Shown one piece after another: positions 1-64,000 of a stretch of DNA of 64,000 nucleotides. This DNA comes from Jiella mangrovi. Its GTDB lineage: Bacteria > Pseudomonadota > Alphaproteobacteria > Rhizobiales > Rhizobiaceae. The position numbers and the translations under genes were made by a program. The stretch covers positions 62,001 through 126,000 of the forward strand of contig NZ_JAGJCF010000003.1 in the NCBI RefSeq assembly GCF_017815135.1, read 5' to 3'. The number at the start of each line of letters is the position of its first letter. The stretch's first letter is position 1. The notes under the pieces are model-generated. The model had not been told where the DNA came from. It ran no database searches and was given only the letters and a program-made list of their open reading frames with translations.

Positions 1-593
1 TCCCTGATAGCCGGAAGATCGCTGTCGGACAGATCGGCGGTTTTCTTGCCGAGGCCCATCGCCACCATGCCCTCGACCGGCAGATAATAGTCGTAGACAG
101 CGATCTTGCCCTTGTACTTGTCGCCCCAGAGCGCCGTCATGTCCTCCATGTCGGCGGGGTCGACCTTGTCCTTGTTGAAGGAGATGGTGTTGTAGCCGTA
201 TTTCTCGGTGACGGCGTAGCGTTTGCCGTCGCGCATCGTCTGGTCGTCCATGCGGATCGTCGGGTCGATGTCGGCGACCGGCATTTCGTCCTCCGGCAGG
301 GGGCCGAGGATCCCCGCGTCGATCGCCCGCGGCACGTCGATGGAATCGATGACGAGAACGTCCCAGTCGCCCGGCTGCGACTGGTCGATGATCGAGAGAG
401 CCGCGCCGGTGCCCTCATAGACCTTGAGATTGACCTTGGCGTCATGGGCCTTCTCGAAGGGCTCGATCAGCGCCGGATCGGTGTGGTCGCACCACACCAG
501 CGCGTTGAGCTCTTCGGCGGCGTTGGCTGCGGTCGTCACCGTGATTGCGGCAACGGATGCGGCGAGGGCGAGAAGGCGGCTTTTCCTGGTCAT
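1..593 (-). CDS. Polyamine-type ABC transporter substrate-binding protein, partial (C-terminus off window)
   Basis: Periplasmic solute-binding protein of the PotD/PotF type, feeding an ABC importer whose other genes should lie beyond the left edge. Reading the minus strand from the ATG at 591-593 gives 197 residues without a stop. There is a clean Sec signal peptide (basic MTRKSR start, hydrophobic core, cleavage near ANAAEE at residues 24-26), then LNALVWCDHTDP and an EGTGAALSIID segment typical of the first lobe of this family, and a later motif EKYGYNTISFNKDKV. Family members are about 340-370 residues, so a bit over half is present. It is divergent from a LysR gene that probably controls it. 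The substrate is not determinable here; putrescine/spermidine-type cations are the family default. Confidence 0.8.
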   Translation of the reverse strand, partial: MTRKSRLLALAASVAAITVTTAANAAEELNALVWCDHTDPALIEPFEKAHDAKVNLKVYEGTGAALSIIDQSQPGDWDVLVIDSIDVPRAIDAGILGPLPEDEMPVADIDPTIRMDDQTMRDGKRYAVTEKYGYNTISFNKDKVDPADMEDMTALWGDKYKGKIAVYDYYLPVEGMVAMGLGKKTADLSDSDLPAIR

Positions 594-765
594 GCGTCGT
601 CTCCCAGTCGTCACGTTTGGCGGCAGTCGAGGTGCCGCCATGCCCCTGAAAGCATCAGCCACAGCGGTTGCCTCATTCCTGACCATGAAAGCGAGACTGG
701 ACGGGTTGGGAAATATCGACCTATCAATACAAACCTTGATGATCGTCAAAGTGAGTGACGTCTCG

Positions 766-1746
766 ATGCGCGTTTCCGGAAGTGATCTGCGTCTCCTGCA
801 GGTTTTCGAAGCGGTGGTTCGCCATGGCGGTTTCGCGGCTGCCGCCCGCGATCTCAATGTCAGCCAGTCCACCATCTCGAATCACATGACGGCGCTCGAG
901 GAGCGCCTCGGATTCGTCTTGTGCCAACGCGGCCGTGGCGGCTTCAGGCTGACGGAGAAGGGGCGCGCGGCGTGGGACGCCTCGCGGCGCCTCGACAAGG
1001 CGCTGCAGGATTTCTCCTCCGATGTCGCATCCGTTCGCGGGGAGCTCTCCGGCGAATTGCGGATCGGCATCCTCGACGCCGTCGCGACCGACCCGGCCAA
1101 TCGGCTGTCAGACGCCGTGAAGGCGTTCGGCGCGATTGCGCCCAACGTCACGCTGGTGATCGCCCAGGAGCGCCCGCAGGACATTCAGCAGAAGGTGGCC
1201 GACGGTCTCTATCACTGCGCCATCGGCAGCTATCGCAACCGCATCGACGGCATCGTCTATGACAGGCTGCACGAAGAGCGCCACAGCCTTTATTGCGGGC
1301 GCGGGCACGAGGCCTTTTCACTCGCCGACGACGAATTGACCGACGAGCGTCTGCAGGAAATGCCCTTCGCGCATCGGGGCTATTGGCGGGACGAGGATAC
1401 GCTGCGCCAGCTCGACTGGCGGATCGGGGCGACGGTCTACCAGATCGAGCCCCAGCTGATTCTCATCCAGTCGGGCCGCTATATCGGCCTTCTACCCGAT
1501 CATTTCGCCGCTCAGGGCATCGCGGCGGGGCGGCTGCGCGCGATTCGCCCGGCCGATATCGGTTATACCTGCCTGTTCGAGCTGTTTTCGCCCGCCAACC
1601 GGCGCGTCAGCGACGTGGCCGCCGCTTTTATCGACACGGTGAAGCGAATCTGGCGGACGGATGCGGGCGATTCGGCATCCCCGGGAGCAGTCCCGGCGCG
1701 CGAAGACGGCTCGAAATTCCACGCTGCTTTGCAGATTTCCGCGTGA
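766..1746 (+). CDS. LysR-family transcriptional regulator
   Basis: DNA-binding regulator of 326 residues with the canonical layout: an N-terminal winged helix-turn-helix (LRLLQVFEAVVRHGGFAAAARDLN, then SQSTISNHMTALEERLG, about residues 6-50) and a C-terminal periplasmic-binding-like effector domain. The frame is open far upstream, but residues before this point are not LysR-like. ATG at 766 puts the HTH at the usual distance from the N-terminus; ATG at 739 is the alternative. It is divergent from the polyamine-type binding-protein gene, the usual arrangement for a LysR regulator and its target. The 172-base gap between them should hold the shared promoter and a T-N11-A operator, which I did not resolve. 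The effector is unknown. Confidence 0.85.
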   Translation: MRVSGSDLRLLQVFEAVVRHGGFAAAARDLNVSQSTISNHMTALEERLGFVLCQRGRGGFRLTEKGRAAWDASRRLDKALQDFSSDVASVRGELSGELRIGILDAVATDPANRLSDAVKAFGAIAPNVTLVIAQERPQDIQQKVADGLYHCAIGSYRNRIDGIVYDRLHEERHSLYCGRGHEAFSLADDELTDERLQEMPFAHRGYWRDEDTLRQLDWRIGATVYQIEPQLILIQSGRYIGLLPDHFAAQGIAAGRLRAIRPADIGYTCLFELFSPANRRVSDVAAAFIDTVKRIWRTDAGDSASPGAVPAREDGSKFHAALQISA

Positions 1747-1863
1747 AATGACGGTTTCGTGTCATCCGGCTCTTTGTCGAGGCCAAGCGACGAACCCGGC
1801 GCTTGACAGGACCCGAGCTTGTCCGTAAACGACCGCCTCACAAGCCGCCACGAGCGGTGGAGC

Positions 1864-1940
1864 GCGGGTGTAGCTCAGTCGGTTAGAGTGCCGGCCTGTC
1901 ACGCCGGAGGTCGCGGGTTCGAGCCCCGTCACTCGCGCCA
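1864..1940 (+). tRNA. tRNA-Asp (anticodon GTC)
   Basis: 77 bases including an encoded CCA. The acceptor stem GCGGGTG (1864-1870) pairs with CACTCGC (1930-1936) with one G-T pair. The D arm is TAGCTCAGTCGG, the anticodon GTC sits at 1898-1900 between GGCC and GGCC-type stem arms, and the T arm is GCGGGTTCGAGCCCCGT. All arms are intact. Confidence 0.97.
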
Positions 1941-2076
1941 TTTTCTTCCAGGCAAGTCTTTTAGCAAAAGACGTTCGGCACGCTGCGACGACGATGCCGG
2001 AGCGCGTCATCGGCCCTTGCGAAACCGGCGTGGCGTCACGCCGATCCTTCATTCCTCGTTGCGTGGCGGGCGCGGC

Positions 2077-2391
2077 TCAGATTCCCGAGCCGTGGTCCTG
2101 AAAATCAGCCTCGTCAGCAGGCTCTGGCAGATCGATGATCCCCGTGCGCGCCGTCGGCTTCGGCCAAGGCATCCAGGCGACGAGTTCGTCTTCATCATAG
2201 GCGACGAGCCCGTCCGGCCCCATGTCGGTCGCGACCCAGCCGCGTTCGCCGGATCCGCGCAGGGACTGATAGCGGACGGTGTCGACCTCGGCCGGCCCCT
2301 GTTCGCCGCCGCGCACCGTCACCAGGATTCGCTCGCCGTCGCGTTGGGCGCTCGCCATCGGCCGCCAGCCCTTCATTGCCGAATCTACCAT
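2077..2391 (-). CDS. Small conserved-looking hypothetical protein
   Basis: A 104-residue cytoplasmic protein with no recognised domain. The start is set by a good Shine-Dalgarno GGAGATCCG directly before the ATG at 2389-2391; the frame is open further upstream but that part reads as Arg/Cys-rich noise. Landmarks are a Trp-containing N-terminal half (KGWRPMASAQRDGERILVTVR), a central GERGWVATDMGPDGLVAYDEDELVAWMPWP and an acidic C-terminal tail. The WRPM...GWVA...GWMP-like pattern is reminiscent of small DUF551-like proteins, but this is only an impression. It lies alone between tRNA-Asp and the nuo operon, on the opposite strand to both. Confidence 0.6.
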   Translation of the reverse strand: MVDSAMKGWRPMASAQRDGERILVTVRGGEQGPAEVDTVRYQSLRGSGERGWVATDMGPDGLVAYDEDELVAWMPWPKPTARTGIIDLPEPADEADFQDHGSGI

Positions 2392-2703
2392 CGGATCTCC
2401 TTCGTCGATCAAAGCGCTGAAACGCTTGTATGGGCATCGTGGCATCCTTGCGACGATGCCCCGCAGTTGGCAAGGTGAACGCCCTAAAGGCCCCGCAAAC
2501 GCTTGCCGATCCCGGCCTGCGACAGGCTGGCGGCAGGAGAGGTGGTGGTCACAGGCCGGTCGCAGCTCACAACACCTTGCACTGATTCCAAGAAGGGGAT
2601 AACCCTCGCCGCATTGCGGCATGGCGGCTCGCCCGCCTGCCTTGAAGCCTAGCGGCGCGGAAGCGATCCGCTGCCCTGACCGTCACCGAGATGAAGTGGT
2701 CCG
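2392..2703. other. Intergenic region carrying the probable nuo operon promoter
   Basis: 312 bases between the divergent small hypothetical gene and nuoA with no credible gene. A TTGCAC hexamer near 2576 followed about 17-20 bases later by GGATAACC is a plausible sigma-70-type promoter for nuo, but neither box is strong and other choices exist. No clear operator or riboswitch fold was seen. Confidence 0.35.
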
Positions 2704-3069
2704 ATGAGCGCACTCCTCGCATCCTATCTGCCGATCGTGATCTTCGTGGGAGTTGCCCTGATCCTCGGTCTGGCGCTTCTGGTCTCGCCGTTCCTGCTCG
2801 CCTTCAAGGCGCCGGACGACGAGAAGCTGTCGGCTTACGAATGCGGGTTCGACGCATTCGACGACTCGCGTATGAAGTTCGACGTTCGCTTCTATCTCGT
2901 GTCGATCCTGTTCATCATCTTCGATCTCGAGGTGGCCTTCCTGTTTCCCTGGGCGGCGAGCTTCGGAACCCTCGGCTGGTTCGGCTTCTGGTCGATGATG
3001 GTGTTTCTGGGCGTCCTGACGGTCGGCTTTGTCTATGAGTGGAAGAAAGGCGCTTTGGAATGGGATTGA
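2704..3069 (+). CDS. nuoA: NADH-quinone oxidoreductase subunit A
   Basis: Membrane-arm subunit of respiratory complex I, which couples NADH oxidation to quinone reduction and proton pumping in the inner membrane. 121 residues with three hydrophobic helices (about 8-33, 63-85, 90-112) and the family motif [21 protein letters not shown] in the loop linking the membrane and peripheral arms; that loop cysteine (ECGF) is the conserved one. [12 protein letters not shown] follows as expected. First gene of the nuo operon; its end overlaps nuoB by 10 bases, implying coupled translation. Confidence 0.97.
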
Positions 3070-3650
3070 TCATCGGCAACGAGCCGTTCGCTCCGCGTTC
3101 GCCGGAAGCGGGGACGGGAGCTGGGGCGGTCACGGGCAAGACCGTCGCGCCTGCCCAGGACCCTTTCATCACCGAAATCAATGACGAGCTGGCCGACAAG
3201 GGCTTCATCGTTACCTCGACGGACGACGTCATCCAGTGGGCCCGCACGGGTTCCTTGATGTGGATGACCTTCGGTCTTGCCTGCTGCGCCGTCGAGATGA
3301 TCCAGATGTCGATGCCGCGCTACGACGCCGAGCGTTTCGGCTTCGCGCCGCGCGCCTCGCCGCGCCAGTCCGATCTGATGATCGTCGCCGGCACGCTGAC
3401 CAACAAGATGGCGCCCGCGCTGCGCAAGGTCTACGACCAGATGCCGGAGCCGCGCTATGTCATCTCCATGGGCTCCTGCGCCAATGGCGGCGGCTATTAT
3501 CACTATTCCTATTCGGTGGTTCGCGGCTGCGACCGCGTCGTGCCGGTGGACGTCTACGTGCCCGGCTGTCCGCCGAGCGCGGAGGCGCTGCTTTACGGCA
3601 TGATCCTTCTGCAGAAGAAGATCCGCCGCACCGGCACCATCGAACGGTAG
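3060..3650 (+). CDS. nuoB: NADH-quinone oxidoreductase subunit B
   Basis: Peripheral-arm subunit holding iron-sulfur cluster N2, the last electron carrier before ubiquinone. 196 residues from the ATG at 3060 (a longer frame from 3039 only adds residues read inside nuoA). Cluster ligands are visible as the adjacent pair in [12 protein letters not shown], then [20 protein letters not shown] and [16 protein letters not shown]. The first 40 residues (Gly/Ala/Pro-rich, [10 protein letters not shown]) are a variable extension before the conserved core. It overlaps nuoA and is followed by nuoC after 10 bases. Confidence 0.97.
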
Positions 3651-3660
3651 GGCCCACGTC

Positions 3661-4269
3661 ATGCGTGATTTCGCCACCAAGGACATGGCCGATTATCTGG
3701 TCGAGACGCTCGGCGATCGGCTGGTGTCGAGCGAGCATCGCTTCGGCGAGCTGACCCTCGTCGTCGCGCCCCAGGACATCGTCAAGGTCCTGACGGTCTT
3801 GCGCGACGACCCGCAGACCCAGTTCGTCAACTTCATCGACATCTGCGGCGTCGATTATCCTCAGCGCGAGAAGCGCTTCGAGGTGGTCTATCATCTTCTG
3901 TCGCCCTATCAGAACCAGCGTGTGCGGGTGAAGGTCCGCACCGCCGAGGACGATCCGGTGCCGTCCGTGTCGGACGTCTTTCCCGCCGCCGACTGGTTCG
4001 AGCGGGAAGCATACGATCTCTACGGCATTCTCTTCACCGGCCACCCGGACCTGCGCCGCATCCTCACCGACTACGGTTTCGAGGGGCACCCGATGCGCAA
4101 GGATTTCCCGCTTACCGGTTTTGTCGAGGTTCACTACGACGAAGAGAAGAAGCAGGTCGTCTACGAGCCGGTGGAGCTGCGTCAGGAGTTCCGCAACTTT
4201 GATTTCCTCTCGCCCTGGGAAGGCACGGAATATGTGCTGCCCGGCGACGAGAAGGCCAAACGACAGTAA
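3661..4269 (+). CDS. nuoC: NADH-quinone oxidoreductase subunit C
   Basis: The 30-kDa-type peripheral-arm subunit, which helps form the quinone-binding interface with NuoD. 202 residues, the usual length for an unfused NuoC; here nuoC and nuoD are separate genes, unlike the enterobacterial nuoCD fusion. Conserved motifs are [24 protein letters not shown], then [40 protein letters not shown], the family signature. C-terminal [14 protein letters not shown] is ordinary. It is followed at 17 bases by a GFA-family gene rather than directly by nuoD. Confidence 0.97.
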
Positions 4270-4286
4270 TTCGGGAGGTCAGTGCC

Positions 4287-4724
4287 ATGGCGACGAAGCG
4301 ACTTCAGGCCAAGTGCCTCTGCGGCGGTGTGCGGATCGACGCCGATATCGACGAGCAGGAAGTCGGCGCCTGCCACTGCGACATTTGTCGGCGCTGGGCG
4401 GGCGGTCCCTTCCTGGCGGTCGAGGCTTCCGAAAATGTCGTCCTCGCCGGAACGGATCTGCTGACCGTCTATGAATCCTCGGGATGGGGTGAGCGCGGTT
4501 TCTGCAATGCCTGCGGCTCGACCCTGTTCTGGCGGTCCAAGGATGCGACGCACTACGCCATTTCCGCCATGGCCTTCGACGACCTGACGGAAGCTGCCTT
4601 CACCAAGCAGATCTTCATCGACTCCAAGCCTGACTGGTACTCGTTCGCCAACGAGACGCAGACAATGACCGGTGCGGAGTTCCTCGCCCAATTCGCCTCC
4701 GAAGAGGACAAGCCGAATGGCTGA
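4287..4724 (+). CDS. GFA/CENP-V-like zinc-binding protein embedded in the nuo operon
   Basis: A 145-residue protein of the GFA family (named after the glutathione-dependent formaldehyde-activating enzyme; zinc-containing, glutathione-binding in studied members). Ligand cysteines are visible as CLCGG (Cys10, Cys12), [11 protein letters not shown] (Cys29, Cys31, Cys34) and [11 protein letters not shown] (Cys73, Cys76), the family pattern. It sits between nuoC and nuoD: 17 bases after nuoC, and its last 8 bases overlap the nuoD start, so it is translated with complex I genes. GFA genes at this position recur in Rhizobiales, but I know of no shown role in complex I. Enzymatic activity toward formaldehyde should not be assumed from the family name. 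Confidence 0.9.
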
Positions 4725-5907
4725 GATCGACGTCCGCAACTTCAACATCAACTTCGGCCCGCAGCATCCTGCGGCGCACGGCGTTTTGCGTCTCGTGCTG
4801 GAACTCGACGGCGAAGTCGTCGCCCGCGTCGATCCGCATATCGGCTTGTTGCACCGCGGCACCGAGAAGCTGATCGAGCACAAGACCTATCTTCAGGCGA
4901 TTCCCTATTTCGACCGGCTCGACTACGTCGCGCCGATGAACCAGGAGCACGCCTTCTGCCTCGCCGTCGAGCGGCTCGCCGGTGTCACGGTGCCCAAGCG
5001 GGGCCAGCTTATCCGCGTGCTCTACTGCGAAATCGGCCGCATCCTGTCGCATCTCCTCAACGTCACCACGCAGGCGATGGACGTCGGCGCTTTGACGCCG
5101 CCGCTCTGGGGCTTCGAGGAGCGTGAGAAACTGATGGTGTTCTACGAGCGCGCTTCGGGCGCTCGGCTGCATGCCGGCTATTTCCGGCCCGGCGGCGTCC
5201 ATCAGGATCTGCCGCAGCAGCTCATCGACGACATCGGCGCCTGGTGCGATCCGTTCCTCAAGGTCTGCGACGACATCGAGGGCCTGCTCAGCCATAACCG
5301 CATCTACAAGCAGCGTAACGTCGATATCGGCGTCATCGCGCTCGAAGACGCATGGGCCATGGGCTTTTCCGGCGTCATGGTGCGCGGTTCCGGCGCCGCC
5401 TGGGATCTGCGCAAGGCGCAGCCCTACGAGTGCTATGACGAAATGGAATTCGACATTCCGATCGGCAAGAACGGCGACTGCTTCGACCGCTACCTGATCC
5501 GCATGGCGGAGATGCGCGAGTCGGTGAAGATCATGAAGCAGTGCATCGAGAAGCTTTCCAGCCCGGAAGGGCAGGGGCCGATCTCGGCCGTCGAAGGCAA
5601 GGTCGTGCCGCCGAAGCGCGGCCAGATGAAGCGCTCGATGGAGGCGCTCATTCACCATTTCAAGCTCTACACCGAGGGCTTCCATCTGCCCGAAGGCGAG
5701 GTCTACGCCGCCGTCGAGGCGCCGAAGGGCGAGTTCGGCGTCTATCTCGTCTCCGACGGCACCAACAAGCCGCATCGCTGCAAGATCCGCGCTCCGGGCT
5801 TTGCGCATCTCCAGGCGATGGACGTCATGTGCAAGGGCCACATGCTCGCCGACGTTTCGGCGATTCTCGGCACCATCGACATCGTCTTCGGAGAGGTCGA
5901 CCGCTGA
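4717..5907 (+). CDS. nuoD: NADH-quinone oxidoreductase subunit D
   Basis: The 49-kDa-type subunit that, with NuoB, forms the ubiquinone-reduction site. 396 residues, family length. The start at 4717 gives [26 protein letters not shown], the classical N-terminus carrying the quinone-proximal His of GPQHPAAHG; upstream codons belong to the GFA gene in another frame. Other motifs are [27 protein letters not shown] and C-terminal [10 protein letters not shown]. No insertions or frameshifts were seen. The gene is followed by a 432-base gap, the longest break within the operon. Confidence 0.97.
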
Positions 5908-6339
5908 CGTCGCCGCTCGCGCCGCGAGGCACGAAGGCTGGAATGATGAATTACGGGGCGCCGCCGAAGATGGGACGACGCTCTGCGAGGTGGTCCCGGA
6001 GCCGCATTCTGGCGGCGCCTCGACCATCGACATGATTATGCTGGAAGCGATCCAGCACGACGTGATTCTCTTTCGCGCCGACCGTAGCGCGCTCAAGCGG
6101 CGCTGCTCGGCGATGGCTGGAGAGATCGTCAGAAAGATCGGCGGCAGGGATGCCGCGATCGACCGTTCGCGCCCTGGCATTTCTCTTGCCGTCGCGGCGC
6201 TTTTCGCCGGCTGATCTGCGCCTTTTCGGGTATGATCGACCAATACCAAACTGCGGTCATGGGCCACTGGCCTTTTGTCCGTCTTGTGATAGAACGCGCC
6301 GCAACATCGATTGTTGAACCGCTCTAAGATAGAGGTCCG
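5908..6339 (+). other. 432-base gap inside the nuo operon (nuoD-nuoE), no recognised gene
   Basis: No gene I can support. One short frame (6032-6214, 60 residues starting MIMLEAIQHDVILF) has no convincing ribosome-binding site and no family resemblance, so it is left as a possibility only. The end of the gap contains GAGG before the nuoE ATG and an AT-richer stretch around 6235-6330 (ATAGAACGCGCC, TCTAAGATAG) where an internal promoter could lie. The gap breaks the otherwise near-zero spacing of nuoA-D. Confidence 0.4.
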
Positions 6340-7796
6340 ATGTCTGTCAGACGTCTCGCGGAAGAGGCCGTGCAACCAGCCGGCTTCGCGTTTAGTGAAG
6401 AGAACGCCGCTTGGGCTGAAGCGACGATCAAGAAGTATCCCGAAGGCCGCCAGCAGTCCGCCGTCATCCCGCTTTTGATGCGTGCGCAGGATCAGGACGG
6501 CTGGGTGACCAAGTCGGCGGTCGAGCATGTCGCGCAGATGCTCGAAATGCCGCTGATCCGCGTGCTCGAGGTCGCGACCTTCTACACCCAGTTCCAGCTC
6601 AATCCCGTCGGCACAAGGGCCCATGTCCAGGTCTGCGGAACGACCCCTTGCATGTTGCGCGGGGCAGAGGATCTGAAAGCGGTCTGTCGCAAGAAGATCC
6701 ATTCCGAGCAGTTTCATCGCAACGACGCCGGGACGCTTTCGTGGGAAGAGGTCGAGTGCCTCGGTGCCTGCGTGAACGCGCCGATGGTGATGATCTTCTC
6801 CGACACCTACGAGGATCTGACGCCGGAGCGGCTGGAAGAGATCATCGACGCCTTCGAGGCTGGCCGTGGCGAGGACATCGAGCCCGGTCCGCAGAACGGA
6901 CGGCATCTGTCGGTGCCGCTGGGCGGCCTGACGTCGCTGACCGGTGACTATGACGACCTGATCCAGGAACAGAAGCGCGAGACCGGTCGCGGGCCGGCGA
7001 ACGGTTCGGCGCCGCAAGGCAAGGGCGCTGGCGAGGCTGTTTCGGCGCCACCGTCGGAAGCCGGCCGCCCGAATACGGAATCGGAGCAGACCGACCCGAC
7101 CTTGCCGACGCCGGGTGCCGGTGACGACGCCAAGGTCGACGAAAGCGCCGAGCGGCGCGAGAGCGACGAGCTGACCGCCGAAGCTCACCGTCCGCATGCC
7201 GGCCAGGAGGGCGGTGCCCGCGAAGGATCGACCGACGCTGAAGTCGGCAACGTGCCGGATGATGTCGACGAGAAGACGGGTGGCGACCTTCGGCAGGCCG
7301 AGGCTGCTGCCGAAGATGCGGTGATACCGGCTGACAAGCAGCTCGACGACGGGACGGGGGGGCAGCCCTCGCGCCTCGCCGACGACGCGAAGCCGGACGC
7401 TGTGCTGGCGTCGCGTCGCGGCGGCGGCCTCACAGAAGGTGAGCGGTCAGGCACGTCCGATATCACCTCCGGCCCGGCCCATGACGATCACTTCGACAGC
7501 GAAGCGGAAGAGCCAAAGCCCGAAACCGCGCCGGGCGAAAGGCCCGCGGATCTGCTGTCGGCGCCTGAGGGCGAGAAGGACGATCTGAAGCAGATTCGCG
7601 GCATCGGTCCGGTGATCGAAGGCAAGCTCAACGAGCTCGGCGTTTTCCACTTCTGGCAAATCGCCAAATGGCGCGAGGTCGAGCTGATCTGGATCGACGA
7701 CTTCCTGAATTTCAAGGGTCGTGCGGTTCGCGAGGACTGGACCGGGCAGGCCAAGAGCCTGCAGTCCGGTGCCGGAAAAGGTGAAGGAGAGGCGTG

Positions 7797-7797
<1 letters not shown>
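6340..7797 (+). CDS. nuoE: NADH-quinone oxidoreductase subunit E with long acidic linker and C-terminal helix-hairpin-helix domain
   Basis: The 24-kDa-type [2Fe-2S] subunit of the NADH dehydrogenase module. Residues 1-185 are canonical NuoE, with cluster ligands Cys99, Cys104 (VCGTTPC) and Cys140, Cys144 (CLGACVNAP). At 485 residues the protein is well above the roughly 170-residue core. Residues about 205-413 form a low-complexity Glu/Asp/Gly/Ala/Pro-rich stretch, predicted disordered. The last 70 residues ([20 protein letters not shown] ... [17 protein letters not shown]) are a helix-hairpin-helix-like domain found at the C-terminus of many rhizobial NuoE proteins; its role is not known to me. 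The start follows a GAGG box. The TGA overlaps the nuoF ATG by one base. Confidence 0.93.
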
Positions 7798-9101
<1,304 letters not shown>

Positions 9102-9112
9102 GAGCGGGGACG

Positions 9113-9364
9113 ATGGCGGACGAGCCGGACAATCTGGTGCTGCAGCTCTTGCGGGAGATCCGCGCAACGCTCGACGAGCACTCCGAGGAGTTCAAGTCCG
9201 TCGGCAGGCGGCTCGACCACATCGACCAGCGGCTCGAGGAAGTTCACGAGACGCTCTACACGGTTGCTGGCGCTGCCGTGCACGCAAATGTCCGCCACGA
9301 TACGGTGGCGGAGCGGTTGAAGACGCTGGAAGAGCGCGTCTCCCGGCTGGAAGAGAAGGCTTGA
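9113..9364 (+). CDS. Small coiled-coil protein between nuoF and nuoG
   Basis: An 83-residue protein, strongly charged and helical, with heptad-like spacing in two blocks ([20 protein letters not shown] then [14 protein letters not shown], and a C-terminal [17 protein letters not shown]). It has no signal peptide or membrane segment, so it is probably a cytoplasmic coiled coil. The start ATG at 9113 lies 11 bases after nuoF behind GAGCGGGGACG; the TGA at 9362-9364 lies only 2 bases before the nuoG ATG. The placement means it is made with complex I. I do not recognise a characterised homologue; an assembly or accessory role is inference from position only. Confidence 0.8.
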
Positions 9365-9366
9365 CG

Positions 9367-11442
9367 ATGGCGAAGCTGAAAGTCGACGGCAACGAGATCG
9401 AGGTTCCGGACCATTTCACGCTCCTGCAGGCGTGCGAGGAGGCCGGCGCCGAGATCCCGCGGTTCTGTTTCCACGAGCGGCTGTCGATCGCCGGCAACTG
9501 CCGCATGTGCCTCGTCGAAGTGAAGGGCGGACCGCCGAAGCCGGCGGCCTCCTGCGCCATGGGTGTTCGCGATCTGAGGCCCGGGCCGGAAGGCCAGCTG
9601 CCCGAAGTCTTCACCAACACGCCGATGGTGAAGAAGGCCCGCGAGGGCGTCATGGAATTCCTGCTGATCAACCACCCGCTGGATTGCCCGATCTGCGATC
9701 AGGGCGGAGAGTGCGATCTGCAGGATCAGGCCATGGCCTATGGCGTCGATAGTTCGCGCTACAAGGAGAACAAGCGCGCCGTCGAGGACAAGTATATCGG
9801 CCCGCTGGTCAAGACGATCATGACCCGCTGCATCCACTGCACGCGCTGCGTCCGCTTCACGACGGAAGTCGCCGGTATCTCCGAACTCGGCCTCGTCGGC
9901 CGCGGCGAGGACGCCGAGATCACCACCTTCCTCGAACAGGCGATGACCTCCGAGCTGCAGGGCAACGTCATCGACCTCTGCCCGGTCGGCGCCTTGACCT
10001 CGCGTCCTTACGCCTTCCAGGCCCGCCCGTGGGAGCTGACCAAGACCGAGACGATCGACGTCATGGACGCCGTCGGTTCGGCGATCCGCGTCGATACGCG
10101 CGGCCGCGAGGTCCTGCGCATCATGCCGCGGATCAACGAGGCGGTGAACGAGGAGTGGATCTCCGACAAGACCCGCTTCATCTGGGACGGCCTCAGGACC
10201 CAGCGTCTCGATCGGCCCTATCTGCGCCGCGACGGCAAGCTCCAGCCGGCGACGTGGCAGGAGGCTTTCGCGGCGATCAAGGACAAGGTGTCGGGAACGG
10301 CTCCGGAGAAGATCGGCGCGGTCGCCGGCGATCTTGCCGCCGTCGAGGAAATGTGGGCGCTGAAGAAGCTCATGGCCGAGATCGGTTCGTCCTCTCTCGA
10401 CTGCCGCCAGGACGGCGCGATGCTGAACCCGGCCGACGGCCGCGGCAGCTATCTCTTCAACACCGGAATCGCCGGGATCGAAGATGCCGACGCGCTGCTC
10501 ATCATCGGCGCCAATCCGCGCTTCGAGGCGGCGGTGCTCAACACCCGCATCCGCAAGCGCTGGCGGATCGGCGGCTTCCCGATCGGCGTCATCGGCGAGA
10601 ACGCCAATCTTCGCTACGACTACACCTATCTTGGGGCGGGCACGGACACGCTGTCCGACGTCGCCAAGGCGAGCGAGGGCTTTTTCGACGCGTTGAAGAA
10701 GGCCGAGCGGCCGATGATCATCGTCGGTTCCGGCGCGATTTCCGGCGAGAACGGCGCGGCTGTCCTGTCCGCTGCCGCCGCGCTCGCTCGCGAGATCGGC
10801 GCACTCGCTGACGGTTGGAACGGCTTCAACGTGCTTCACACGGCGGCGTCGCGGGTCGGCGGCCTCGACATCGGCTTCGTTCCGGGCGAGGGCGGCAAGA
10901 GCTTCGCCGAAATGGCCTCCGGCGGCGTCGATGTCCTGTTCAATCTCGGCGCCGACGAGGTCGAGATCGCCCCTGGCCCCTTCGTCGTCTATATCGGCAG
11001 CCATGGCGATCGCGGCGCTCACCGCGCCGACGTGATCCTGCCGGGTGCAGCTTATACCGAGAAGGACGGCACCTTCGTCAATCTCGAGGGCAGGGCGCAG
11101 GTGGGTTCGCGGGCGTCCTTCCCGCCGGGCGACGCGCGCGAGGACTGGGCGATCATTCGCGCCCTGTCGGCCGTACTCGGCAAGACGCTGTCCTTCGACT
11201 CGCTTGCCGGGCTGCAGCGCGATCTGTATCAGTCGCATCCGGGCATGCGCAGCGACCGCGTCGAGCCGGCGGCCCATGACGACGTGCTGAAGCTTGCCGA
11301 TCGTGGCGGCTCACTCGGTGCCGGTTCACTCGGCTCCAAGCTCGGCGACTTCTACCTGACCAATCCGATCGCCCGGGCATCCAAGGTGATGGCCGAGTGC
11401 TCGCGGCTTGCCCGCGGCGAACATCTCGAAGCAGCGGAATAA
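9367..11442 (+). CDS. nuoG: NADH-quinone oxidoreductase subunit G
   Basis: The 75-kDa-type subunit carrying several iron-sulfur clusters that pass electrons from NuoF toward NuoB. 691 residues. The N-terminal ferredoxin-like domain has [19 protein letters not shown] His/Cys cluster region follows ([20 protein letters not shown]) and then a bacterial ferredoxin pair ([12 protein letters not shown] and [16 protein letters not shown]). The remainder is a molybdopterin-oxidoreductase-like domain without cofactor ligands, as is normal for NuoG. TTG at 9361 opens the frame, but ATG 9367 behind the preceding gene is preferred. C-terminal residues are ordinary. Confidence 0.97.
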
Positions 11443-11455
11443 GGGACCGGCAAAC

Positions 11456-12511
11456 GTGACGGACTTCTTCTCCACCTATGTCTGGCCGGGGCTGATCATT
11501 CTCGGCCAGAGCGTCCTGTTCCTGGTCGTTCTGCTCGTTCTGATCGCCTATATCCTTCTGGCCGACCGCAAGATCTGGGCCGCCGTTCAGATGCGTCGCG
11601 GCCCGAACGTGGTCGGCCCCTGGGGGCTGTTCCAGTCCTTTGCCGATCTTTTGAAGTTCGTCCTGAAGGAGCCGGTCGTTCCGGCAAGTTCCGACAAGGT
11701 GGTCTTCCTTCTGGCGCCGCTGATCGCGGTGACGCTGGCGCTGGCGACCTTCGCGGTCATACCCGTGGCCAATGGCTGGGTGATCGCAAACATCAATATC
11801 GGCATTCTCTACGTCTTCGCCATTTCCTCCCTTGAGGTGTACGGCGTCATCATGGGCGGCTGGGCGTCGAATTCGAAATACGCTTTCCTCGGCGCGCTGC
11901 GCTCGGCGGCGCAGATGGTCTCCTACGAGGTTTCGATCGGTTTCGTCATCGTTACCGTCCTCCTGTGCGTCGGTTCGTTGAACCTCACCGACATCGTGGT
12001 CGCCCAATCCGCCGGCCTCGGGACCATGATCGGCCTGCCAAGCTCGTTCCTCGACTGGCACTGGTTGAGCCTCTTCCCGATGTTCATCGTCTTCTTCATC
12101 TCGGCGCTTGCCGAGACGAACCGGCCACCCTTCGATCTCCCGGAAGCTGAATCGGAACTCGTCGCAGGCTTCATGGTCGAATATGGCTCGACGCCGTACA
12201 TGATGTTCATGCTCGGCGAATATGCCGCCATCACCCTGATGTGCTGCCTGACGACGATCCTGTTCCTGGGTGGCTGGCTGCCGCCTTTCGATTTCATTCC
12301 CTTCACCTGGGTTCCGGGCTTCATCTGGTTCCTTCTGAAGGCTGGCCTCGTCTTCTTCATGTTCGCCATGGTGAAGGCCTTCGTGCCGCGCTATCGCTAC
12401 GATCAGCTGATGCGTCTCGGCTGGAAGGTCTTCCTGCCTCTGTCGCTGGCGATGGTCGTGATCGTCGCCTTCGTCCTGCAGCTTTCGGGCTGGGGTGCGC
12501 CGGGCGCATGA
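11456..12511 (+). CDS. nuoH: NADH-quinone oxidoreductase subunit H
   Basis: Membrane subunit at the junction of the two arms, contributing to the quinone channel. 351 residues and about eight to nine hydrophobic helices. Start GTG 11456, preceded by AAGGGACCGG, gives [19 protein letters not shown]; the longer frame from 11408 overlaps nuoG and is rejected. Signatures are [38 protein letters not shown] and [21 protein letters not shown]. The ATG of the next small gene overlaps the TGA (ATGA). Confidence 0.96.
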
Positions 12512-12720
12512 CTGTCGATCCGGGTGTCCTGGGCGGCCTCGCCGGTCTCGTCGTGGGCCTCGTCGATTTTTACGTGATCGGCGCCGTGGTGGACCGGATG
12601 CAGCGCGAGCGACCGGCCGAACGGCTCGGGGCAAAGACGGCGCTGAATGTCGCCCGGATCTCGCAGTTGATCCTGTTTCCGGTGATGGGCTGGTTCGTCG
12701 GCCAGACCATCGCCTCGTAA
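12508..12720 (+). CDS. Small two-helix membrane protein between nuoH and nuoI
   Basis: A 70-residue protein with two hydrophobic segments (about 6-28, [21 protein letters not shown], and 53-68, [17 protein letters not shown]) separated by a basic, charged loop ([16 protein letters not shown]), so probably a hairpin in the inner membrane. It starts with ATG overlapping the nuoH stop by four bases, so it is translationally coupled, and ends 27 bases before nuoI. I know no characterised function. Its position beside NuoH makes an accessory subunit or assembly factor of complex I an attractive, untested guess. Confidence 0.8.
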
Positions 12721-12747
12721 AGTTCAAGGAGGGGGAGGGCGAAGCCC

Positions 12748-13239
12748 ATGTCCCAGATTGCCCAGACCGTCCGTTCGTTGTTTCTGATCGAATTCGTGAA
12801 GGCGTTCGGCCTTTCGATGCGATATTTCTTCGCGCCGAAGGCGACGGTGAACTATCCCTTCGAGAAGGGCCCGGTTTCACCACGTTTTCGCGGCGAGCAT
12901 GCCCTGCGGCGCTATCCGAACGGCCAGGAGCGGTGTATCGCATGCAAGCTGTGCGAGGCGATCTGCCCGGCACAGGCGATCACCATCGAAGCCGGCCCGC
13001 GCCGCAACGACGGCACCCGCCGCACGATCCGCTACGACATCGACATGGTGAAGTGCATCTATTGCGGCTTCTGCCAGGAGGCCTGCCCGGTCGATGCCAT
13101 CGTCGAGGGGCCGAACTTCGAATTCGCGACCGAAACCCGCGAAGAGCTCTACTACGACAAGGAAAAGCTCCTCGCGAACGGTGATCGCTGGGAGCGCGAG
13201 CTTGCTCGCAACATTGCGCTCGACGCGCCCTACCGCTAA
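12748..13239 (+). CDS. nuoI: NADH-quinone oxidoreductase subunit I
   Basis: Ferredoxin-like subunit holding two [4Fe-4S] clusters that bridge NuoG and NuoB. 163 residues with two complete CxxCxxCxxxCP motifs: Cys63/66/69/73 ([12 protein letters not shown]) and Cys103/106/109/113 ([12 protein letters not shown]). The N-terminal amphipathic helix ([17 protein letters not shown]) anchors it to the membrane arm. A good GGAGGGGGAGG-type ribosome site precedes the start. A 104-base gap follows before nuoJ. Confidence 0.97.
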
Positions 13240-13343
13240 TCGGGCGGCGTCGCGGCGAGTGGGGACCGGCGGAACGAGTCGGTCGCTGACGATCAAACGA
13301 TGCGGCAAGCCTGCCGCGTACAGGACATGAGGGGAGCCCGAGA

Positions 13344-13961
13344 ATGCTCGGCCTTCAGGCATTCTTTTTCTATATTTTCGCGTTCATCGCCGTGGGCGGT
13401 GCGCTCATGGTCGTGTTCGCGCGCAACCCGGTCCATTCGGTCCTGTTCCTGATTCTGACCTTCGTCGCTGCGGCGGGGCTGTTTCTTCTGGCGGGCGCCG
13501 AGTTCCTGGCGCTGATCCTGATCGTGGTCTATGTCGGCGCGGTCGCGATCCTGTTCCTCTTCGTCGTCATGATGCTCGATCTCGATCTCGGGCAGATGAA
13601 GAAGGGGGCGCTGAGATACGCACCCTTCGGGCTGATCATCGGTCTCGTTCTCCTGGCCGAGTTGATCATCGCGGCGACCGGCGGGGCCTATCACCCCGAA
13701 CTCTCGCAGACGACGGCGCTGCCGATGCAGCCGCTCTACGAATTGTCGAACATCAATGCCCTCGGCTCGGTGCTCTACACCCGCTACATCCTCTTCTTCC
13801 AGCTGGCGGGCCTGATCCTCTTCGTCGCGATGGTCGGAGCGATCGTTCTGACGCTTCGCCACAAGGAAGGCATCAAGCGCCAGTCGATCTCCGCCCAGAA
13901 CGCGCGGAACCCCGCAACGGCCATCGAGATCCGCAAGGTCGAGAGCGGCCGGGGCCTCTGA
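13344..13961 (+). CDS. nuoJ: NADH-quinone oxidoreductase subunit J
   Basis: Membrane-arm subunit of 205 residues with five hydrophobic helices; the third carries the conserved [21 protein letters not shown] with its pi-bulge region. The start ATG at 13344 follows GAGGGGAGCCCGAGA. C-terminal [18 protein letters not shown] is cytoplasmic and rhizobial in flavour. Followed at 22 bases by nuoK. Confidence 0.96.
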
Positions 13962-13983
13962 GGGACAAGGAACGAGAAAAGCC

Positions 13984-14292
13984 ATGGAAATCGGTCTCGG
14001 CCATTACCTGACAGTCGCGGCGATCCTGTTCGTCACCGGCGTCTTCGGCATCTTCATGAACCGCAAGAACATCATCACGATCCTGATGTCGGTAGAGCTG
14101 ATCCTGCTGTCGGTGAACATCAACATGGTGGCCTTCTCGGCCTTTCTCGGCGATCTCGTCGGCCAGGTTTTTGCGTTGTTCATCCTGACGGTGGCAGCCG
14201 CAGAGGCCGCCATCGGCCTCGCCATTCTGGTCGTCTTCTTCCGTAATCGCGGCTCGATCGCCGTCGACGACGTCAACACGATGAAAGGCTGA
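13984..14292 (+). CDS. nuoK: NADH-quinone oxidoreductase subunit K
   Basis: Small antiporter-like membrane subunit of 102 residues with three helices. The buried glutamates needed for proton translocation are present in [15 protein letters not shown] (first Glu) and [14 protein letters not shown] (second Glu). A ribosome site AAGGAACGAGAAAAGCC precedes the ATG. The family length is about 100 residues. It ends five bases before the nuoL start. Confidence 0.97.
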
Positions 14293-14297
14293 TCGCG

Positions 14298-16306
<2,009 letters not shown>

Positions 16307-16307
<1 letters not shown>

Positions 16308-17821
16308 TGACAGACTGGCCGATCCTCTCGACCGTCACCTTCCTGCCGCTGGTGGGCGCGATCCTGATCCTGTTCATCAAGGACGACAACGAGCTCGCGC
16401 GGCGCAACGTGCGCAATGTCGCGCTCCTGACGACGGTGTTCACCTTCATCGTCTCGCTGTGGATCTGGATCGACTTCGATCCCGCCGATCCCGGCTTCCA
16501 GATGGTCGAACGGGCCGACTGGATCGGTGGCGGCATCACCTATCACATGGGCGTCGACGGCATTTCGATGCTGTTCGTCATCCTGACGACCTTCCTGATG
16601 CCGCTTTGCGTGCTCGCCAGCTTCGAGTCCGTCAAGGTGCGGGTCAAGGACTACATGATCGCCTTCCTCGTGCTGGAAACGCTGGTCATCGGTGTCTTCT
16701 GTTCGCTCGATCTCGTCCTCTTCTACATCTTCTTCGAGGGCGGCCTGATCCCGATGTTCCTGATCATCGGCGTTTGGGGCGGCAAGCGCCGCATCTATGC
16801 GAGCTACAAGTTCTTCCTCTACACCTTCCTCGGCTCGGTGCTGATGCTGATCGCCATCATGGCGATGTACTGGAACGCCGGCACGAGTTCGATCCCCGAG
16901 CTTCTGCAGCACAAGTTTCCGGCCTCGATGCAGACCTGGCTCTGGCTCGCCTTCTTCGCATCCTTCGCTGTGAAGATGCCGATGTGGCCGGTCCACACCT
17001 GGCTGCCCGACGCTCACGTCGAGGCGCCGACGGCAGGTTCGGTGATCCTCGCCGGCATTCTCCTGAAGCTCGGCGGCTACGGCTTCATCCGCTTCTCCCT
17101 GCCGATGTTCCCGATCGCCTCGGCCGATTTCGCGCCCTTCGTCTTCACGCTCTCGGTCGTCGCGATCATCTACACGTCGCTGGTCGCTTTGATGCAGGAG
17201 GACATCAAGAAGCTGATCGCCTATTCCTCGGTCGCCCATATGGGCTTCGTGACGATGGGCATCTTCGCCGCCAACGAGCAGGGCGTACAGGGCGCGATCT
17301 TCCAGATGCTGTCGCACGGCCTCGTCTCCGGGGCGCTGTTCCTGTGCGTCGGCGTCGTCTACGATCGCATGCACACCCGTGACATCGCGGCCTATGGCGG
17401 CCTGGTGAACCGCATGCCCCATTACGCCGTCGTGATGCTGATCTTCACCATGGCGAATGTCGGCTTGCCGGGGACGTCCGGCTTCGTCGGCGAGTTCCTG
17501 ACGCTGATCGGCGTCTATCAGGTGAACAGCTGGGTCGCGATCTTCGCGACGACGGGCGTCATCCTGTCCGCCGGCTATGCCCTGTGGCTCTATCGCCGGG
17601 TCATCTTCGGCGCGCTCGAGAAGGAAAGCCTGCGCTCGATCCTCGATCTTTCGGGGCGCGAGAAGCTGCTGCTGTATCCGCTCGTCGCGCTGGTGATCTT
17701 CTTCGGCGTCTATCCGATGCCGGTCTTCGACGTGACGGCGGCCTCGGTGGAGAACCTCGTCAACGGTTACACGGCGGCGCTTGACGCAGCCAACAGCGGA
17801 TCGGTCGCCGCGCTTCACTGA
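16307..17821 (+). CDS. nuoM: NADH-quinone oxidoreductase subunit M
   Basis: Antiporter-like proton-pumping subunit of 504 residues with 14 hydrophobic helices. Signatures are [18 protein letters not shown], the helix [37 protein letters not shown] with the pump Lys/His residues, and [18 protein letters not shown]. Translational coupling to nuoL is through ATGA. A 117-base gap precedes nuoN. Confidence 0.96.
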
Positions 17822-17938
17822 CCGCGACCCAACAACGGACGGGGCGGTCTGGCCGCCTCGCCATGACGACCATTGGAATATCCGCGTCGTGCCAAAGCCG
17901 GCGGGGATGTCAAACCTAAGCTTCGAGGCCGTAAGCCC

Positions 17939-19381
17939 ATGATGCCCGATATGCTCTCAAGCAGCCTTCAGATCGCCGCGCCGGAGCTGATCCTTGCGAT
18001 CGGCGCGATGATCCTCCTGATGATCGGCGTCTTCATGGGTGAGAAGAGCGCGCAGACGATCACGGGTCTATCCGTCGCCGTCATCATCATCGCGGCGCTC
18101 TGGCTGATCCTGGTCACGCCGCTCGGTGTCGGCTTCGGCGGCTCCTTCGTTCTCGATCCCTTTGCCCGCTTCATGAAGATCCTCGTCCTCATCGGCTCGG
18201 CCGCGGCGGTGATCATGTCGGTGGGCTTTGCTGAAAGCGAGCGCTTCAACCGCTTCGAGTTCCCGGTCCTCGTGCTGCTTTCCACGACCGGAATGATGAT
18301 GATGGTCTCCGCCGGGGACATGATCGCGCTCTATCTCGGCCTCGAACTGCAGTCGCTGGCGATCTACGTGCTTGCGGCCATCAACCGGGATTCGGTTCGC
18401 TCGACCGAAGCCGGCCTGAAATATTTCGTCCTCGGCGCGCTGTCCTCCGGCATGCTGCTTTACGGCGCTTCGATGGTCTACGGCTTCACCGGTCACATCG
18501 AGTTCACGCAGATCGCGGCCGTCGCCGCCGAGAGCGGCCGTTCGGTCGGTCTCATCGTCGGCCTCGTCTTCGTCCTGGCCGGTCTCGCCTTCAAGATCTC
18601 CGCCGTGCCGTTCCACATGTGGACGCCCGACGTCTACGAGGGTGCGCCGACGCCGATCACCGCCTTTCTTGCCGGTGCGCCGAAGATCGCGGCGATGGCG
18701 CTCCTCACGCGCTTCACCGTGCAGGGCTTCGAGCCGCTGTCGGACCAGTGGCAGCAGGTGATCGTCTTCATCTCCATCGCCTCGATGGCCTTCGGTGCCT
18801 TCGCCGCCATCGGCCAGCACAATATCAAGCGCCTGATGGCCTATTCCTCGATTGCCCACATGGGCTACGCGCTGGTCGGCCTGGCGGCGGCCAATACGGA
18901 GGGTGTGCGCGGCGTCCTCATCTACATGACCGTCTATCTGATGATGACGCTGGGCACCTTCGCGGTCATTCTCGCCATGCGTCGGCGCGACGGCATGGTG
19001 GAGGAAATCGACGATCTGTCGGGCCTGTCGCAGACCAATCCGATGATGGCGCTGTTCCTGACCGTGATGATGCTGTCGCTCGCCGGCCTGCCGCCGCTCG
19101 CCGGCTTCATCGGCAAGTACTTCGTCTTCATGGCGGCGGTCCATGCCGGGCTCTGGCCGCTGGCGATCATCGGCGTGCTCGCCTCTGTCGTCGGCCTCTT
19201 CTACTATCTGCGCATCGTCAAGACGATGTGGTTCGACGAGCCGGCGGAGGCCTTCGTGCCGATGGCGATCGAGCTGCGTGCGGTTCTGTGGGTGACCGGG
19301 CTTGTCGTGTTTCCCGTCTATATCTTCGTCAGCGGGCCGATCTTTGCTGCGGCCGAGGCCGCGGCCAAGACATTCTTCTGA
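17939..19381 (+). CDS. nuoN: NADH-quinone oxidoreductase subunit N
   Basis: Third antiporter-like subunit, 480 residues from ATG 17939; the frame opens at 17873 but the upstream residues are hydrophilic and unlike the family, and ATG 17942 or 17951 are also possible. Motifs are [49 protein letters not shown] and [21 protein letters not shown]. Last gene of the complex I set; birA starts two bases after its stop, so transcription very likely runs on. Confidence 0.96.
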
Positions 19382-19383
19382 CG

Positions 19384-20232
19384 GTGACGGCGGGTTTCGC
19401 TCTTTCTCCAACGGCGCTTGGTGACGGGTTCCGGATCGAATCCTTCACCGAGGTCGGCTCGACCAATCAGGTCGCGCTCGAGCGGGCCGGGCAAGGTGAT
19501 CCCGGCAAGATCTGGCTCGTCACCGGTCATCAGACCGGGGGGCGGGGTCGGCGCGGCCGACCCTGGGATGGACGACCCGGCAATCTTGCCGCAACGCTTC
19601 TCCTGCGTCCGAAGGTCGAACTTGCGACGGCGGCTTCGCTCGGCTTCGTGGCCGCTCTCGGCCTGCGCGACGCGCTCCAAGCGGTGATGCCGAGCCGGTC
19701 TGTCTCCATCGTTCCCGATGGCGGAGATCTTCGCGGCGGCGGGCGCTTTGCCCTGAAATGGCCGAACGATGTTCTCGCCGACGGGGCGAAGGTCTCCGGC
19801 ATCCTGCTGGAAACAGCCCAGGGGGGCAGGGACGGTCTGGCTGTGGCCATCGGCATCGGTGTCAACGTCGTCGATCACCCCCGCGACACGCCCTATCCGG
19901 CGACCGACCTTTCTGCGATGGGAGCGGGCTGTTCGGCCTCCGACCTCTTCTTTGCTCTCAGCGACGCCTTCGTCGACAATCTCCGGCTCTGGCAGGACGG
20001 GCGTGGCATGTCCGCCGTGCGCGACAAATGGCTCCAGGGTGCAACCGGCCTCGGCTCGCAGATTGCGGTCGATCTCGGCGGAAGGATCGTGCGAGGGGTG
20101 TTTGAAACCATCGACTCGGACTGCCATCTGGTGGTTCGTGGGCAGGATGGCGAAGAGACGAGAATTGCGGCGGGGGATGTCCATTTCGGCGCGGTCGCGT
20201 CGGCCAGAAATTTCAAGGCAGAGGCTCGATGA
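19384..20232 (+). CDS. birA: Biotin--[acetyl-CoA-carboxylase] ligase
   Basis: Attaches biotin to the carboxyl-carrier protein via biotinyl-AMP. 282 residues. The catalytic motifs are VTGHQTGGRGRRGRPWDGRPGN (biotinyl-AMP loop, around residues 42-63) and ALKWPNDVLADGAKVSGILLE. There is no N-terminal helix-turn-helix, so this is the monofunctional type that does not repress biotin genes. Start GTG 19384 is chosen because the ligase domain begins just after and nuoN ends at 19381; the Shine-Dalgarno is weak, suggesting coupling to nuoN. The stop overlaps rnj by four bases. Confidence 0.93.
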   Translation: MTAGFALSPTALGDGFRIESFTEVGSTNQVALERAGQGDPGKIWLVTGHQTGGRGRRGRPWDGRPGNLAATLLLRPKVELATAASLGFVAALGLRDALQAVMPSRSVSIVPDGGDLRGGGRFALKWPNDVLADGAKVSGILLETAQGGRDGLAVAIGIGVNVVDHPRDTPYPATDLSAMGAGCSASDLFFALSDAFVDNLRLWQDGRGMSAVRDKWLQGATGLGSQIAVDLGGRIVRGVFETIDSDCHLVVRGQDGEETRIAAGDVHFGAVASARNFKAEAR

Positions 20233-21905
20233 ACAACGAAAACAAGAACGACGAACTGGTCTTCTGCCCTCTCGGTGGTCTCGGCGAGATCGGCATGAAT
20301 TTCGCGCTCTACGGCTTCGGCCCCGAGGCGGATCGCGAGTGGATCATTGTCGATTGCGGGGTCTCCTTTGCCGGCCCCGACATGCCCGGCGTGGATCTGG
20401 TGCTGCCGGATATCCGCTTCATCACCGAACAGCGGCTGAAGCTGAAGGGCATCGTCATCACCCATGCCCATGAGGATCACTACGGCGCTCTGCTCGACCT
20501 GTGGCCCCGGCTAAAGGTGCCTGTCTACGCCACCGCCTTCTCGGCCTCGCTTCTGGCCGCAAAGCGCGAGGGCGAGGCGGGTGCGCCGAAGATCCCGGTA
20601 ACGCTGTTCAAGGCGGGGGACCGGTTTTCGGTCGGGGCCTTCGAGATCGAGGCGGTGAACGTCACCCATTCCATTCCGGAGCCTGTCGCGCTGGCGATCC
20701 GCACGCCGGCGGGAACGGTGCTCCATACCGGCGACTGGAAGATCGACGCGACGCCGGTGCTCGGCGCGCCCACCGACGAGGCGCGGCTGCGAGCGATCGG
20801 CGACGAGGGCGTTCTTGCCATGATCGCCGATTCGACCAATGCCATGCGAGACGGCATCAGCCCCTCCGAGCGCGAGGTTTCGGCGTCACTGGCCAAGATC
20901 ATCGCGGATGCGCCGGGCCGCGTGGCGGTGACGACCTTCTCTTCCAATGTCGGGCGTATCCGTGCCGTGGCCGAGGCCGCGCGCGATGCCGGTCGCCAGG
21001 TGCTGCTGATGGGGCGCTCCATGCGCCGCGTCGTCGATGTCGCCGACGAACTCGAATATCTGGAAGGTCTGCCGCCGTTCCTGACGGAGCAGGATTTCGG
21101 TTACATTCCCCGCGAAAAGGCGGTGATCATCCTCACCGGCAGTCAGGGCGAGCCGCGCGCCGCGCTGGCGCGTCTTTCCCGCGACGAGCACCCTGCGGTC
21201 AGCCTTTCGAAGGGCGACATGGTGATCTTCTCGTCGCGCTCCATCCCCGGCAACGAAAAGGGGATCATCGAGATCAAGAACGCGCTGATCGATCGCGGGA
21301 TCAGGGTTCTGGAGGACAACGAAGCGCTCGTCCACGTTTCCGGTCATCCGCGCCGCAGCGAGATGAAGGCGATGTACGACTGGGTGCGGCCGCAGATCGC
21401 GATCCCGGCCCATGGCGAGGCGGCGCATCTCGTGGCGCATGAAAAACTCGCCCGCGAGGCCGGCGTCGAGACCGTGGTCTCGATCCGCAACGGCGCGATG
21501 GTCCGTCTGTCGCCGGGGCCTGCGACGGTCATCGACGAGGTGCCGGTCGGACGGCTCTACAAGGATGGCCGGCTGATCGGAACGCCCGAGGAGATGGGCA
21601 TCGTCGAGCGGCGGCGCCTGTCCTTCGTGGGCCATGTGAGCGTCCATGTCGAGATGACCGCCAAGCTCGCACTTCGCGACGATCCGGAGATGGTGATTCT
21701 CGGGCTGCCGCAGGCGGACGAGGAGGGCGACGAGATGGAGGACATCCTCGCCGACGCCGCCGTCGACGCCTTCGAGAGCATTCCGCCGAAGCGCCGGGGT
21801 GACATCGAGACGGTTCGCGAGGCCGTCCGCCGGGCGGTGCGTTTCGCCGCCGCCGATGTCTGGGGCAAGAAGCCGATCGTGACGGTGTTCGTGTCGAAGC
21901 CATAA
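20229..21905 (+). CDS. rnj: Ribonuclease J
   Basis: Metallo-beta-lactamase/beta-CASP ribonuclease with 5'-3' exonuclease and endonuclease activity, used in alphaproteobacteria for rRNA and mRNA maturation. 558 residues. The zinc-site motif THAHEDHYG is at residues 78-86, with further metal ligands in VLHTGDWKID and MIADSTNAM. The beta-CASP domain follows (ILTGSQGEPRAALARLSRDEH, then FSSRSIPGNEKG, HVSGHPRRSEMKAMY, PAHGEAAHL), and a C-terminal oligomerisation domain ends in DVWGKKPIVTVFVSKP. Starts within the birA stop. Confidence 0.96.
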   Translation: MNNENKNDELVFCPLGGLGEIGMNFALYGFGPEADREWIIVDCGVSFAGPDMPGVDLVLPDIRFITEQRLKLKGIVITHAHEDHYGALLDLWPRLKVPVYATAFSASLLAAKREGEAGAPKIPVTLFKAGDRFSVGAFEIEAVNVTHSIPEPVALAIRTPAGTVLHTGDWKIDATPVLGAPTDEARLRAIGDEGVLAMIADSTNAMRDGISPSEREVSASLAKIIADAPGRVAVTTFSSNVGRIRAVAEAARDAGRQVLLMGRSMRRVVDVADELEYLEGLPPFLTEQDFGYIPREKAVIILTGSQGEPRAALARLSRDEHPAVSLSKGDMVIFSSRSIPGNEKGIIEIKNALIDRGIRVLEDNEALVHVSGHPRRSEMKAMYDWVRPQIAIPAHGEAAHLVAHEKLAREAGVETVVSIRNGAMVRLSPGPATVIDEVPVGRLYKDGRLIGTPEEMGIVERRRLSFVGHVSVHVEMTAKLALRDDPEMVILGLPQADEEGDEMEDILADAAVDAFESIPPKRRGDIETVREAVRRAVRFAAADVWGKKPIVTVFVSKP

Positions 21906-21975
21906 GGCTTCGCCAGCCGGAATTCAGCCGCAGCGCCTTACGATGCGCTGCCGGCCAAGCGGGAGGACTGTTTCG

Positions 21976-22380
21976 ATGCTCATGCGTCTCAACCACGTCG
22001 CGCTCGCCGTCCCGGACCTTCACGCTGCCGCGGCGACCTATCGCAGCATGCTCGGCGCGAGTGTGTCGGCGCCGCGAGCGTTGCCTGAGCACGGCGTCAG
22101 CGTCGTCTTCGTCGAGCTGGAGAACACCAAGATCGAGCTGCTCGAGCCGCTGGGTGAGAATTCCCCGATCGCGGCCTTTCTCGCCAAAAACCCGAATGGC
22201 GGCATGCATCATCTGTGTTACGAGGTCGCCGACATCCTCGCCGCGCGGGATCACCTTGTGGCCTCCGGGGCGAGGGTGCTCGGCGACGGCGAGCCGAAGA
22301 TCGGCGCCCATGGCAAGCCCGTGCTGTTCCTTCATCCAGGCGATGTCCACGGGACGCTGACGGAACTGGAACAGATCTAG
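21976..22380 (+). CDS. mce: Methylmalonyl-CoA epimerase
   Basis: Interconverts (S)- and (R)-methylmalonyl-CoA in the propionyl-CoA to succinyl-CoA route. 134 residues of the vicinal-oxygen-chelate fold, two paired beta-alpha-beta-beta-beta modules. Metal ligands are visible as the His of RLNHVALAVPDL (His7), the His of NGGMHHLCYEV and the Glu of HGTLTELEQI, with the catalytic-type Glu in ENTKIELLEPLG. Start ATG 21976 (or 21982) gives the family N-terminus; the frame upstream is not conserved in type. Likely co-transcribed with rnj. Confidence 0.93.
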   Translation: MLMRLNHVALAVPDLHAAAATYRSMLGASVSAPRALPEHGVSVVFVELENTKIELLEPLGENSPIAAFLAKNPNGGMHHLCYEVADILAARDHLVASGARVLGDGEPKIGAHGKPVLFLHPGDVHGTLTELEQI

Positions 22381-22494
22381 CCCTGCCGCGGTCCATATCC
22401 CCGTGTTGCCCGGCGCCGAGGGGCAGGCCTTGCCCCGCGTTCTTCAGATCGCCAAATCGGCGCGCCGGGCGCCCTGCGGCCGATCGCACGCAGA

Positions 22495-22573
22495 AAGGAC
22501 GCTGTGAGTGTCCAGACCGACGCGTCGCGCTTTCCGAAAAGCGATTCCGATTTTCGGGCCGATGCTGTAGGCC
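22495..22573 (+). repeat. 79-bp dispersed intergenic repeat, copy A
   Basis: Same length and clearly homologous to 31215-31293. Both begin AAAGGACGCT and end GGGCCGATGCxGTAGGC. The core is an imperfect inverted repeat CCGAAAAxCG-ATTC-CGATTTTCGG that would fold into a stem-loop. It lies between mce and the DUF1467 gene, downstream of a plus-strand gene, like copy B. Confidence 0.75.
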
Positions 22574-22642
22574 TGATAGCCACGAAGAGCATGGCGGCGC
22601 GCGCGGGAGAGAGCGAAGCGTCGCCGCCGGGAGGAGGGTTTC

Positions 22643-22909
22643 ATGGGCATCATTTCAGGCCTGGCGGTCTATTTCATCATCTGGTGGACGACGCTCTTCG
22701 TCGTCCTGCCGCTCGGCCACCAGTCCCAGCACGAGGCGGGCGACAGGGCGCTCGGCACGGCCGAAAGCGCTCCCGTCAATGCGCGCATGGGTTTCAAGGT
22801 TCTCGTGACAACGATCCTCGCCTCGATCGTGTTTGCGGCGTTCTACGTCGTCACTCAGGTCTGGGGCCTGGGCCCGGACGACTTGCCCCATGTCATTCCC
22901 GGGACCTGA
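22643..22909 (+). CDS. DUF1467 family membrane protein
   Basis: An 88-residue inner-membrane protein with two hydrophobic helices (about 4-26, ISGLAVYFIIWWTTLFVVLP, and 52-72, LVTTILASIVFAAFYVVTQV) and the DUF1467 hallmark FIIWWTTLFVVLPLGHQSQ in the first. A strong ribosome site GGGAGGAGGG precedes the ATG. DUF1467 genes commonly follow mce or precede proS in Rhizobiales. Function unknown. Confidence 0.88.
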   Translation: MGIISGLAVYFIIWWTTLFVVLPLGHQSQHEAGDRALGTAESAPVNARMGFKVLVTTILASIVFAAFYVVTQVWGLGPDDLPHVIPGT

Positions 22910-23147
22910 CGAGCGCGCCGCACGACCTGCGGCTGAAAGCCACGCTCATGTCCCGAGGTCTGGCTGTCCGACGAGCGTTGCGTTCATCGCATATTGCTCA
23001 GTAGCGGGTCGTTCACGTTCGAAACGACGCGAATACGCGATCGAATGCAGTCGTGTGATGCATCCGTTTGTGGCGGTCTGAGGGATGCCCGAAAAACCCG
23101 CTGGTCGCGCTGTTCGCTGACCAGGCGGTCATGCTCAAAAATTGGAC

Positions 23148-23176
23148 AAAAAAAATGCAAGGCTTTCGCCTTGCAT
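23148..23176 (-). terminator. Intrinsic (Rho-independent) terminator on the minus strand
   Basis: A perfect inverted repeat, ATGCAAGGC (23155-23163), loop TTTC, GCCTTGCAT (23168-23176). On the minus strand the hairpin is followed directly by eight T residues, the classic intrinsic terminator. On the plus strand it has no U-tract, so it works for minus-strand transcription. Confidence 0.85.
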
Positions 23177-23300
23177 CCAATTCGCGCGCCTGGATTTCAC
23201 GCCGGACTACGCCGGGGCTGCGGTTTGAGCCGCGCCGGAAATCACGTCCTCCCAAGACTAGACCGCTAAATTTCGCGCCATTCATGGCACGCTTTTTATG
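23148..23300 (-). ncRNA. Candidate small RNA, minus strand, ending in an intrinsic terminator
   Basis: On the minus strand a helix GATTTC (23243-23238) pairs with GAAATC (23198-23193). Inside it are a hairpin GCGG-CTCAAA-CCGC (23233-23220) and a CCGG-CGTAGT-CCGG hairpin (about 23214-23203). About 16 bases further on comes a perfect 9-bp terminator hairpin with a U-tract. Nothing on the minus strand to the right is a gene before proS (which is plus-strand), so the terminator has no protein-gene client. The 5' end is a guess from where the structure starts; no promoter was fixed and no known RNA family was recognised. Confidence 0.5.
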
Positions 23301-23717
23301 CGGCCGAACGTTACCGTCCGATAACCGACTTGTCACGTGAAAATTTACGGGACTGACAGAAAGTGATCTGAGCCGTCACATTTGCTCCTGAACGAACGCT
23401 CAGCCACGATGAAGGCGGCTGGCCGTCGGTTGGCGTCGTCGGCATTCTGAGGCATGACATGTTCGCTGCCGTAAGAACGGCCCGGGGGCTGCGAGGATCG
23501 TCATCATCGTGTGGCCGCGATTACAGGGTTTGTCTCATCGCTCTCGCCGATCGCCGTGCGGTCATTTTGGAACAGGCGGGCGAGGGCCGTTCGGCGACAG
23601 GACGCCGACGGAGGGCGGGGGGCTCGAAAATCCCGTCTTTTCATCACCGGTACGACCGGTTAAGAGCCGGTCCAGTGCGTGCTTTGCGCAAAATCTCTCG
23701 ATCTGATCGGACCACGG

Positions 23718-25043
23718 ATGCGTCTGTCGCGGTATTTTCTGCCCATCATCAAGGAGAACCCGAAGGAGGCGGAGATCGTCTCCCATCGCCTCATGCTGAG
23801 GGCGGGGATGATCCGTCAGCAGGCGGCGGGTATCTATTCCTTCCTGCCGCTGGGAAAGCGGGTTCTCGACAAGGTCTGCGCGATCGTGCGTGAGGAACAG
23901 AACCGCTCCGGCGCGCTCGAACTGATGATGCCGACGATCCAGTCCGCCGACCTGTGGCGCGAAAGCGGCCGCTATGACGCCTATGGCAAGGAGATGCTGC
24001 GGATCGAGGACCGGCACGAGCGCGAACTGCTCTATGGTCCCACCAACGAGGAGATGGTGACGGACATCTTCCGGTCCTCCGTGCGCTCCTACAAGGACCT
24101 GCCGCTCAATCTGTACCATATCCAGTGGAAGTTCCGCGACGAGGTGAGGCCGCGCTTCGGTGTCATGCGTTCGCGCGAGTTCCTGATGAAGGACGCCTAT
24201 TCCTTCGACATCGATTTCGAGGCCGCGCAAACCGCCTATCACCGGATGTTCGTCGCCTATCTGCGCACCTTTTCGCGCTGCGGCCTCAAGGCGATCCCGA
24301 TGCGGGCCGACACCGGGCCGATCGGCGGAAATCTCAGCCACGAGTTCATCATCCTCGCCTCGACGGGCGAGAGCGAGGTGTTCTGCCACCGCGAATTCCT
24401 CGATCTCGAGGTCCCCGGCGAAGACGTCGATTTCTCCGACGCCGTCTCTTTGGCCTCGATCGTCCAGAATTGGACGACGCCCTATGCGGCGACGGACGAG
24501 ATGCACGACACGGCGGCCTGGGACGTCTTGCCCGAGGACGACAAGGTTGCCGCGCGCGGCATCGAGGTCGGGCACATCTTCTATTTCGGCACCAAATATT
24601 CCGAGGCGATGAATGCCGTCGTCACCGGACCCGACGGCAGGGACGTGCCCGTGCATATGGGCTCCTACGGCATCGGGCCGAGCCGTCTGATCGCCGCGAT
24701 CATCGAGGCCTCCCACGACGAGAACGGCATCATCTGGCCGAAATCCGTCGCGCCCTTCGATGTCGGGCTGATCAACATGAAGCCCGGCGATGCGGAATGC
24801 GACGCCGCCTGCGACAAGATCTACAGCGATCTGGAAGCTGCCGGCATCGACGTCCTTTACGACGACCAGGACACGCGCGCCGGCGCCAAATTTGCCTCGA
24901 TGGACCTGATCGGCCTGCCGCTGCAGGTGATCGTCGGACCGCGCGGCGCGAAATCCGGCGAGGCGGAGATCAAGATTCGCGCCACGGGAGAGCGAGAGAC
25001 GATCCCGCTTGACTCGGTCGTCGCCCGGGTGAGCGCAGCGTGA
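23718..25043 (+). CDS. proS: Prolyl-tRNA synthetase
   Basis: Class II aminoacyl-tRNA synthetase charging tRNA-Pro. 441 residues: the short alphaproteobacterial form that lacks the editing insertion found in the 570-residue enterobacterial enzyme. Class II motifs are visible: motif 1 around [22 protein letters not shown], motif 2 in [33 protein letters not shown], motif 3 in [18 protein letters not shown]. The anticodon-binding domain is at the C-terminus. Start ATG 23718 gives the family N-terminus [20 protein letters not shown]. The GTG start of lolC overlaps its stop. Confidence 0.96.
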
Positions 25044-26338
25044 GCCTTCCCGAGTCCCTCACACAGGCGGATGCGAGCCGGTCCAGCAGGCCGTTCTCGC
25101 GTTTCGAATGGATGATCGCCGGGCGCTATCTTCGCTCGCGCCGGCGCGATGCCGGTGTCTCGGTCATCGCCGGCTTCTCCTTCGTCGGCATCATGCTCGG
25201 CGTTGCCGCCCTCATCATCGTCATGTCGGTGATGAACGGCTTCCGAGGCGAGCTGATGATGCGCATCCTCGGCGTCAACGGCCACGTCATCCTGTATCCG
25301 ATCGACCAGCCGCTGACCGACTGGGAGGCGGTTGCCAAGCGCATTCAGGGTGTGGACGGCGTCCAGTTCGTCATGCCGATGGTGCAGGGGCAGGTTCTGG
25401 CGCAAGGGCCGAACACCGGTTCGACGGGCGCGCTGGTCCGCGGCGTGCGTCTGGCCGATCTGATGAAGCTCGCGCCGGTCTCCGCCAACGTCAAGCTCGG
25501 CACCTTGAAGGGCTTCGACACCGGGCAGGGGGTTGCCGTCGGCAGCCGGCTTGCCCAATCGCTGGGCATCGGCCTCGGCGACAACATCACCCTGATCTCG
25601 CCCGACGGCGACGTCACGGCCTTCGGCACCGCACCGCGGGTCAAGGCCTATCCGGTGACGGCGATCTTCGAGATCGGCATGTCCGAATATGACGCGGCCT
25701 ATGTCTACATGCCGCTCACGGAGGCCCAGCTCTTCTTCAACCAGGAGGACCGGGTGCAGTCGATCGAGATCTTCGTCGATCACCCCGACGAGGTGAAGGC
25801 CATGCAGCCGAAGATCGAGGCGGCCGCAGGCCGGCCGGTCTACACCGTCACCTGGGAAAGCCAGAACGAGAGCTTCTTCTCGGCGCTCAATGTCGAGCGG
25901 AACGTGATGTTCATCATCCTGACGCTGATCGTGCTCGTCGCCGCTCTCAACATCATCTCCGGCCTGTTCATGCTGGTGAAGGACAAGGGCCGGGACATCG
26001 CCATCTTGCGGACCATGGGAGCGACCAAGGGGGCCGTCATGCGCGTCTTCCTGATCACCGGAGCCTCGATTGGATTTGCCGGAACGCTGGCCGGATTCGT
26101 CCTCGGCCTCCTGTTCTGCATCAACATCGAGAACATCCGGCAGTTCTTTTCCTGGATCACCGGTGTCGTCCTGTTCAATCCGGAGTTCTACTTCCTCAGC
26201 CAGCTACCGGCAGAGGTCGATCCGAGCGAGGTGGTCCTCGTCGTCGGCATGGCGATCGGCCTGTCCTTCTTCGCCACGATCCTTCCCTCCTGGCGAGCCT
26301 CGCGGCTCGATCCGGTCGACGCATTGCGGTACGAATGA
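25040..26338 (+). CDS. lolC: Lipoprotein-releasing ABC transporter permease LolC/LolE
   Basis: Inner-membrane subunit of the LolCDE-type machine that extracts outer-membrane lipoproteins and hands them to LolA. 432 residues: one helix near the N-terminus (about 40-65, after the [26 protein letters not shown] motif), a large periplasmic domain of about 230 residues, then three C-terminal helices containing [24 protein letters not shown], the ATPase-coupling segment, and [22 protein letters not shown] at the end. Only one permease gene is present, as in other alphaproteobacteria, so it probably acts as a homodimer with LolD. GTG start overlaps proS. Confidence 0.94.
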
Positions 26339-27030
26339 TGGCAGAGAACCACGCACTGCGACTGGACCGCGTCGGCAAGGGATACCTGCAGGGCGAAAAC
26401 CGGCTGACGATCCTCGACGAGGCCGAGCTCAGCCTCGCGCCCGGCGAGATGGTCGCGCTCATCGCGCCGTCCGGCGCCGGTAAGTCGACATTGCTGCACA
26501 TTGCCGGCCTGCTCGATCGGCCTGATACAGGCGAGGTCTATGTCGGCGGTGTCGCCTGCGGCACGCTTGGCGACGAAAAGCGCACCGCGATGCGCCGCCA
26601 GGCGATCGGCTTCGTCTATCAGTTTCATCACCTCCTGCCGGAATTTTCCGCGCTGGAGAACGTCATGCTGCCGCAGATGATCGGCGGCCTGGCACGCAAG
26701 GACGCCGCGACGCGGGCCCAGGAACTCCTCGACTACATGCGTATCGGAGCGCGTTCCGAACACAGGCCCGCCGAGCTTTCGGGCGGCGAGCAGCAGCGCG
26801 TGGCGATCGCCCGGGCCGTCGCCAATTCCCCGCATGTGCTCCTCGCCGACGAGCCGACCGGCAATCTCGATCCGACCACTTCCGGCTATGTCTTCGATGC
26901 CCTGACGGCTCTCGTGCGCCAGTCCGGCGTCGCGGCGCTGATCGCCACCCACAACCACGATCTCGCTCGCCGCATGGACCACGTGATCACGCTCGAAGGC
27001 GGCAAGATCATTCCCCTCGACATGCACTGA
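26335..27030 (+). CDS. lolD: Lipoprotein-releasing ABC transporter ATPase LolD
   Basis: ATPase energising LolC. 231 residues with Walker [10 protein letters not shown]-loop [17 protein letters not shown] (the HHLLPEF stretch is typical of LolD/MacB-type ATPases), signature LSGGEQQR, Walker B HVLLADEP and the H-loop THNHDLA. It overlaps the lolC stop by four bases (ATGA). Forms the transcription unit proS-lolC-lolD and is followed by a GC-rich hairpin. Confidence 0.95.
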
Positions 27031-27342
27031 GCCCGGCGCGAGGCGAGGGCGCCTCGCGGGCCTCTGGCAGGGCACGTTGTCTTTCGTGTAAATCGATGCG
27101 CGGGCTCGAGGTCCGTGCTTTTACCTGTGCCAGGTAGCCGGTGCCGCGCGATCGACGTCGGTCGCTTGGCGGCCGTGCGCGCGTTCTGCCCCGTCAGCGT
27201 TGAAGCCGGCTCATGGCTAACAAGCTCTCAACGTCGGCCAAGGCACTGATCCGAAATCGCAAATGGTGACACAGCGCTGCAGCATCCATTTCAATGCACG
27301 GCACCGCCATGACCTTTTGTATGGCAGGCTGTGGAAAAGCTC
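27031..27342. other. Gap between lolD and the LexA-box promoter, no gene seen
   Basis: About 310 bases with no supported gene on either strand. Apart from the hairpin near its start it holds nothing I recognise; it ends at the TTGACG -35 box of the next promoter. Confidence 0.5.
27037..27058 (+). terminator. GC-rich hairpin after lolD, possible terminator
   Basis: A perfect 9-bp inverted repeat CGCGAGGCG-AGGG-CGCCTCGCG begins six bases after the lolD stop. There is no U-tract, so it is a stability or Rho-assisted 3' end rather than a textbook intrinsic terminator. Confidence 0.45.
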
Positions 27343-27371
27343 TTGACGATTGGAACAGAAAAAGAACAAAT
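27343..27371 (+). promoter_or_regulatory. Sigma-70-type promoter with embedded LexA (SOS) box
   Basis: A -35 box TTGACG (27343-27348) and a weak -10-like ACAAAT (27366-27371) are 17 bases apart. Between and into them lies GAAC-AGAAAAA-GAAC (27353-27367), an exact match to the alphaproteobacterial LexA site GAAC-N7-GAAC. A repressor bound here would block the promoter. The next gene downstream is the 28-residue membrane peptide at 27402. Confidence 0.75.
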
Positions 27372-27401
27372 GGAGACATAAAGGAAAACGGAGATAACCC
27401 C

Positions 27402-27488
27402 ATGCAAGAGATCGCCAAGGATGTCCTTTCCCTCGTTGCCATTTCGGGCTTCCTTTTCGCATTCAGTCTGATCATCCACGCCGTCTGA
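27402..27488 (+). CDS. SOS-regulated 28-residue single-helix membrane peptide (SidA-like architecture)
   Basis: A very short gene: MQEIAKDV, then a continuous hydrophobic helix (about residues 9-26, LSLVAISGFLFAFSLIIH), ending HAV. This is a single-pass inner-membrane peptide with a short charged cytoplasmic end. A good ribosome site GGAG lies eight bases before the ATG, which favours this start over longer upstream frames. A LexA box sits in the promoter 35 bases upstream, so it should be induced by DNA damage. Caulobacter SidA, an SOS-induced division inhibitor, is a 29-residue single-helix membrane peptide controlled by LexA; size, topology and regulation match, but I cannot show sequence homology. 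dnaE follows 212 bases later. Confidence 0.72.
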   Translation: MQEIAKDVLSLVAISGFLFAFSLIIHAV

Positions 27489-27700
27489 GCAAACCGGCCC
27501 ACATGGCGCTTCGTGTCATTGTTCGCGAGCTTTCAGACGCCGTCCAAGGCAGGCGCGTCGGTTTCCTGGGGACGGGTGACGAACGCGTCCTTCCATCGGG
27601 CAGCTAGGCGTCATACCGCTCTCAAGTGCGATTGCGTCAAAAGCGGTTTCGATCGCAAAGACCGCTGGGTGATCGGCGGACGAGACAAAGAGGTGCTGCC

Positions 27701-31189
<3,489 letters not shown>

Positions 31190-31214
31190 AGCCCGTGCGT
31201 GCGAATGGACGCAC

Positions 31215-31293
31215 AAAGGACGCTCTACCTTATCGAATCACCGCATCGTGCATTCCGAAAATCGATTCCGATTGTCGGGCCGATGCGGTAGGC
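31215..31293 (+). repeat. 79-bp dispersed intergenic repeat, copy B
   Basis: Aligns without gaps to 22495-22573, with strongest identity at both ends and over the inverted-repeat core (TTCCGAAAATCG-ATTC-CGATTGTCGG). It lies just after dnaE, immediately behind a GTGCGT...ACGCAC hairpin at about 31196-31215. The rest of the 209-base gap to the end of dinB holds nothing else I can identify. Confidence 0.75.
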
Positions 31294-31398
31294 ACAGGAC
31301 GGTCTGCACCGGGAGACGCGAGGTGTCATTTTCCCGGCGTGCTCGCGTTCAGCGCCTGGCCGGGCAGTGGAGGGGCGGTCGTCCTGACCGCTCGTCTG

Positions 31399-32745
31399 TC
31401 AGTCCGAAGCATCGGGGGGCGAGACAGGGCGACTGTCGTCTGTCCGTGGCGCCTCGCGGCGACGCCGTTCGAGCCGTCCGAACGTGATCCCGGTCTCGAT
31501 CGCCGTCTTGCCGAACTTTCCGCGCAGGCTGTCGAGGGCAGCTTCGGCCCGCGCCCGTTTGGCGGCGCCCGTATCGACGAGGTCGGCGGGGTCGGCTCTT
31601 TCGGCCGGGGAAAACTCCGAGCAGCCGACGCCGATCAGGCGAAACCGCGTTCCGTCGGCCTCTTTTTCGAGAAGCGCGCGGGCCGTCGCGAAGATGCGGT
31701 CGGCAAGCCGGGTCGGATCGGTGAGCTTGCGGTTGCGGGTGCGCAGGCGGAAGTCTGCGGTCTTCAGCTTGAGCACGATGGTCGAGGCGGCGAGATCCGT
31801 CTTCTTCAATCGCGCCGCGACGGTCTCGCACAGGTCGCGCAGGATCGGCGTCAGCGCCTCGAGCGAAGCGATATCGGTGTTGAAGGTCGTCTCGGCGGAG
31901 ATGCTTTTCGCCTCGCCGCGCGGATTGACCGATCGCTCGTCGATGCCGCGGGCAAGGCGCCACAGCCGCCGGCCGGTGTCGCCGTAGCGTTTCATCAGCT
32001 CGGCCTCGTCCATCGTCTGGAGCTGGCCGATTCGGGAAAGGCCGTCGCGCGACAGCTTCTGCTCCATCGCCTGACCGACCCCCCAGATCAGGGTGATCGG
32101 CTTGTCGGCGAGGAAACTCAGGGTCTCTTGCCGGCCGATCACGGAAAAGCCGCGGGGTTTCTCGAGATCGCTGGCGATCTTGGCGAGAAATTTGTTGTGC
32201 GACAGGCCGACGGAGACCGTGATTCCGAGCTCGGTTTCGATCCGCCTGGCGAGTCTTGCCAGGGTCAGGCTGCTCGGCTCCCGGTGCAGCGCCTGTGTTC
32301 CCGAAAGGTCGAGAAACGCCTCGTCGATCGACAGCGGCTCGACCAGCGGCGTGATTTCGCCCATCAGCGCGCGGACCGAGCGCCCGACGGATGCGTATTT
32401 TTCCATGTTCGGCCGAAGCACGACCGCGTCGGGGCAGAGCTTGAGCGCCTTGAACATCGGCATGGCGGAACGGACGCCGCGGATGCGGGCGATGTAGCAG
32501 GCGGTGGAGACGACGCCGCGCCTTCCGCCGCCGATGATGACGGGCTTATGGGCAAGCTCGGGCCGGTCCCGCTTTTCGACGCTGGCGTAGAAGGCGTCGC
32601 AGTCGAGATGGGCGATCGACAGGCTCGACGCCTCCGGATGGTCGACGATGCGCGGGCTGCCGCAGACACGGCATCGCCGGGCGCCCGACTTTGCGGGCGT
32701 CAGACAGTCGCGGCAGAAGATAGAAAGGTCCGGAATCGCCATCAT
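31399..32745 (-). CDS. dinB: DNA polymerase IV (DinB) with N-terminal zinc-ribbon-like extension
   Basis: Y-family translesion polymerase, 448 residues. The palm motifs are present: [14 protein letters not shown] and [11 protein letters not shown], with the little-finger domain following. Before the polymerase core is a 40-residue extension with paired cysteines (CRDC ... RCRVCG), a zinc-ribbon-like module; I recall the same in rhizobial DinB proteins. The C-terminal 50 residues are Arg/Pro-rich and I see no clear clamp-binding motif in them. Convergent with dnaE. The start region has two consecutive ATGs (32743-32745 and 32740-32742). A LexA box lies 31 bases upstream, predicting SOS induction. 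Confidence 0.94.
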
Positions 32746-32775
32746 GGTCGCACTCGATGAGCACCGAGCATAGCC

Positions 32776-32790
32776 GAACGAAGGAAGAAC
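32776..32790 (-). promoter_or_regulatory. LexA (SOS) box upstream of dinB
   Basis: GAAC-GAAGGAA-GAAC, an exact alphaproteobacterial LexA site, 31 bases upstream of the dinB start codon. Read on the dinB strand it is GTTC-N7-GTTC. It supports SOS control of dinB and validates the same motif upstream of the 28-residue peptide at 27402. Confidence 0.85.
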
Positions 32791-32848
32791 GGCGAGATGG
32801 ATAAAAGGCTTTAGCGGCCAGAGAGTTTCTCGCCTCGCAAGGATGGCG

Positions 32849-33505
32849 TCAGCGCTCGATCCATTCCCCGATGAGCGTTTCGGCCTCGTTCCAGTCGCGC
32901 GCGCTGGCGGTGCCGCTCGGAAGGGCCGGCAGATGGGCGCGGAAGGTCTCGCTCGCCATGAGGTGGAGCAGATGGACGGCCGGGGCGCTGCGGCGGACGG
33001 CCGCGAGATTGGGCGGCAGATCGTCGACGAAGACGACCGGGCCGCTCCAGCGCTCGCCGAGCTCCGCGATGACCGCGCCCTTGGAGCGCTCCGTCGCGAT
33101 CATCGGGTAGGGGAGGCCGGCCGTGTCGAGGAGCCGGCGTCGCCGGTCGTAATGGCTCGGGGTCATGGCCGTCAGAAAGACGATGTCGGCGCGTTTCGAA
33201 AGCCGCTCGAGAGCCCCGGCCGCGCCTGCGACCGGGGGTTGGCGGGCCTCCTGCTCGCGGTAAAGCTGCTGGGTGATCGCGTCGAGTCTTGGACCGGAAA
33301 GCGCCTCGCCGGTCGAGATCGACCGGACGTTGCCTGTGAGCCGGAAGCTTTGTGCATGGAGTTTCGCCCCATGGTCTTCGAGCAGTTGGCAGAATGGCGC
33401 GATAAACTCCAGAACAACTTCGTCGACATCAAGGACGAGAAGTGCATTATGTCGTTGCGTCATTATGGAGATGTCAGGGCCGGCGGTTTCAAGCGTTCGG
33501 GTCAC
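32849..33505 (-). CDS. HAD-like hydrolase of unknown substrate
   Basis: A 218-residue cytoplasmic protein with haloacid-dehalogenase-superfamily landmarks: a motif I-like [13 protein letters not shown] (Asp26 and Asp28, nucleophile and general acid), a mid-region [17 protein letters not shown] that would contain motif II (Thr), and [19 protein letters not shown] (motif IV-type Asp pair). The middle of the protein ([19 protein letters not shown]) is a cap-like insertion. The start is GTG 33505 or, seven to fourteen residues shorter, ATG 33463; neither has a strong ribosome site. The substrate cannot be inferred. It lies downstream of the DUF3572 gene on the same strand. Confidence 0.75.
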
Positions 33506-33553
33506 GGCGGCTCACTGCAGGGCTGGTTACGGGCGACGGCCACATAAACGACA

Positions 33554-33847
33554 TCAGTCGTAGACTTCCTCGGAGCCGGCGAGTGTCTGCCGCGCGGCAG
33601 CGACAGTCTGTGGGTGCAGGCTTTCCGCCTCGCAAAACGCTTGCAGCGTGGGCTCGTGGGCGAGGATGAACTCCAGGACGCCGGGCAGAAATCCGGCTTC
33701 GCGCGCGGCGCGCCGCAGCTGCAAAGGTTGAAGGCCGGTGAGAGCCAGGAAACGGGGGAGCAAGACAGGATCGGCGGCGATGAAAGCCAGTCCCTTGATG
33801 GCGACGGCTTCCGCCGTTTCTGCTGTCAGCTTGCCGCTTTTTTCCAT
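33554..33847 (-). CDS. DUF3572 family protein
   Basis: A 97-residue helical protein matching DUF3572: AVAIKGLAFIAADPVLLPRFLALTGLQPLQLRRAAREAGFLPGVLEFILAHEPTL. No signal peptide or membrane segment. In Rhizobiales this gene is typically divergent from divK, as here. ATG 33847 is preferred to GTG 33862, which only adds five residues without support. Function unknown; linkage to divK-pleD hints at cell-cycle context, nothing more. Confidence 0.85.
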   Translation of the reverse strand: MEKSGKLTAETAEAVAIKGLAFIAADPVLLPRFLALTGLQPLQLRRAAREAGFLPGVLEFILAHEPTLQAFCEAESLHPQTVAAARQTLAGSEEVYD

Positions 33848-33974
33848 TGGCTTGCCGCCCACACGGGAATCTTTCGCTTGAAGTGACGGATCCGTTCCCG
33901 AATCTTAATTAAATCCGTCTAGATGGCTTGGGTACCCGAATAAATCGGGCCGGTCGAGGCAGGGAGTATCGACG

Positions 33975-34346
33975 ATGGCAAAAACCGTCATGATCGTCGA
34001 AGACAACGAACTGAACATGAAGCTGTTTCGTGATCTCCTTGTCGCGAATGGATACGAAACGGTCCAGACTCGAAATGGCCTCGAAGCGGTCGATCTCGCA
34101 CGCGCACACAAGCCGGATCTCATCCTCATGGATATCCAGCTGCCGGAGATCTCCGGTCTCGACGTCACCAAGCAGATGAAGGCCGATGCGGAACTCTTCA
34201 AGATTCCGATCGTCGCGGTGACGGCCTTCGCCATGAAGGGCGACGAGGAGCGCATCCGCCAGGGCGGGTGCGAGGCCTATATCTCCAAGCCGATCTCGGT
34301 GAACCGGTTCATGGAGGTGATCCGGTCCTTCCTCGAAGACTCCTGA
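33975..34346 (+). CDS. divK: Single-domain response regulator DivK
   Basis: Receiver-only protein of 123 residues that signals in the alphaproteobacterial PleC/DivJ-DivK-DivL-CtrA cell-cycle circuit. The phospho-acceptor is Asp53 ([10 protein letters not shown]); the acidic pair is in [13 protein letters not shown], and the conserved Thr and Lys are in [10 protein letters not shown] and [11 protein letters not shown]. Start ATG 33975 follows GCAGGGAGTATCGACG. pleD starts eight bases after its stop, so the two are one transcription unit. Confidence 0.95.
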
Positions 34347-34354
34347 GAGCCGAG

Positions 34355-35701
34355 ATGACGGCACGCATCCTCATCGTCGATGATGTGGCGGTCAATTTGC
34401 GGCTTTTGTCGGCGAGGCTCGCTGCAGAATATTACGAGGTGGTCGCCGCCGAGAGCGGCGAGGCCGCGCTCAATACGCTCGATACACAGGAGATCGACCT
34501 CGTCCTTCTCGACGTGATGATGCCGGAGCTCGATGGTTTCGAGGTGTGTCGCCGGATCAAGGCTTCGCCGCGCCTCATGCATGTGCCGGTCGTCCTGGTC
34601 ACGGCCCTTGACCAGCCTGAGGACCGTCTTGCGGGGCTCGAGGCGGGGGCCGACGACTTTCTCACCAAGCCTGTCAGCGATCTCGCGCTGTTGTCGCGCT
34701 TGCGCAGCCTCGTCCGGTTGAAGCGGACGACGGATGAGCTGCGAACTAGGGCGGAGTTTGCGATGCAGCTCGTCGGCGGCGAGATGGAAATGCTGCGCCG
34801 GCTGGCCGCCGGTCAGTCGCACACGCTCGCCTATGTCGAAGCGGGCGATACGGAACGCCTGATCGCAAGACGACTGCGTGGCGAAACGGCGCTGACCGTC
34901 CTGTCCGACGCGACGGCCTTCCTGCAAGCAGCCATCGCCAGGCCCGGCGCCGACGTCTTCGTCATCGACCTGGCCGCCAGACAGACCGATCCCCTGCGGC
35001 TGATCTCGCAGCTTCGCTCGGACGAGGCCACCCGCTTTTTGCCGATTCTCGCGCTTGCCGAGGCCGGCGATGAGGCCGGCGCCGCGCGGGCTCTCGAACT
35101 TGGCGCGAGCGACTACATTGCCCGGCCCATCGACCGCAACGAGCTGGCCGCGCGCCTGCGAACCCAGCTTTTGCGCAAACGCTATGACGAGGGCTTGCGC
35201 CGTTCCCTGCAGGAGACGATCGAACTCGCGGTGACGGACCCGCTCACCGGTCTTCACAATCGCCGTTTCCTCGATGTTCGCCTGAGCCGCCCGGCGGCCC
35301 ATGCCGATGGCTATGCGCTCGCACTGTTCGACATCGATCACTTCAAGCGGATCAATGACGGCTTCGGCCACGATGTCGGGGACAGTGTGCTGAAAGAGTT
35401 CGCCGGTCGGCTGAAAGCGGCAGTTCGGGCGAGTGATCTCGTTTGCCGGTTCGGTGGGGAGGAGTTCGCGGCCCTGATGCCGGCGGCGGACTTTCAGACC
35501 GCATCGAAAATCGCCGAGCGTATCCGGCAAGCCGTCGAAGACACGCCTTTTGCCGGGCCTGGCGAGGGGCTCTCGGTGACCGTCAGCGGCGGCTTCGCGG
35601 TCGCCCATGATTCGGCGGAACCGGCAGGGAGCGTCCTCAAACGCGCCGACGCGGCTCTGTATGAAGCCAAACGAACCGGTCGTAACCAAATCTGCAGCTG
35701 A
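34355..35701 (+). CDS. pleD: Response regulator diguanylate cyclase PleD
   Basis: Makes cyclic di-GMP on phosphorylation. 448 residues in three domains: receiver 1 (residues 1-120, phospho-acceptor Asp53 in LVLLDVMMPELDG), a degenerate receiver 2 (about 150-280), and a GGDEF domain. The catalytic motif is FGGEEF, with the substrate-side FDIDHFKRINDGFGHDVGD. The allosteric inhibitory site RxxD (RASD) sits five residues before FGGEEF, so product inhibition is expected. Start ATG 34355 gives MTARILIVDDVAVN; upstream codons lie within divK. Confidence 0.95.
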   Translation: MTARILIVDDVAVNLRLLSARLAAEYYEVVAAESGEAALNTLDTQEIDLVLLDVMMPELDGFEVCRRIKASPRLMHVPVVLVTALDQPEDRLAGLEAGADDFLTKPVSDLALLSRLRSLVRLKRTTDELRTRAEFAMQLVGGEMEMLRRLAAGQSHTLAYVEAGDTERLIARRLRGETALTVLSDATAFLQAAIARPGADVFVIDLAARQTDPLRLISQLRSDEATRFLPILALAEAGDEAGAARALELGASDYIARPIDRNELAARLRTQLLRKRYDEGLRRSLQETIELAVTDPLTGLHNRRFLDVRLSRPAAHADGYALALFDIDHFKRINDGFGHDVGDSVLKEFAGRLKAAVRASDLVCRFGGEEFAALMPAADFQTASKIAERIRQAVEDTPFAGPGEGLSVTVSGGFAVAHDSAEPAGSVLKRADAALYEAKRTGRNQICS

Positions 35702-36196
35702 TGGGCAGAGCGAAACCGTGCCGTCATGAATGCGGCATGGGGATAACCCACGGAACCGGTCCGATACGGTTGCCTTGATCTTAACCTTATTGTTAAAACT
35801 TCATCCCATTGCCATGCGACGAAGTTGCAATTCAGCCGGTTCTGAGCAACTGTCCCCTCAAGGAATTTGAGGCTGTGGCTGGCTTTCGCCATACCTCCAG
35901 TTACCCCATGGAATGCTCAGGTCCGCCGCATCTCCTGGGTCCCGTGGGGGGTCGGCCGGTACCGTGCAATGACGGTGTCCTCGTACCGTCGCATGGATGC
36001 CGGCCGACCATTGTTTCCCGACCTGCTGTATTGGCAGCCATTCGGGTAACGTCCGGCGCGCTCCTCCACCGTCAGAGAAACCTCGCCCGCCGCCCGACGC
36101 CACGAAGCGATTGCGCGTGCCTCGTCACCGATCGCGGAGGCATTTTCTCCGCATGTCAGCAGCGAAGAAAGCGGCAAGAGCTCCGACCCTTCGACT
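35702..36196. other. 495-base gap after pleD, no gene seen
   Basis: Frames here on both strands are Arg/Pro/Ser-rich and match nothing. Visible structure: an inverted repeat TTAAC-CTTATT-GTTAA at 35781-35796 in an AT-rich island (35775-35830), and some GC-rich symmetric stretches around 35930-36000. The island looks like a promoter or binding site but no plus-strand gene follows it. Confidence 0.45.
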
Positions 36197-37090
36197 TCAC
36201 TCCACCTGCAGCGGTTCGTCCCAGCGAGTGATGGCGACGGCCCGCTGGATGGGGGAGAGGAGTTCGGGGGCGGTGACGAGCTGCCGGACACCGTGAGAGT
36301 GATCTTCGTGGAAGACGTTGCCGCTTTCGGCCCATCGGTAGAGCGAGGCGATGTCGAGCCTGGCGCATTGCGGCCGGACGCTCCAAGTCACCTGCAGGGG
36401 CGAGCAGGTCTTTTGTGTGTATTTAGGCCCCGTCGTAGAACCGGCGTAGACGATGGGCGTTCCCGTCCCTTCCGGCAGATCGAGCGGCTGATGATAGCCA
36501 TCGCTCTTGTGGCCGCGATAGACATAGCTGCCGAAATCGAGCGCCTTTTCGTCGTTGACGAGGAGAAAGGTCTGGGCCTCCACGCGCAGCGAAGGGTTAG
36601 AGCAGCCGTCGCTCAGGCAGGAGCCAAGGCCTTCACCCGGCTTGACGTCGCAGGACGAGAACACCCAGTGCACCTCGATCGTGTCGCCGGGCTTCACGCC
36701 CTTGAAAGGGCCGAAGCCATGGGCCGGATCCTTCAGCTCATCCGGCGTCAGACTGTCGGATTCGTTGCACTTGTAGCCGCCATGCTCGCCGCCGCCGGCA
36801 AAGACAGAAAAGCCCGGTCCCTTGTGCTCGGCATTGGTGTGGGTGTGGATGTTGCACAGATTGAGCGCCTCGCGCGCCGGCGCATGCCCGAATATCCGCT
36901 TGTTGACGCCATCGTAGCCGCTGATGTCGCGGGGCGATTGCGGGCCGAACCCCGTGCACAGACCGGCTGGCGCCTCGCCATTCGCGGTCTTCTCGGAGTG
37001 CTGGCCATCTTCGGCATGGCTTGGGAGCCCGAGGGCGAAGAAAAACAGAACAGCACAGACTGTAGAGGGAGCGAATGTCTTGTCTCGCAA
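36197..37090 (-). CDS. Secreted delta-class carbonic anhydrase
   Basis: Predicted zinc (or cadmium) enzyme interconverting CO2 and bicarbonate outside the cytoplasm. 297 residues with a signal peptide (hydrophobic core VCAVLFFFALGLPSHA, cleavage near residue 26). Family landmarks: CTGFGPQSPRDI (Cys45), LCNIHTHTNAEHKGPGF with candidate metal ligands His82, His84 and perhaps His89, AGGGEHGGYKC, and a C-terminal NVFHEDHSHGVRQLV. The extra cysteines suggest disulfides. The start is TTG 37088-37090 with AGGAG nine bases upstream; no ATG fits as well. Delta-class enzymes were first known from diatoms and are sporadic in marine bacteria. Stands alone between pleD and the mtn locus. Confidence 0.7.
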   Translation of the reverse strand: MRDKTFAPSTVCAVLFFFALGLPSHAEDGQHSEKTANGEAPAGLCTGFGPQSPRDISGYDGVNKRIFGHAPAREALNLCNIHTHTNAEHKGPGFSVFAGGGEHGGYKCNESDSLTPDELKDPAHGFGPFKGVKPGDTIEVHWVFSSCDVKPGEGLGSCLSDGCSNPSLRVEAQTFLLVNDEKALDFGSYVYRGHKSDGYHQPLDLPEGTGTPIVYAGSTTGPKYTQKTCSPLQVTWSVRPQCARLDIASLYRWAESGNVFHEDHSHGVRQLVTAPELLSPIQRAVAITRWDEPLQVE

Positions 37091-37190
37091 ATGCTCGATC
37101 TCCTGACGGGCCGGGGTGTGAGCTACGCAAGATCAGGACATATGCGATCGCTGTTAGGAAAATCTTGATTTCCAAACGACTTTTCGTCGC

Positions 37191-37218
37191 GGGGCGGCGG
37201 GGCGGCGGGGCGGCGGCG
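37191..37218. repeat. Short tandem repeat of GGGGCGGC
   Basis: Three perfect copies of the octamer GGGGCGGC followed by a degenerate fourth, directly beside the decayed ABC ATPase fragment. A slippage-prone tract and a likely deletion junction. Confidence 0.8.
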
Positions 37219-37303
37219 CGGTGAGTGTTGCGATGCGACGGCAGCGCGCTGGCGAGCTTTCGGGCCAGAGCCCACCCCGCGAACTGTCCGTCCGCGGGGG
37301 CGA

Positions 37304-37420
37304 GCGCTCGCCAGCCGCGACGGTCATGTCGACGCTTTTGAGGACACGGTTGGAGCCGAACGCCTTTTCGAGCCCGGCGATATCCAGCACCGGGCGGCCG
37401 AACGTCTCGCCGTCGGTCAT
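37304..37420 (-). pseudogene. N-terminal stub of a sugar-type ABC transporter ATPase
   Basis: A good ribosome site (GAGGAGAA) and ATG at 37418-37420 start a 39-residue segment that reads as the beginning of an RbsA/XylG-type ATPase: VLDIAGLEKAFGSNRVLKSV then DMTVAAGER. It should continue into Walker A (LVGENGAGKST), but instead turns into Arg/Pro-rich noise and a GGGGCGGC tract. So the 5' end of the gene, its start signals and promoter side survive and the rest is deleted. It is divergent from mtnK. In other Rhizobiales a sugar-type ABC importer gene set lies next to mtnK-mtnA and presumably takes up methylthioribose, which suggests what was lost. Confidence 0.7.
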
Positions 37421-37578
37421 TTCTCCTCATCCTCCCATATGCGACCCTAGGCAGTGTCTGTTATAAGTCAGCACAGATTGATAATAGAGCAATACGACGT
37501 AAGCCGTATGGACGGGAAGCCGCCGCAAGCGTTTGATGTCGCGGGGTTTGAGGGTCGAATACGGGAGGCTTGAGACAC
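37421..37578. promoter_or_regulatory. mtnK: Divergent promoter region of mtnK and the lost ABC transporter
   Basis: 158 bases, AT-rich for this genome. Contains a -10-like TTGATAAT (37478-37485) in the mtnK direction and an inverted repeat ATACG-ACGTAAGC-CGTAT (37492-37509) just downstream of it, a candidate operator. A second, imperfect dyad TGTCTG-TTATAAGT-CAG lies upstream (about 37455-37471). The SorC/DeoR-type regulator at 40029-40994 is the natural candidate to bind. Confidence 0.4.
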
Positions 37579-38880
37579 ATGAGGACGAGCGAGATCGACG
37601 TCGTGGGAGGCAGCCGGTATCGCGCATTCGATGTCGAAAGCGTGAAGGGTTATATCGCAGGGGTTGCAGAGATCGCCGACCGGCTCGGTACCTCGAATGC
37701 GGAGGCGATGACGGCTCGAGAGGTCGGCGACGGCAATCTCAACCTGGTCTTCATCGTCGAAGGGCCGCGCGGCGCCGTCGTGGTCAAGCAGGCGCTGCCC
37801 TATGTCCGCCTCGTCGGCGATTCCTGGCCACTCCCTTTGAAGCGAGCCTATTTTGAGTGGAACGCGCTGGTTCGCCAGGCCGCATGCCAGCCCCGACGCC
37901 TGCCGCATCTTTTCCACTTCGATCCCGTCAACGCGCTGATCGTCATGGAATATCTGACGCCGCACGTGATCCTACGCAAGGCGCTGATCGCCGGCCGGCA
38001 GTTCCACAACCTTGCCGAGCATATGGGAGTGTTCCTCGCGCAAACCCTGTTCCGCAGCTCGGACTTCTGCATGGAGACGTCGAAGAAGAAGGCCGACATG
38101 GCGCTGTTTGCCGACAATGTCTCGCTTTGCGCCATCTCCGAGAACCTCGTCTTCACCGAGCCCTATTTCGATGCTCCGCTCAATCGCTGGACACGGCCGC
38201 AGCTCGACCGCCCGGCTTTGGCGCTGCGGGCCGACAGCGCGGTGAAGGTCGGCGCGCAGGAGATGCTCTACCGTTTCACGTCAAAGAGCGAAGCGCTTCT
38301 GCACGGCGATCTGCATACCGGGTCGATCATGGTGACGCCCGACGACACCCGCGTCATCGATCCCGAATTCGCATTCTACGGGCCGATGGGCTTCGATATC
38401 GGCGCCCTCATCGCCAATCTCTATCTCGCGTATTTTTCGCAGGAAGAGCATGGCGGCGACCGGGACGAGCGGCTGGCCTATGGCGAGTGGCTGCTCGAGA
38501 CCGCCGAGAACATCTGGTCCGTCTTCGCCGAAAGCTTCGCCCGTCTCTGGCGCGAGGAACGCACGGGCATTCTGTATCCCCGCAGGCTTTTCGAGGATGT
38601 CGGGGACGCCGCGGGGGCAACGGTCGGTCTGCATCGTTTTCTCGGCGCGGTGTTCGAGGATGTGATCGGCTTTGCCGGCGCCAAGATCGTGCGGCGTCTC
38701 GTCGGCCTCGCCCATGTCGAGGACATGGAATCGATCGCCGATCCCGAACGCCGGGCGCTCTGCGAGGCGCGGGCGCTCCTCATGGGCCGCGAACTTCTGG
38801 TCAACCGGACGACCTTCAACGACATCTACGGCCTGAGCTGCCTTGCCCGGTCGATCCGAACCGAAAGGAAGCCCCTATGA
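37579..38880 (+). CDS. mtnK: 5-methylthioribose kinase
   Basis: Phosphorylates 5-methylthioribose to its 1-phosphate in methionine salvage. 433 residues, aminoglycoside-phosphotransferase-like fold. Motifs: N-terminal nucleotide-binding region [16 protein letters not shown] with Lys in [15 protein letters not shown], catalytic loop [13 protein letters not shown], and the metal-binding [17 protein letters not shown]. The start ATG 37579 follows GGGAGGCTTGAGACAC; TTG 37570 adds only three residues. The stop overlaps mtnA by four bases. Confidence 0.94.
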
Positions 38881-39977
38881 AGATCGGTGAGCGCGACTTC
38901 CGCTCGATCTGGACGGAGGGCGACGACGTTCGCGTCATCGATCAGACGAAGCTGCCGCATGCGCTCGAAATCGTCAGCCTGCCGGGTCTCGACGAGGCCG
39001 CCCGCGCCATCGCGGATATGTGGGTGCGCGGCGCGCCGTTGATCGGCGCGACGGCCGCCTACGGGATGGCGCTGGCGCTGCGCCGGGACGCCTCGGACGC
39101 TTCCCTTGCGAACGCCTATGAAACGCTCCATGCCACGCGGCCGACCGCAATCAATCTGCGCTGGGCGCTCGACAGGGTTCGCCACGCCGTCGGCAAACTG
39201 CCCCGACAGGCGAGGGCGGAGGCGGCATGGCGGCTCGCGGCCGAGATCTGCGACGAGGACGTGGCGACCAATCGCCAGATCGGCGAGAACGGGCTCGCCC
39301 TGATCGAGACGATCGCCCGGGCCAAGAAGCCCGGCGAGCCGGTCAACGTCCTCACCCATTGCAACGCCGGCTGGCTTGCCACCGTCGACTGGGGCACGGC
39401 GACGGCGCCGATCTACCTCGCACACGACAGGGGCATCGCCGTTCACGTCTATGTCGACGAGACCCGGCCGCGAAACCAGGGCGCGGGGCTGACGGCCTTC
39501 GAACTCGGCAATCACGGCGTTCCCCACACGCTCGTCGTCGACAATGCCGGCGGTCATCTCATGCAGCACGGCCTCGTCGATCTGTGCATCGTCGGGACGG
39601 ACCGAACGACCGCCGAAGGCGACGTTTGCAACAAGATCGGCACCTATCTCAAGGCGCTTGCGGCAGCAGACAACGGCGTGCCCTTCTACGCCGCGCTGCC
39701 CGCTTCGACCGTCGACTGGACCGTCCGCGACGGCGTTGCCGAAATTCCCATCGAACAGCGCGGCGGCGAGGAGGTCTCTCACGTCCTCGGCATGAACGAC
39801 CATGGCGTGGTCGAGCGGGTGCGAATCTCGCCGGAGACGACGCCGGTCGCGAACTACGCCTTCGACGTCACGCCCGCCCGGCTCGTCACCGGCCTCATCA
39901 CCGAGCGCGGCGTCTGCGACGCCAGCGCGATCGGCCTTGCGGGACTGTTTCCCGAACTGGCCAGGCGGCGGGCGTGA
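38877..39977 (+). CDS. mtnA: S-methyl-5-thioribose-1-phosphate isomerase
   Basis: Isomerises methylthioribose-1-phosphate to the ribulose form, the step after MtnK. 366 residues of the eIF2B-like fold. Motifs: [20 protein letters not shown] near the N-terminus, [30 protein letters not shown] with the conserved Cys of [25 protein letters not shown], and [24 protein letters not shown] (active-site Asp). Translationally coupled to mtnK. Later pathway genes (mtnB, mtnC, mtnD) are not in the window. Confidence 0.95.
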
Positions 39978-40028
39978 TGCTTGCGGTCTTGCGAGACGAG
40001 GGCAGGCGAGACGAGGGCAGGGAGGCGA

Positions 40029-40994
40029 TTACCCGTCGAGACCCAGGATGGCCTCGGCCGTCGGTTCGTCGGTGACGAGATGGGTCACATAGCCCGCCGA
40101 CATCGCCCCGCGCATCGCGGGCGCCCTGTCCTTGCCCGAGGCGACGAGAACGCCGGCCGACAGCCCTGAAAGCTTGTCCGGCGTCACGCCGATCATCCGG
40201 CCGTCGATCGGGCCTTCGAGATGGCGACCCGTCGCGTCGATGAAGCGGCCGCAAAGGACGCCGACCGCGCCCCGTTCCGCATACCAGGCGATGTCTTCGA
40301 TCGTCGCGATGCCGCTCCTCACGACGTGGCTTTCCGCGTCCATCGAGCCGACCGCGAAGATCGCCTTGTCGATCCCGTCGACGAGCGAGAAATGCTGCCT
40401 GATCAGCGGTTCCTCGCGCAGGATCGCCGCGGCTTCCGGCGACGAGAGCGCCGCCGGCGCATAAAGATTGACGACCCGGCCCGAGAGCTTGAGCGCAACG
40501 TTGGTCGAGCAGCTCTCGGAGGTGAAGATGTAGGGGCTCGGCATCGATCCGACCATCTGGACGACGGTGAGGTCGGCGATCGGCCGCGGCAGCATCCGCT
40601 CGGCCATCTCGTAGATGGTCTCGCCCCAGGAAATGCCGAGGATGTCACCGCGCTCGATGAGGTCTGGGCAATAGCGCGCGGCGGCGAGCGCCACGGATCG
40701 CAGGGACGGCTCCCGCCCGGGAACTACCAGCGCGGCGGCCAGGCCAAAGCGTTCGCGCAACGTGTTGGAGAGTTGCTGACGATTGAAGACGGCCGCATCG
40801 ACCCGCAGCTCAATATAGCCCTGCTCGCGGGCCTGCTGCAGATAGTTGACGACTGTCGCGCGTGAGACGGAAAGCTGCTCGGCGATCTCGCTCTGATTGC
40901 ATTCCTCAACATAATAGAGCCACGCCGCCTCGAGAATGCTGTCCTCGACGGGCCGACCCCGGACCCGCCGGCCCGGATCCTCGATTGCGCGCAT
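40029..40994 (-). CDS. SorC/DeoR-type sugar-binding transcriptional regulator
   Basis: A 321-residue regulator: N-terminal helix-turn-helix (residues about 22-58; QSEIAEQLSVSRATVVNYLQ then QAREQGYIEL) and a C-terminal sugar-binding domain of the SorC type (phosphosugar-isomerase-like; GDILGISWGETIYEMAERM, PSPYIFTSESCSTNVALKLS, GVLCGRFIDATG). These regulators sense a sugar or sugar phosphate. Convergent with mtnK-mtnA and 51 bases from it, so methylthioribose or its phosphate is the likely signal (inference). A perfect palindrome lies 41 bases upstream of its start. Confidence 0.88.
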   Translation of the reverse strand: MRAIEDPGRRVRGRPVEDSILEAAWLYYVEECNQSEIAEQLSVSRATVVNYLQQAREQGYIELRVDAAVFNRQQLSNTLRERFGLAAALVVPGREPSLRSVALAAARYCPDLIERGDILGISWGETIYEMAERMLPRPIADLTVVQMVGSMPSPYIFTSESCSTNVALKLSGRVVNLYAPAALSSPEAAAILREEPLIRQHFSLVDGIDKAIFAVGSMDAESHVVRSGIATIEDIAWYAERGAVGVLCGRFIDATGRHLEGPIDGRMIGVTPDKLSGLSAGVLVASGKDRAPAMRGAMSAGYVTHLVTDEPTAEAILGLDG

Positions 40995-41034
40995 GTTTGC
41001 TCGATAGATGTCTTACGTTCACGTCAAAGACGTA

Positions 41035-41063
41035 CTTGCACCATCGAATGGCCGTGGTGCAAG
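41035..41063. promoter_or_regulatory. Perfect 9-bp inverted repeat, candidate operator
   Basis: CTTGCACCA (41035-41043), 11-base spacer, TGGTGCAAG (41055-41063). It lies between the end of the ABC importer operon and the start of the SorC-type regulator, 41 bases upstream of the latter. It has no U-tract on either strand, so a regulator operator (autoregulation) is more likely than a terminator. Confidence 0.5.
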
Positions 41064-41161
41064 TGGCCTGAACGAAGAATATCGCCGTGATATGGCGTCA
41101 AGAGCGGGGCATGCTGGCCGATATCTCCCGCCCGGCGTCTCGCAGGCGCGCCGGACCGTCG

Positions 41162-41941
41162 TCAGACTGCGAGATACTGCATTCTGAGTTCCTTGTTGTC
41201 GATGATCTCCTGTGCCGAGCCGTCGAAGACCACTTCGCCCATTTCGAGCACGATGGCGCGATCGGCGAGGTGAAGCGCCGCGATGGCGTTCTGCTCGACG
41301 AGGATGGTGGTGATGCCGAGGTCTTTGATCTCTTCGAGGATCTTCTCGATCTCTTTGACGATGACCGGGGCAAGGCCCTCATAGGGCTCGTCGAGAAGCA
41401 GCAGCTTCACGTCCCGGGCGAGCGCCCGCGCCACGGCCAGCATCTGCTGCTCGCCGCCGGACATGGTGGTGCCTTCCTGATTGCGTCGCTCGGCGAGGCG
41501 AGGGAAGTGGCCGTAGATCCGGTCGAGGTCCCAGCCGATCGGCGGCTCGATCTGGGCCAGCTTGAGATTTTCCTCCACCGTCAGTCCGGCGATGATCCGC
41601 CGGTCCTCGGGCACCAGCTGAACGCCGGCACGCGAGGCCTGATAGGACTCCATGTCGTGCAGGGCATCGCCGTCGAGCCAGATCTCGCCGCTCTTCATCT
41701 CCGGCGAGCCGATCCGCGCGATGGTGCGCAGCGTCGAGGTCTTGCCGGCGCCGTTGCGGCCGAGCAGCGCCAGGATCTCGCCGTGGCGGATGTCGAAGGA
41801 CACCCCTTGGACGATGTAGCTCTCGCCGTAATAGGCGTGCATGTCGCGGGCCGAGAAATACGGCCTGTCTGCGCCGGGGGCGCGGGCGGACGTCGTCGAA
41901 CCGGCCGCAGGCTGGTTGGGGCGGGTGAGGGTGTCGCTCAT
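41162..41941 (-). CDS. Branched-chain-amino-acid-type ABC transporter ATPase (LivF-like)
   Basis: Second ATPase of a HAAT-type importer, 259 residues from ATG 41941. Walker A LGRNGAGKTST, signature MSGGEQQMLAVARAL, Walker B LLLLDEPYEGLAP and H-loop VEQN (Asn in place of the usual His region, normal for LivF: LVEQNAIAALHLADRA). A 25-residue Pro/Ala-rich N-terminal tail precedes the domain. The start overlaps the end of the LivG-like gene by four bases. Last gene of the operon. Confidence 0.9.
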   Translation of the reverse strand: MSDTLTRPNQPAAGSTTSARAPGADRPYFSARDMHAYYGESYIVQGVSFDIRHGEILALLGRNGAGKTSTLRTIARIGSPEMKSGEIWLDGDALHDMESYQASRAGVQLVPEDRRIIAGLTVEENLKLAQIEPPIGWDLDRIYGHFPRLAERRNQEGTTMSGGEQQMLAVARALARDVKLLLLDEPYEGLAPVIVKEIEKILEEIKDLGITTILVEQNAIAALHLADRAIVLEMGEVVFDGSAQEIIDNKELRMQYLAV

Positions 41942-42699
41942 AGGTGGGCTCCGCCGAGATAGGCTTCCTGGACCTTGTCGCTCGCCTTGATCTGTTCGGG
42001 CGTGCCTTCGGCGATCACGGTGCCCTGGGCCATGACGGAAACCGTCTCGGCGAGAGAAAAGACGACGTGCATGTCGTGTTCGATGATCACCTTGGTGATG
42101 CCGCGCTCGGCGATCTTCTTCAATAGATCGACGGTGTTGTTGGTGTCGGCTCTGGACATGCCGGCCGTCGGCTCGTCGAGGAGGAGGAGCTTGGGATGCT
42201 GGACGAGACACATGGCGAGCTCCAGCCGTCGCTTGTCGCCGCGCGACATGGAATTGACGATCTGGTCGCGCTGCTCCCACAGGTTCAGATCATCGAGGAT
42301 GTGCTCGGCTTCCTCGCGCACGGCCCTGCGCTCGCGGGCTCTTGCCCAGGCATTGATGCGGAAGGCGCCGTCCTTGCGGGCAAACGCCGGGATCATGACG
42401 TTTTCCATGACCGAGAGTTCGCCGAAGATCTCCGGCGTCTGGAAGACCCGCGCGATACCAGCCTGGTTGATCTGGTGCGGCGAGTGGCCGAGCAGCGAGC
42501 CGCCATCGAAGGTCACCGATCCCTCGTCGGGGATGATGCGCCCGACGAGGCAGTTGAGGAGGGTGGATTTGCCCGCCCCGTTCGGCCCGATGATGGCGTG
42601 GACGCTGCCCTGCCGGACATTGAGATTGACGTCGTCGAGGGCGCGCAGCCCGCCGAAACGCTTGCCGACGCCGCTGATGGAAAGAATGTCGTTGGTCAT
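41938..42699 (-). CDS. Branched-chain-amino-acid-type ABC transporter ATPase (LivG-like)
   Basis: First ATPase, 253 residues from ATG 42699. Walker [18 protein letters not shown]-loop IARVFQTPEIFGELSVMENV, signature region MSRGDKRRLELAM (SRGDKRR instead of the usual SGGEQRR; the same motif type is seen in a subset of LivG-like proteins), Walker B LLLLDEPTAGMS, H-loop IIEHDMHVVF. The insertion FARKDGAFRINAWARAR is the LivG type. Overlaps the LivF-like gene. Confidence 0.9.
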   Translation of the reverse strand: MTNDILSISGVGKRFGGLRALDDVNLNVRQGSVHAIIGPNGAGKSTLLNCLVGRIIPDEGSVTFDGGSLLGHSPHQINQAGIARVFQTPEIFGELSVMENVMIPAFARKDGAFRINAWARARERRAVREEAEHILDDLNLWEQRDQIVNSMSRGDKRRLELAMCLVQHPKLLLLDEPTAGMSRADTNNTVDLLKKIAERGITKVIIEHDMHVVFSLAETVSVMAQGTVIAEGTPEQIKASDKVQEAYLGGAHL

Positions 42700-42709
42700 C
42701 GCGGCGTCC

Positions 42710-43930
42710 TCAATGCCCCGTCCGGGCCGTTTGGCCACTGCCGCCGGTTTCGCCCTTGCGGAACCGACGCGTGAGATGGGCGATGCCTTCCATGATCCCG
42801 CCGGGCAGGAAGATGACGACGATCATGAAGAGAAGGCCGAGGGTGAGGTGCCAGCCCTCGCCGACGAAGGGCGAGACGATCGTCACCACGAAGTCCTGAA
42901 GGCCCGTCGGCAGGAAGTCGAAGCTGCGATGGAGGAAGCCCTCGTTGAAGGACGAGAAGATCTGCTCGAGATATTTCATCACCGCAGCGCCGATGACGGG
43001 GCCGAGCAGCGTTCCCACACCGCCGAGAATGGTCATCAGCACGACTTCGCCCGACGCCGTCCACTGCATGCGGTCCGCGCCCGCCAGGGGGTCGGTGACG
43101 GCGAGGAGGCCGCCGGCGAGCCCGGCATACATGCCGGAGATCACGAAGGCGGCAAGCAGATAGGGCCGCGTCGAAAAGCCGGTGTAGTTCATCCGGTTCT
43201 GGTTGGACTTGATGGCAAAGAGCATCAGGCCGAAGGTCGAATTCTTGATCCGCATCGTGACGAAGAAGGCGAGGATCAGGAGGATGGCGCAGAAGTAGAA
43301 GCCCGGCCAGCCTTGCAGTGCGATGCCGAAGAAGTCGGGAGTGCGCAGGATGTGGGGATCGGCGCCCATCATCGTGTCGAGGATGCGCGGATCCGAACGC
43401 GATGTCTGCAGTCCGGTTTCGCCGTTGGTGATCGGCGTCAGTACCGAATAGGCGAGATTGTAGGACATCTGCGCGAAGGCGAGCGTCAGGATCGAGAAGT
43501 AGATGCCCGAGCGCCTGAGGCTGACATAGCCGATCAACAGCGCGAAGATGCCGGCAACGACAATCGCAAACACGACCGCGATCAGCGCGTTCATCGACAG
43601 GAGCTTGAACATCCACACGGCGGCATAGGAGCCCGTGCCGAGGAAGGCGGCGTGCCCGAACGAAAGATAGCCCGAGAAGCCGAAGAGGATGTTGAAGCCC
43701 AGCGCGAAGATGCCGAAGATGGCGAATTTCTGCAGGATGTCGGGATAGCCCGCGCCGATCGGCGCCAGCCAGACCGGCATTGTGAGGACGGCGAGCGCGA
43801 AGATCGCGAGGATCACATAGTCGCTGCGGCTCGAGCTCATGAAGCCCCGCATGCCGTCGCCTTTCGGCCGATGTCTTTCGGCCGGGCTTCTGCCGATGCC
43901 CTTTTCGGAGGTGAGAACGCTTTCACTCAT
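42710..43930 (-). CDS. Branched-chain-amino-acid-type ABC transporter permease (LivM-like)
   Basis: Inner-membrane permease of 406 residues with about ten hydrophobic helices and the LivM signature [22 protein letters not shown], then [23 protein letters not shown] 30-residue hydrophilic N-terminal leader precedes the first helix. ATG 43930 lies three bases from the end of the LivH-like gene. Ten bases separate it from the LivG-like gene. Confidence 0.9.
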
Positions 43931-43933
43931 CGG

Positions 43934-44947
43934 TCAGGACTCCATGACGCCTTTGCGGCCCATCAGACCGCGCGGGCGAACCAGAAGAACCACGACGGCG
44001 ACGAGATAGATGATGATCTGATCGATCCCGGGGAGAATATCCTTCACCTCGGTCATCGAGGCGAAGGATTGCAGGATGCCGAGCAGGAAGCCGGCGACCA
44101 CCGCGCCGACCAGAGAGCCCATTCCGCCGACGACGACGACGACGAAGGACAGGACCAGGAAATCCATTCCCAAATGGTAGTTGGGCGCGAGGATCGGCGT
44201 GTACATGACACCCGCGAGCCCGGCGACCACAGCCGCGATGCCGAAGACGATGGTGAACTTGCGGCCGATATTGATGCCGAGGAGGCCGACCGTCTCGCGG
44301 TCGGCCATGCCGGCGCGCACCACCATGCCGAAGGTCGTCAGCTGCAGGAAGGCGAAGACGGCGGCGATGACGGCGAGCGAAAACAGGAAATAGACGATGC
44401 GCCACATCGGGTAGCTGACATTCGGCATGCCGAACAGGGCGCCGACATCGGCGCTGCCGGCAAGGGCAGGGGGCGCGGTCAGCGGGATCGGATTGGCGCC
44501 GAAGAAGTATTTGACGATCTCCTGAAGGACGATCGCGAGGCCGAAGGTCACCAGGATCTGCTCGGCGTGACTGCGTTTGTAGAAGAAGCGGATCAGCCCG
44601 CGCTCCATGGCGAAGCCGACGAGCAGCATGAAGGGCACGGCGAGGAGGATCGACAGCGGCACGGCCCAGTCGACGATGGCTCGTCCCGTATCCCCGTACC
44701 AGACCTCTAGATAGGGGATCTCCTTATAGGCCTCGAAGAAGGTGACGCTCTCGTCGCGCACGCGCTCGGAAATCGTCAGAAGCCTGGCGAAGGTCACCGA
44801 ACAGAAGGCGCCGAGCATGAAAAGCGCGCCATGGGCGAAATTGACGACACCGAGCGTGCCGAAGATCAGTGTGAGGCCGAGGGCGATCAGCGCATAGGCG
44901 CCGCCCTTGTCGAGCCCGTTCAGGATCTGAAGAATGATGGCGTCCAT
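43934..44947 (-). CDS. Branched-chain-amino-acid-type ABC transporter permease (LivH-like)
   Basis: Inner-membrane permease of 337 residues. Start ATG 44947 gives MDAIILQILNGLDKGGAYALIALGLTLIFGTLGVVNFAHGALFMLGAF, the family N-terminus; a longer frame to 45019 is not conserved in type. The signature GMADRETVGLLGINIGRKFTIVFGIAAVVAGLAGVMY follows. It has a periplasmic-side insertion around residues 55-90 (SERVRDESVTFFEAYKEIPY) not typical of LivH. First permease after the binding protein, separated from it by 239 bases. Confidence 0.9.
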   Translation of the reverse strand: MDAIILQILNGLDKGGAYALIALGLTLIFGTLGVVNFAHGALFMLGAFCSVTFARLLTISERVRDESVTFFEAYKEIPYLEVWYGDTGRAIVDWAVPLSILLAVPFMLLVGFAMERGLIRFFYKRSHAEQILVTFGLAIVLQEIVKYFFGANPIPLTAPPALAGSADVGALFGMPNVSYPMWRIVYFLFSLAVIAAVFAFLQLTTFGMVVRAGMADRETVGLLGINIGRKFTIVFGIAAVVAGLAGVMYTPILAPNYHLGMDFLVLSFVVVVVGGMGSLVGAVVAGFLLGILQSFASMTEVKDILPGIDQIIIYLVAVVVLLVRPRGLMGRKGVMES

Positions 44948-45186
44948 CGAGCCTACCAGTGAGCCTTCCAGTAACTTGCGCGAAGAAGAGAGAAACGGCG
45001 TCTGCGCGAGGGCCCCCATGCCGGATCGCGGTCAGGAGACAGTCGGCGCGACCCGGCGGCGATAGCGATGCTGCATGGTCGGGCAGGGGGCGCGCCGATC
45101 ACCGCCGGCGAAACGAGACCCTTTGCACGATCAAGCGGACGGGCGACGTTTCCCGCCACCCGCCCGCTTTTTGCCGTCGCTGCCGG

Positions 45187-46551
45187 TCAGGCGGCGCATC
45201 CCTTCACGTCCGACGGTCCGAGTTCCCCGCCGAAGATCGAGGCGTCGTAGGTCACCTGATCGCGCGGAACGACCTTGGCGATCTCCATCAGGTCGAACTG
45301 GTTGGTCGGGTTTTCCTTGCCGCGAACCACGAGCACGTCCTTGAAGCACTGGTGATCGTCGGCCCGGTAGAGCGTCGGACCATTGCCCATGCCGTCGAAC
45401 TCGAAGCCCTCCAGCGCCTTGATGACTTCCGGCGGATAGAAGGTTCCGGCCGTCTCCACCGCATTGGCGTAGAGCAGCGTCTGGACGTAGCAGGTGTGGG
45501 CCGCCTGGGAGGGCGGCGAGCCGTATTCCTCGCCGAACGACTTGGCGAGAACCTTGGTGGCTTCGTTGTCGAGCTTCCAGTCCCAGTTCGCCGTGCCGAG
45601 AATGCCCTTCACCGCGTCGCCCGCGCCCTGCGCCATCAGTTCGGAGAAGAGCGGCACGACGATCTCGAACTGCTTGCCGTTGACCTGCTTCGACTTCATG
45701 TCGAACTGGGTGACGGCCTGGCGCAGCGAATTGACCATGTCGCCGCCGTAGTGGTTGAGGATCAGAACGTCGGCGCCGGAATTCAAGACAGGCGTCAGAT
45801 ACTGGGAGAAGTCGCCGGCGCCGAGCGGCGTGCGCACGGTCTGGGCCGTCTTCCAGCCAAGAGCCTCGGTGGCGTTCTTGATCGATTCTTCCTGGGTCCA
45901 GCCCCAGGTATAGTCGGCGGTGAGGTGATAGGCGGTGCGATCCGTGCCGTACTCCTCGGCGAGAACGGGGCCGAGCGCCTGTCCGGACATATAGGCGTTG
46001 AAGAAGTGGCGGAAGCCGTAGCGCCGCTTGTCCTTGCCGGTGGTGTCGTTGGAGTGGGTCAGGCCGGCCATGAACATCACGCCCATGTCCTGGCACAGCG
46101 ACTGCACCGCGACGGCGACGCCCGAGGACGAGCCGCCCGAGATCATCAGGACCTTGTCGGATTCGATCATCCGCTTGGCCGAGGCGCGGGCCGCGTCGGA
46201 CTTGGTCTGGGTGTCGCCGGTGACGTAGGCGACCTTCTTGCCAAGAATGCCGTTGCCCTTGAGATTGGACGGCTTCAACGTATTGACGAGACCGCCATCG
46301 CCTTCGCCGTTCAGATGCTGGACGGCCAGCTGGAAGGCGCGCAACTCGTCGGCGCCCTCGTCGGCATAGGGGCCCGATTGCGGGACGTTGAAGCCGAGGG
46401 TGACGGTTCCACCGGTCGGGTTGTTGCAGAAGACCTTGTCCTGCGACCAGGCGTTGCGCACGAAGACGTGCGGGATCGCAAGACCGGCGCCGAGGGCGGC
46501 GCTGGTCTGCAATAGTCTGCGGCGGCTCCAGGCCGGCGTTTCAATAGGCAT
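45187..46551 (-). CDS. HAAT-type ABC transporter substrate-binding protein with Tat signal
   Basis: Periplasmic binding protein of 454 residues, type I fold, for a branched-chain-amino-acid-type importer. The N-terminus carries a twin-arginine signal (SRRRLLQTSAALGAGLAIPHVFV, residues 8-31), so it is exported folded. Lobe motifs: TVTLGFNVPQSGPYADEGADELRAFQLAVQHLN, and the hinge region VLMISGGSSSGVAVAVQSL. Cys is found near the mature N-terminus (KVFCNNP) and at the C-terminus (VKGCAA), allowing a disulfide. Start ATG 46551 sits behind a strong GGAGGAGAA. Substrate not determinable; it need not be leucine. Confidence 0.9.
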   Translation of the reverse strand: MPIETPAWSRRRLLQTSAALGAGLAIPHVFVRNAWSQDKVFCNNPTGGTVTLGFNVPQSGPYADEGADELRAFQLAVQHLNGEGDGGLVNTLKPSNLKGNGILGKKVAYVTGDTQTKSDAARASAKRMIESDKVLMISGGSSSGVAVAVQSLCQDMGVMFMAGLTHSNDTTGKDKRRYGFRHFFNAYMSGQALGPVLAEEYGTDRTAYHLTADYTWGWTQEESIKNATEALGWKTAQTVRTPLGAGDFSQYLTPVLNSGADVLILNHYGGDMVNSLRQAVTQFDMKSKQVNGKQFEIVVPLFSELMAQGAGDAVKGILGTANWDWKLDNEATKVLAKSFGEEYGSPPSQAAHTCYVQTLLYANAVETAGTFYPPEVIKALEGFEFDGMGNGPTLYRADDHQCFKDVLVVRGKENPTNQFDLMEIAKVVPRDQVTYDASIFGGELGPSDVKGCAA

Positions 46552-46718
46552 TCTTCTCCTCCCGAGTTGAAGACCGAACAACGGCTGCTGCGAACCGAAC
46601 TCCTCCCGATTCCAGCTCGCCGCGAACTCATGCCTATCGTCTACGAGGGAAGAAGTTCAAGCTATAATACTTTGGACTAACGCCAAGCGTGTGCCCTTTC
46701 GCACCCGTTGCAATGAAT

Positions 46719-46744
46719 GCACCGCGGAATGTTTTCCGCGGTGC
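46719..46744 (-). terminator. Strong hairpin between znuA and the HAAT operon
   Basis: Perfect 11-bp inverted repeat GCACCGCGGAA-TGTT-TTCCGCGGTGC, 65 bases beyond the znuA stop. Neither side has a real U-tract, so it may stop transcription weakly or protect the znuA 3' end. The remaining gap up to the HAAT gene start holds a -10-like TATTAT on the minus strand near 46665, which may serve that operon. Confidence 0.5.
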
Positions 46745-46808
46745 AGCAAAATTCTTCAATCTATTGACGAGATCGTCTGAAGCCGCCGGCGCGCCCGCCG
46801 AACGGACG

Positions 46809-47918
46809 TCAGCTTTGGGCAAAACACTCTTCGAGACCCTTGGCGATGTTTTCGATCAGGGTCGGATAGAGATCCGGTCCGTCCTTCAGATCCGCGCCCA
46901 GCGGGTCGAGAACGCCGATTTTCGCCGATGTGCCTTCGGTGACCGTGCGCACGATGCTTGGCTCGAACTCCGGCTCCGTGAAGACGCAGGAGGCGCCGAC
47001 GCTTTCCAGCTTGCTCTTGATCTCGCGGATGCGCGCTGCGCCCGGCGCCTTTTCGGGGCTGACGGTGATCGCGCCGGCGGCCGGGACGTCGAAACGATGC
47101 TCGAAATACTGGTACGCGTCGTGGAAGACGACATAGGGCTTCTTATGAAGCCCCTTCAGTTCGTCGCGAACCTTGGTCTCCAGTTTTTTCAGCCTGTTTT
47201 CGTAGGCCGCGGCATTGTTGCGATAGGTCTCGGCGTTGGCGGGGTCGACCCTCTCCAGCGTCACGGCGATCGTCTTGGTCATGGCGATGGCGTTTTCCGG
47301 ATCGAGCCAGACATGCTCGTTGTAAGGGTTGTCGCCGTGGGCATGGTCGCCATGGGCGTGATCGTCATGCGCCGCGTCGTCGTCCACAGGGCCGTCGTCA
47401 TCCGGCTCGAACATCACGCCGGAGCGGGCCTTGAGCTTTTCCACGCCCGGCGCGTCCCACAATTCGACGACGGCGTCCTTGGCGCCGAGGGAGCCGATGG
47501 GCTTGATGAGGAAGTTCTCCAGCTCCGGTCCGATCCAGAAGATCGCTTGCGCATTGGAAAGCGCGGTTGCGTCGGAAGGCTTCAGCGCCGCCGTATGCGG
47601 CGAGGCGGCGCCCTTGACGATGAGATAGGGCTCGCCGACCCCGGCCATGACGGCGGAGACGAGAGAATCGACGGGCTTGATCGAGGCGACGACCCTCGGT
47701 GCCTCGGCCGCATCGGCCGAGGACGCCGACGCAATGCCTCCCAAAAGGGCGGCAACGAGGGAAAGTGCCGCCGCGAAACCTGCGCCTGCCGGCGCGGCCG
47801 CCTTCTTCGGCCGGCCCGGTGCGGCGTGCCGTCGGGCGCCGCTCCCGGCGCTTGCCACAGCGTGATGCGAGGACCGGTGTTTGCGGCTGGAGGCGCTGGA
47901 ATTCGAGGTGTCTGGCAT
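46809..47918 (-). CDS. znuA: Zinc ABC transporter substrate-binding protein
   Basis: Periplasmic high-affinity zinc-binding protein, cluster A-I type, 369 residues. Zinc-site residues are expected at the His of SPHTAALKPSD, the His of NEHVWLDPENA, and the His of HDAYQYFEHRF. A charged His/Asp-rich loop (HDDHAHGDHAHGDNPYNEH, residues about 185-205) is the ZnuA hallmark. The N-terminus is odd: about 45 basic, Ser/Ala-rich residues precede the hydrophobic signal segment (GAGFAAALSLVAALLGG), but GGAG eight bases before ATG 47918 supports this start. Divergent from znuC across two Zur boxes. Confidence 0.94.
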   Translation of the reverse strand: MPDTSNSSASSRKHRSSHHAVASAGSGARRHAAPGRPKKAAAPAGAGFAAALSLVAALLGGIASASSADAAEAPRVVASIKPVDSLVSAVMAGVGEPYLIVKGAASPHTAALKPSDATALSNAQAIFWIGPELENFLIKPIGSLGAKDAVVELWDAPGVEKLKARSGVMFEPDDDGPVDDDAAHDDHAHGDHAHGDNPYNEHVWLDPENAIAMTKTIAVTLERVDPANAETYRNNAAAYENRLKKLETKVRDELKGLHKKPYVVFHDAYQYFEHRFDVPAAGAITVSPEKAPGAARIREIKSKLESVGASCVFTEPEFEPSIVRTVTEGTSAKIGVLDPLGADLKDGPDLYPTLIENIAKGLEECFAQS

Positions 47919-47932
47919 GGGGCCAACTCCAA

Positions 47933-47947
47933 TGTTATATCATAACA
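47933..47947. promoter_or_regulatory. Zur box 1
   Basis: Palindrome TGTTATATCATAACA, matching the GTTAT-N3-ATAAC core of alphaproteobacterial Zur sites. It is 14 bases upstream of the znuA start and should block znuA, and probably znuC, when zinc is plentiful. Confidence 0.85.
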
Positions 47948-47954
47948 TCTCTTG

Positions 47955-47969
47955 CGTTATGCTATAACG
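47955..47969. promoter_or_regulatory. Zur box 2
   Basis: Palindrome CGTTATGCTATAACG, the same GTTAT-N3-ATAAC core, centred 22 bases (two helical turns) from box 1. The same-face spacing suggests cooperative Zur dimers covering both divergent promoters. Confidence 0.85.
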
Positions 47970-48005
47970 TATGCGATGGCAAGCGGTGACAGGGATTTTT
48001 CCGAT

Positions 48006-48908
48006 ATGACGAATGCGATGACAGGCGTGGCGGCGATCGCGGCCGGACCGCTGGTGGAAATGACCGGTGTCGGCGTCTTCCGCTCGGGTCGCTGGCTGGT
48101 TCAGGGGATCGACCTGGAGATCCGGCCCGGCGAGATCATCACGCTGATCGGCCCCAACGGCTCCGGCAAGACGACGACGGCAAAGACCGCGATCGGTATC
48201 GTCAGGCCCGATGCCGGCACGGTGGCGCGGTCCGACGATCTCGTCGTCGGCTATGTGCCGCAGAAGCTTTCCGTCGACCGCTCGCTGCCGATGACGGTCT
48301 CGCGGATGATGACGCTGACGACAAAAGCGTCGGGCGTCGATATCGCTTCGGCGCTGGAGCGGGTCGGGATGGCGCATCTTCGCAAGGCGCAGGTGCACGA
48401 TCTGTCCGGCGGTGAGTTCCAGCGCGCGCTTTTAGCCCGGGCGATGCTGCGGCGGCCAAACCTCCTCGTTCTCGACGAGCCGGTGCAGGGCGTCGACTTT
48501 TCCGGCGAGATCGCGCTCTACGAGCTGATCTCCGAGCTGCGCGAGAGCGAAGGCTGCGCCGTCCTTCTGATCTCCCACGATCTCCACGTGGTGATGGCCA
48601 AGACCGACCGGGTGGTCTGTCTCAACGGCCATGTCTGCTGCGCCGGCAGCCCGAACTCGGTCGCCGCCTCGCCGGCCTATCGCCAGCTGTTCGGCGCGCG
48701 GGCGGCCGAGGCGCTCGCCGTTTACCGCCACCAGCACGACCATACGCATCTACCGGACGGGCGGATCGCCTATCCGGAAAACTCCGGGCATGGCCACGAT
48801 GACGGCCACGACCATGCCGGCTGCGGACACGATCATGGCGAGCCCCATGCGCATGCCGGCGAGACCGGGGCGAGCCCAGGGAATAAGGCGGCGCACGACC
48901 ATGCTTGA
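48006..48908 (+). CDS. znuC: Zinc ABC transporter ATPase
   Basis: ATPase of the zinc importer, 300 residues from ATG 48006. Walker A GPNGSGKTTTAKTA, signature LSGGEFQRALLARAML, Walker B LLVLDEPVQGVDFSGE and H-loop ISHDLHVVMAKTDRVVCLNGHVCC are the ZnuC/cluster A-I form. The C-terminus (last 50 residues) is a His/Asp-rich tail (GHGHDDGHDHAGCGHDHGEP) that probably binds zinc. ATG 47976 is possible but would leave no room for a ribosome site downstream of the Zur box; AGGGA precedes 48006. Overlaps znuB by eight bases. Confidence 0.93.
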   Translation: MTNAMTGVAAIAAGPLVEMTGVGVFRSGRWLVQGIDLEIRPGEIITLIGPNGSGKTTTAKTAIGIVRPDAGTVARSDDLVVGYVPQKLSVDRSLPMTVSRMMTLTTKASGVDIASALERVGMAHLRKAQVHDLSGGEFQRALLARAMLRRPNLLVLDEPVQGVDFSGEIALYELISELRESEGCAVLLISHDLHVVMAKTDRVVCLNGHVCCAGSPNSVAASPAYRQLFGARAAEALAVYRHQHDHTHLPDGRIAYPENSGHGHDDGHDHAGCGHDHGEPHAHAGETGASPGNKAAHDHA

Positions 48909-49731
48909 CGACTTCTTCATCCGCGCCCTCCTCGCCGGGATCGGCATCGCGATCGTTGCGGGGCCGCTCGGCTGTTTCGTCGTATGGCGGCGGATGGCCT
49001 ATTTCGGCGACACCATGGCCCATTCGGCCCTGCTCGGCATCGCGATGTCGCTGGCGCTGCAATGGTCGCTGCTCGTCTCGGTCTTTCTGATCTCGGCGCT
49101 GGTTTCGATGGTCCTCGTCCTCCTGCAGAGGCGAGGGGGGCTTTCGACCGATTCCCTGCTCGGCATCCTGTCTCATTCGACACTCGCCATCGGCCTCGTC
49201 GCCCTGGCCTTCATGCCCTGGGTGCGGGTCGATCTTCTGGGTTATCTCTTCGGAGACATTCTCGCCGTCACCAGGGCCGACCTTGCGACGATCTGGATCG
49301 GAGCCGTGGCGGTCGGCGGGGTCCTCGTCTTTCTCTGGCGCCCGCTTCTTGCCGGCACCGTCAATGCCGAAATCGCGGCGGCCGAGGGTCAGTCGCCGGA
49401 ACGGGCGCGCATCGCCTTCATGCTGGTGCTGGCCTTCGTCATCGCCATCGCCATGAAGATCGTCGGCATTCTCCTGATCACCGCGCTTTTGATCATTCCG
49501 GCAGCGACGGCCCGGCGCTTTGCCACCTCGCCCGAGGTGATGGCGCTTCTGGCGGGGCTTTTCGGGGCGCTTGCCTCGACGGGCGGGCTTTATCTGTCGC
49601 TTGGCACCGATACGCCGTCCGGCCCCTCGATCGTCGTGGTCGCGCTGGGGTTTTTCCTGCTGGCGCTCCTTCCGTTGCCCGACCTGTCCCGCCGTGTGGC
49701 TGTTTCCCCTGCAAAAGGAGAGACGTCGTGA
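48901..49731 (+). CDS. znuB: Zinc ABC transporter permease
   Basis: Inner-membrane permease of 276 residues with seven to eight helices. Starts MLDDFFIRALLAGIGIAIVAGPLGCFVVWRRMAYFGDTMAHSALLGIA, the cluster 9 ABC-permease hallmark including the His of AHSALLG, and continues SHSTLAIGLVAL and KIVGILLITALLIIPAATARRFA. Translationally coupled to znuC upstream and to zur downstream (four-base overlap). Confidence 0.94.
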   Translation: MLDDFFIRALLAGIGIAIVAGPLGCFVVWRRMAYFGDTMAHSALLGIAMSLALQWSLLVSVFLISALVSMVLVLLQRRGGLSTDSLLGILSHSTLAIGLVALAFMPWVRVDLLGYLFGDILAVTRADLATIWIGAVAVGGVLVFLWRPLLAGTVNAEIAAAEGQSPERARIAFMLVLAFVIAIAMKIVGILLITALLIIPAATARRFATSPEVMALLAGLFGALASTGGLYLSLGTDTPSGPSIVVVALGFFLLALLPLPDLSRRVAVSPAKGETS

Positions 49732-50153
49732 GCCCCAAGCGCGCCTTGACGCGCAATCAGGCCCTGGTGCTCCAGACCCTGACGGCCTCGGAGGAACCGC
49801 TCAGCGCCTATGCCATTCTCGACCGGCTGCGCGACGACGGGTTTCGCGCGCCGCTGCAGGTCTATCGGGCCCTCGACGCTCTGCTTCAGACCGGTCTCGT
49901 TCACCGGCTCGACAGTCTGAAGGCCTTCGTCGCCTGCGCGCATCCGCACGAACACGCCGACGAGGCGATGGTGGCATTTGCGATCTGCGAAAGCTGTGGC
50001 CGGGTGTGGGAGTTCTCCGATTCGAAGATCGAGGACCGCTTTGCCGCCTGGGCGGCCGCCGAAGACTTCGTGACCAAGACCACGACCTTCGAAATTTCCG
50101 GCCTTTGCGCCGCCTGCCGCAAGGCGCAGGGCCCCGCCGGCCCGGGCGTCTGA
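49728..50153 (+). CDS. zur: Zinc uptake regulator, Fur family
   Basis: Zinc-responsive repressor of 141 residues. Winged helix at residues 1-75 (PLSAYAILDRLRDDGFRAPLQVYRALDALLQTGLVHRLDSLKAFVAC), then a zinc-binding dimerisation domain with CAHPHEHADEAMVAFAICESCGRVWEF (regulatory and structural ligands, CxxC) and a C-terminal CAAC pair (GLCAACRKA). Start GTG 49728 follows AAAGGAGAGACGTC. It is the last gene of znuCB-zur and so represses its own operon through the two Zur boxes. Confidence 0.94.
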   Translation: MSPKRALTRNQALVLQTLTASEEPLSAYAILDRLRDDGFRAPLQVYRALDALLQTGLVHRLDSLKAFVACAHPHEHADEAMVAFAICESCGRVWEFSDSKIEDRFAAWAAAEDFVTKTTTFEISGLCAACRKAQGPAGPGV

Positions 50154-50236
50154 AGGTTTTGCGCAGAATTGTCCGGAATCTGCGATGCCCGCTTGCGGTC
50201 TGGGAAGCTGCTCGTTATATACCGCGCCGCAGGTCA

Positions 50237-50313
50237 CGGAGTGTAGCGCAGCCTGGTAGCGCACCTCGTTCGGGACGAGGGGGTCGCAGGTTCGAATCCT
50301 GCCACTCCGACCA
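50237..50313 (+). tRNA. tRNA-Pro (anticodon CGG)
   Basis: 77 bases with encoded CCA. Acceptor CGGAGTG (50237-50243) pairs with CACTCCG (50303-50309). Anticodon stem CCTCG/CGAGG (50264-50268, 50276-50280) holds loop TTCGGGA with anticodon CGG at 50271-50273; T arm GCAGGTTCGAATCCTGC is intact. Directly downstream begins a mobile-element remnant. Confidence 0.97.
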
Positions 50314-50333
50314 GCCATTTCCTGTCCGGCCCG

Positions 50334-50374
50334 GAGACATGGGTGACAGAACGTTCCTAAGACATGGGTGACAA
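50334..50374. mobile_element. Transposon-end remnant with tandem terminal motifs
   Basis: Two direct copies of AGACATGGGTGACA (in 50334-50349 and 50359-50374), the reverse complement of the TGTCACCCATGTCT blocks I associate with the ends of IS481/IS3-like elements. No transposase remains nearby. It starts 20 bases after the tRNA-Pro and is followed by a truncated gene. Confidence 0.55.
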
Positions 50375-50431
50375 TCTCGGGCGGAGCGGATTGTCGATCG
50401 GCACAGGTCTCACAGACCCCGCGACCTTCCC

Positions 50432-51108
50432 CTAAACGTCGAGCTGTCGGCGCATCTCGTCGAGCCTTTCCATTGCGACGAGGTCGTCGGCGCGGCCGTG
50501 TTCTCACCCTTCAGCGCCGGGGCGACATCGGACAGGAGGGCATGATAGCCCTCGTAGTCCTCGTTCGCCGCAGCGGTAAAGTTTGGCTTCCAGGTCAGCG
50601 TGTCCTCGGTATCGATAAGCGTCGCTTGAGGATCTGCGACCTTGAAGGGCGGGTTGCGGTGCCAGCGGACCTCGACGACGTCCTCGACCTCGATGCGCTG
50701 ATGATCGCCCATGATCTCCATCCGTTCGACGGGTGCACCGCGGCTCTGGGCGGTGCCCATGGCGATGGTGCCGATCGCTCCGCATTCGAAATCGAAGCCG
50801 ACATGGAAGAGGATCCGGCCCGGCGTCTTCTCGACTTTTCTGGCATTCATGCCGACCACCGGCGAGACGAGATGCGAGACGAGGTCCATGTAATGGACGC
50901 CGTGGTGCAGCAGAAAGCCGGTATAGTCGACGTTGCCCTCGAAATAGCCGGGCGCCGTCATGTAATATCCGGTGAGACCGAGGACATCGCCGAAACGGCC
51001 CGAAGCAAGAATGTTCTTGGCGATCTTGTTGCCGACCGAATAGCGCTTCATGAAGCCGACGAGGAGCGGCTTGGCGGCCTTTTTCGAAGCGTCCCGGCAC
51101 CGCATGCA
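50432..51108 (-). pseudogene. Gfo/Idh/MocA-family oxidoreductase, truncated and frameshifted
   Basis: The reading frame begins inside the protein (KKAAKPLLVGFMKRYSVGNK) and gives the substrate-binding C-terminal half of a Gfo/Idh/MocA NAD(P)-dependent sugar-type oxidoreductase; landmarks are LLHHGVHYMDLVSHLV and FDFECGAIGTIAMGTAQS. The N-terminal Rossmann domain is missing: the sequence before 51106 does not continue it. Near 50490 the frame shifts by one; in the other frame the end reads DDLVAMERLDEMRRQL and then stops (TAG 50432-50434), as an intact C-terminus would. Both ends are therefore damaged. It lies next to a transposon-end remnant. Not expected to be functional. Confidence 0.75.
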
Positions 51109-51216
51109 TTTGGCCCTCGGCTATCTAATGCCCGATCGATCCGAACACGCAATGGCCGGCTGACACAGCGTGTCCCCCGGGCCGGGGGATGATCAGCCGC
51201 TTCTTGGCGTGGTTTC

Positions 51217-51753
51217 TCACCGCCCCACACAGGCCGGCAGACTGTGGAACTGGCGGCGATGATAGGCCAGCGCCGGAGCATCATCACTGAACTCCAGGGC
51301 CAGGACACGGCAGAACAGGATATCGTGCGATCCGACGCTGAGGCGCTCCGTGATCTGGCAGTCGGCGCTGAGAGCGGCTCCCGAAAGGACGGGGGCTCCC
51401 GTGCGGAGGGTTTTCCACGTGGAGCCGTCGAAGCGCTCGACCATCGCCGTGCGGCCGCCGAAGAGTTGGGCGACGACCTCCTGGTTGGCGGCAAGCATGT
51501 TGATGCACAAGGTCGTTGCGCGGTCGAAGTCCGGATGAACGGATGCCGAGCGGTTGAGGCACACAAGCAGCGTGGGAGGCGTGTCCGTCACGCTGCAGAT
51601 GGCAGTGGCCGTGAACCCGACGGGGCCGTTCGCCGTCGAGGTCGTCACGACGCCAACCGCCGCGCCGAGCCGCGACATGCCCTCCTTGAACATCGTGGCA
51701 TCGACGGGGGCGAGTGGCAGATCCTCCGTCCTGAAAGCGGATGGTCCGGTCAT
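51217..51753 (-). CDS. Flavin reductase (reductase partner of a two-component monooxygenase)
   Basis: Supplies reduced FMN/FAD to a partner oxygenase using NAD(P)H. 178 residues of the flavin-reductase-like (RutF/HpaC) fold: MSRLGAAVGVVTTSTANGPVGFTATAICSVTDTPPTLLVCLNRSAS is the flavin-binding signature, followed by LCINMLAANQEVVAQLF and a C-terminal YHRRQFHSL. Its most likely partner is the flavin-dependent monooxygenase at 53301-54638 in the same operon. Starts within the stop of the preceding gene (four-base overlap). Confidence 0.88.
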   Translation of the reverse strand: MTGPSAFRTEDLPLAPVDATMFKEGMSRLGAAVGVVTTSTANGPVGFTATAICSVTDTPPTLLVCLNRSASVHPDFDRATTLCINMLAANQEVVAQLFGGRTAMVERFDGSTWKTLRTGAPVLSGAALSADCQITERLSVGSHDILFCRVLALEFSDDAPALAYHRRQFHSLPACVGR

Positions 51754-52454
51754 GCGTCCTTCTCCCTGGCCTTTGTCAGGATCGAGAGACTGTGTTCAAG
51801 GGCGATGCGAACGGAATCGATGACAGGAATGCCGAGTTCGTGGCTGAGACGCGGGGCGATCGAGGAACCGGCCAAATTGGTGCACAGGATCACGACGGTG
51901 TCCACGTCAACGCTCGCGACCTGCCGCACCATCTCGGCGAGGCGCTCTGGGGAGACCGCCGCATAGTCGGTGTTGACCGTGAGGTCCAGGCGACATGCCG
52001 AGGCGACGGTGATCCCGATCCCGGCGTAGTTGGCAGTGATGTCGGCCTCGAGTTCGGCGACATACGGCGTGACGAGGCCGATCCGGCTGGCGCCGAGCCG
52101 GGAGAGGGCCTCATTGATCGCGATCACGGCAGTCGTGGTCCGCGTTCCCGTCGCCGCTTCGATGGCTGCCACCACCGCTTCGTCCCGATCGAAGCCAAGC
52201 CAACTCGCCGCGGTGCCGTTCCACAGGATCAGATCGACGTCCGCGTCGGACAGGAGCTCGGCGGCCTCGACCATGCAGGCGAGATCGAACTGGCTGCGCG
52301 ATGACGCGTCGGCCGTGATATGGCGGACGCGGATGCGCGACACATGCGTCGTCACGGATCCATCCGCCGGCAAGAGCTTGGCGGTTTCCGGTTCGAGCAC
52401 CGTGTTGGAGGAGGGCGCGAGCATGCCCAGCCTCTTGGGAAGCGTTCTGGTCAT
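51750..52454 (-). CDS. Asp/Glu racemase superfamily protein with a single catalytic cysteine (decarboxylase/isomerase type)
   Basis: A 234-residue protein of the superfamily that includes maleate isomerase, hydantoin racemase and arylmalonate decarboxylase. N-terminal KRLGMLAPSSNTVLEPETAKLLP is the maleate-isomerase-type substrate-binding start. The second active-site Cys is present in VVILCTNLAGSS; at the first position, where two-base isomerases and racemases have Cys in a CTS motif, the sequence is LILWNGTAAS, with Gly. A Gly there with one remaining Cys is the arrangement of arylmalonate decarboxylase, so a one-base decarboxylation is a better guess than isomerisation. Start ATG 52454; seven bases from the SDR gene. 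Confidence 0.75.
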   Translation of the reverse strand: MTRTLPKRLGMLAPSSNTVLEPETAKLLPADGSVTTHVSRIRVRHITADASSRSQFDLACMVEAAELLSDADVDLILWNGTAASWLGFDRDEAVVAAIEAATGTRTTTAVIAINEALSRLGASRIGLVTPYVAELEADITANYAGIGITVASACRLDLTVNTDYAAVSPERLAEMVRQVASVDVDTVVILCTNLAGSSIAPRLSHELGIPVIDSVRIALEHSLSILTKAREKDA

Positions 52455-52461
52455 AGGCTCA

Positions 52462-53247
52462 TCATACGATCGAGCGGCGGGACGCGATGCCACCGTCGAC
52501 CGTCATGATCGTGCCTGACGTGTAGCCGGAGCGGAATGAGGCGAGGAAGACGAAGAGATCGGTCACCTCATGGACATGAGCGGGGCGGCCGAGCGGATAG
52601 GTGCCCGCGAGTTCGCCGTAGCGCGACTCATCGCCGTAAAGGTCGACCGCGCGCTTCTTCAGCATGTTGTATATGCGGTCGGTATTGACCGGACCGGGGT
52701 TGACGCCGACGACGCGGATGTTGTCGTCGAGACTGGAGCCGCCGAGCGCGCGCGTGAAGGCCATGAGGCTGGCATTGCCGACCGCGCCGGCAATGTAGCG
52801 CGGGTCCGAGATCTCGCCGCCATTGCCGATATTGTTGAGAATGACGCCGCCGCCCGCCGCCTTCATGCGCGGATAGTAGAGGCGGCAGAGATTGATGTAG
52901 CCGTAGACTTTCAACTCCCAGCCGGCTCGCCATTTCGCCTCGTCCACGTCGAAAAGGGAGCCCGAGGGAATGACGCCGGCATTGTTGACGAGAATGTCGA
53001 CGTCGCCAGCCGCTTCGCAGAGCGCCTCGGCAGCGCCTTCTTCCGTCAGGTCGCAGGGGACGAGCCGGACTGTGGCCTCAGGATGCGCTCCCTCGATCTC
53101 GGCCTTGAGGGCTTCCAGCTTGTCGGTGCTCCGGGCTGTGAGAATGAGAGCGCAGCCCTCGTCCGCGAAGGCGCGCGCGAGACCGGCGCCGATGCCCTGC
53201 GAAGCGCCGGTAATGAGAACTGTCTTTCCGGTGAGGCGCAGATCCAT
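52462..53247 (-). CDS. Short-chain dehydrogenase/reductase with non-canonical active site
   Basis: A 261-residue SDR. The nucleotide-binding motif is VLITGASQGIGAGLARAFADEG and the structural NNAGVIPSG is present. The usual catalytic Ser and Tyr-x3-Lys are not both there: the Ser strand reads ILNNIGNGGE and the Tyr motif reads RYIAGAVGNASL, with Ala where Lys is expected. This Y-I-A-G-x-x-G-N-A pattern defines a known SDR subgroup of unclear chemistry. The C-terminus SGTIMTVDGG is normal. Start ATG 53247 with GGAGATAAC upstream. Confidence 0.85.
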   Translation of the reverse strand: MDLRLTGKTVLITGASQGIGAGLARAFADEGCALILTARSTDKLEALKAEIEGAHPEATVRLVPCDLTEEGAAEALCEAAGDVDILVNNAGVIPSGSLFDVDEAKWRAGWELKVYGYINLCRLYYPRMKAAGGGVILNNIGNGGEISDPRYIAGAVGNASLMAFTRALGGSSLDDNIRVVGVNPGPVNTDRIYNMLKKRAVDLYGDESRYGELAGTYPLGRPAHVHEVTDLFVFLASFRSGYTSGTIMTVDGGIASRRSIV

Positions 53248-53300
53248 GTTATCTCCTGTTGTCCTGTGCGCCCTCGATGGGCGGCTTTGAGTGTTTGAAG

Positions 53301-54638
53301 TCAGACGCGGCCGAGCCTTGCAGGCCATTCACCGCGGGCAGGCCTCTCCAGACCGAGATGGTCACGCAGGGTCTCGCCCTCGTAGGCCGTGCGGAACAGG
53401 CCGCGCTCCTGCAGGATCGGTACGACGCCATCGACGAAATCCGTGAAGCCTTCATGGAAGAAGGGCGGCATGACGTTGAACCCGTCGGCCGCGCCGGTCT
53501 CGAACCAGAGTTGCAGCGTGTCAGCGATCCGCTCGGCCGAGCCGCAGAGCACCCAGTGGCCACGCGCGGCCCCCATGAGGTTGTACACGTCGCGCAGGCT
53601 GAAACGGTCCCGCCGTGCTTTGGAGAGCATAACGCCGGCGAAGGAATGGTAGCTGTCGGGAAGCTCGAGATCGGGCACCGGACCGTCGAGATCATAAATG
53701 CTCATGTCGGTACCGAAGCGATCGGAGAGAAGCTGAATCGCGCTCTCGTCGGAGAGGAAACCCTGAAGCGCGCCAAGCCGGTCGAAGGCTTCGCGGTCGG
53801 TGCGCCCGACGACAGGCATGACGCCCGGCAGGAGAGCGACATGCTCTGCTTGCCGCCCGAAGGCGGAAAGCTGCGCCTTGAAGCCGGCATATTGCACGCG
53901 CGCCTCGGCGAGATCCTGAACGACGGAGAAGACGACATCGGCGGTGCGTGCGGCCAGCCGCTGACCCGGCGCGGACCCTCCCGCCTGGAATACGACCGGC
54001 TGTCCCTGCGGGCTGCGCGATATGTTGAGGGGCCCCTTCACCTGAAAGAACGGGCCTTCGTGGTCGAGGGCACGGACCTTCTTTGGATCGATGTAGAGTC
54101 CGCTCGCCCGGTTTTTGACCACTGCGTCGTCGTCCCAGCAATCCCAGAGACCGCGCACGACGGAAAGAAACTCTTCAGCGATCGCGTAGCGTTGTCCGTG
54201 ATCGGGATGATCCCGCCCGAAATTGGCGGCAGAGACGGCGTTTGCCGTCGTCACCGCGTTCCAGGCCGCTCTTCCCCCGCTGATATGATCGAGCGAGGCA
54301 AAGGCGCGCGCCACCGTGAAGGGATCACCGTAGGTCGTCGATGCGGTCGCGCCGAGGCCTATTCGGCTCGTCGAGGTCGCAAGCGCGGACAGCATGGTCA
54401 ACGGTTCGAGCCGCGACGTGTAGGACGGATGTGCGGCGGGGTCGGCATAGAGGTTGTCGCCCATGAAGATCAGGTCGAACAGCCCTCGTTCGGCGGTCGC
54501 AGCGATCTGCTGGACGGCGGAGAAGTCTTCGAAACTCGTCACCGCTGCCGGCTGGCGCCAGCCCGCTACGTGGCTGCCGGTTCCGAGGATGAAAAGCCCC
54601 AGATGCATCATGCGACGCGTCGCAGGAATTGCGCTCAT
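53301..54638 (-). CDS. LLM-class flavin-dependent monooxygenase (NtaA/SnaA/DszA family)
   Basis: Two-component monooxygenase using reduced flavin from a separate reductase. 445 residues of the bacterial-luciferase-like TIM barrel: N-terminal MMHLGLFILGTGSHVAGWRQP, then DLIFMGDNLYA, EPLTMLSALATSTSRIGLGATASTTYGDPFTVARAFASLDHISGGRAAWNAVTT, and the family motif GQPVVFQAGGSAPGQRLAARTADVVFS. Relatives act on nitrilotriacetate, dibenzothiophene sulfone or alkanesulfonates; the substrate here is not known. Its start overlaps the cupin gene stop by four bases. Expected partner: the flavin reductase at 51217. Confidence 0.92.
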   Translation of the reverse strand: MSAIPATRRMMHLGLFILGTGSHVAGWRQPAAVTSFEDFSAVQQIAATAERGLFDLIFMGDNLYADPAAHPSYTSRLEPLTMLSALATSTSRIGLGATASTTYGDPFTVARAFASLDHISGGRAAWNAVTTANAVSAANFGRDHPDHGQRYAIAEEFLSVVRGLWDCWDDDAVVKNRASGLYIDPKKVRALDHEGPFFQVKGPLNISRSPQGQPVVFQAGGSAPGQRLAARTADVVFSVVQDLAEARVQYAGFKAQLSAFGRQAEHVALLPGVMPVVGRTDREAFDRLGALQGFLSDESAIQLLSDRFGTDMSIYDLDGPVPDLELPDSYHSFAGVMLSKARRDRFSLRDVYNLMGAARGHWVLCGSAERIADTLQLWFETGAADGFNVMPPFFHEGFTDFVDGVVPILQERGLFRTAYEGETLRDHLGLERPARGEWPARLGRV

Positions 54639-55597
54639 GCCAAAGGCTCCATGAAGGCGAAGCCCATCGTGCGGGCGTGGTAATGAAGGCCTCCGTCCTG
54701 GACGATCAGAAAGGCCGCGCGGTCGGCGCCGTCATTGTGATGGGAGTGCGGATCTCCGGCGGGAGTGACGAGCGTCGCAAAAGGTGACCATTCGCAGCGC
54801 GCGTCCGCGACTTTGGAATAGGCTGCCTCTCCTTTCAGAATGAGCGTGACCGCCGCAGAATTGTGCCGATGGGCGCGCTGCTGTTCGCCAGCCGGCACCG
54901 TGTTCAGGGATAGAGTGAGAGACGGCAAAATGTTGCGCCGCGCTTCCTGCTCCTTGGTCGAGAAGATCAGGGCGATGCCCGATGTCGTGGCATTGGTCGA
55001 GGCTTCCACGACCCGCTCGAGCTGGCGCTCGATCTCGGCGGCGGGATAATGCACGGGAGGCGCCATCAAGGATGGGTCTGGACGGGCGCCCTCGAAAGCC
55101 AGCTGAGGCTCGTTGGTCACCACCCAGAGCACCGCGCCATGGCTGCCGGCTTCGAGGGAAACCTTGCCGCCACCGGGCGTCAGGACCACGTCACCAGCGG
55201 CGATCGAAAGTTTTTCGCCGGCCGTCGAAGCCGTCGCCGCGCCTGCCATGACGTACCAGATCGCGCCCGTCGCATTGAAATCGGCGTCGAGCCGCTCGTC
55301 CGGCCGGATGGCCGCGTAGCGAGCCAGCATGAGCGGTGTCGTCGCGGGAAACGGGGAGCCGATGACCGCGGATTGGTCGCAAAGCGTGAATCCGGTCGCT
55401 TCGAGTGCAAGGGCTGCCGTTGCCTCCTCCCGGAAAGCGGCAGCCGGCACGGCCGCGAGCTTCAGGTTGAACGCGTTGCCGGAATTGAAAAAGCGCGCTC
55501 GTCCTTGCGCAGCCGAACCGGGATCGCAGGGAAGCTGGACCGGCATGTCGGCCATGTCGATGGTGATCTTTGAGGCATTCGCTGTTTCGCTCGTCAT
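54635..55597 (-). CDS. Bicupin protein, gentisate-dioxygenase-like
   Basis: A 320-residue protein with two cupin domains. The C-terminal cupin carries histidines that could bind Fe(II): RAHRHNSAAVTLILKGEAAYS and later GDPHSHHNDGADRAAFLIVQDGG. The N-terminal cupin (DADFNATGAIWYVMAGAATAS to GDVVLTPGG) has lost such histidines, as in gentisate/1-hydroxy-2-naphthoate dioxygenase-like proteins, which use one metal site. A ring-cleaving oxygenase is the family expectation. Start ATG 55597 (GAGG about ten bases upstream); ATG 55609 and TTG 55648 are alternatives. Coupled to the monooxygenase gene. Confidence 0.8.
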   Translation of the reverse strand: MTSETANASKITIDMADMPVQLPCDPGSAAQGRARFFNSGNAFNLKLAAVPAAAFREEATAALALEATGFTLCDQSAVIGSPFPATTPLMLARYAAIRPDERLDADFNATGAIWYVMAGAATASTAGEKLSIAAGDVVLTPGGGKVSLEAGSHGAVLWVVTNEPQLAFEGARPDPSLMAPPVHYPAAEIERQLERVVEASTNATTSGIALIFSTKEQEARRNILPSLTLSLNTVPAGEQQRAHRHNSAAVTLILKGEAAYSKVADARCEWSPFATLVTPAGDPHSHHNDGADRAAFLIVQDGGLHYHARTMGFAFMEPLA

Positions 55598-55674
55598 AGA
55601 ATCCGGCATCCTCGCGTCATTGGATGAGGCTTGAAAAGTTTCGGTCAATCAATTCGATAGCGCCGTTTTTTCGA

Positions 55675-57075
55675 TCAAAGTTTCGGCCGCCTTTCATGCC
55701 AGTCTGTCGCGCGCTGAAAGGCGGCGCCGGCCCGGCAGAGACGATCCTCGGCAAAAGGGCGCGCGACGAGCTGGCAGCCGATCGGAATGCCTTGGCGGCT
55801 CATCCCGCATGGAAGCGAAATCGCTGGATAGCCGCAGACGTCGAACGGTGCGGTGAAGGGGCCGATGGCGAGGATGCCTGCGGGGTCCTCGCCAAGCGAG
55901 GCCATGTAATCGAGGGACGGGCCAGCAACCGGCAGCCCCGGCATCAGGAGAAGATCAATGCCGTCGAAGAGAGTCGCCATCCGGCCGTTGAAGGCTCTGC
56001 GGTCCTGATAGGCGATGGCGAGGTCGGCCGCCGAATGGCCGGCGCCCCGGTCGAGCAGGCCCGCCATGCGCGGCCCGTATTCATCCCGGCGGGCCGGAAA
56101 AGTCGCGCGATGCGCCAAAGCCGCCTCGACCGCGCATTGCACCGCCCATCCTTCGAGAACCGCATCCGGATCGGGGAAGCTGACCTCGACGATCCTGGCT
56201 TCGAGCCTCGCGAGAACCTCGACCACTTCCGCGATCGAGGCGAGCACGGTGTCGTCGGCGCGCGAGCGCAGGAACCCCCAGTCGATTCCGACGACCAGAC
56301 CCTCGACGCTGCCCTCAGCTGCGGCCTCCACATAGTCCGGGACAGGAACAGGTGAGGCCGTCGGGTCTGCGGGATCGGGGCCGGCGATGGCGGCGAGCAT
56401 CGCGGCGGCATCGGCAACGCTGCGGGTCATCGGGCCGACGTGATCAAGCGATCCTGCCAACTCGAAGACGCCGTGACGGCTGACCCGCCCCCAGGTCGGC
56501 TTGATTCCAACGATACCGCAGCAGGCGGAAGGGAGCCGGATCGAACCGCCGGTATCGGTGCCGAGAGCTCCGTATGCCAGTCCGGCCGTGACGGCGACAC
56601 CGGAGCCGCTCGACGAGGTGCCAGTCCAATGCGCCGCACCGAACGGATTGACCGGCGGCACGGTGCTTGGGTGATGGTCGGCATAGACACCCTCGGTCAG
56701 GGTGAGCTTGCCGAGAAGGATCGCGCCCGCGGCTCGCAGCCGTGCCGTCGCGGTGGACTCAAATTGCACATCGAACCCGTCATGGACGGGGCTGCCGAAG
56801 CGGGTCGGCATATCGGTGGTGTAGAAAACGTCCTTGACCGCGATCGGTATGCCATGAAGCGGCCCCAGCCGGCGGCCCTGCGCAATCTCGGTCTCGGCCC
56901 GCCTGGCCTCGGCGCGCGCAATCTCGCCAGCGACATGTGCATAGGAGTTTAGCCGGCTGTCGTGCACATCAATGCGTGAGAGCATGTCCTCCACAAGGTC
57001 GACCGGCGAGACGGCGCGGACGCGGAGTTCTGCTGAAAGCGACGTGAACGAAGCGGTTGCTCGAGATGCTGACAC
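55675..57075 (-). CDS. Amidase of the amidase-signature family
   Basis: Hydrolyses a C-N amide bond. 466 residues. The Ser-cisSer-Lys triad is visible: Lys81 in GIPIAVKDVF, the cis-Ser in WTGTSSSGSGVAV (around 154-156) and the nucleophile Ser178 in GTDTGGSIRLPSACCGIVG. The substrate is unknown. First gene of the minus-strand catabolic operon, divergent from the NMT1-type ABC importer; a 77-base gap separates it from the cupin gene. Confidence 0.9.
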   Translation of the reverse strand: MSASRATASFTSLSAELRVRAVSPVDLVEDMLSRIDVHDSRLNSYAHVAGEIARAEARRAETEIAQGRRLGPLHGIPIAVKDVFYTTDMPTRFGSPVHDGFDVQFESTATARLRAAGAILLGKLTLTEGVYADHHPSTVPPVNPFGAAHWTGTSSSGSGVAVTAGLAYGALGTDTGGSIRLPSACCGIVGIKPTWGRVSRHGVFELAGSLDHVGPMTRSVADAAAMLAAIAGPDPADPTASPVPVPDYVEAAAEGSVEGLVVGIDWGFLRSRADDTVLASIAEVVEVLARLEARIVEVSFPDPDAVLEGWAVQCAVEAALAHRATFPARRDEYGPRMAGLLDRGAGHSAADLAIAYQDRRAFNGRMATLFDGIDLLLMPGLPVAGPSLDYMASLGEDPAGILAIGPFTAPFDVCGYPAISLPCGMSRQGIPIGCQLVARPFAEDRLCRAGAAFQRATDWHERRPKL

Positions 57076-57319
57076 TGCTCGGCCTCATGAACCAATGACA
57101 GAAATATACATGACACACTTTTTTGCATACGCAATGCCTTAATTTTATGCGTGCCTGCCTTTTACGCACGCAATCTACTGGCCCCTTTAACGCCGTTAAA
57201 TAGCGAATTTTGGCCTAGTTCGCTTCAAAACTGTGCCGCATCGCTGCGAATTGGCGGCTGACACGGGTTGGCACGTATATTGCTTTTACATTTTCGCATA
57301 CATAACGATGGGGTTTGTC
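57076..57319. promoter_or_regulatory. Divergent control region of the catabolic cluster with candidate GntR operators
   Basis: An AT-rich 244-base region. Candidate sites: TTGCATACGCAA (about 57123-57134, near-palindrome), an inverted pair TGCGTGC and GCACGCA (about 57150-57174, 11-base spacer), and TCGCATACATAA (about 57294-57305) repeating the GCATAC core. The FCD-GntR regulator encoded at 61543 is the natural candidate to bind these. No riboswitch fold was seen. Confidence 0.5.
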
Positions 57320-58333
57320 ATGATGATGAAGCATGTGATGAGTGGGCTCGCCGCGGGTTTGATGATGGCCTCCGCCATGATCGGTGCCACCGGATCGGCC
57401 GCAGCCGCTGAAAAAGTGTCGGTCCGACTGAAGTGGGTTGCGCAGGCCCAGTTCGCCGGCATCTACGTGGCCAAGGCAAAGGGCTTCTACGAGGCGGCCG
57501 GGCTCGACGTCACGGTCAACCCCGGAGGTCCGAACATCAATGCGGCCACGCTGGTCGCCTCCGGCAGCGACACATTCGGCGTCGTCAGCGGCACGGAAGG
57601 CATGCTGAACGCGCGGGCGAGCGACCTGCCTCTGGTGTGCATCGCCATGTCTCAACAGAAGACGCCCTATGCCTACGTGACCTACGACGATAGCGGCATC
57701 AACTCGGTCAAGGACTTCAAGGGCAAATCGGTCGCAACCTGGTTCACCGGCACGCAGTACACGCTCTTCTCGGTGCTCGCGCATGAGGGCATCCCGCAGT
57801 CGGACGTACAGATCGTCTCGCAGCCCTTCTCCATGCAGCCTTTCATTGACAGGCAATATCAGGTCGCAACCGTCACGCTGTACAATGAGCTGAACACGCT
57901 GCGGGAGCAGGGCATCAACAACATCAAGCTGTTCCGGCCCGACGATTCCGGTGTCACGACACAACAGGATGCGATCGTTACCTCCGAAAGGATGATCAAG
58001 GAGAAGCCTGAAATCGTCCAGAGCTTTCTGAACGCAACTCTGAAGGGCTGGAAATATGCCTTCCAGCACAAGGCCGAAGCGGTGGATATTGTCTTGGCCG
58101 CGGGCTCAGGGCTTGAGCGGAAGCATCAAGAGCTGATGCTCGACGAGATCGAGAACCTGATGACGGCGGGCGTCGCCAAAACGGAAGGGCTCGGAGCCAT
58201 CGACATGGCGTCGATCGAGAAAGTGCAGGCGAGCCTCATCAAGTTCGGAGGGCTCAAGGGCCCCGTCGATCTGAAGGCCACATTCGATCAGAGCTTTTGG
58301 AACAAGGTTCCGGCAGACGACAAGAAGCTCTGA
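57320..58333 (+). CDS. NMT1/THI5-like ABC transporter substrate-binding protein
   Basis: Periplasmic binding protein of 337 residues for a taurine/pyrimidine-type importer. Signal peptide: MMMKHVM, hydrophobic GLAAGLMMASAMIGATG, cleavage near SAAAAEK. Domain opening VSVRLKWVAQAQFAGIYVAKAKGFYEAAGLDVTVNPGG is the NMT1-like hallmark; relatives bind pyrimidine precursors, riboflavin or N-heterocycles. ATG 57320 is preferred because GGGG precedes it; ATG 57308 is four codons upstream. It starts the plus-strand unit and shares its promoter region with the amidase operon, so it likely imports the pathway substrate. Confidence 0.9.
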   Translation: MMMKHVMSGLAAGLMMASAMIGATGSAAAAEKVSVRLKWVAQAQFAGIYVAKAKGFYEAAGLDVTVNPGGPNINAATLVASGSDTFGVVSGTEGMLNARASDLPLVCIAMSQQKTPYAYVTYDDSGINSVKDFKGKSVATWFTGTQYTLFSVLAHEGIPQSDVQIVSQPFSMQPFIDRQYQVATVTLYNELNTLREQGINNIKLFRPDDSGVTTQQDAIVTSERMIKEKPEIVQSFLNATLKGWKYAFQHKAEAVDIVLAAGSGLERKHQELMLDEIENLMTAGVAKTEGLGAIDMASIEKVQASLIKFGGLKGPVDLKATFDQSFWNKVPADDKKL

Positions 58334-58341
58334 GGTCGGCG

Positions 58342-59220
58342 ATGAGTTCCGAAGGCATCCAAAACGGGGGAATGGCTGCGCGGTCAAAAGCCTCCGTCAT
58401 TCCTCCGCATCTCCAGCTGGTCAATGTCTGGAAGCGGTTCGGATCAGAGCCCAATCGCACCGTGGCCGTATCGAATGTCGACCTGTCGATCGCACCCGGC
58501 GAGTTCGTCACGCTCATCGGCCCATCCGGATGCGGAAAATCGACGCTCTTCAACATGATCGCGGGGCTTTTGCCCCCCGATTCCGATGGTTCGATACTTC
58601 TGTCAGGCCAGCCCCAGCCCGATGGCGCGCTTCTGGGCAAGATCGCCTTCATGCCGCAGAAGGACCTGCTCTTTCCCTGGCGCACGGTACTCGATAACGC
58701 CACGCTCGCCCTCGAGGTGGAGGGAATGTCACGGCGCAAGGCACGCGCCAAAGCGGAAAGTCTCTTTCCCGAATTCGGCCTCATGGGTTTCGAGCGCCAT
58801 TATCCGCACGAGTTATCCGGCGGGATGCGGCAGCGCGTGGCGCTGATGCGCACCTTCCTTTTCGAACGTGACCTCATCCTGCTCGACGAACCCTTCGGCG
58901 CACTCGACGCCCTCACGCGTGCCATGATGCAGCGCTGGCTGCTCGATATCTGGGAACGTCACAAGCGGACCGTGCTCTTCATCACCCACGACATCGACGA
59001 GGCAATCTTCCTCGGTGACAAGGTGATGGTCATGACGGCGCGTCCGGGCACGATCAAGCAGACCGAGACGATCGCGCTGCCGCGCCCGCGCGATGCTTCC
59101 GTGATCACGAGCCCGGACTTCATGGAGATCAAGCGCCGCCTCCTCGCGAGCGTCGAGGAGGAAAGCATGAAGACGTTCGCGCTTTCCCGCGATGCGGCCG
59201 ACAGAAAGACGATGTCATGA
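58342..59220 (+). CDS. NMT1-associated ABC transporter ATPase
   Basis: ATPase of the nitrate/sulfonate/taurine class, 292 residues from ATG 58342 (GAGG upstream). Walker A GPSGCGKSTLFNMIAG, Q-loop FMPQKDLLFPWRTVLDNATLALEVEG (typical of SsuB/TauB/ThiZ), signature LSGGMRQRVALMRT, Walker B LILLDEPFGALDALTR and H-loop ITHDIDEAI are all intact. Nine bases after the binding-protein gene; stop overlaps the first permease by four. Confidence 0.93.
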   Translation: MSSEGIQNGGMAARSKASVIPPHLQLVNVWKRFGSEPNRTVAVSNVDLSIAPGEFVTLIGPSGCGKSTLFNMIAGLLPPDSDGSILLSGQPQPDGALLGKIAFMPQKDLLFPWRTVLDNATLALEVEGMSRRKARAKAESLFPEFGLMGFERHYPHELSGGMRQRVALMRTFLFERDLILLDEPFGALDALTRAMMQRWLLDIWERHKRTVLFITHDIDEAIFLGDKVMVMTARPGTIKQTETIALPRPRDASVITSPDFMEIKRRLLASVEEESMKTFALSRDAADRKTMS

Positions 59221-59969
59221 CGATGCGCGGCCGGATATTGACCTCGCCGCCTGTCACGGTTCTGCTCGTCGCTCTCGCATGGCTCGCGGTTGTTCCGCTC
59301 TTCAACATCGAGCCTCGCTACCTGCCGCCGCTCGGCGACGTCTATGCAGAGGCCGTGAAGCTCTGGCCTGATCTCCTGGCCGGCTTCTGGCGCACCTTCC
59401 TGGAAACTTTCATCGGCTTCATCGCGGGCGCGTTGATCGGTATCGGCTTCGGAACCGCCTTTGCCTATGTTCGTCTCCTCGAACGGGCATTCTTTCCGAT
59501 CTTCGTCGCCCTCCAATCCGTGCCGGTCATCGCCTTCGGCGCCATTGTCGTCATCTGGTTCGGGAACACCATCCTCGCCAAGGTGGTGATTGCTCTCTAC
59601 CTCGCCTTCTTCCCGGTGGCGGTAAACACGCTGCGCGGCCTGTCCGGAGTCAATCCTGGGCGCGCGGCGCTTCTCTCATCCTTCGGCGCCTCGAACTGGC
59701 AAAGCTTTCTCATGCTCGCGCTTCCGAGCGCGGCGCCGGTGATCATGACGGGCTTGAAGCTCGGCATTTCGCTGAGCCTGGCCGGCGCGATAGTCGGCGA
59801 ATGGTTCGGAGATACGGTCGGGCTCGGCGTGCTCCTGCTGCAGGCGCTTTATTTCGAACAGGTCACGCGGGTCTGGGTGCTGATCATCGCTTGCGGCCTC
59901 CTTGGCGCGCTGCTGTACGGCGCCTTGTCGCTTATCGAACGGAGGTATGTCTGGTGGCAATTCGATTGA
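59217..59969 (+). CDS. NMT1-associated ABC transporter permease 1
   Basis: Inner-membrane permease, 250 residues, six or so helices, with the BPD-transporter EAA-like loop SSFGASNWQSFLMLALPSAAPVIMTGLKLGISLSLAGAIVGEWFG. The N-terminus MRGRILTSPPVTVLLVALAWLAVVPLFNI is a standard first helix. Overlaps the ATPase gene, and its end overlaps the second permease by 16 bases. Confidence 0.92.
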   Translation: MTMRGRILTSPPVTVLLVALAWLAVVPLFNIEPRYLPPLGDVYAEAVKLWPDLLAGFWRTFLETFIGFIAGALIGIGFGTAFAYVRLLERAFFPIFVALQSVPVIAFGAIVVIWFGNTILAKVVIALYLAFFPVAVNTLRGLSGVNPGRAALLSSFGASNWQSFLMLALPSAAPVIMTGLKLGISLSLAGAIVGEWFGDTVGLGVLLLQALYFEQVTRVWVLIIACGLLGALLYGALSLIERRYVWWQFD

Positions 59970-60709
59970 ACGGTTTGCGGACCGCACTTCCCGTGGGGCT
60001 GGCGCTCGCCGGACTGCTCCTGGCCTGGGAAGCCGCGGTGCGACTGTTCGGCGTTCCCGCCTTCGTGCTGCCGGGTCCGAGCGGCATTCTTGTGACCATC
60101 GCGGAAAAGTCGAACATCCTCTCTGCGGGCCTCCTCGTGACACTCACGGAAGTTGCGGGGGGCTTCGCCATCGGCACGTTCATCGGGGTGGCGCTCGCGA
60201 TCGTCCTCGTCCTTGTGCCGCCTCTCGAACTCATGGCAATTCCCCTGGTGATCGCCATCAACTCGGTGCCCTCGGTCGCCTTCGTGCCGCTTGTCCTTCT
60301 CTGGTTCGGGCTGGGCATGGCTTCGAAGATCGCGCTTGCCGCCTTCGCCGTCGCCATCGTCGTTCTTCTCAATACGCTGCAAGGACTGAAGCGGCCGGAA
60401 TCCGAGGCGATCAACCTTCTGCGTTCGTTCGGCGCTTCGCGCTTCGGCATCCTTTTCCGTCTCCGGTTGCCGGCCGCGATGCCGTTTCTCGTAACAGGCC
60501 TTCGCGTCGGGCTCGCCCGCTCCACGATCGTCGTGATCGTGGCGGAGATGATGGGCGGATATGGCGGGCTTGGCCAGGTCATATACCAAGCGACGGCGAT
60601 GATGGATTCCCTCACGGTCTGGGCGGGCGTCGTGGTCGCCTCTATGGCGAGTCTCGGTCTTTACGGACTTCTCGTCGCCCTCGACCGCAAACTGGTCTGG
60701 TGGAGATAA
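59954..60709 (+). CDS. NMT1-associated ABC transporter permease 2
   Basis: Second inner-membrane permease, 251 residues. Start GTG 59954 lies behind GGAGG and within the end of permease 1. EAA loop: LLRSFGASRFGILFRLRLPAAMPFLVTGLRVGLARSTIVVIVAEMMGG. Two distinct permeases suggest a heterodimeric channel. A class II aldolase gene starts four bases after its stop, inside the same unit. Confidence 0.92.
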   Translation: MAIRLNGLRTALPVGLALAGLLLAWEAAVRLFGVPAFVLPGPSGILVTIAEKSNILSAGLLVTLTEVAGGFAIGTFIGVALAIVLVLVPPLELMAIPLVIAINSVPSVAFVPLVLLWFGLGMASKIALAAFAVAIVVLLNTLQGLKRPESEAINLLRSFGASRFGILFRLRLPAAMPFLVTGLRVGLARSTIVVIVAEMMGGYGGLGQVIYQATAMMDSLTVWAGVVVASMASLGLYGLLVALDRKLVWWR

Positions 60710-60713
60710 AGTG

Positions 60714-61481
60714 ATGACAAATGATCCTGCGCTCGCTGTCGGCACACAGGACGAGGGCGCTCTTCGGCTGCAATTGGCCGCGTGCTACCGGCTCGTCGCC
60801 CATTATGGGCTGGACGACCTGATCTACAACCACATATCCGTCCGCCTTCCGGGGCCCGACCACCACTTCCTGATCAATCCGTACGGGCTTCTCTTTTCCG
60901 AGATTTCCGCGTCGAGCTTTGTGAAGATCGACCTTGAAGGAAATCTCGTGGAACCGTCCTCCCACCCGGTGAACCGGGCGGGTTTCGTCATCCACAGCGC
61001 CATCCATGCGGGCCGCGAGGACGCGCTCTGCGTGCTGCACACGCATTCAGAGGCGGCCACCGCCATCTCGGCCCTGAAGGAGGGGCTTCTGCCGCTGAGC
61101 CAGTTTGCCATGCGCTATCAGGGCTATACGGGCTTCCACGATTACGAGGGCGTCGCGATGGACATGGGCGAGCGCGAACGGCTCATCGCAGATATAGGCC
61201 CGCACAACACGCTCGTCTTGCGTCATCACGGCGTGCTAACTGTAGGTCGCACCATCCAGGAAGCCTTCATTCTGATGTACTATTTCGAAAAAGCAGCGCG
61301 AGTTCAATTGCTTGCGCAAGCCGCGGGCACGGCTCTGCTGTCGCTTCCAGCACCGGAGGTGACAAATCTAGCCGCCCGGCAGTTCAACGAGTACCACGGA
61401 GACATAAAAGCACCTGGGTCGCGCGAGTGGCCTGGTTTCATCCGTCTGCTCGACCGTATCGATCCGTCGTGGCGCAATTGA
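60714..61481 (+). CDS. Class II aldolase/adducin family protein
   Basis: Zinc-dependent aldolase-fold protein, 255 residues. Zinc-site histidines are visible in CVLHTHSEAATAIS (HxH) and LRHHGVLTVG, with the substrate glutamate in the usual N-terminal region. Relatives split or epimerise sugar phosphates, but others decarboxylate or cleave hydroxy-acids in aromatic-type pathways. Start ATG 60714 with GGAG eight bases upstream; GTG 60711 adds one codon. In the ABC importer unit, so it probably handles a downstream product of the imported compound. Confidence 0.88.
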   Translation: MTNDPALAVGTQDEGALRLQLAACYRLVAHYGLDDLIYNHISVRLPGPDHHFLINPYGLLFSEISASSFVKIDLEGNLVEPSSHPVNRAGFVIHSAIHAGREDALCVLHTHSEAATAISALKEGLLPLSQFAMRYQGYTGFHDYEGVAMDMGERERLIADIGPHNTLVLRHHGVLTVGRTIQEAFILMYYFEKAARVQLLAQAAGTALLSLPAPEVTNLAARQFNEYHGDIKAPGSREWPGFIRLLDRIDPSWRN

Positions 61482-61542
61482 AACGGGCTCTCCACGTTCC
61501 CGAGCGTTCGGGAAAAGACCTGGGGGAAAAGCGGATGACGAC

Positions 61543-62262
61543 ATGACGACGATGAGAGCGGGGGAAAAGACGCGTCCAGTGGAGGAGCCACGTGCGCGTG
61601 CGCCGGGCAGCACCCTCTCGGAGGACCTGCGCGCCACACTCGAGGAGATGATCGTCGCCGGCAGTCTGTCTCCCGGCGAACGGCTCGATGAAGCGGAGCT
61701 GGCAAGCCGCTTCGGAATGTCACGGACCCCGGTGCGCGAGGCCGTCAAGTCGCTCGTCGCCATGGGCCTTCTCGAAATGCGCCCACGCCAGGGCGTTACG
61801 GTTGCAACGATTTCGATACCGGTGCTTCTCGAGATGTTCCAGATGATGGCTGCTCTGGAAGGTCTCTGCGCCAAGCTCGCGGCGCGGCGGGCAACGATCT
61901 CCGAACGCCGGGCATTGCGCGAGATCCATAGCCGCCTGATCCAGTCCTTGTCCGACGGCAGTCCGGAGCGCTTCTACACGATCAATCTCGAATTTCACGA
62001 GCTCCTCTACGATGCTTCGCACGCGCAGTTCATCGCCAGCCAGACCCGCAGTCTGCGGCGACGCATCGGCGCCTATCGGCGGTCGGTGACGCATCAGCCG
62101 GGACGCATGGCGGCGACGATCGGTGAGCACGAGCGCATCCTCGACGCCATAGAGCGGGCCGACGCCGAGGAGGCCTTCAAGGCCGCCCTCGACCACGTCA
62201 ATCTCCTCGGCGACGATATGGCGGATTTCATAGCGGGTCTGCCCTCGATGGCTGAGGGATGA
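61543..62262 (+). CDS. GntR-family transcriptional regulator (FCD subfamily)
   Basis: A 239-residue regulator with an N-terminal winged helix (LSEDLRATLEEMIVAGSLSPGERLDEAELASRFGMSRTPVREAVKSLVAMGLLEMRPRQGVTV, residues about 24-85) and a helical FCD effector domain with metal-site histidines (EFHELLYDASHAQF, IGEHERILDAI). FCD regulators sense small organic acids. It closes the plus-strand unit and very likely controls the divergent catabolic genes. Its end overlaps the convergent hydrolase gene by 35 bases. Confidence 0.9.
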   Translation: MTTMRAGEKTRPVEEPRARAPGSTLSEDLRATLEEMIVAGSLSPGERLDEAELASRFGMSRTPVREAVKSLVAMGLLEMRPRQGVTVATISIPVLLEMFQMMAALEGLCAKLAARRATISERRALREIHSRLIQSLSDGSPERFYTINLEFHELLYDASHAQFIASQTRSLRRRIGAYRRSVTHQPGRMAATIGEHERILDAIERADAEEAFKAALDHVNLLGDDMADFIAGLPSMAEG

Positions 62263-62980
62263 CAGTGCCGTGGCCGATGACGGCGGCGAGGATCTCGTTG
62301 AAGGCCTGCGGCGCCTCGATCATCGGAAAATGACCGACATCGGCCATTGCGTGAACGACGAGGTCAGGAAGATGCAACTGTGTCGCCGGATCCGTTAGCA
62401 GCGAGGAATTGATCGTGATGGCGGGCGCGCGAAGTTTCGGCCACCGAGCCTCGATGTCATAAAGGAGGAGCGATCGTAGAGCCGCCAGCGCCGTCGCCTT
62501 CGGCATCCGCATCATGGATGCCGTGATCTCGCCGCGGATCTCCCGCGAAACTCGAGGCGCTACAATATGCTCGATCATGGAGCGGAGCGTGCCTTCGAAA
62601 TCCGCATCGAAGGCCGCAAGCCGAAGCCTGATCTCGCCTGGCGGGCGCGATGCGTAGAACCGTGAATCGGTGAATGTATCGACGCCGACGAGCAGCCTGC
62701 ATCGACGGCCCAGCGCGATCGCCGCTTCCAGCGCAACCGGCCCACCCATGGAATGCCCGACCAGCACCACAGGATCGCTTGTCGTTTCATTCACGACGCT
62801 GACGACATGAGATGCGAATGAAGCGATTGACGCGTTCTTTTCATTGTCGTTGCTTGCCGCAACGCCGTGACCTGGCAGGTCGATAGCTAAAACCTTCGCA
62901 GCGGCGGACCAGGAAATTCCAGTCTGCTCGCGCCAGATTGTTCGATCGCCGCACCATCCGTGAATCAGGATTATCGTCAT
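62228..62980 (-). CDS. Alpha/beta hydrolase
   Basis: A 250-residue alpha/beta-fold hydrolase. The oxyanion-side HGWCGDR follows the first strand (MTIILIHGWCGDRTIW), the nucleophile elbow is GHSMGGPVALEA (Ser near residue 77), and the catalytic His is likely in MADVGHFPMIEAPQAF. Substrate unknown; esters, amides and N-formyl groups are all possible. It is convergent with the GntR gene and separate from the other minus-strand catabolic genes, so co-regulation is plausible but unproven. Confidence 0.85.
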   Translation of the reverse strand: MTIILIHGWCGDRTIWREQTGISWSAAAKVLAIDLPGHGVAASNDNEKNASIASFASHVVSVVNETTSDPVVLVGHSMGGPVALEAAIALGRRCRLLVGVDTFTDSRFYASRPPGEIRLRLAAFDADFEGTLRSMIEHIVAPRVSREIRGEITASMMRMPKATALAALRSLLLYDIEARWPKLRAPAITINSSLLTDPATQLHLPDLVVHAMADVGHFPMIEAPQAFNEILAAVIGHGTVIPQPSRADPL

Positions 62981-63035
62981 ATGTCGGTCTGCATGGCTTT
63001 ACGGCGAGACATGCTCACGGATTGTATCTGATGCG

Positions 63036-63235
63036 GTTTGAGGTGGTCCAGCTTTCCCGGACAGTTTGATAAGCTTGGTTCCCCCGAAAGAGGGGGCGGA
63101 GGTTATGACGGGAAAACGGAAGCGAGACTCATCGGACTTCAAGGCTGAGGTCGCGCTGGAGGCGATCCGGGGCGAGATGACGTTGGCGCAGCTTTCTGCG
63201 AAGGACGGCATCCATCAGACGGTGATCAGGGCTTG
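63036..63235 (+). mobile_element. IS3-family element remnant (left end and orfA fragment)
   Basis: A terminal-type stretch (TTGAGGTGGTCCAGC then CGGACAG) near 63040-63065 is followed by GGGGGCGGAGGTT and an ATG at 63105 that begins MTGKRKRDSSDFKAEVALEAIRGEMTLAQLSAKDGIHQTVI, the start of an IS3-type OrfA (helix-turn-helix) transposase. Homology stops near 63227, after about 41 residues. orfB and the right end are missing. It is a deletion remnant abutting another broken gene. Confidence 0.75.
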
Positions 63236-63241
63236 TAAGAA

Positions 63242-63528
63242 GCTACCGCGGTGCGCAACGGACCGGGCCTCAGATGGGCGGCGGTCGGTCCGCACATGAC
63301 CTATCATCTCGGCGGAGGCGAGAGCGGATCGCCTCCTACCTCGATCATCTTGGCGACAGCCAGCAGCGACGCTGGGACGATCTCGGAACTCCGACACTGA
63401 CGAAGGCGCTGCGAGCAAAGCTGATCGCGGAAACGCTGAGCGACGCGGACGGCAAAAACGTCTCGCAGCTCGCCGTCGAGCGCGACGCCAAGCTGGTTGA
63501 GGTCGTTGAAAGCCTTCGCTCGAAGTGA
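63242..63528 (+). pseudogene. 3-hydroxyacyl-CoA/carnitine dehydrogenase-type C-terminal fragment, frameshifted
   Basis: Two frames together spell the C-terminal end of a 3-hydroxyacyl-CoA dehydrogenase of the L-carnitine-dehydrogenase type: first VRNGPGLRWAAVGPHMTYHLGGGESG (from about 63251), then after a frameshift near 63321-63326 IASYLDHLGDSQQRRWDDLG to VERDAKLVEVVESLRSK and stop. The NAD-binding N-terminal part is absent, replaced by the IS3-type remnant. Truncation by the element followed by decay is the simplest reading. Not functional. Confidence 0.7.
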
Positions 63529-63838
63529 CTTGCCCCGGGTGGCAGGCCGTTGGCTGCTGCCGGCTTTTGCGGGCACACGGTTGCATGGTTGTGGAGCCGC
63601 GTCGCATTCCGACGCCGATCAGCAGGCGATGCCGCTGAACGCGTTGAAACGGGAGGCGCTCTACAACGTCCGAACGCACGAAATCGGGGCTTTCAAGCGT
63701 CGTAGCGCAATCACTCGGGCTATTGAACGCTGTACAATATACCATGAACTGGCTATGCCTCTACAACACGGTCTTGCATTGCATGACGCTCGAAATTCTC
63801 AGCGCCACGGTAAGCGCTCGGTTGGCGGAGGCGGATTC
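63529..63838. other. 310-base gap before the right-edge amidase, no gene seen
   Basis: Both strands are open in places but give no recognisable protein. The base composition is more mixed than in the core genome (CTGTACAATATACCATG near 63732), consistent with decayed DNA or a promoter for the amidase at 63839. Confidence 0.4.
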
Positions 63839-64000
63839 ATGACGGAACCCTGCGATCTTTCTGCTGTGACGGCGCGCCGGCTGATCGGCCGCAAGCAGCT
63901 CTCGCCGGTCGAGCTCGTCGAAAGCTGCATCGCCCGGATCGAGGCCGTCGACCCTGCCATCAACGCCTTCGTCGCTCGTGACTTCGAGCGGGCGAGAGAT
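63839..64000 (+). CDS. Amidase-signature family protein, N-terminal part
   Basis: 54 residues visible, running off the window: MTEPCDLSAVTARRLIGRKQ, then LSPVELVESCIARIEAVDPAINAFVARDFERARD. This is the typical N-terminal helix pair of GatA-like amidases; the catalytic Ser-cisSer-Lys lies beyond the edge. A strong ribosome site GGCGGAGGCGG precedes the ATG. A second amidase beside the catabolic cluster, on the other side of the IS3-type scar; whether it belongs to the cluster is unknown. Confidence 0.8.
   Translation, partial: MTEPCDLSAVTARRLIGRKQLSPVELVESCIARIEAVDPAINAFVARDFERARD

What the first reader, a model, noticed from the sequence alone, without database searches (positions are those of the whole stretch)
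27343..27488. LexA-controlled 28-residue membrane peptide, a candidate SOS division inhibitor
Seen: an exact GAAC-N7-GAAC LexA box lies inside a promoter (TTGACG, 17-base spacer), then a good ribosome site and a 28-codon gene encoding one transmembrane helix. The same box type sits in front of dinB 5.4 kb away, which confirms the motif is in use here. Known: Caulobacter SidA is a 29-residue, LexA-controlled, single-helix inhibitor of division. Inference: this gene is a functional counterpart in Hyphomicrobiales. Genes this short are usually missed by annotation.
Basis: partly seen in the sequence, partly recalled or inferred. Interest (0 to 1): 0.82.

Follow-up and report, generated by a model that had tools for sequence, protein, structure and literature searches.

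The report
Conserved 28-residue SOS membrane peptide
A tiny gene behind a binding site for the DNA-damage repressor LexA is conserved across rhizobia and their relatives, and probably makes a membrane peptide that holds back cell division while DNA is repaired.

Summary
An exact GAAC-N7-GAAC box (27353-27367) precedes a 28-codon, one-helix ORF (27402-27488) between a lolD-like gene and the replicative dnaE. The box alone is not above chance in the window (3 seen, 2.23 expected), but comparison settles it: a peptide profile hits 335 of 394 family genomes at E<=1e-3; of 60 loci picked from peptide hit lists, 58 encode 28 residues and 53 have an exact box within 80 nt, against 3 of 722 control windows. 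Changes are mostly silent (pN/pS 0.20). Outside the family, 18 of the 20 best-scoring hits examined carry an exact box and 19 of 20 lie before dnaE. Sinorhizobium meliloti has it before dnaE with no feature listed on it; a paper reports a translated sORF in the dnaE1 5'-UTR there (PMC10117765). It is not simply a dnaE leader: in 32 of 52 loci no dnaE was recognised within 1.5 kb. Best explanation: an SOS division inhibitor working like Caulobacter SidA, perhaps its ortholog.

The parts
27343..27348 (+). -35 element TTGACG
   Evidence: TTGAC ends 4 nt (149) or 5 nt (16, as here) before the box in 165 of 220 distinct loci; none found in 49 (pattern-selected loci included)
27353..27367 (+). LexA box GAACAGAAAAAGAAC, overlapping the promoter spacer and -10
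   Evidence: exact; box at the same place in 53 of 60 loci taken from peptide hit lists
27366..27371 (+). putative -10 ACAAAT, weak
   Evidence: sequence; not found by the strict scan
27390..27393 (+). ribosome-binding site GGAG
   Evidence: sequence
27402..27488 (+). 28-codon gene MQEIAKDVLSLVAISGFLFAFSLIIHAV, one hydrophobic helix
26335..27030 (+). lolD-like ABC ATPase gene, upstream neighbour
   Evidence: Pfam ABC_tran; best NCBIfam hit LolD at 251 bits, below its cut-off of 307.75
27701..31189 (+). dnaE, replicative DNA polymerase III alpha, downstream neighbour
   Evidence: NCBIfam PRK05673 1481 bits, cut-off 1002; Pfam
32776..32790 (+). second LexA-type box, upstream of dinB (31399-32745, minus strand)

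Best explanation
It is an SOS gene for a 28-residue inner-membrane peptide. LexA bound inside the promoter blocks it; DNA damage removes LexA and the peptide is made. The peptide sits with a short N-terminus at the cytoplasmic side and one helix across the membrane and binds a membrane partner, with D7 and F17 as the fixed points. The most likely partner is the septal cell-wall machine (FtsW/FtsI/FtsN), which it keeps inactive so that cells do not divide over damaged DNA, as SidA does in Caulobacter. Shown here: the gene, its LexA-type box, its conservation and protein-level selection. Inferred: damage induction, membrane insertion and topology, division block, FtsW/I/N as target.
For: Profile hits 335 of 394 family genomes. 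Exact box in 53 of 60 loci, 28 residues in 58 of 60; controls 3 of 722. pN/pS 0.20. D7 and F17 in 58 of 58 28-residue peptides of that set. No D, E, K or R in residues 8-28 of 146 distinct peptides. Outside the family 18 of 20 examined loci with exact box. No SulA match in the own genome while the E. coli control rings. Same regulation and size as SidA, a 29-residue SOS-controlled inner-membrane peptide that binds FtsW (PMC4211646, passages). Other SOS-induced single-helix inhibitors target or are modelled on FtsW (PMC13396833, passages).
Against: No experiment shows induction or a division effect. Target is by analogy only. Periodicity of conservation along the helix was not significant (p 0.05 to 0.14). 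Where dnaE is adjacent, the same promoter may also serve dnaE (sORF25 is described as lying in the dnaE1 5'-UTR). 7 of 60 loci lack an exact box, 3 of them even a one-mismatch box. 59 of 394 family genomes had no match at E<=1e-3.
Confidence: 0.62

Rival explanations
1. SOS-induced membrane toxin or dormancy peptide (TisB- or DinQ-like): the helix inserts, lowers membrane potential and slows growth, without a divisome target.
For: LexA control, tiny size and one helix. DinQ is an SOS-controlled single-helix toxic peptide (PMC3567139, abstract in listing).
Against: No D, E, K or R in the helix of 146 peptides and fixed D7 and F17 suggest a specific partner. No Rfam match that reaches its cut-off around the gene; I did not search for an antisense RNA otherwise. 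The 5' leader is short, with ATG usually 20 to 40 nt after the box.
Confidence: 0.15
2. SOS-induced modulator of another membrane system (for example the Lol complex, polar growth machinery or a respiratory complex), not of division.
For: A lolD-like gene is the upstream neighbour in 33 of 52 family loci and 14 of 20 loci outside the family.
Against: A terminator-like stem follows lolD in the window (27098-27118; 2 found vs 1.0 in shuffles, so weak) and the peptide has its own promoter. No relative among solved structures.
Confidence: 0.14
3. Leader peptide (uORF) or mere passenger of an SOS promoter whose real target is dnaE.
For: In 20 of 52 family loci and 19 of 20 loci outside the family dnaE follows. 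PMC10117765 suggests uORF roles for sORFs in 5'-UTRs and names sORF25 before dnaE1 (section read). dnaE has been listed as SOS regulated in Caulobacter (PMC3323433, passage).
Against: In 32 of 52 family loci no dnaE was recognised within 1.5 kb downstream, and 9 of the 52 have a convergent lipB. Protein sequence is under selection. A leader needs no fixed transmembrane sequence.
Confidence: 0.07
4. A chance ORF behind a chance box.
For: The box count in the window is not above shuffles.
Confidence: 0.01

Closest known systems
SidA, SOS division inhibitor of Caulobacter crescentus (29 aa; PMC4211646 passages)
   Same: LexA-controlled, about the same length, single inner-membrane helix, alphaproteobacterium.
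   Different: Sequence relation untested. Division inhibition and FtsW binding are shown for SidA, not here.
S. meliloti sORF25 (PMC10117765, section read)
   Same: Small ORF in the 5'-UTR of dnaE1; the family member lies between an ABC ATPase gene and dnaE in S. meliloti Ak57.
   Different: Its sequence is in a supplement I could not read; 'lexa' has 0 occurrences in that paper.
YneA (B. subtilis), SosA (S. aureus), ChiZ (M. tuberculosis)
   Same: Damage-induced small proteins with one membrane helix that act late in division (PMC13396833 passages).
   Different: Per that paper YneA and ChiZ have a LysM domain and SosA an extended region; this peptide is little more than the helix.
DidA (C. 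crescentus, 71 aa)
   Same: Damage-induced single-helix division inhibitor.
   Different: Longer and LexA-independent (PMC4211646 passages).
TisB and DinQ (E. coli)
   Same: LexA-controlled tiny membrane peptides.
   Different: Type I toxins with RNA antitoxins; TisB is charged and amphipathic (recalled). No such RNA was identified here.
SulA
   Same: SOS division inhibitor by function.
   Different: Soluble FtsZ inhibitor; no Pfam SulA match in the own genome.

Membership tests
SidA | LexA-controlled promoter | tested here: met
   Exact box here; 53 of 60 loci. By sequence only, no induction data.
SidA | about 29 residues, one membrane helix | tested here: met
   28 residues in 58 of 60 loci; mean Kyte-Doolittle of residues 8-28 is 2.34 here. 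Hydropathy only.
SidA | sequence homology to C. crescentus SidA | not testable with these tools
   SidA sequence not obtained: Modell 2011 not held; no named Caulobacter genome reached.
SidA | same gene neighbourhood as sidA | not testable with these tools
   dnaE is CC1926 (PMC1839093 Table 7, passage). That sidA is its neighbour is only recalled.
SidA | inhibits division through FtsW | not testable with these tools
   Needs experiment.
SulA | Pfam SulA (PF03846) in the genome | tested here: not met
   0 matches in the own genome, E. coli control rings. Relatives were not searched.
Type I toxin (TisB/DinQ) | RNA antitoxin or known regulatory RNA at the locus | tested here: inconclusive
   Two Rfam matches, both far below their cut-offs; unknown antisense RNAs not excluded.
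dnaE leader peptide | dnaE directly downstream wherever the ORF occurs | tested here: not met
   Recognised downstream in 20 of 52 family loci, not within 1.5 kb in 32.
Any Pfam or NCBIfam family | profile match | tested here: not met
   Pfam: none for 8 peptides at E<=10. NCBIfam: for 2 of 8 peptides one sub-threshold LH1 alpha match (12 bits, cut-off 35), none for 6.

The most novel reading that the evidence does not exclude
SidA is not a Caulobacter orphan. It is one member of an old alphaproteobacterial SOS checkpoint peptide of the pattern M-x4-[RKQ]-D-x9-F, 28 to 37 residues, ancestrally placed between lolD and dnaE and missed because it is so short. Reports that dnaE is LexA regulated in this class then reflect the promoter of this peptide, and some phage-like elements have picked up copies free of LexA control.
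Probability: 0.5. Interest if true: 0.78.

Novelty: new member of a known kind. Interest (0 to 1): 0.66.

Why it matters
No SulA match was found in this genome, and I saw no SOS division inhibitor described for Hyphomicrobiales in ten library searches (open-licence papers only, seen as listings plus passages of selected papers). This is a one-gene candidate found in 95 of 109 sampled genera of the family, and present in S. meliloti, so how these bacteria stop dividing after DNA damage becomes directly testable. It also offers another reading of LexA boxes before dnaE, and adds a family of very short proteins that had no feature listed on it in the one record with a gene table at that place (that table is incomplete by its own description).

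Tried and rejected
Chance ORF: rejected by conservation. dnaE uORF as the general role: not supported, because in 32 of 52 loci no dnaE was recognised downstream. Longer start at 27294: homologs share the 27402 start. Structured RNA: two Rfam matches, both far below cut-off. Relatives in the PDB: none. Plasmid records: none for the window peptide, a QDVV-type and two peptides from outside the family; the RDLA-type hit 5 records, chromosome-sized. Phage records: none for one box-less peptide. Viral contigs: 2 pattern matches, neither encoding the peptide, and 0 for a second pattern. Upstream of dnaE in 5 replicons (Methylobacterium, Rhodobacter, Pseudorhodobacter, Azospirillum, Ruegeria) no box and no such ORF; some may be second dnaE copies. 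The class search with the earlier profile gave 24 weak others at E<=0.1, of which I examined one (G791). Helical periodicity: not significant.

Full report
OBSERVATION. The window holds an exact GAAC-N7-GAAC at 27353-27367, TTGACG at 27343-27348, GGAG at 27390-27393 and a 28-codon ORF from ATG 27402 to TGA 27486-27488. The -10 (ACAAAT at a 17-base spacing) is poor and a strict sigma-70 scan lists no promoter. A second box lies before dinB. In the window the box count is not above chance (3 vs 2.23). In the own genome the motif is enriched (77 + 68 = 145, vs 35 + 33 = 68 for the reversed control). Of six boxes I looked at, four with mostly A-rich spacers stand before uvrA/ssb, an imuB-like gene followed by an error-prone-polymerase-like ORF, an abortive-infection-type gene, and dinB; the other two have no clear SOS gene. 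GTTC-N7-GTTC, the same motif read on the other strand, is the Caulobacter SOS box (PMC9578287 Table 1, passage). So the motif is very likely a LexA operator here (inference).

CONSERVATION IN THE FAMILY. The single peptide was found in 10 of 10 genomes of the genus, own included, among 61 genomes. Four of these genomes share contig lengths with records titled Jiella avicenniae, J. pelagia, J. sonneratiae and Aurantimonas sp. 22II-16-19i, so the genus is probably Jiella (inference). Over 394 genomes of the family a 13-row profile gave 310 at E<=1 (the weak ones include chance). After adding a further clade a 28-row profile gave 335 at E<=1e-3, 95 of 109 genera; its rows come from some of the same genomes. 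This is a lower bound: four genomes without a match there (G010, G019, G066, G071) have a member before dnaE. To avoid selecting on the box I fetched 60 loci picked by hand from the peptide hit lists: 60 of 60 hold the peptide (57 distinct), 58 are 28 residues (the others 25 and 27 by the best-scoring start), 53 have an exact box within 80 nt upstream. Of the 7 without, 4 have one-mismatch boxes and 3 none. Control windows of 80 nt in the same fragments: 3 of 722.

THE WEAK GENERA. For 30 genomes, one per genus, without a strong hit to the first profile, I fetched the region before dnaE: 25 of 30 have a member there, mostly of the clade MTDFVRDLAAFASMSLFIASISFIALGL, some with 32 or 37 residues. 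23 have an exact box within 80 nt; L218 has one 66 nt before the ATG, which the 80-nt window just missed; L211 has one-mismatch boxes. Five have none there (L189-L191, L199, L212); one of these genomes (G117) has a profile match, whose place I did not look at. Several listed genomes without a match are small, 1.1 to 2.0 Mb.

BEYOND THE FAMILY. In 269 genomes of the order, 45 match at E<=0.02, 10 of the family and 35 not. For the 20 best-scoring of those 35 loci were returned (L327-L346); the other 15 were not examined. 18 of 20 have an exact box within 60 nt upstream (17; L330, a cut locus), the other 2 only a one-mismatch box. 19 of 20 have dnaE downstream on the same strand and 14 of 20 a lolD-like gene. 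The hits were chosen by peptide score, so box and neighbour are independent support; some come from one genus. In 385 genomes of the class the same profile gave two others: G763 is an internal piece of a 583-residue frame without a box; G791, of another order, has a 34-residue member, an exact box 31 nt upstream, dnaE downstream and lolD upstream. Against a simple class-wide picture: 383 of those 385 had no credible match, though the profile is tuned to the family, and five dnaE-bearing replicons of other alphaproteobacteria had neither box nor peptide.

IT IS A PROTEIN GENE. Changes are mostly silent: pS 0.44, pN 0.088 in 600 of 3289 pairs; within the genus (9 distinct sequences) pS 0.443, pN 0.154. 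D7 and F17 are present in 58 of 58 28-residue peptides of the set not selected on them. They are near-invariant, not absolute: the 27-residue peptide and L327 have E in place of D, L205 has L in place of F. In the 118 pattern-selected loci (116 with the peptide, 2 chance matches) these residues and the box were imposed. Residues 8-28 carry no D, E, K or R in 146 distinct peptides (15 H). Periodicity of conservation was not significant (p 0.05 to 0.14).

ITS OWN UNIT. TTGAC ends 4 or 5 nt before the box in 165 of 220 distinct loci; 99 of 220 have two boxes, 87 of these 11 bp apart (pattern-selected loci included). In 52 loci with up to 1.5 kb on each side (some cut by contig ends) dnaE is recognised downstream in 20 and not in 32; these 32 are all of the [M]-x4-QD type; 9 of the 52 show a convergent lipB. 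This speaks against a mere leader of dnaE; read-through into dnaE where it is adjacent remains likely.

LINK TO A MODEL ORGANISM. S. meliloti Ak57 has MADFVRDLAAFASMSLFIVSISVIALGL with two boxes, between an annotated ABC ATPase gene and dnaE, and no feature listed on it. A Ribo-seq study reports a translated novel sORF25 in the 5'-UTR of dnaE1 of S. meliloti 2011 and suggests uORF roles for such sORFs (PMC10117765, section 24 read). I infer that this is the ortholog. SEP6 of that paper (<30 aa, one helix, pellet fraction, conserved in Hyphomicrobiales; passages) carries another sORF number, so I do not equate it.

HOW IT MOST LIKELY WORKS. LexA in the promoter excludes RNA polymerase and damage lifts it (standard SOS knowledge, inferred here). 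The peptide is little more than a helix, so it acts through the membrane or a membrane partner. Fixed length, fixed D7 and F17 and an uncharged helix favour a partner over membrane disruption. Known SOS-induced single-helix peptides that are not toxins, in the papers I saw, block late division at the FtsW/FtsI/FtsN complex: SidA (PMC4211646, passages) and YneA, with SidA, SosA and ChiZ modelled on FtsW TM7 at low confidence (PMC13396833, passages). Hence a SidA-like block of septal wall synthesis at 0.62, toxin 0.15, another membrane system 0.14, dnaE leader 0.07.

RELATION TO SIDA. Working like SidA and being SidA are separate. Size, helix and box are met; homology is untested. Two leads make orthology plausible: dnaE (CC1926, PMC1839093 Table 7, passage) has been listed as SOS regulated in Caulobacter (PMC3323433, passage), which is what a box before a peptide upstream of dnaE would look like; and I recall, without a source here, that sidA is a neighbour of dnaE.

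NOVELTY. In ten library searches (open-licence papers only) I saw no paper describing a LexA-controlled peptide before dnaE or an SOS division inhibitor in Hyphomicrobiales. The kind is known; the family, its breadth and its place seem not to be described as such.

Noticed in passing
L316 (G017:C37:51337-51420) and L318 (G173:C3:122327-122410): Box-less relatives of the peptide (MRDLVQDTCSF..., MNALIQDTCAL...) lie beside phage-type genes (phrog_2045/DUF5131, repressor-like HTH proteins, phrog_632): possible phage-carried copies freed from LexA.
   Followed up: partly
G000:C7:115247-115261 (L382:3048-3062): An A-rich exact box stands 38 nt before a gene with AbiJ N-terminal and abortive-infection C-terminal Pfam domains: a possible SOS-controlled defence gene in the window's genome.
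   Followed up: partly
L217, L218, L205, L213 and loci L327-L346: Members of 32 to 37 residues carry a C-terminal tail with W/E/D residues beyond the 28-residue core.
   Followed up: no
L125 and L118: The pattern scan also hit Peribacillus and Massilia records; neither holds the peptide, so these are chance matches.
   Followed up: yes
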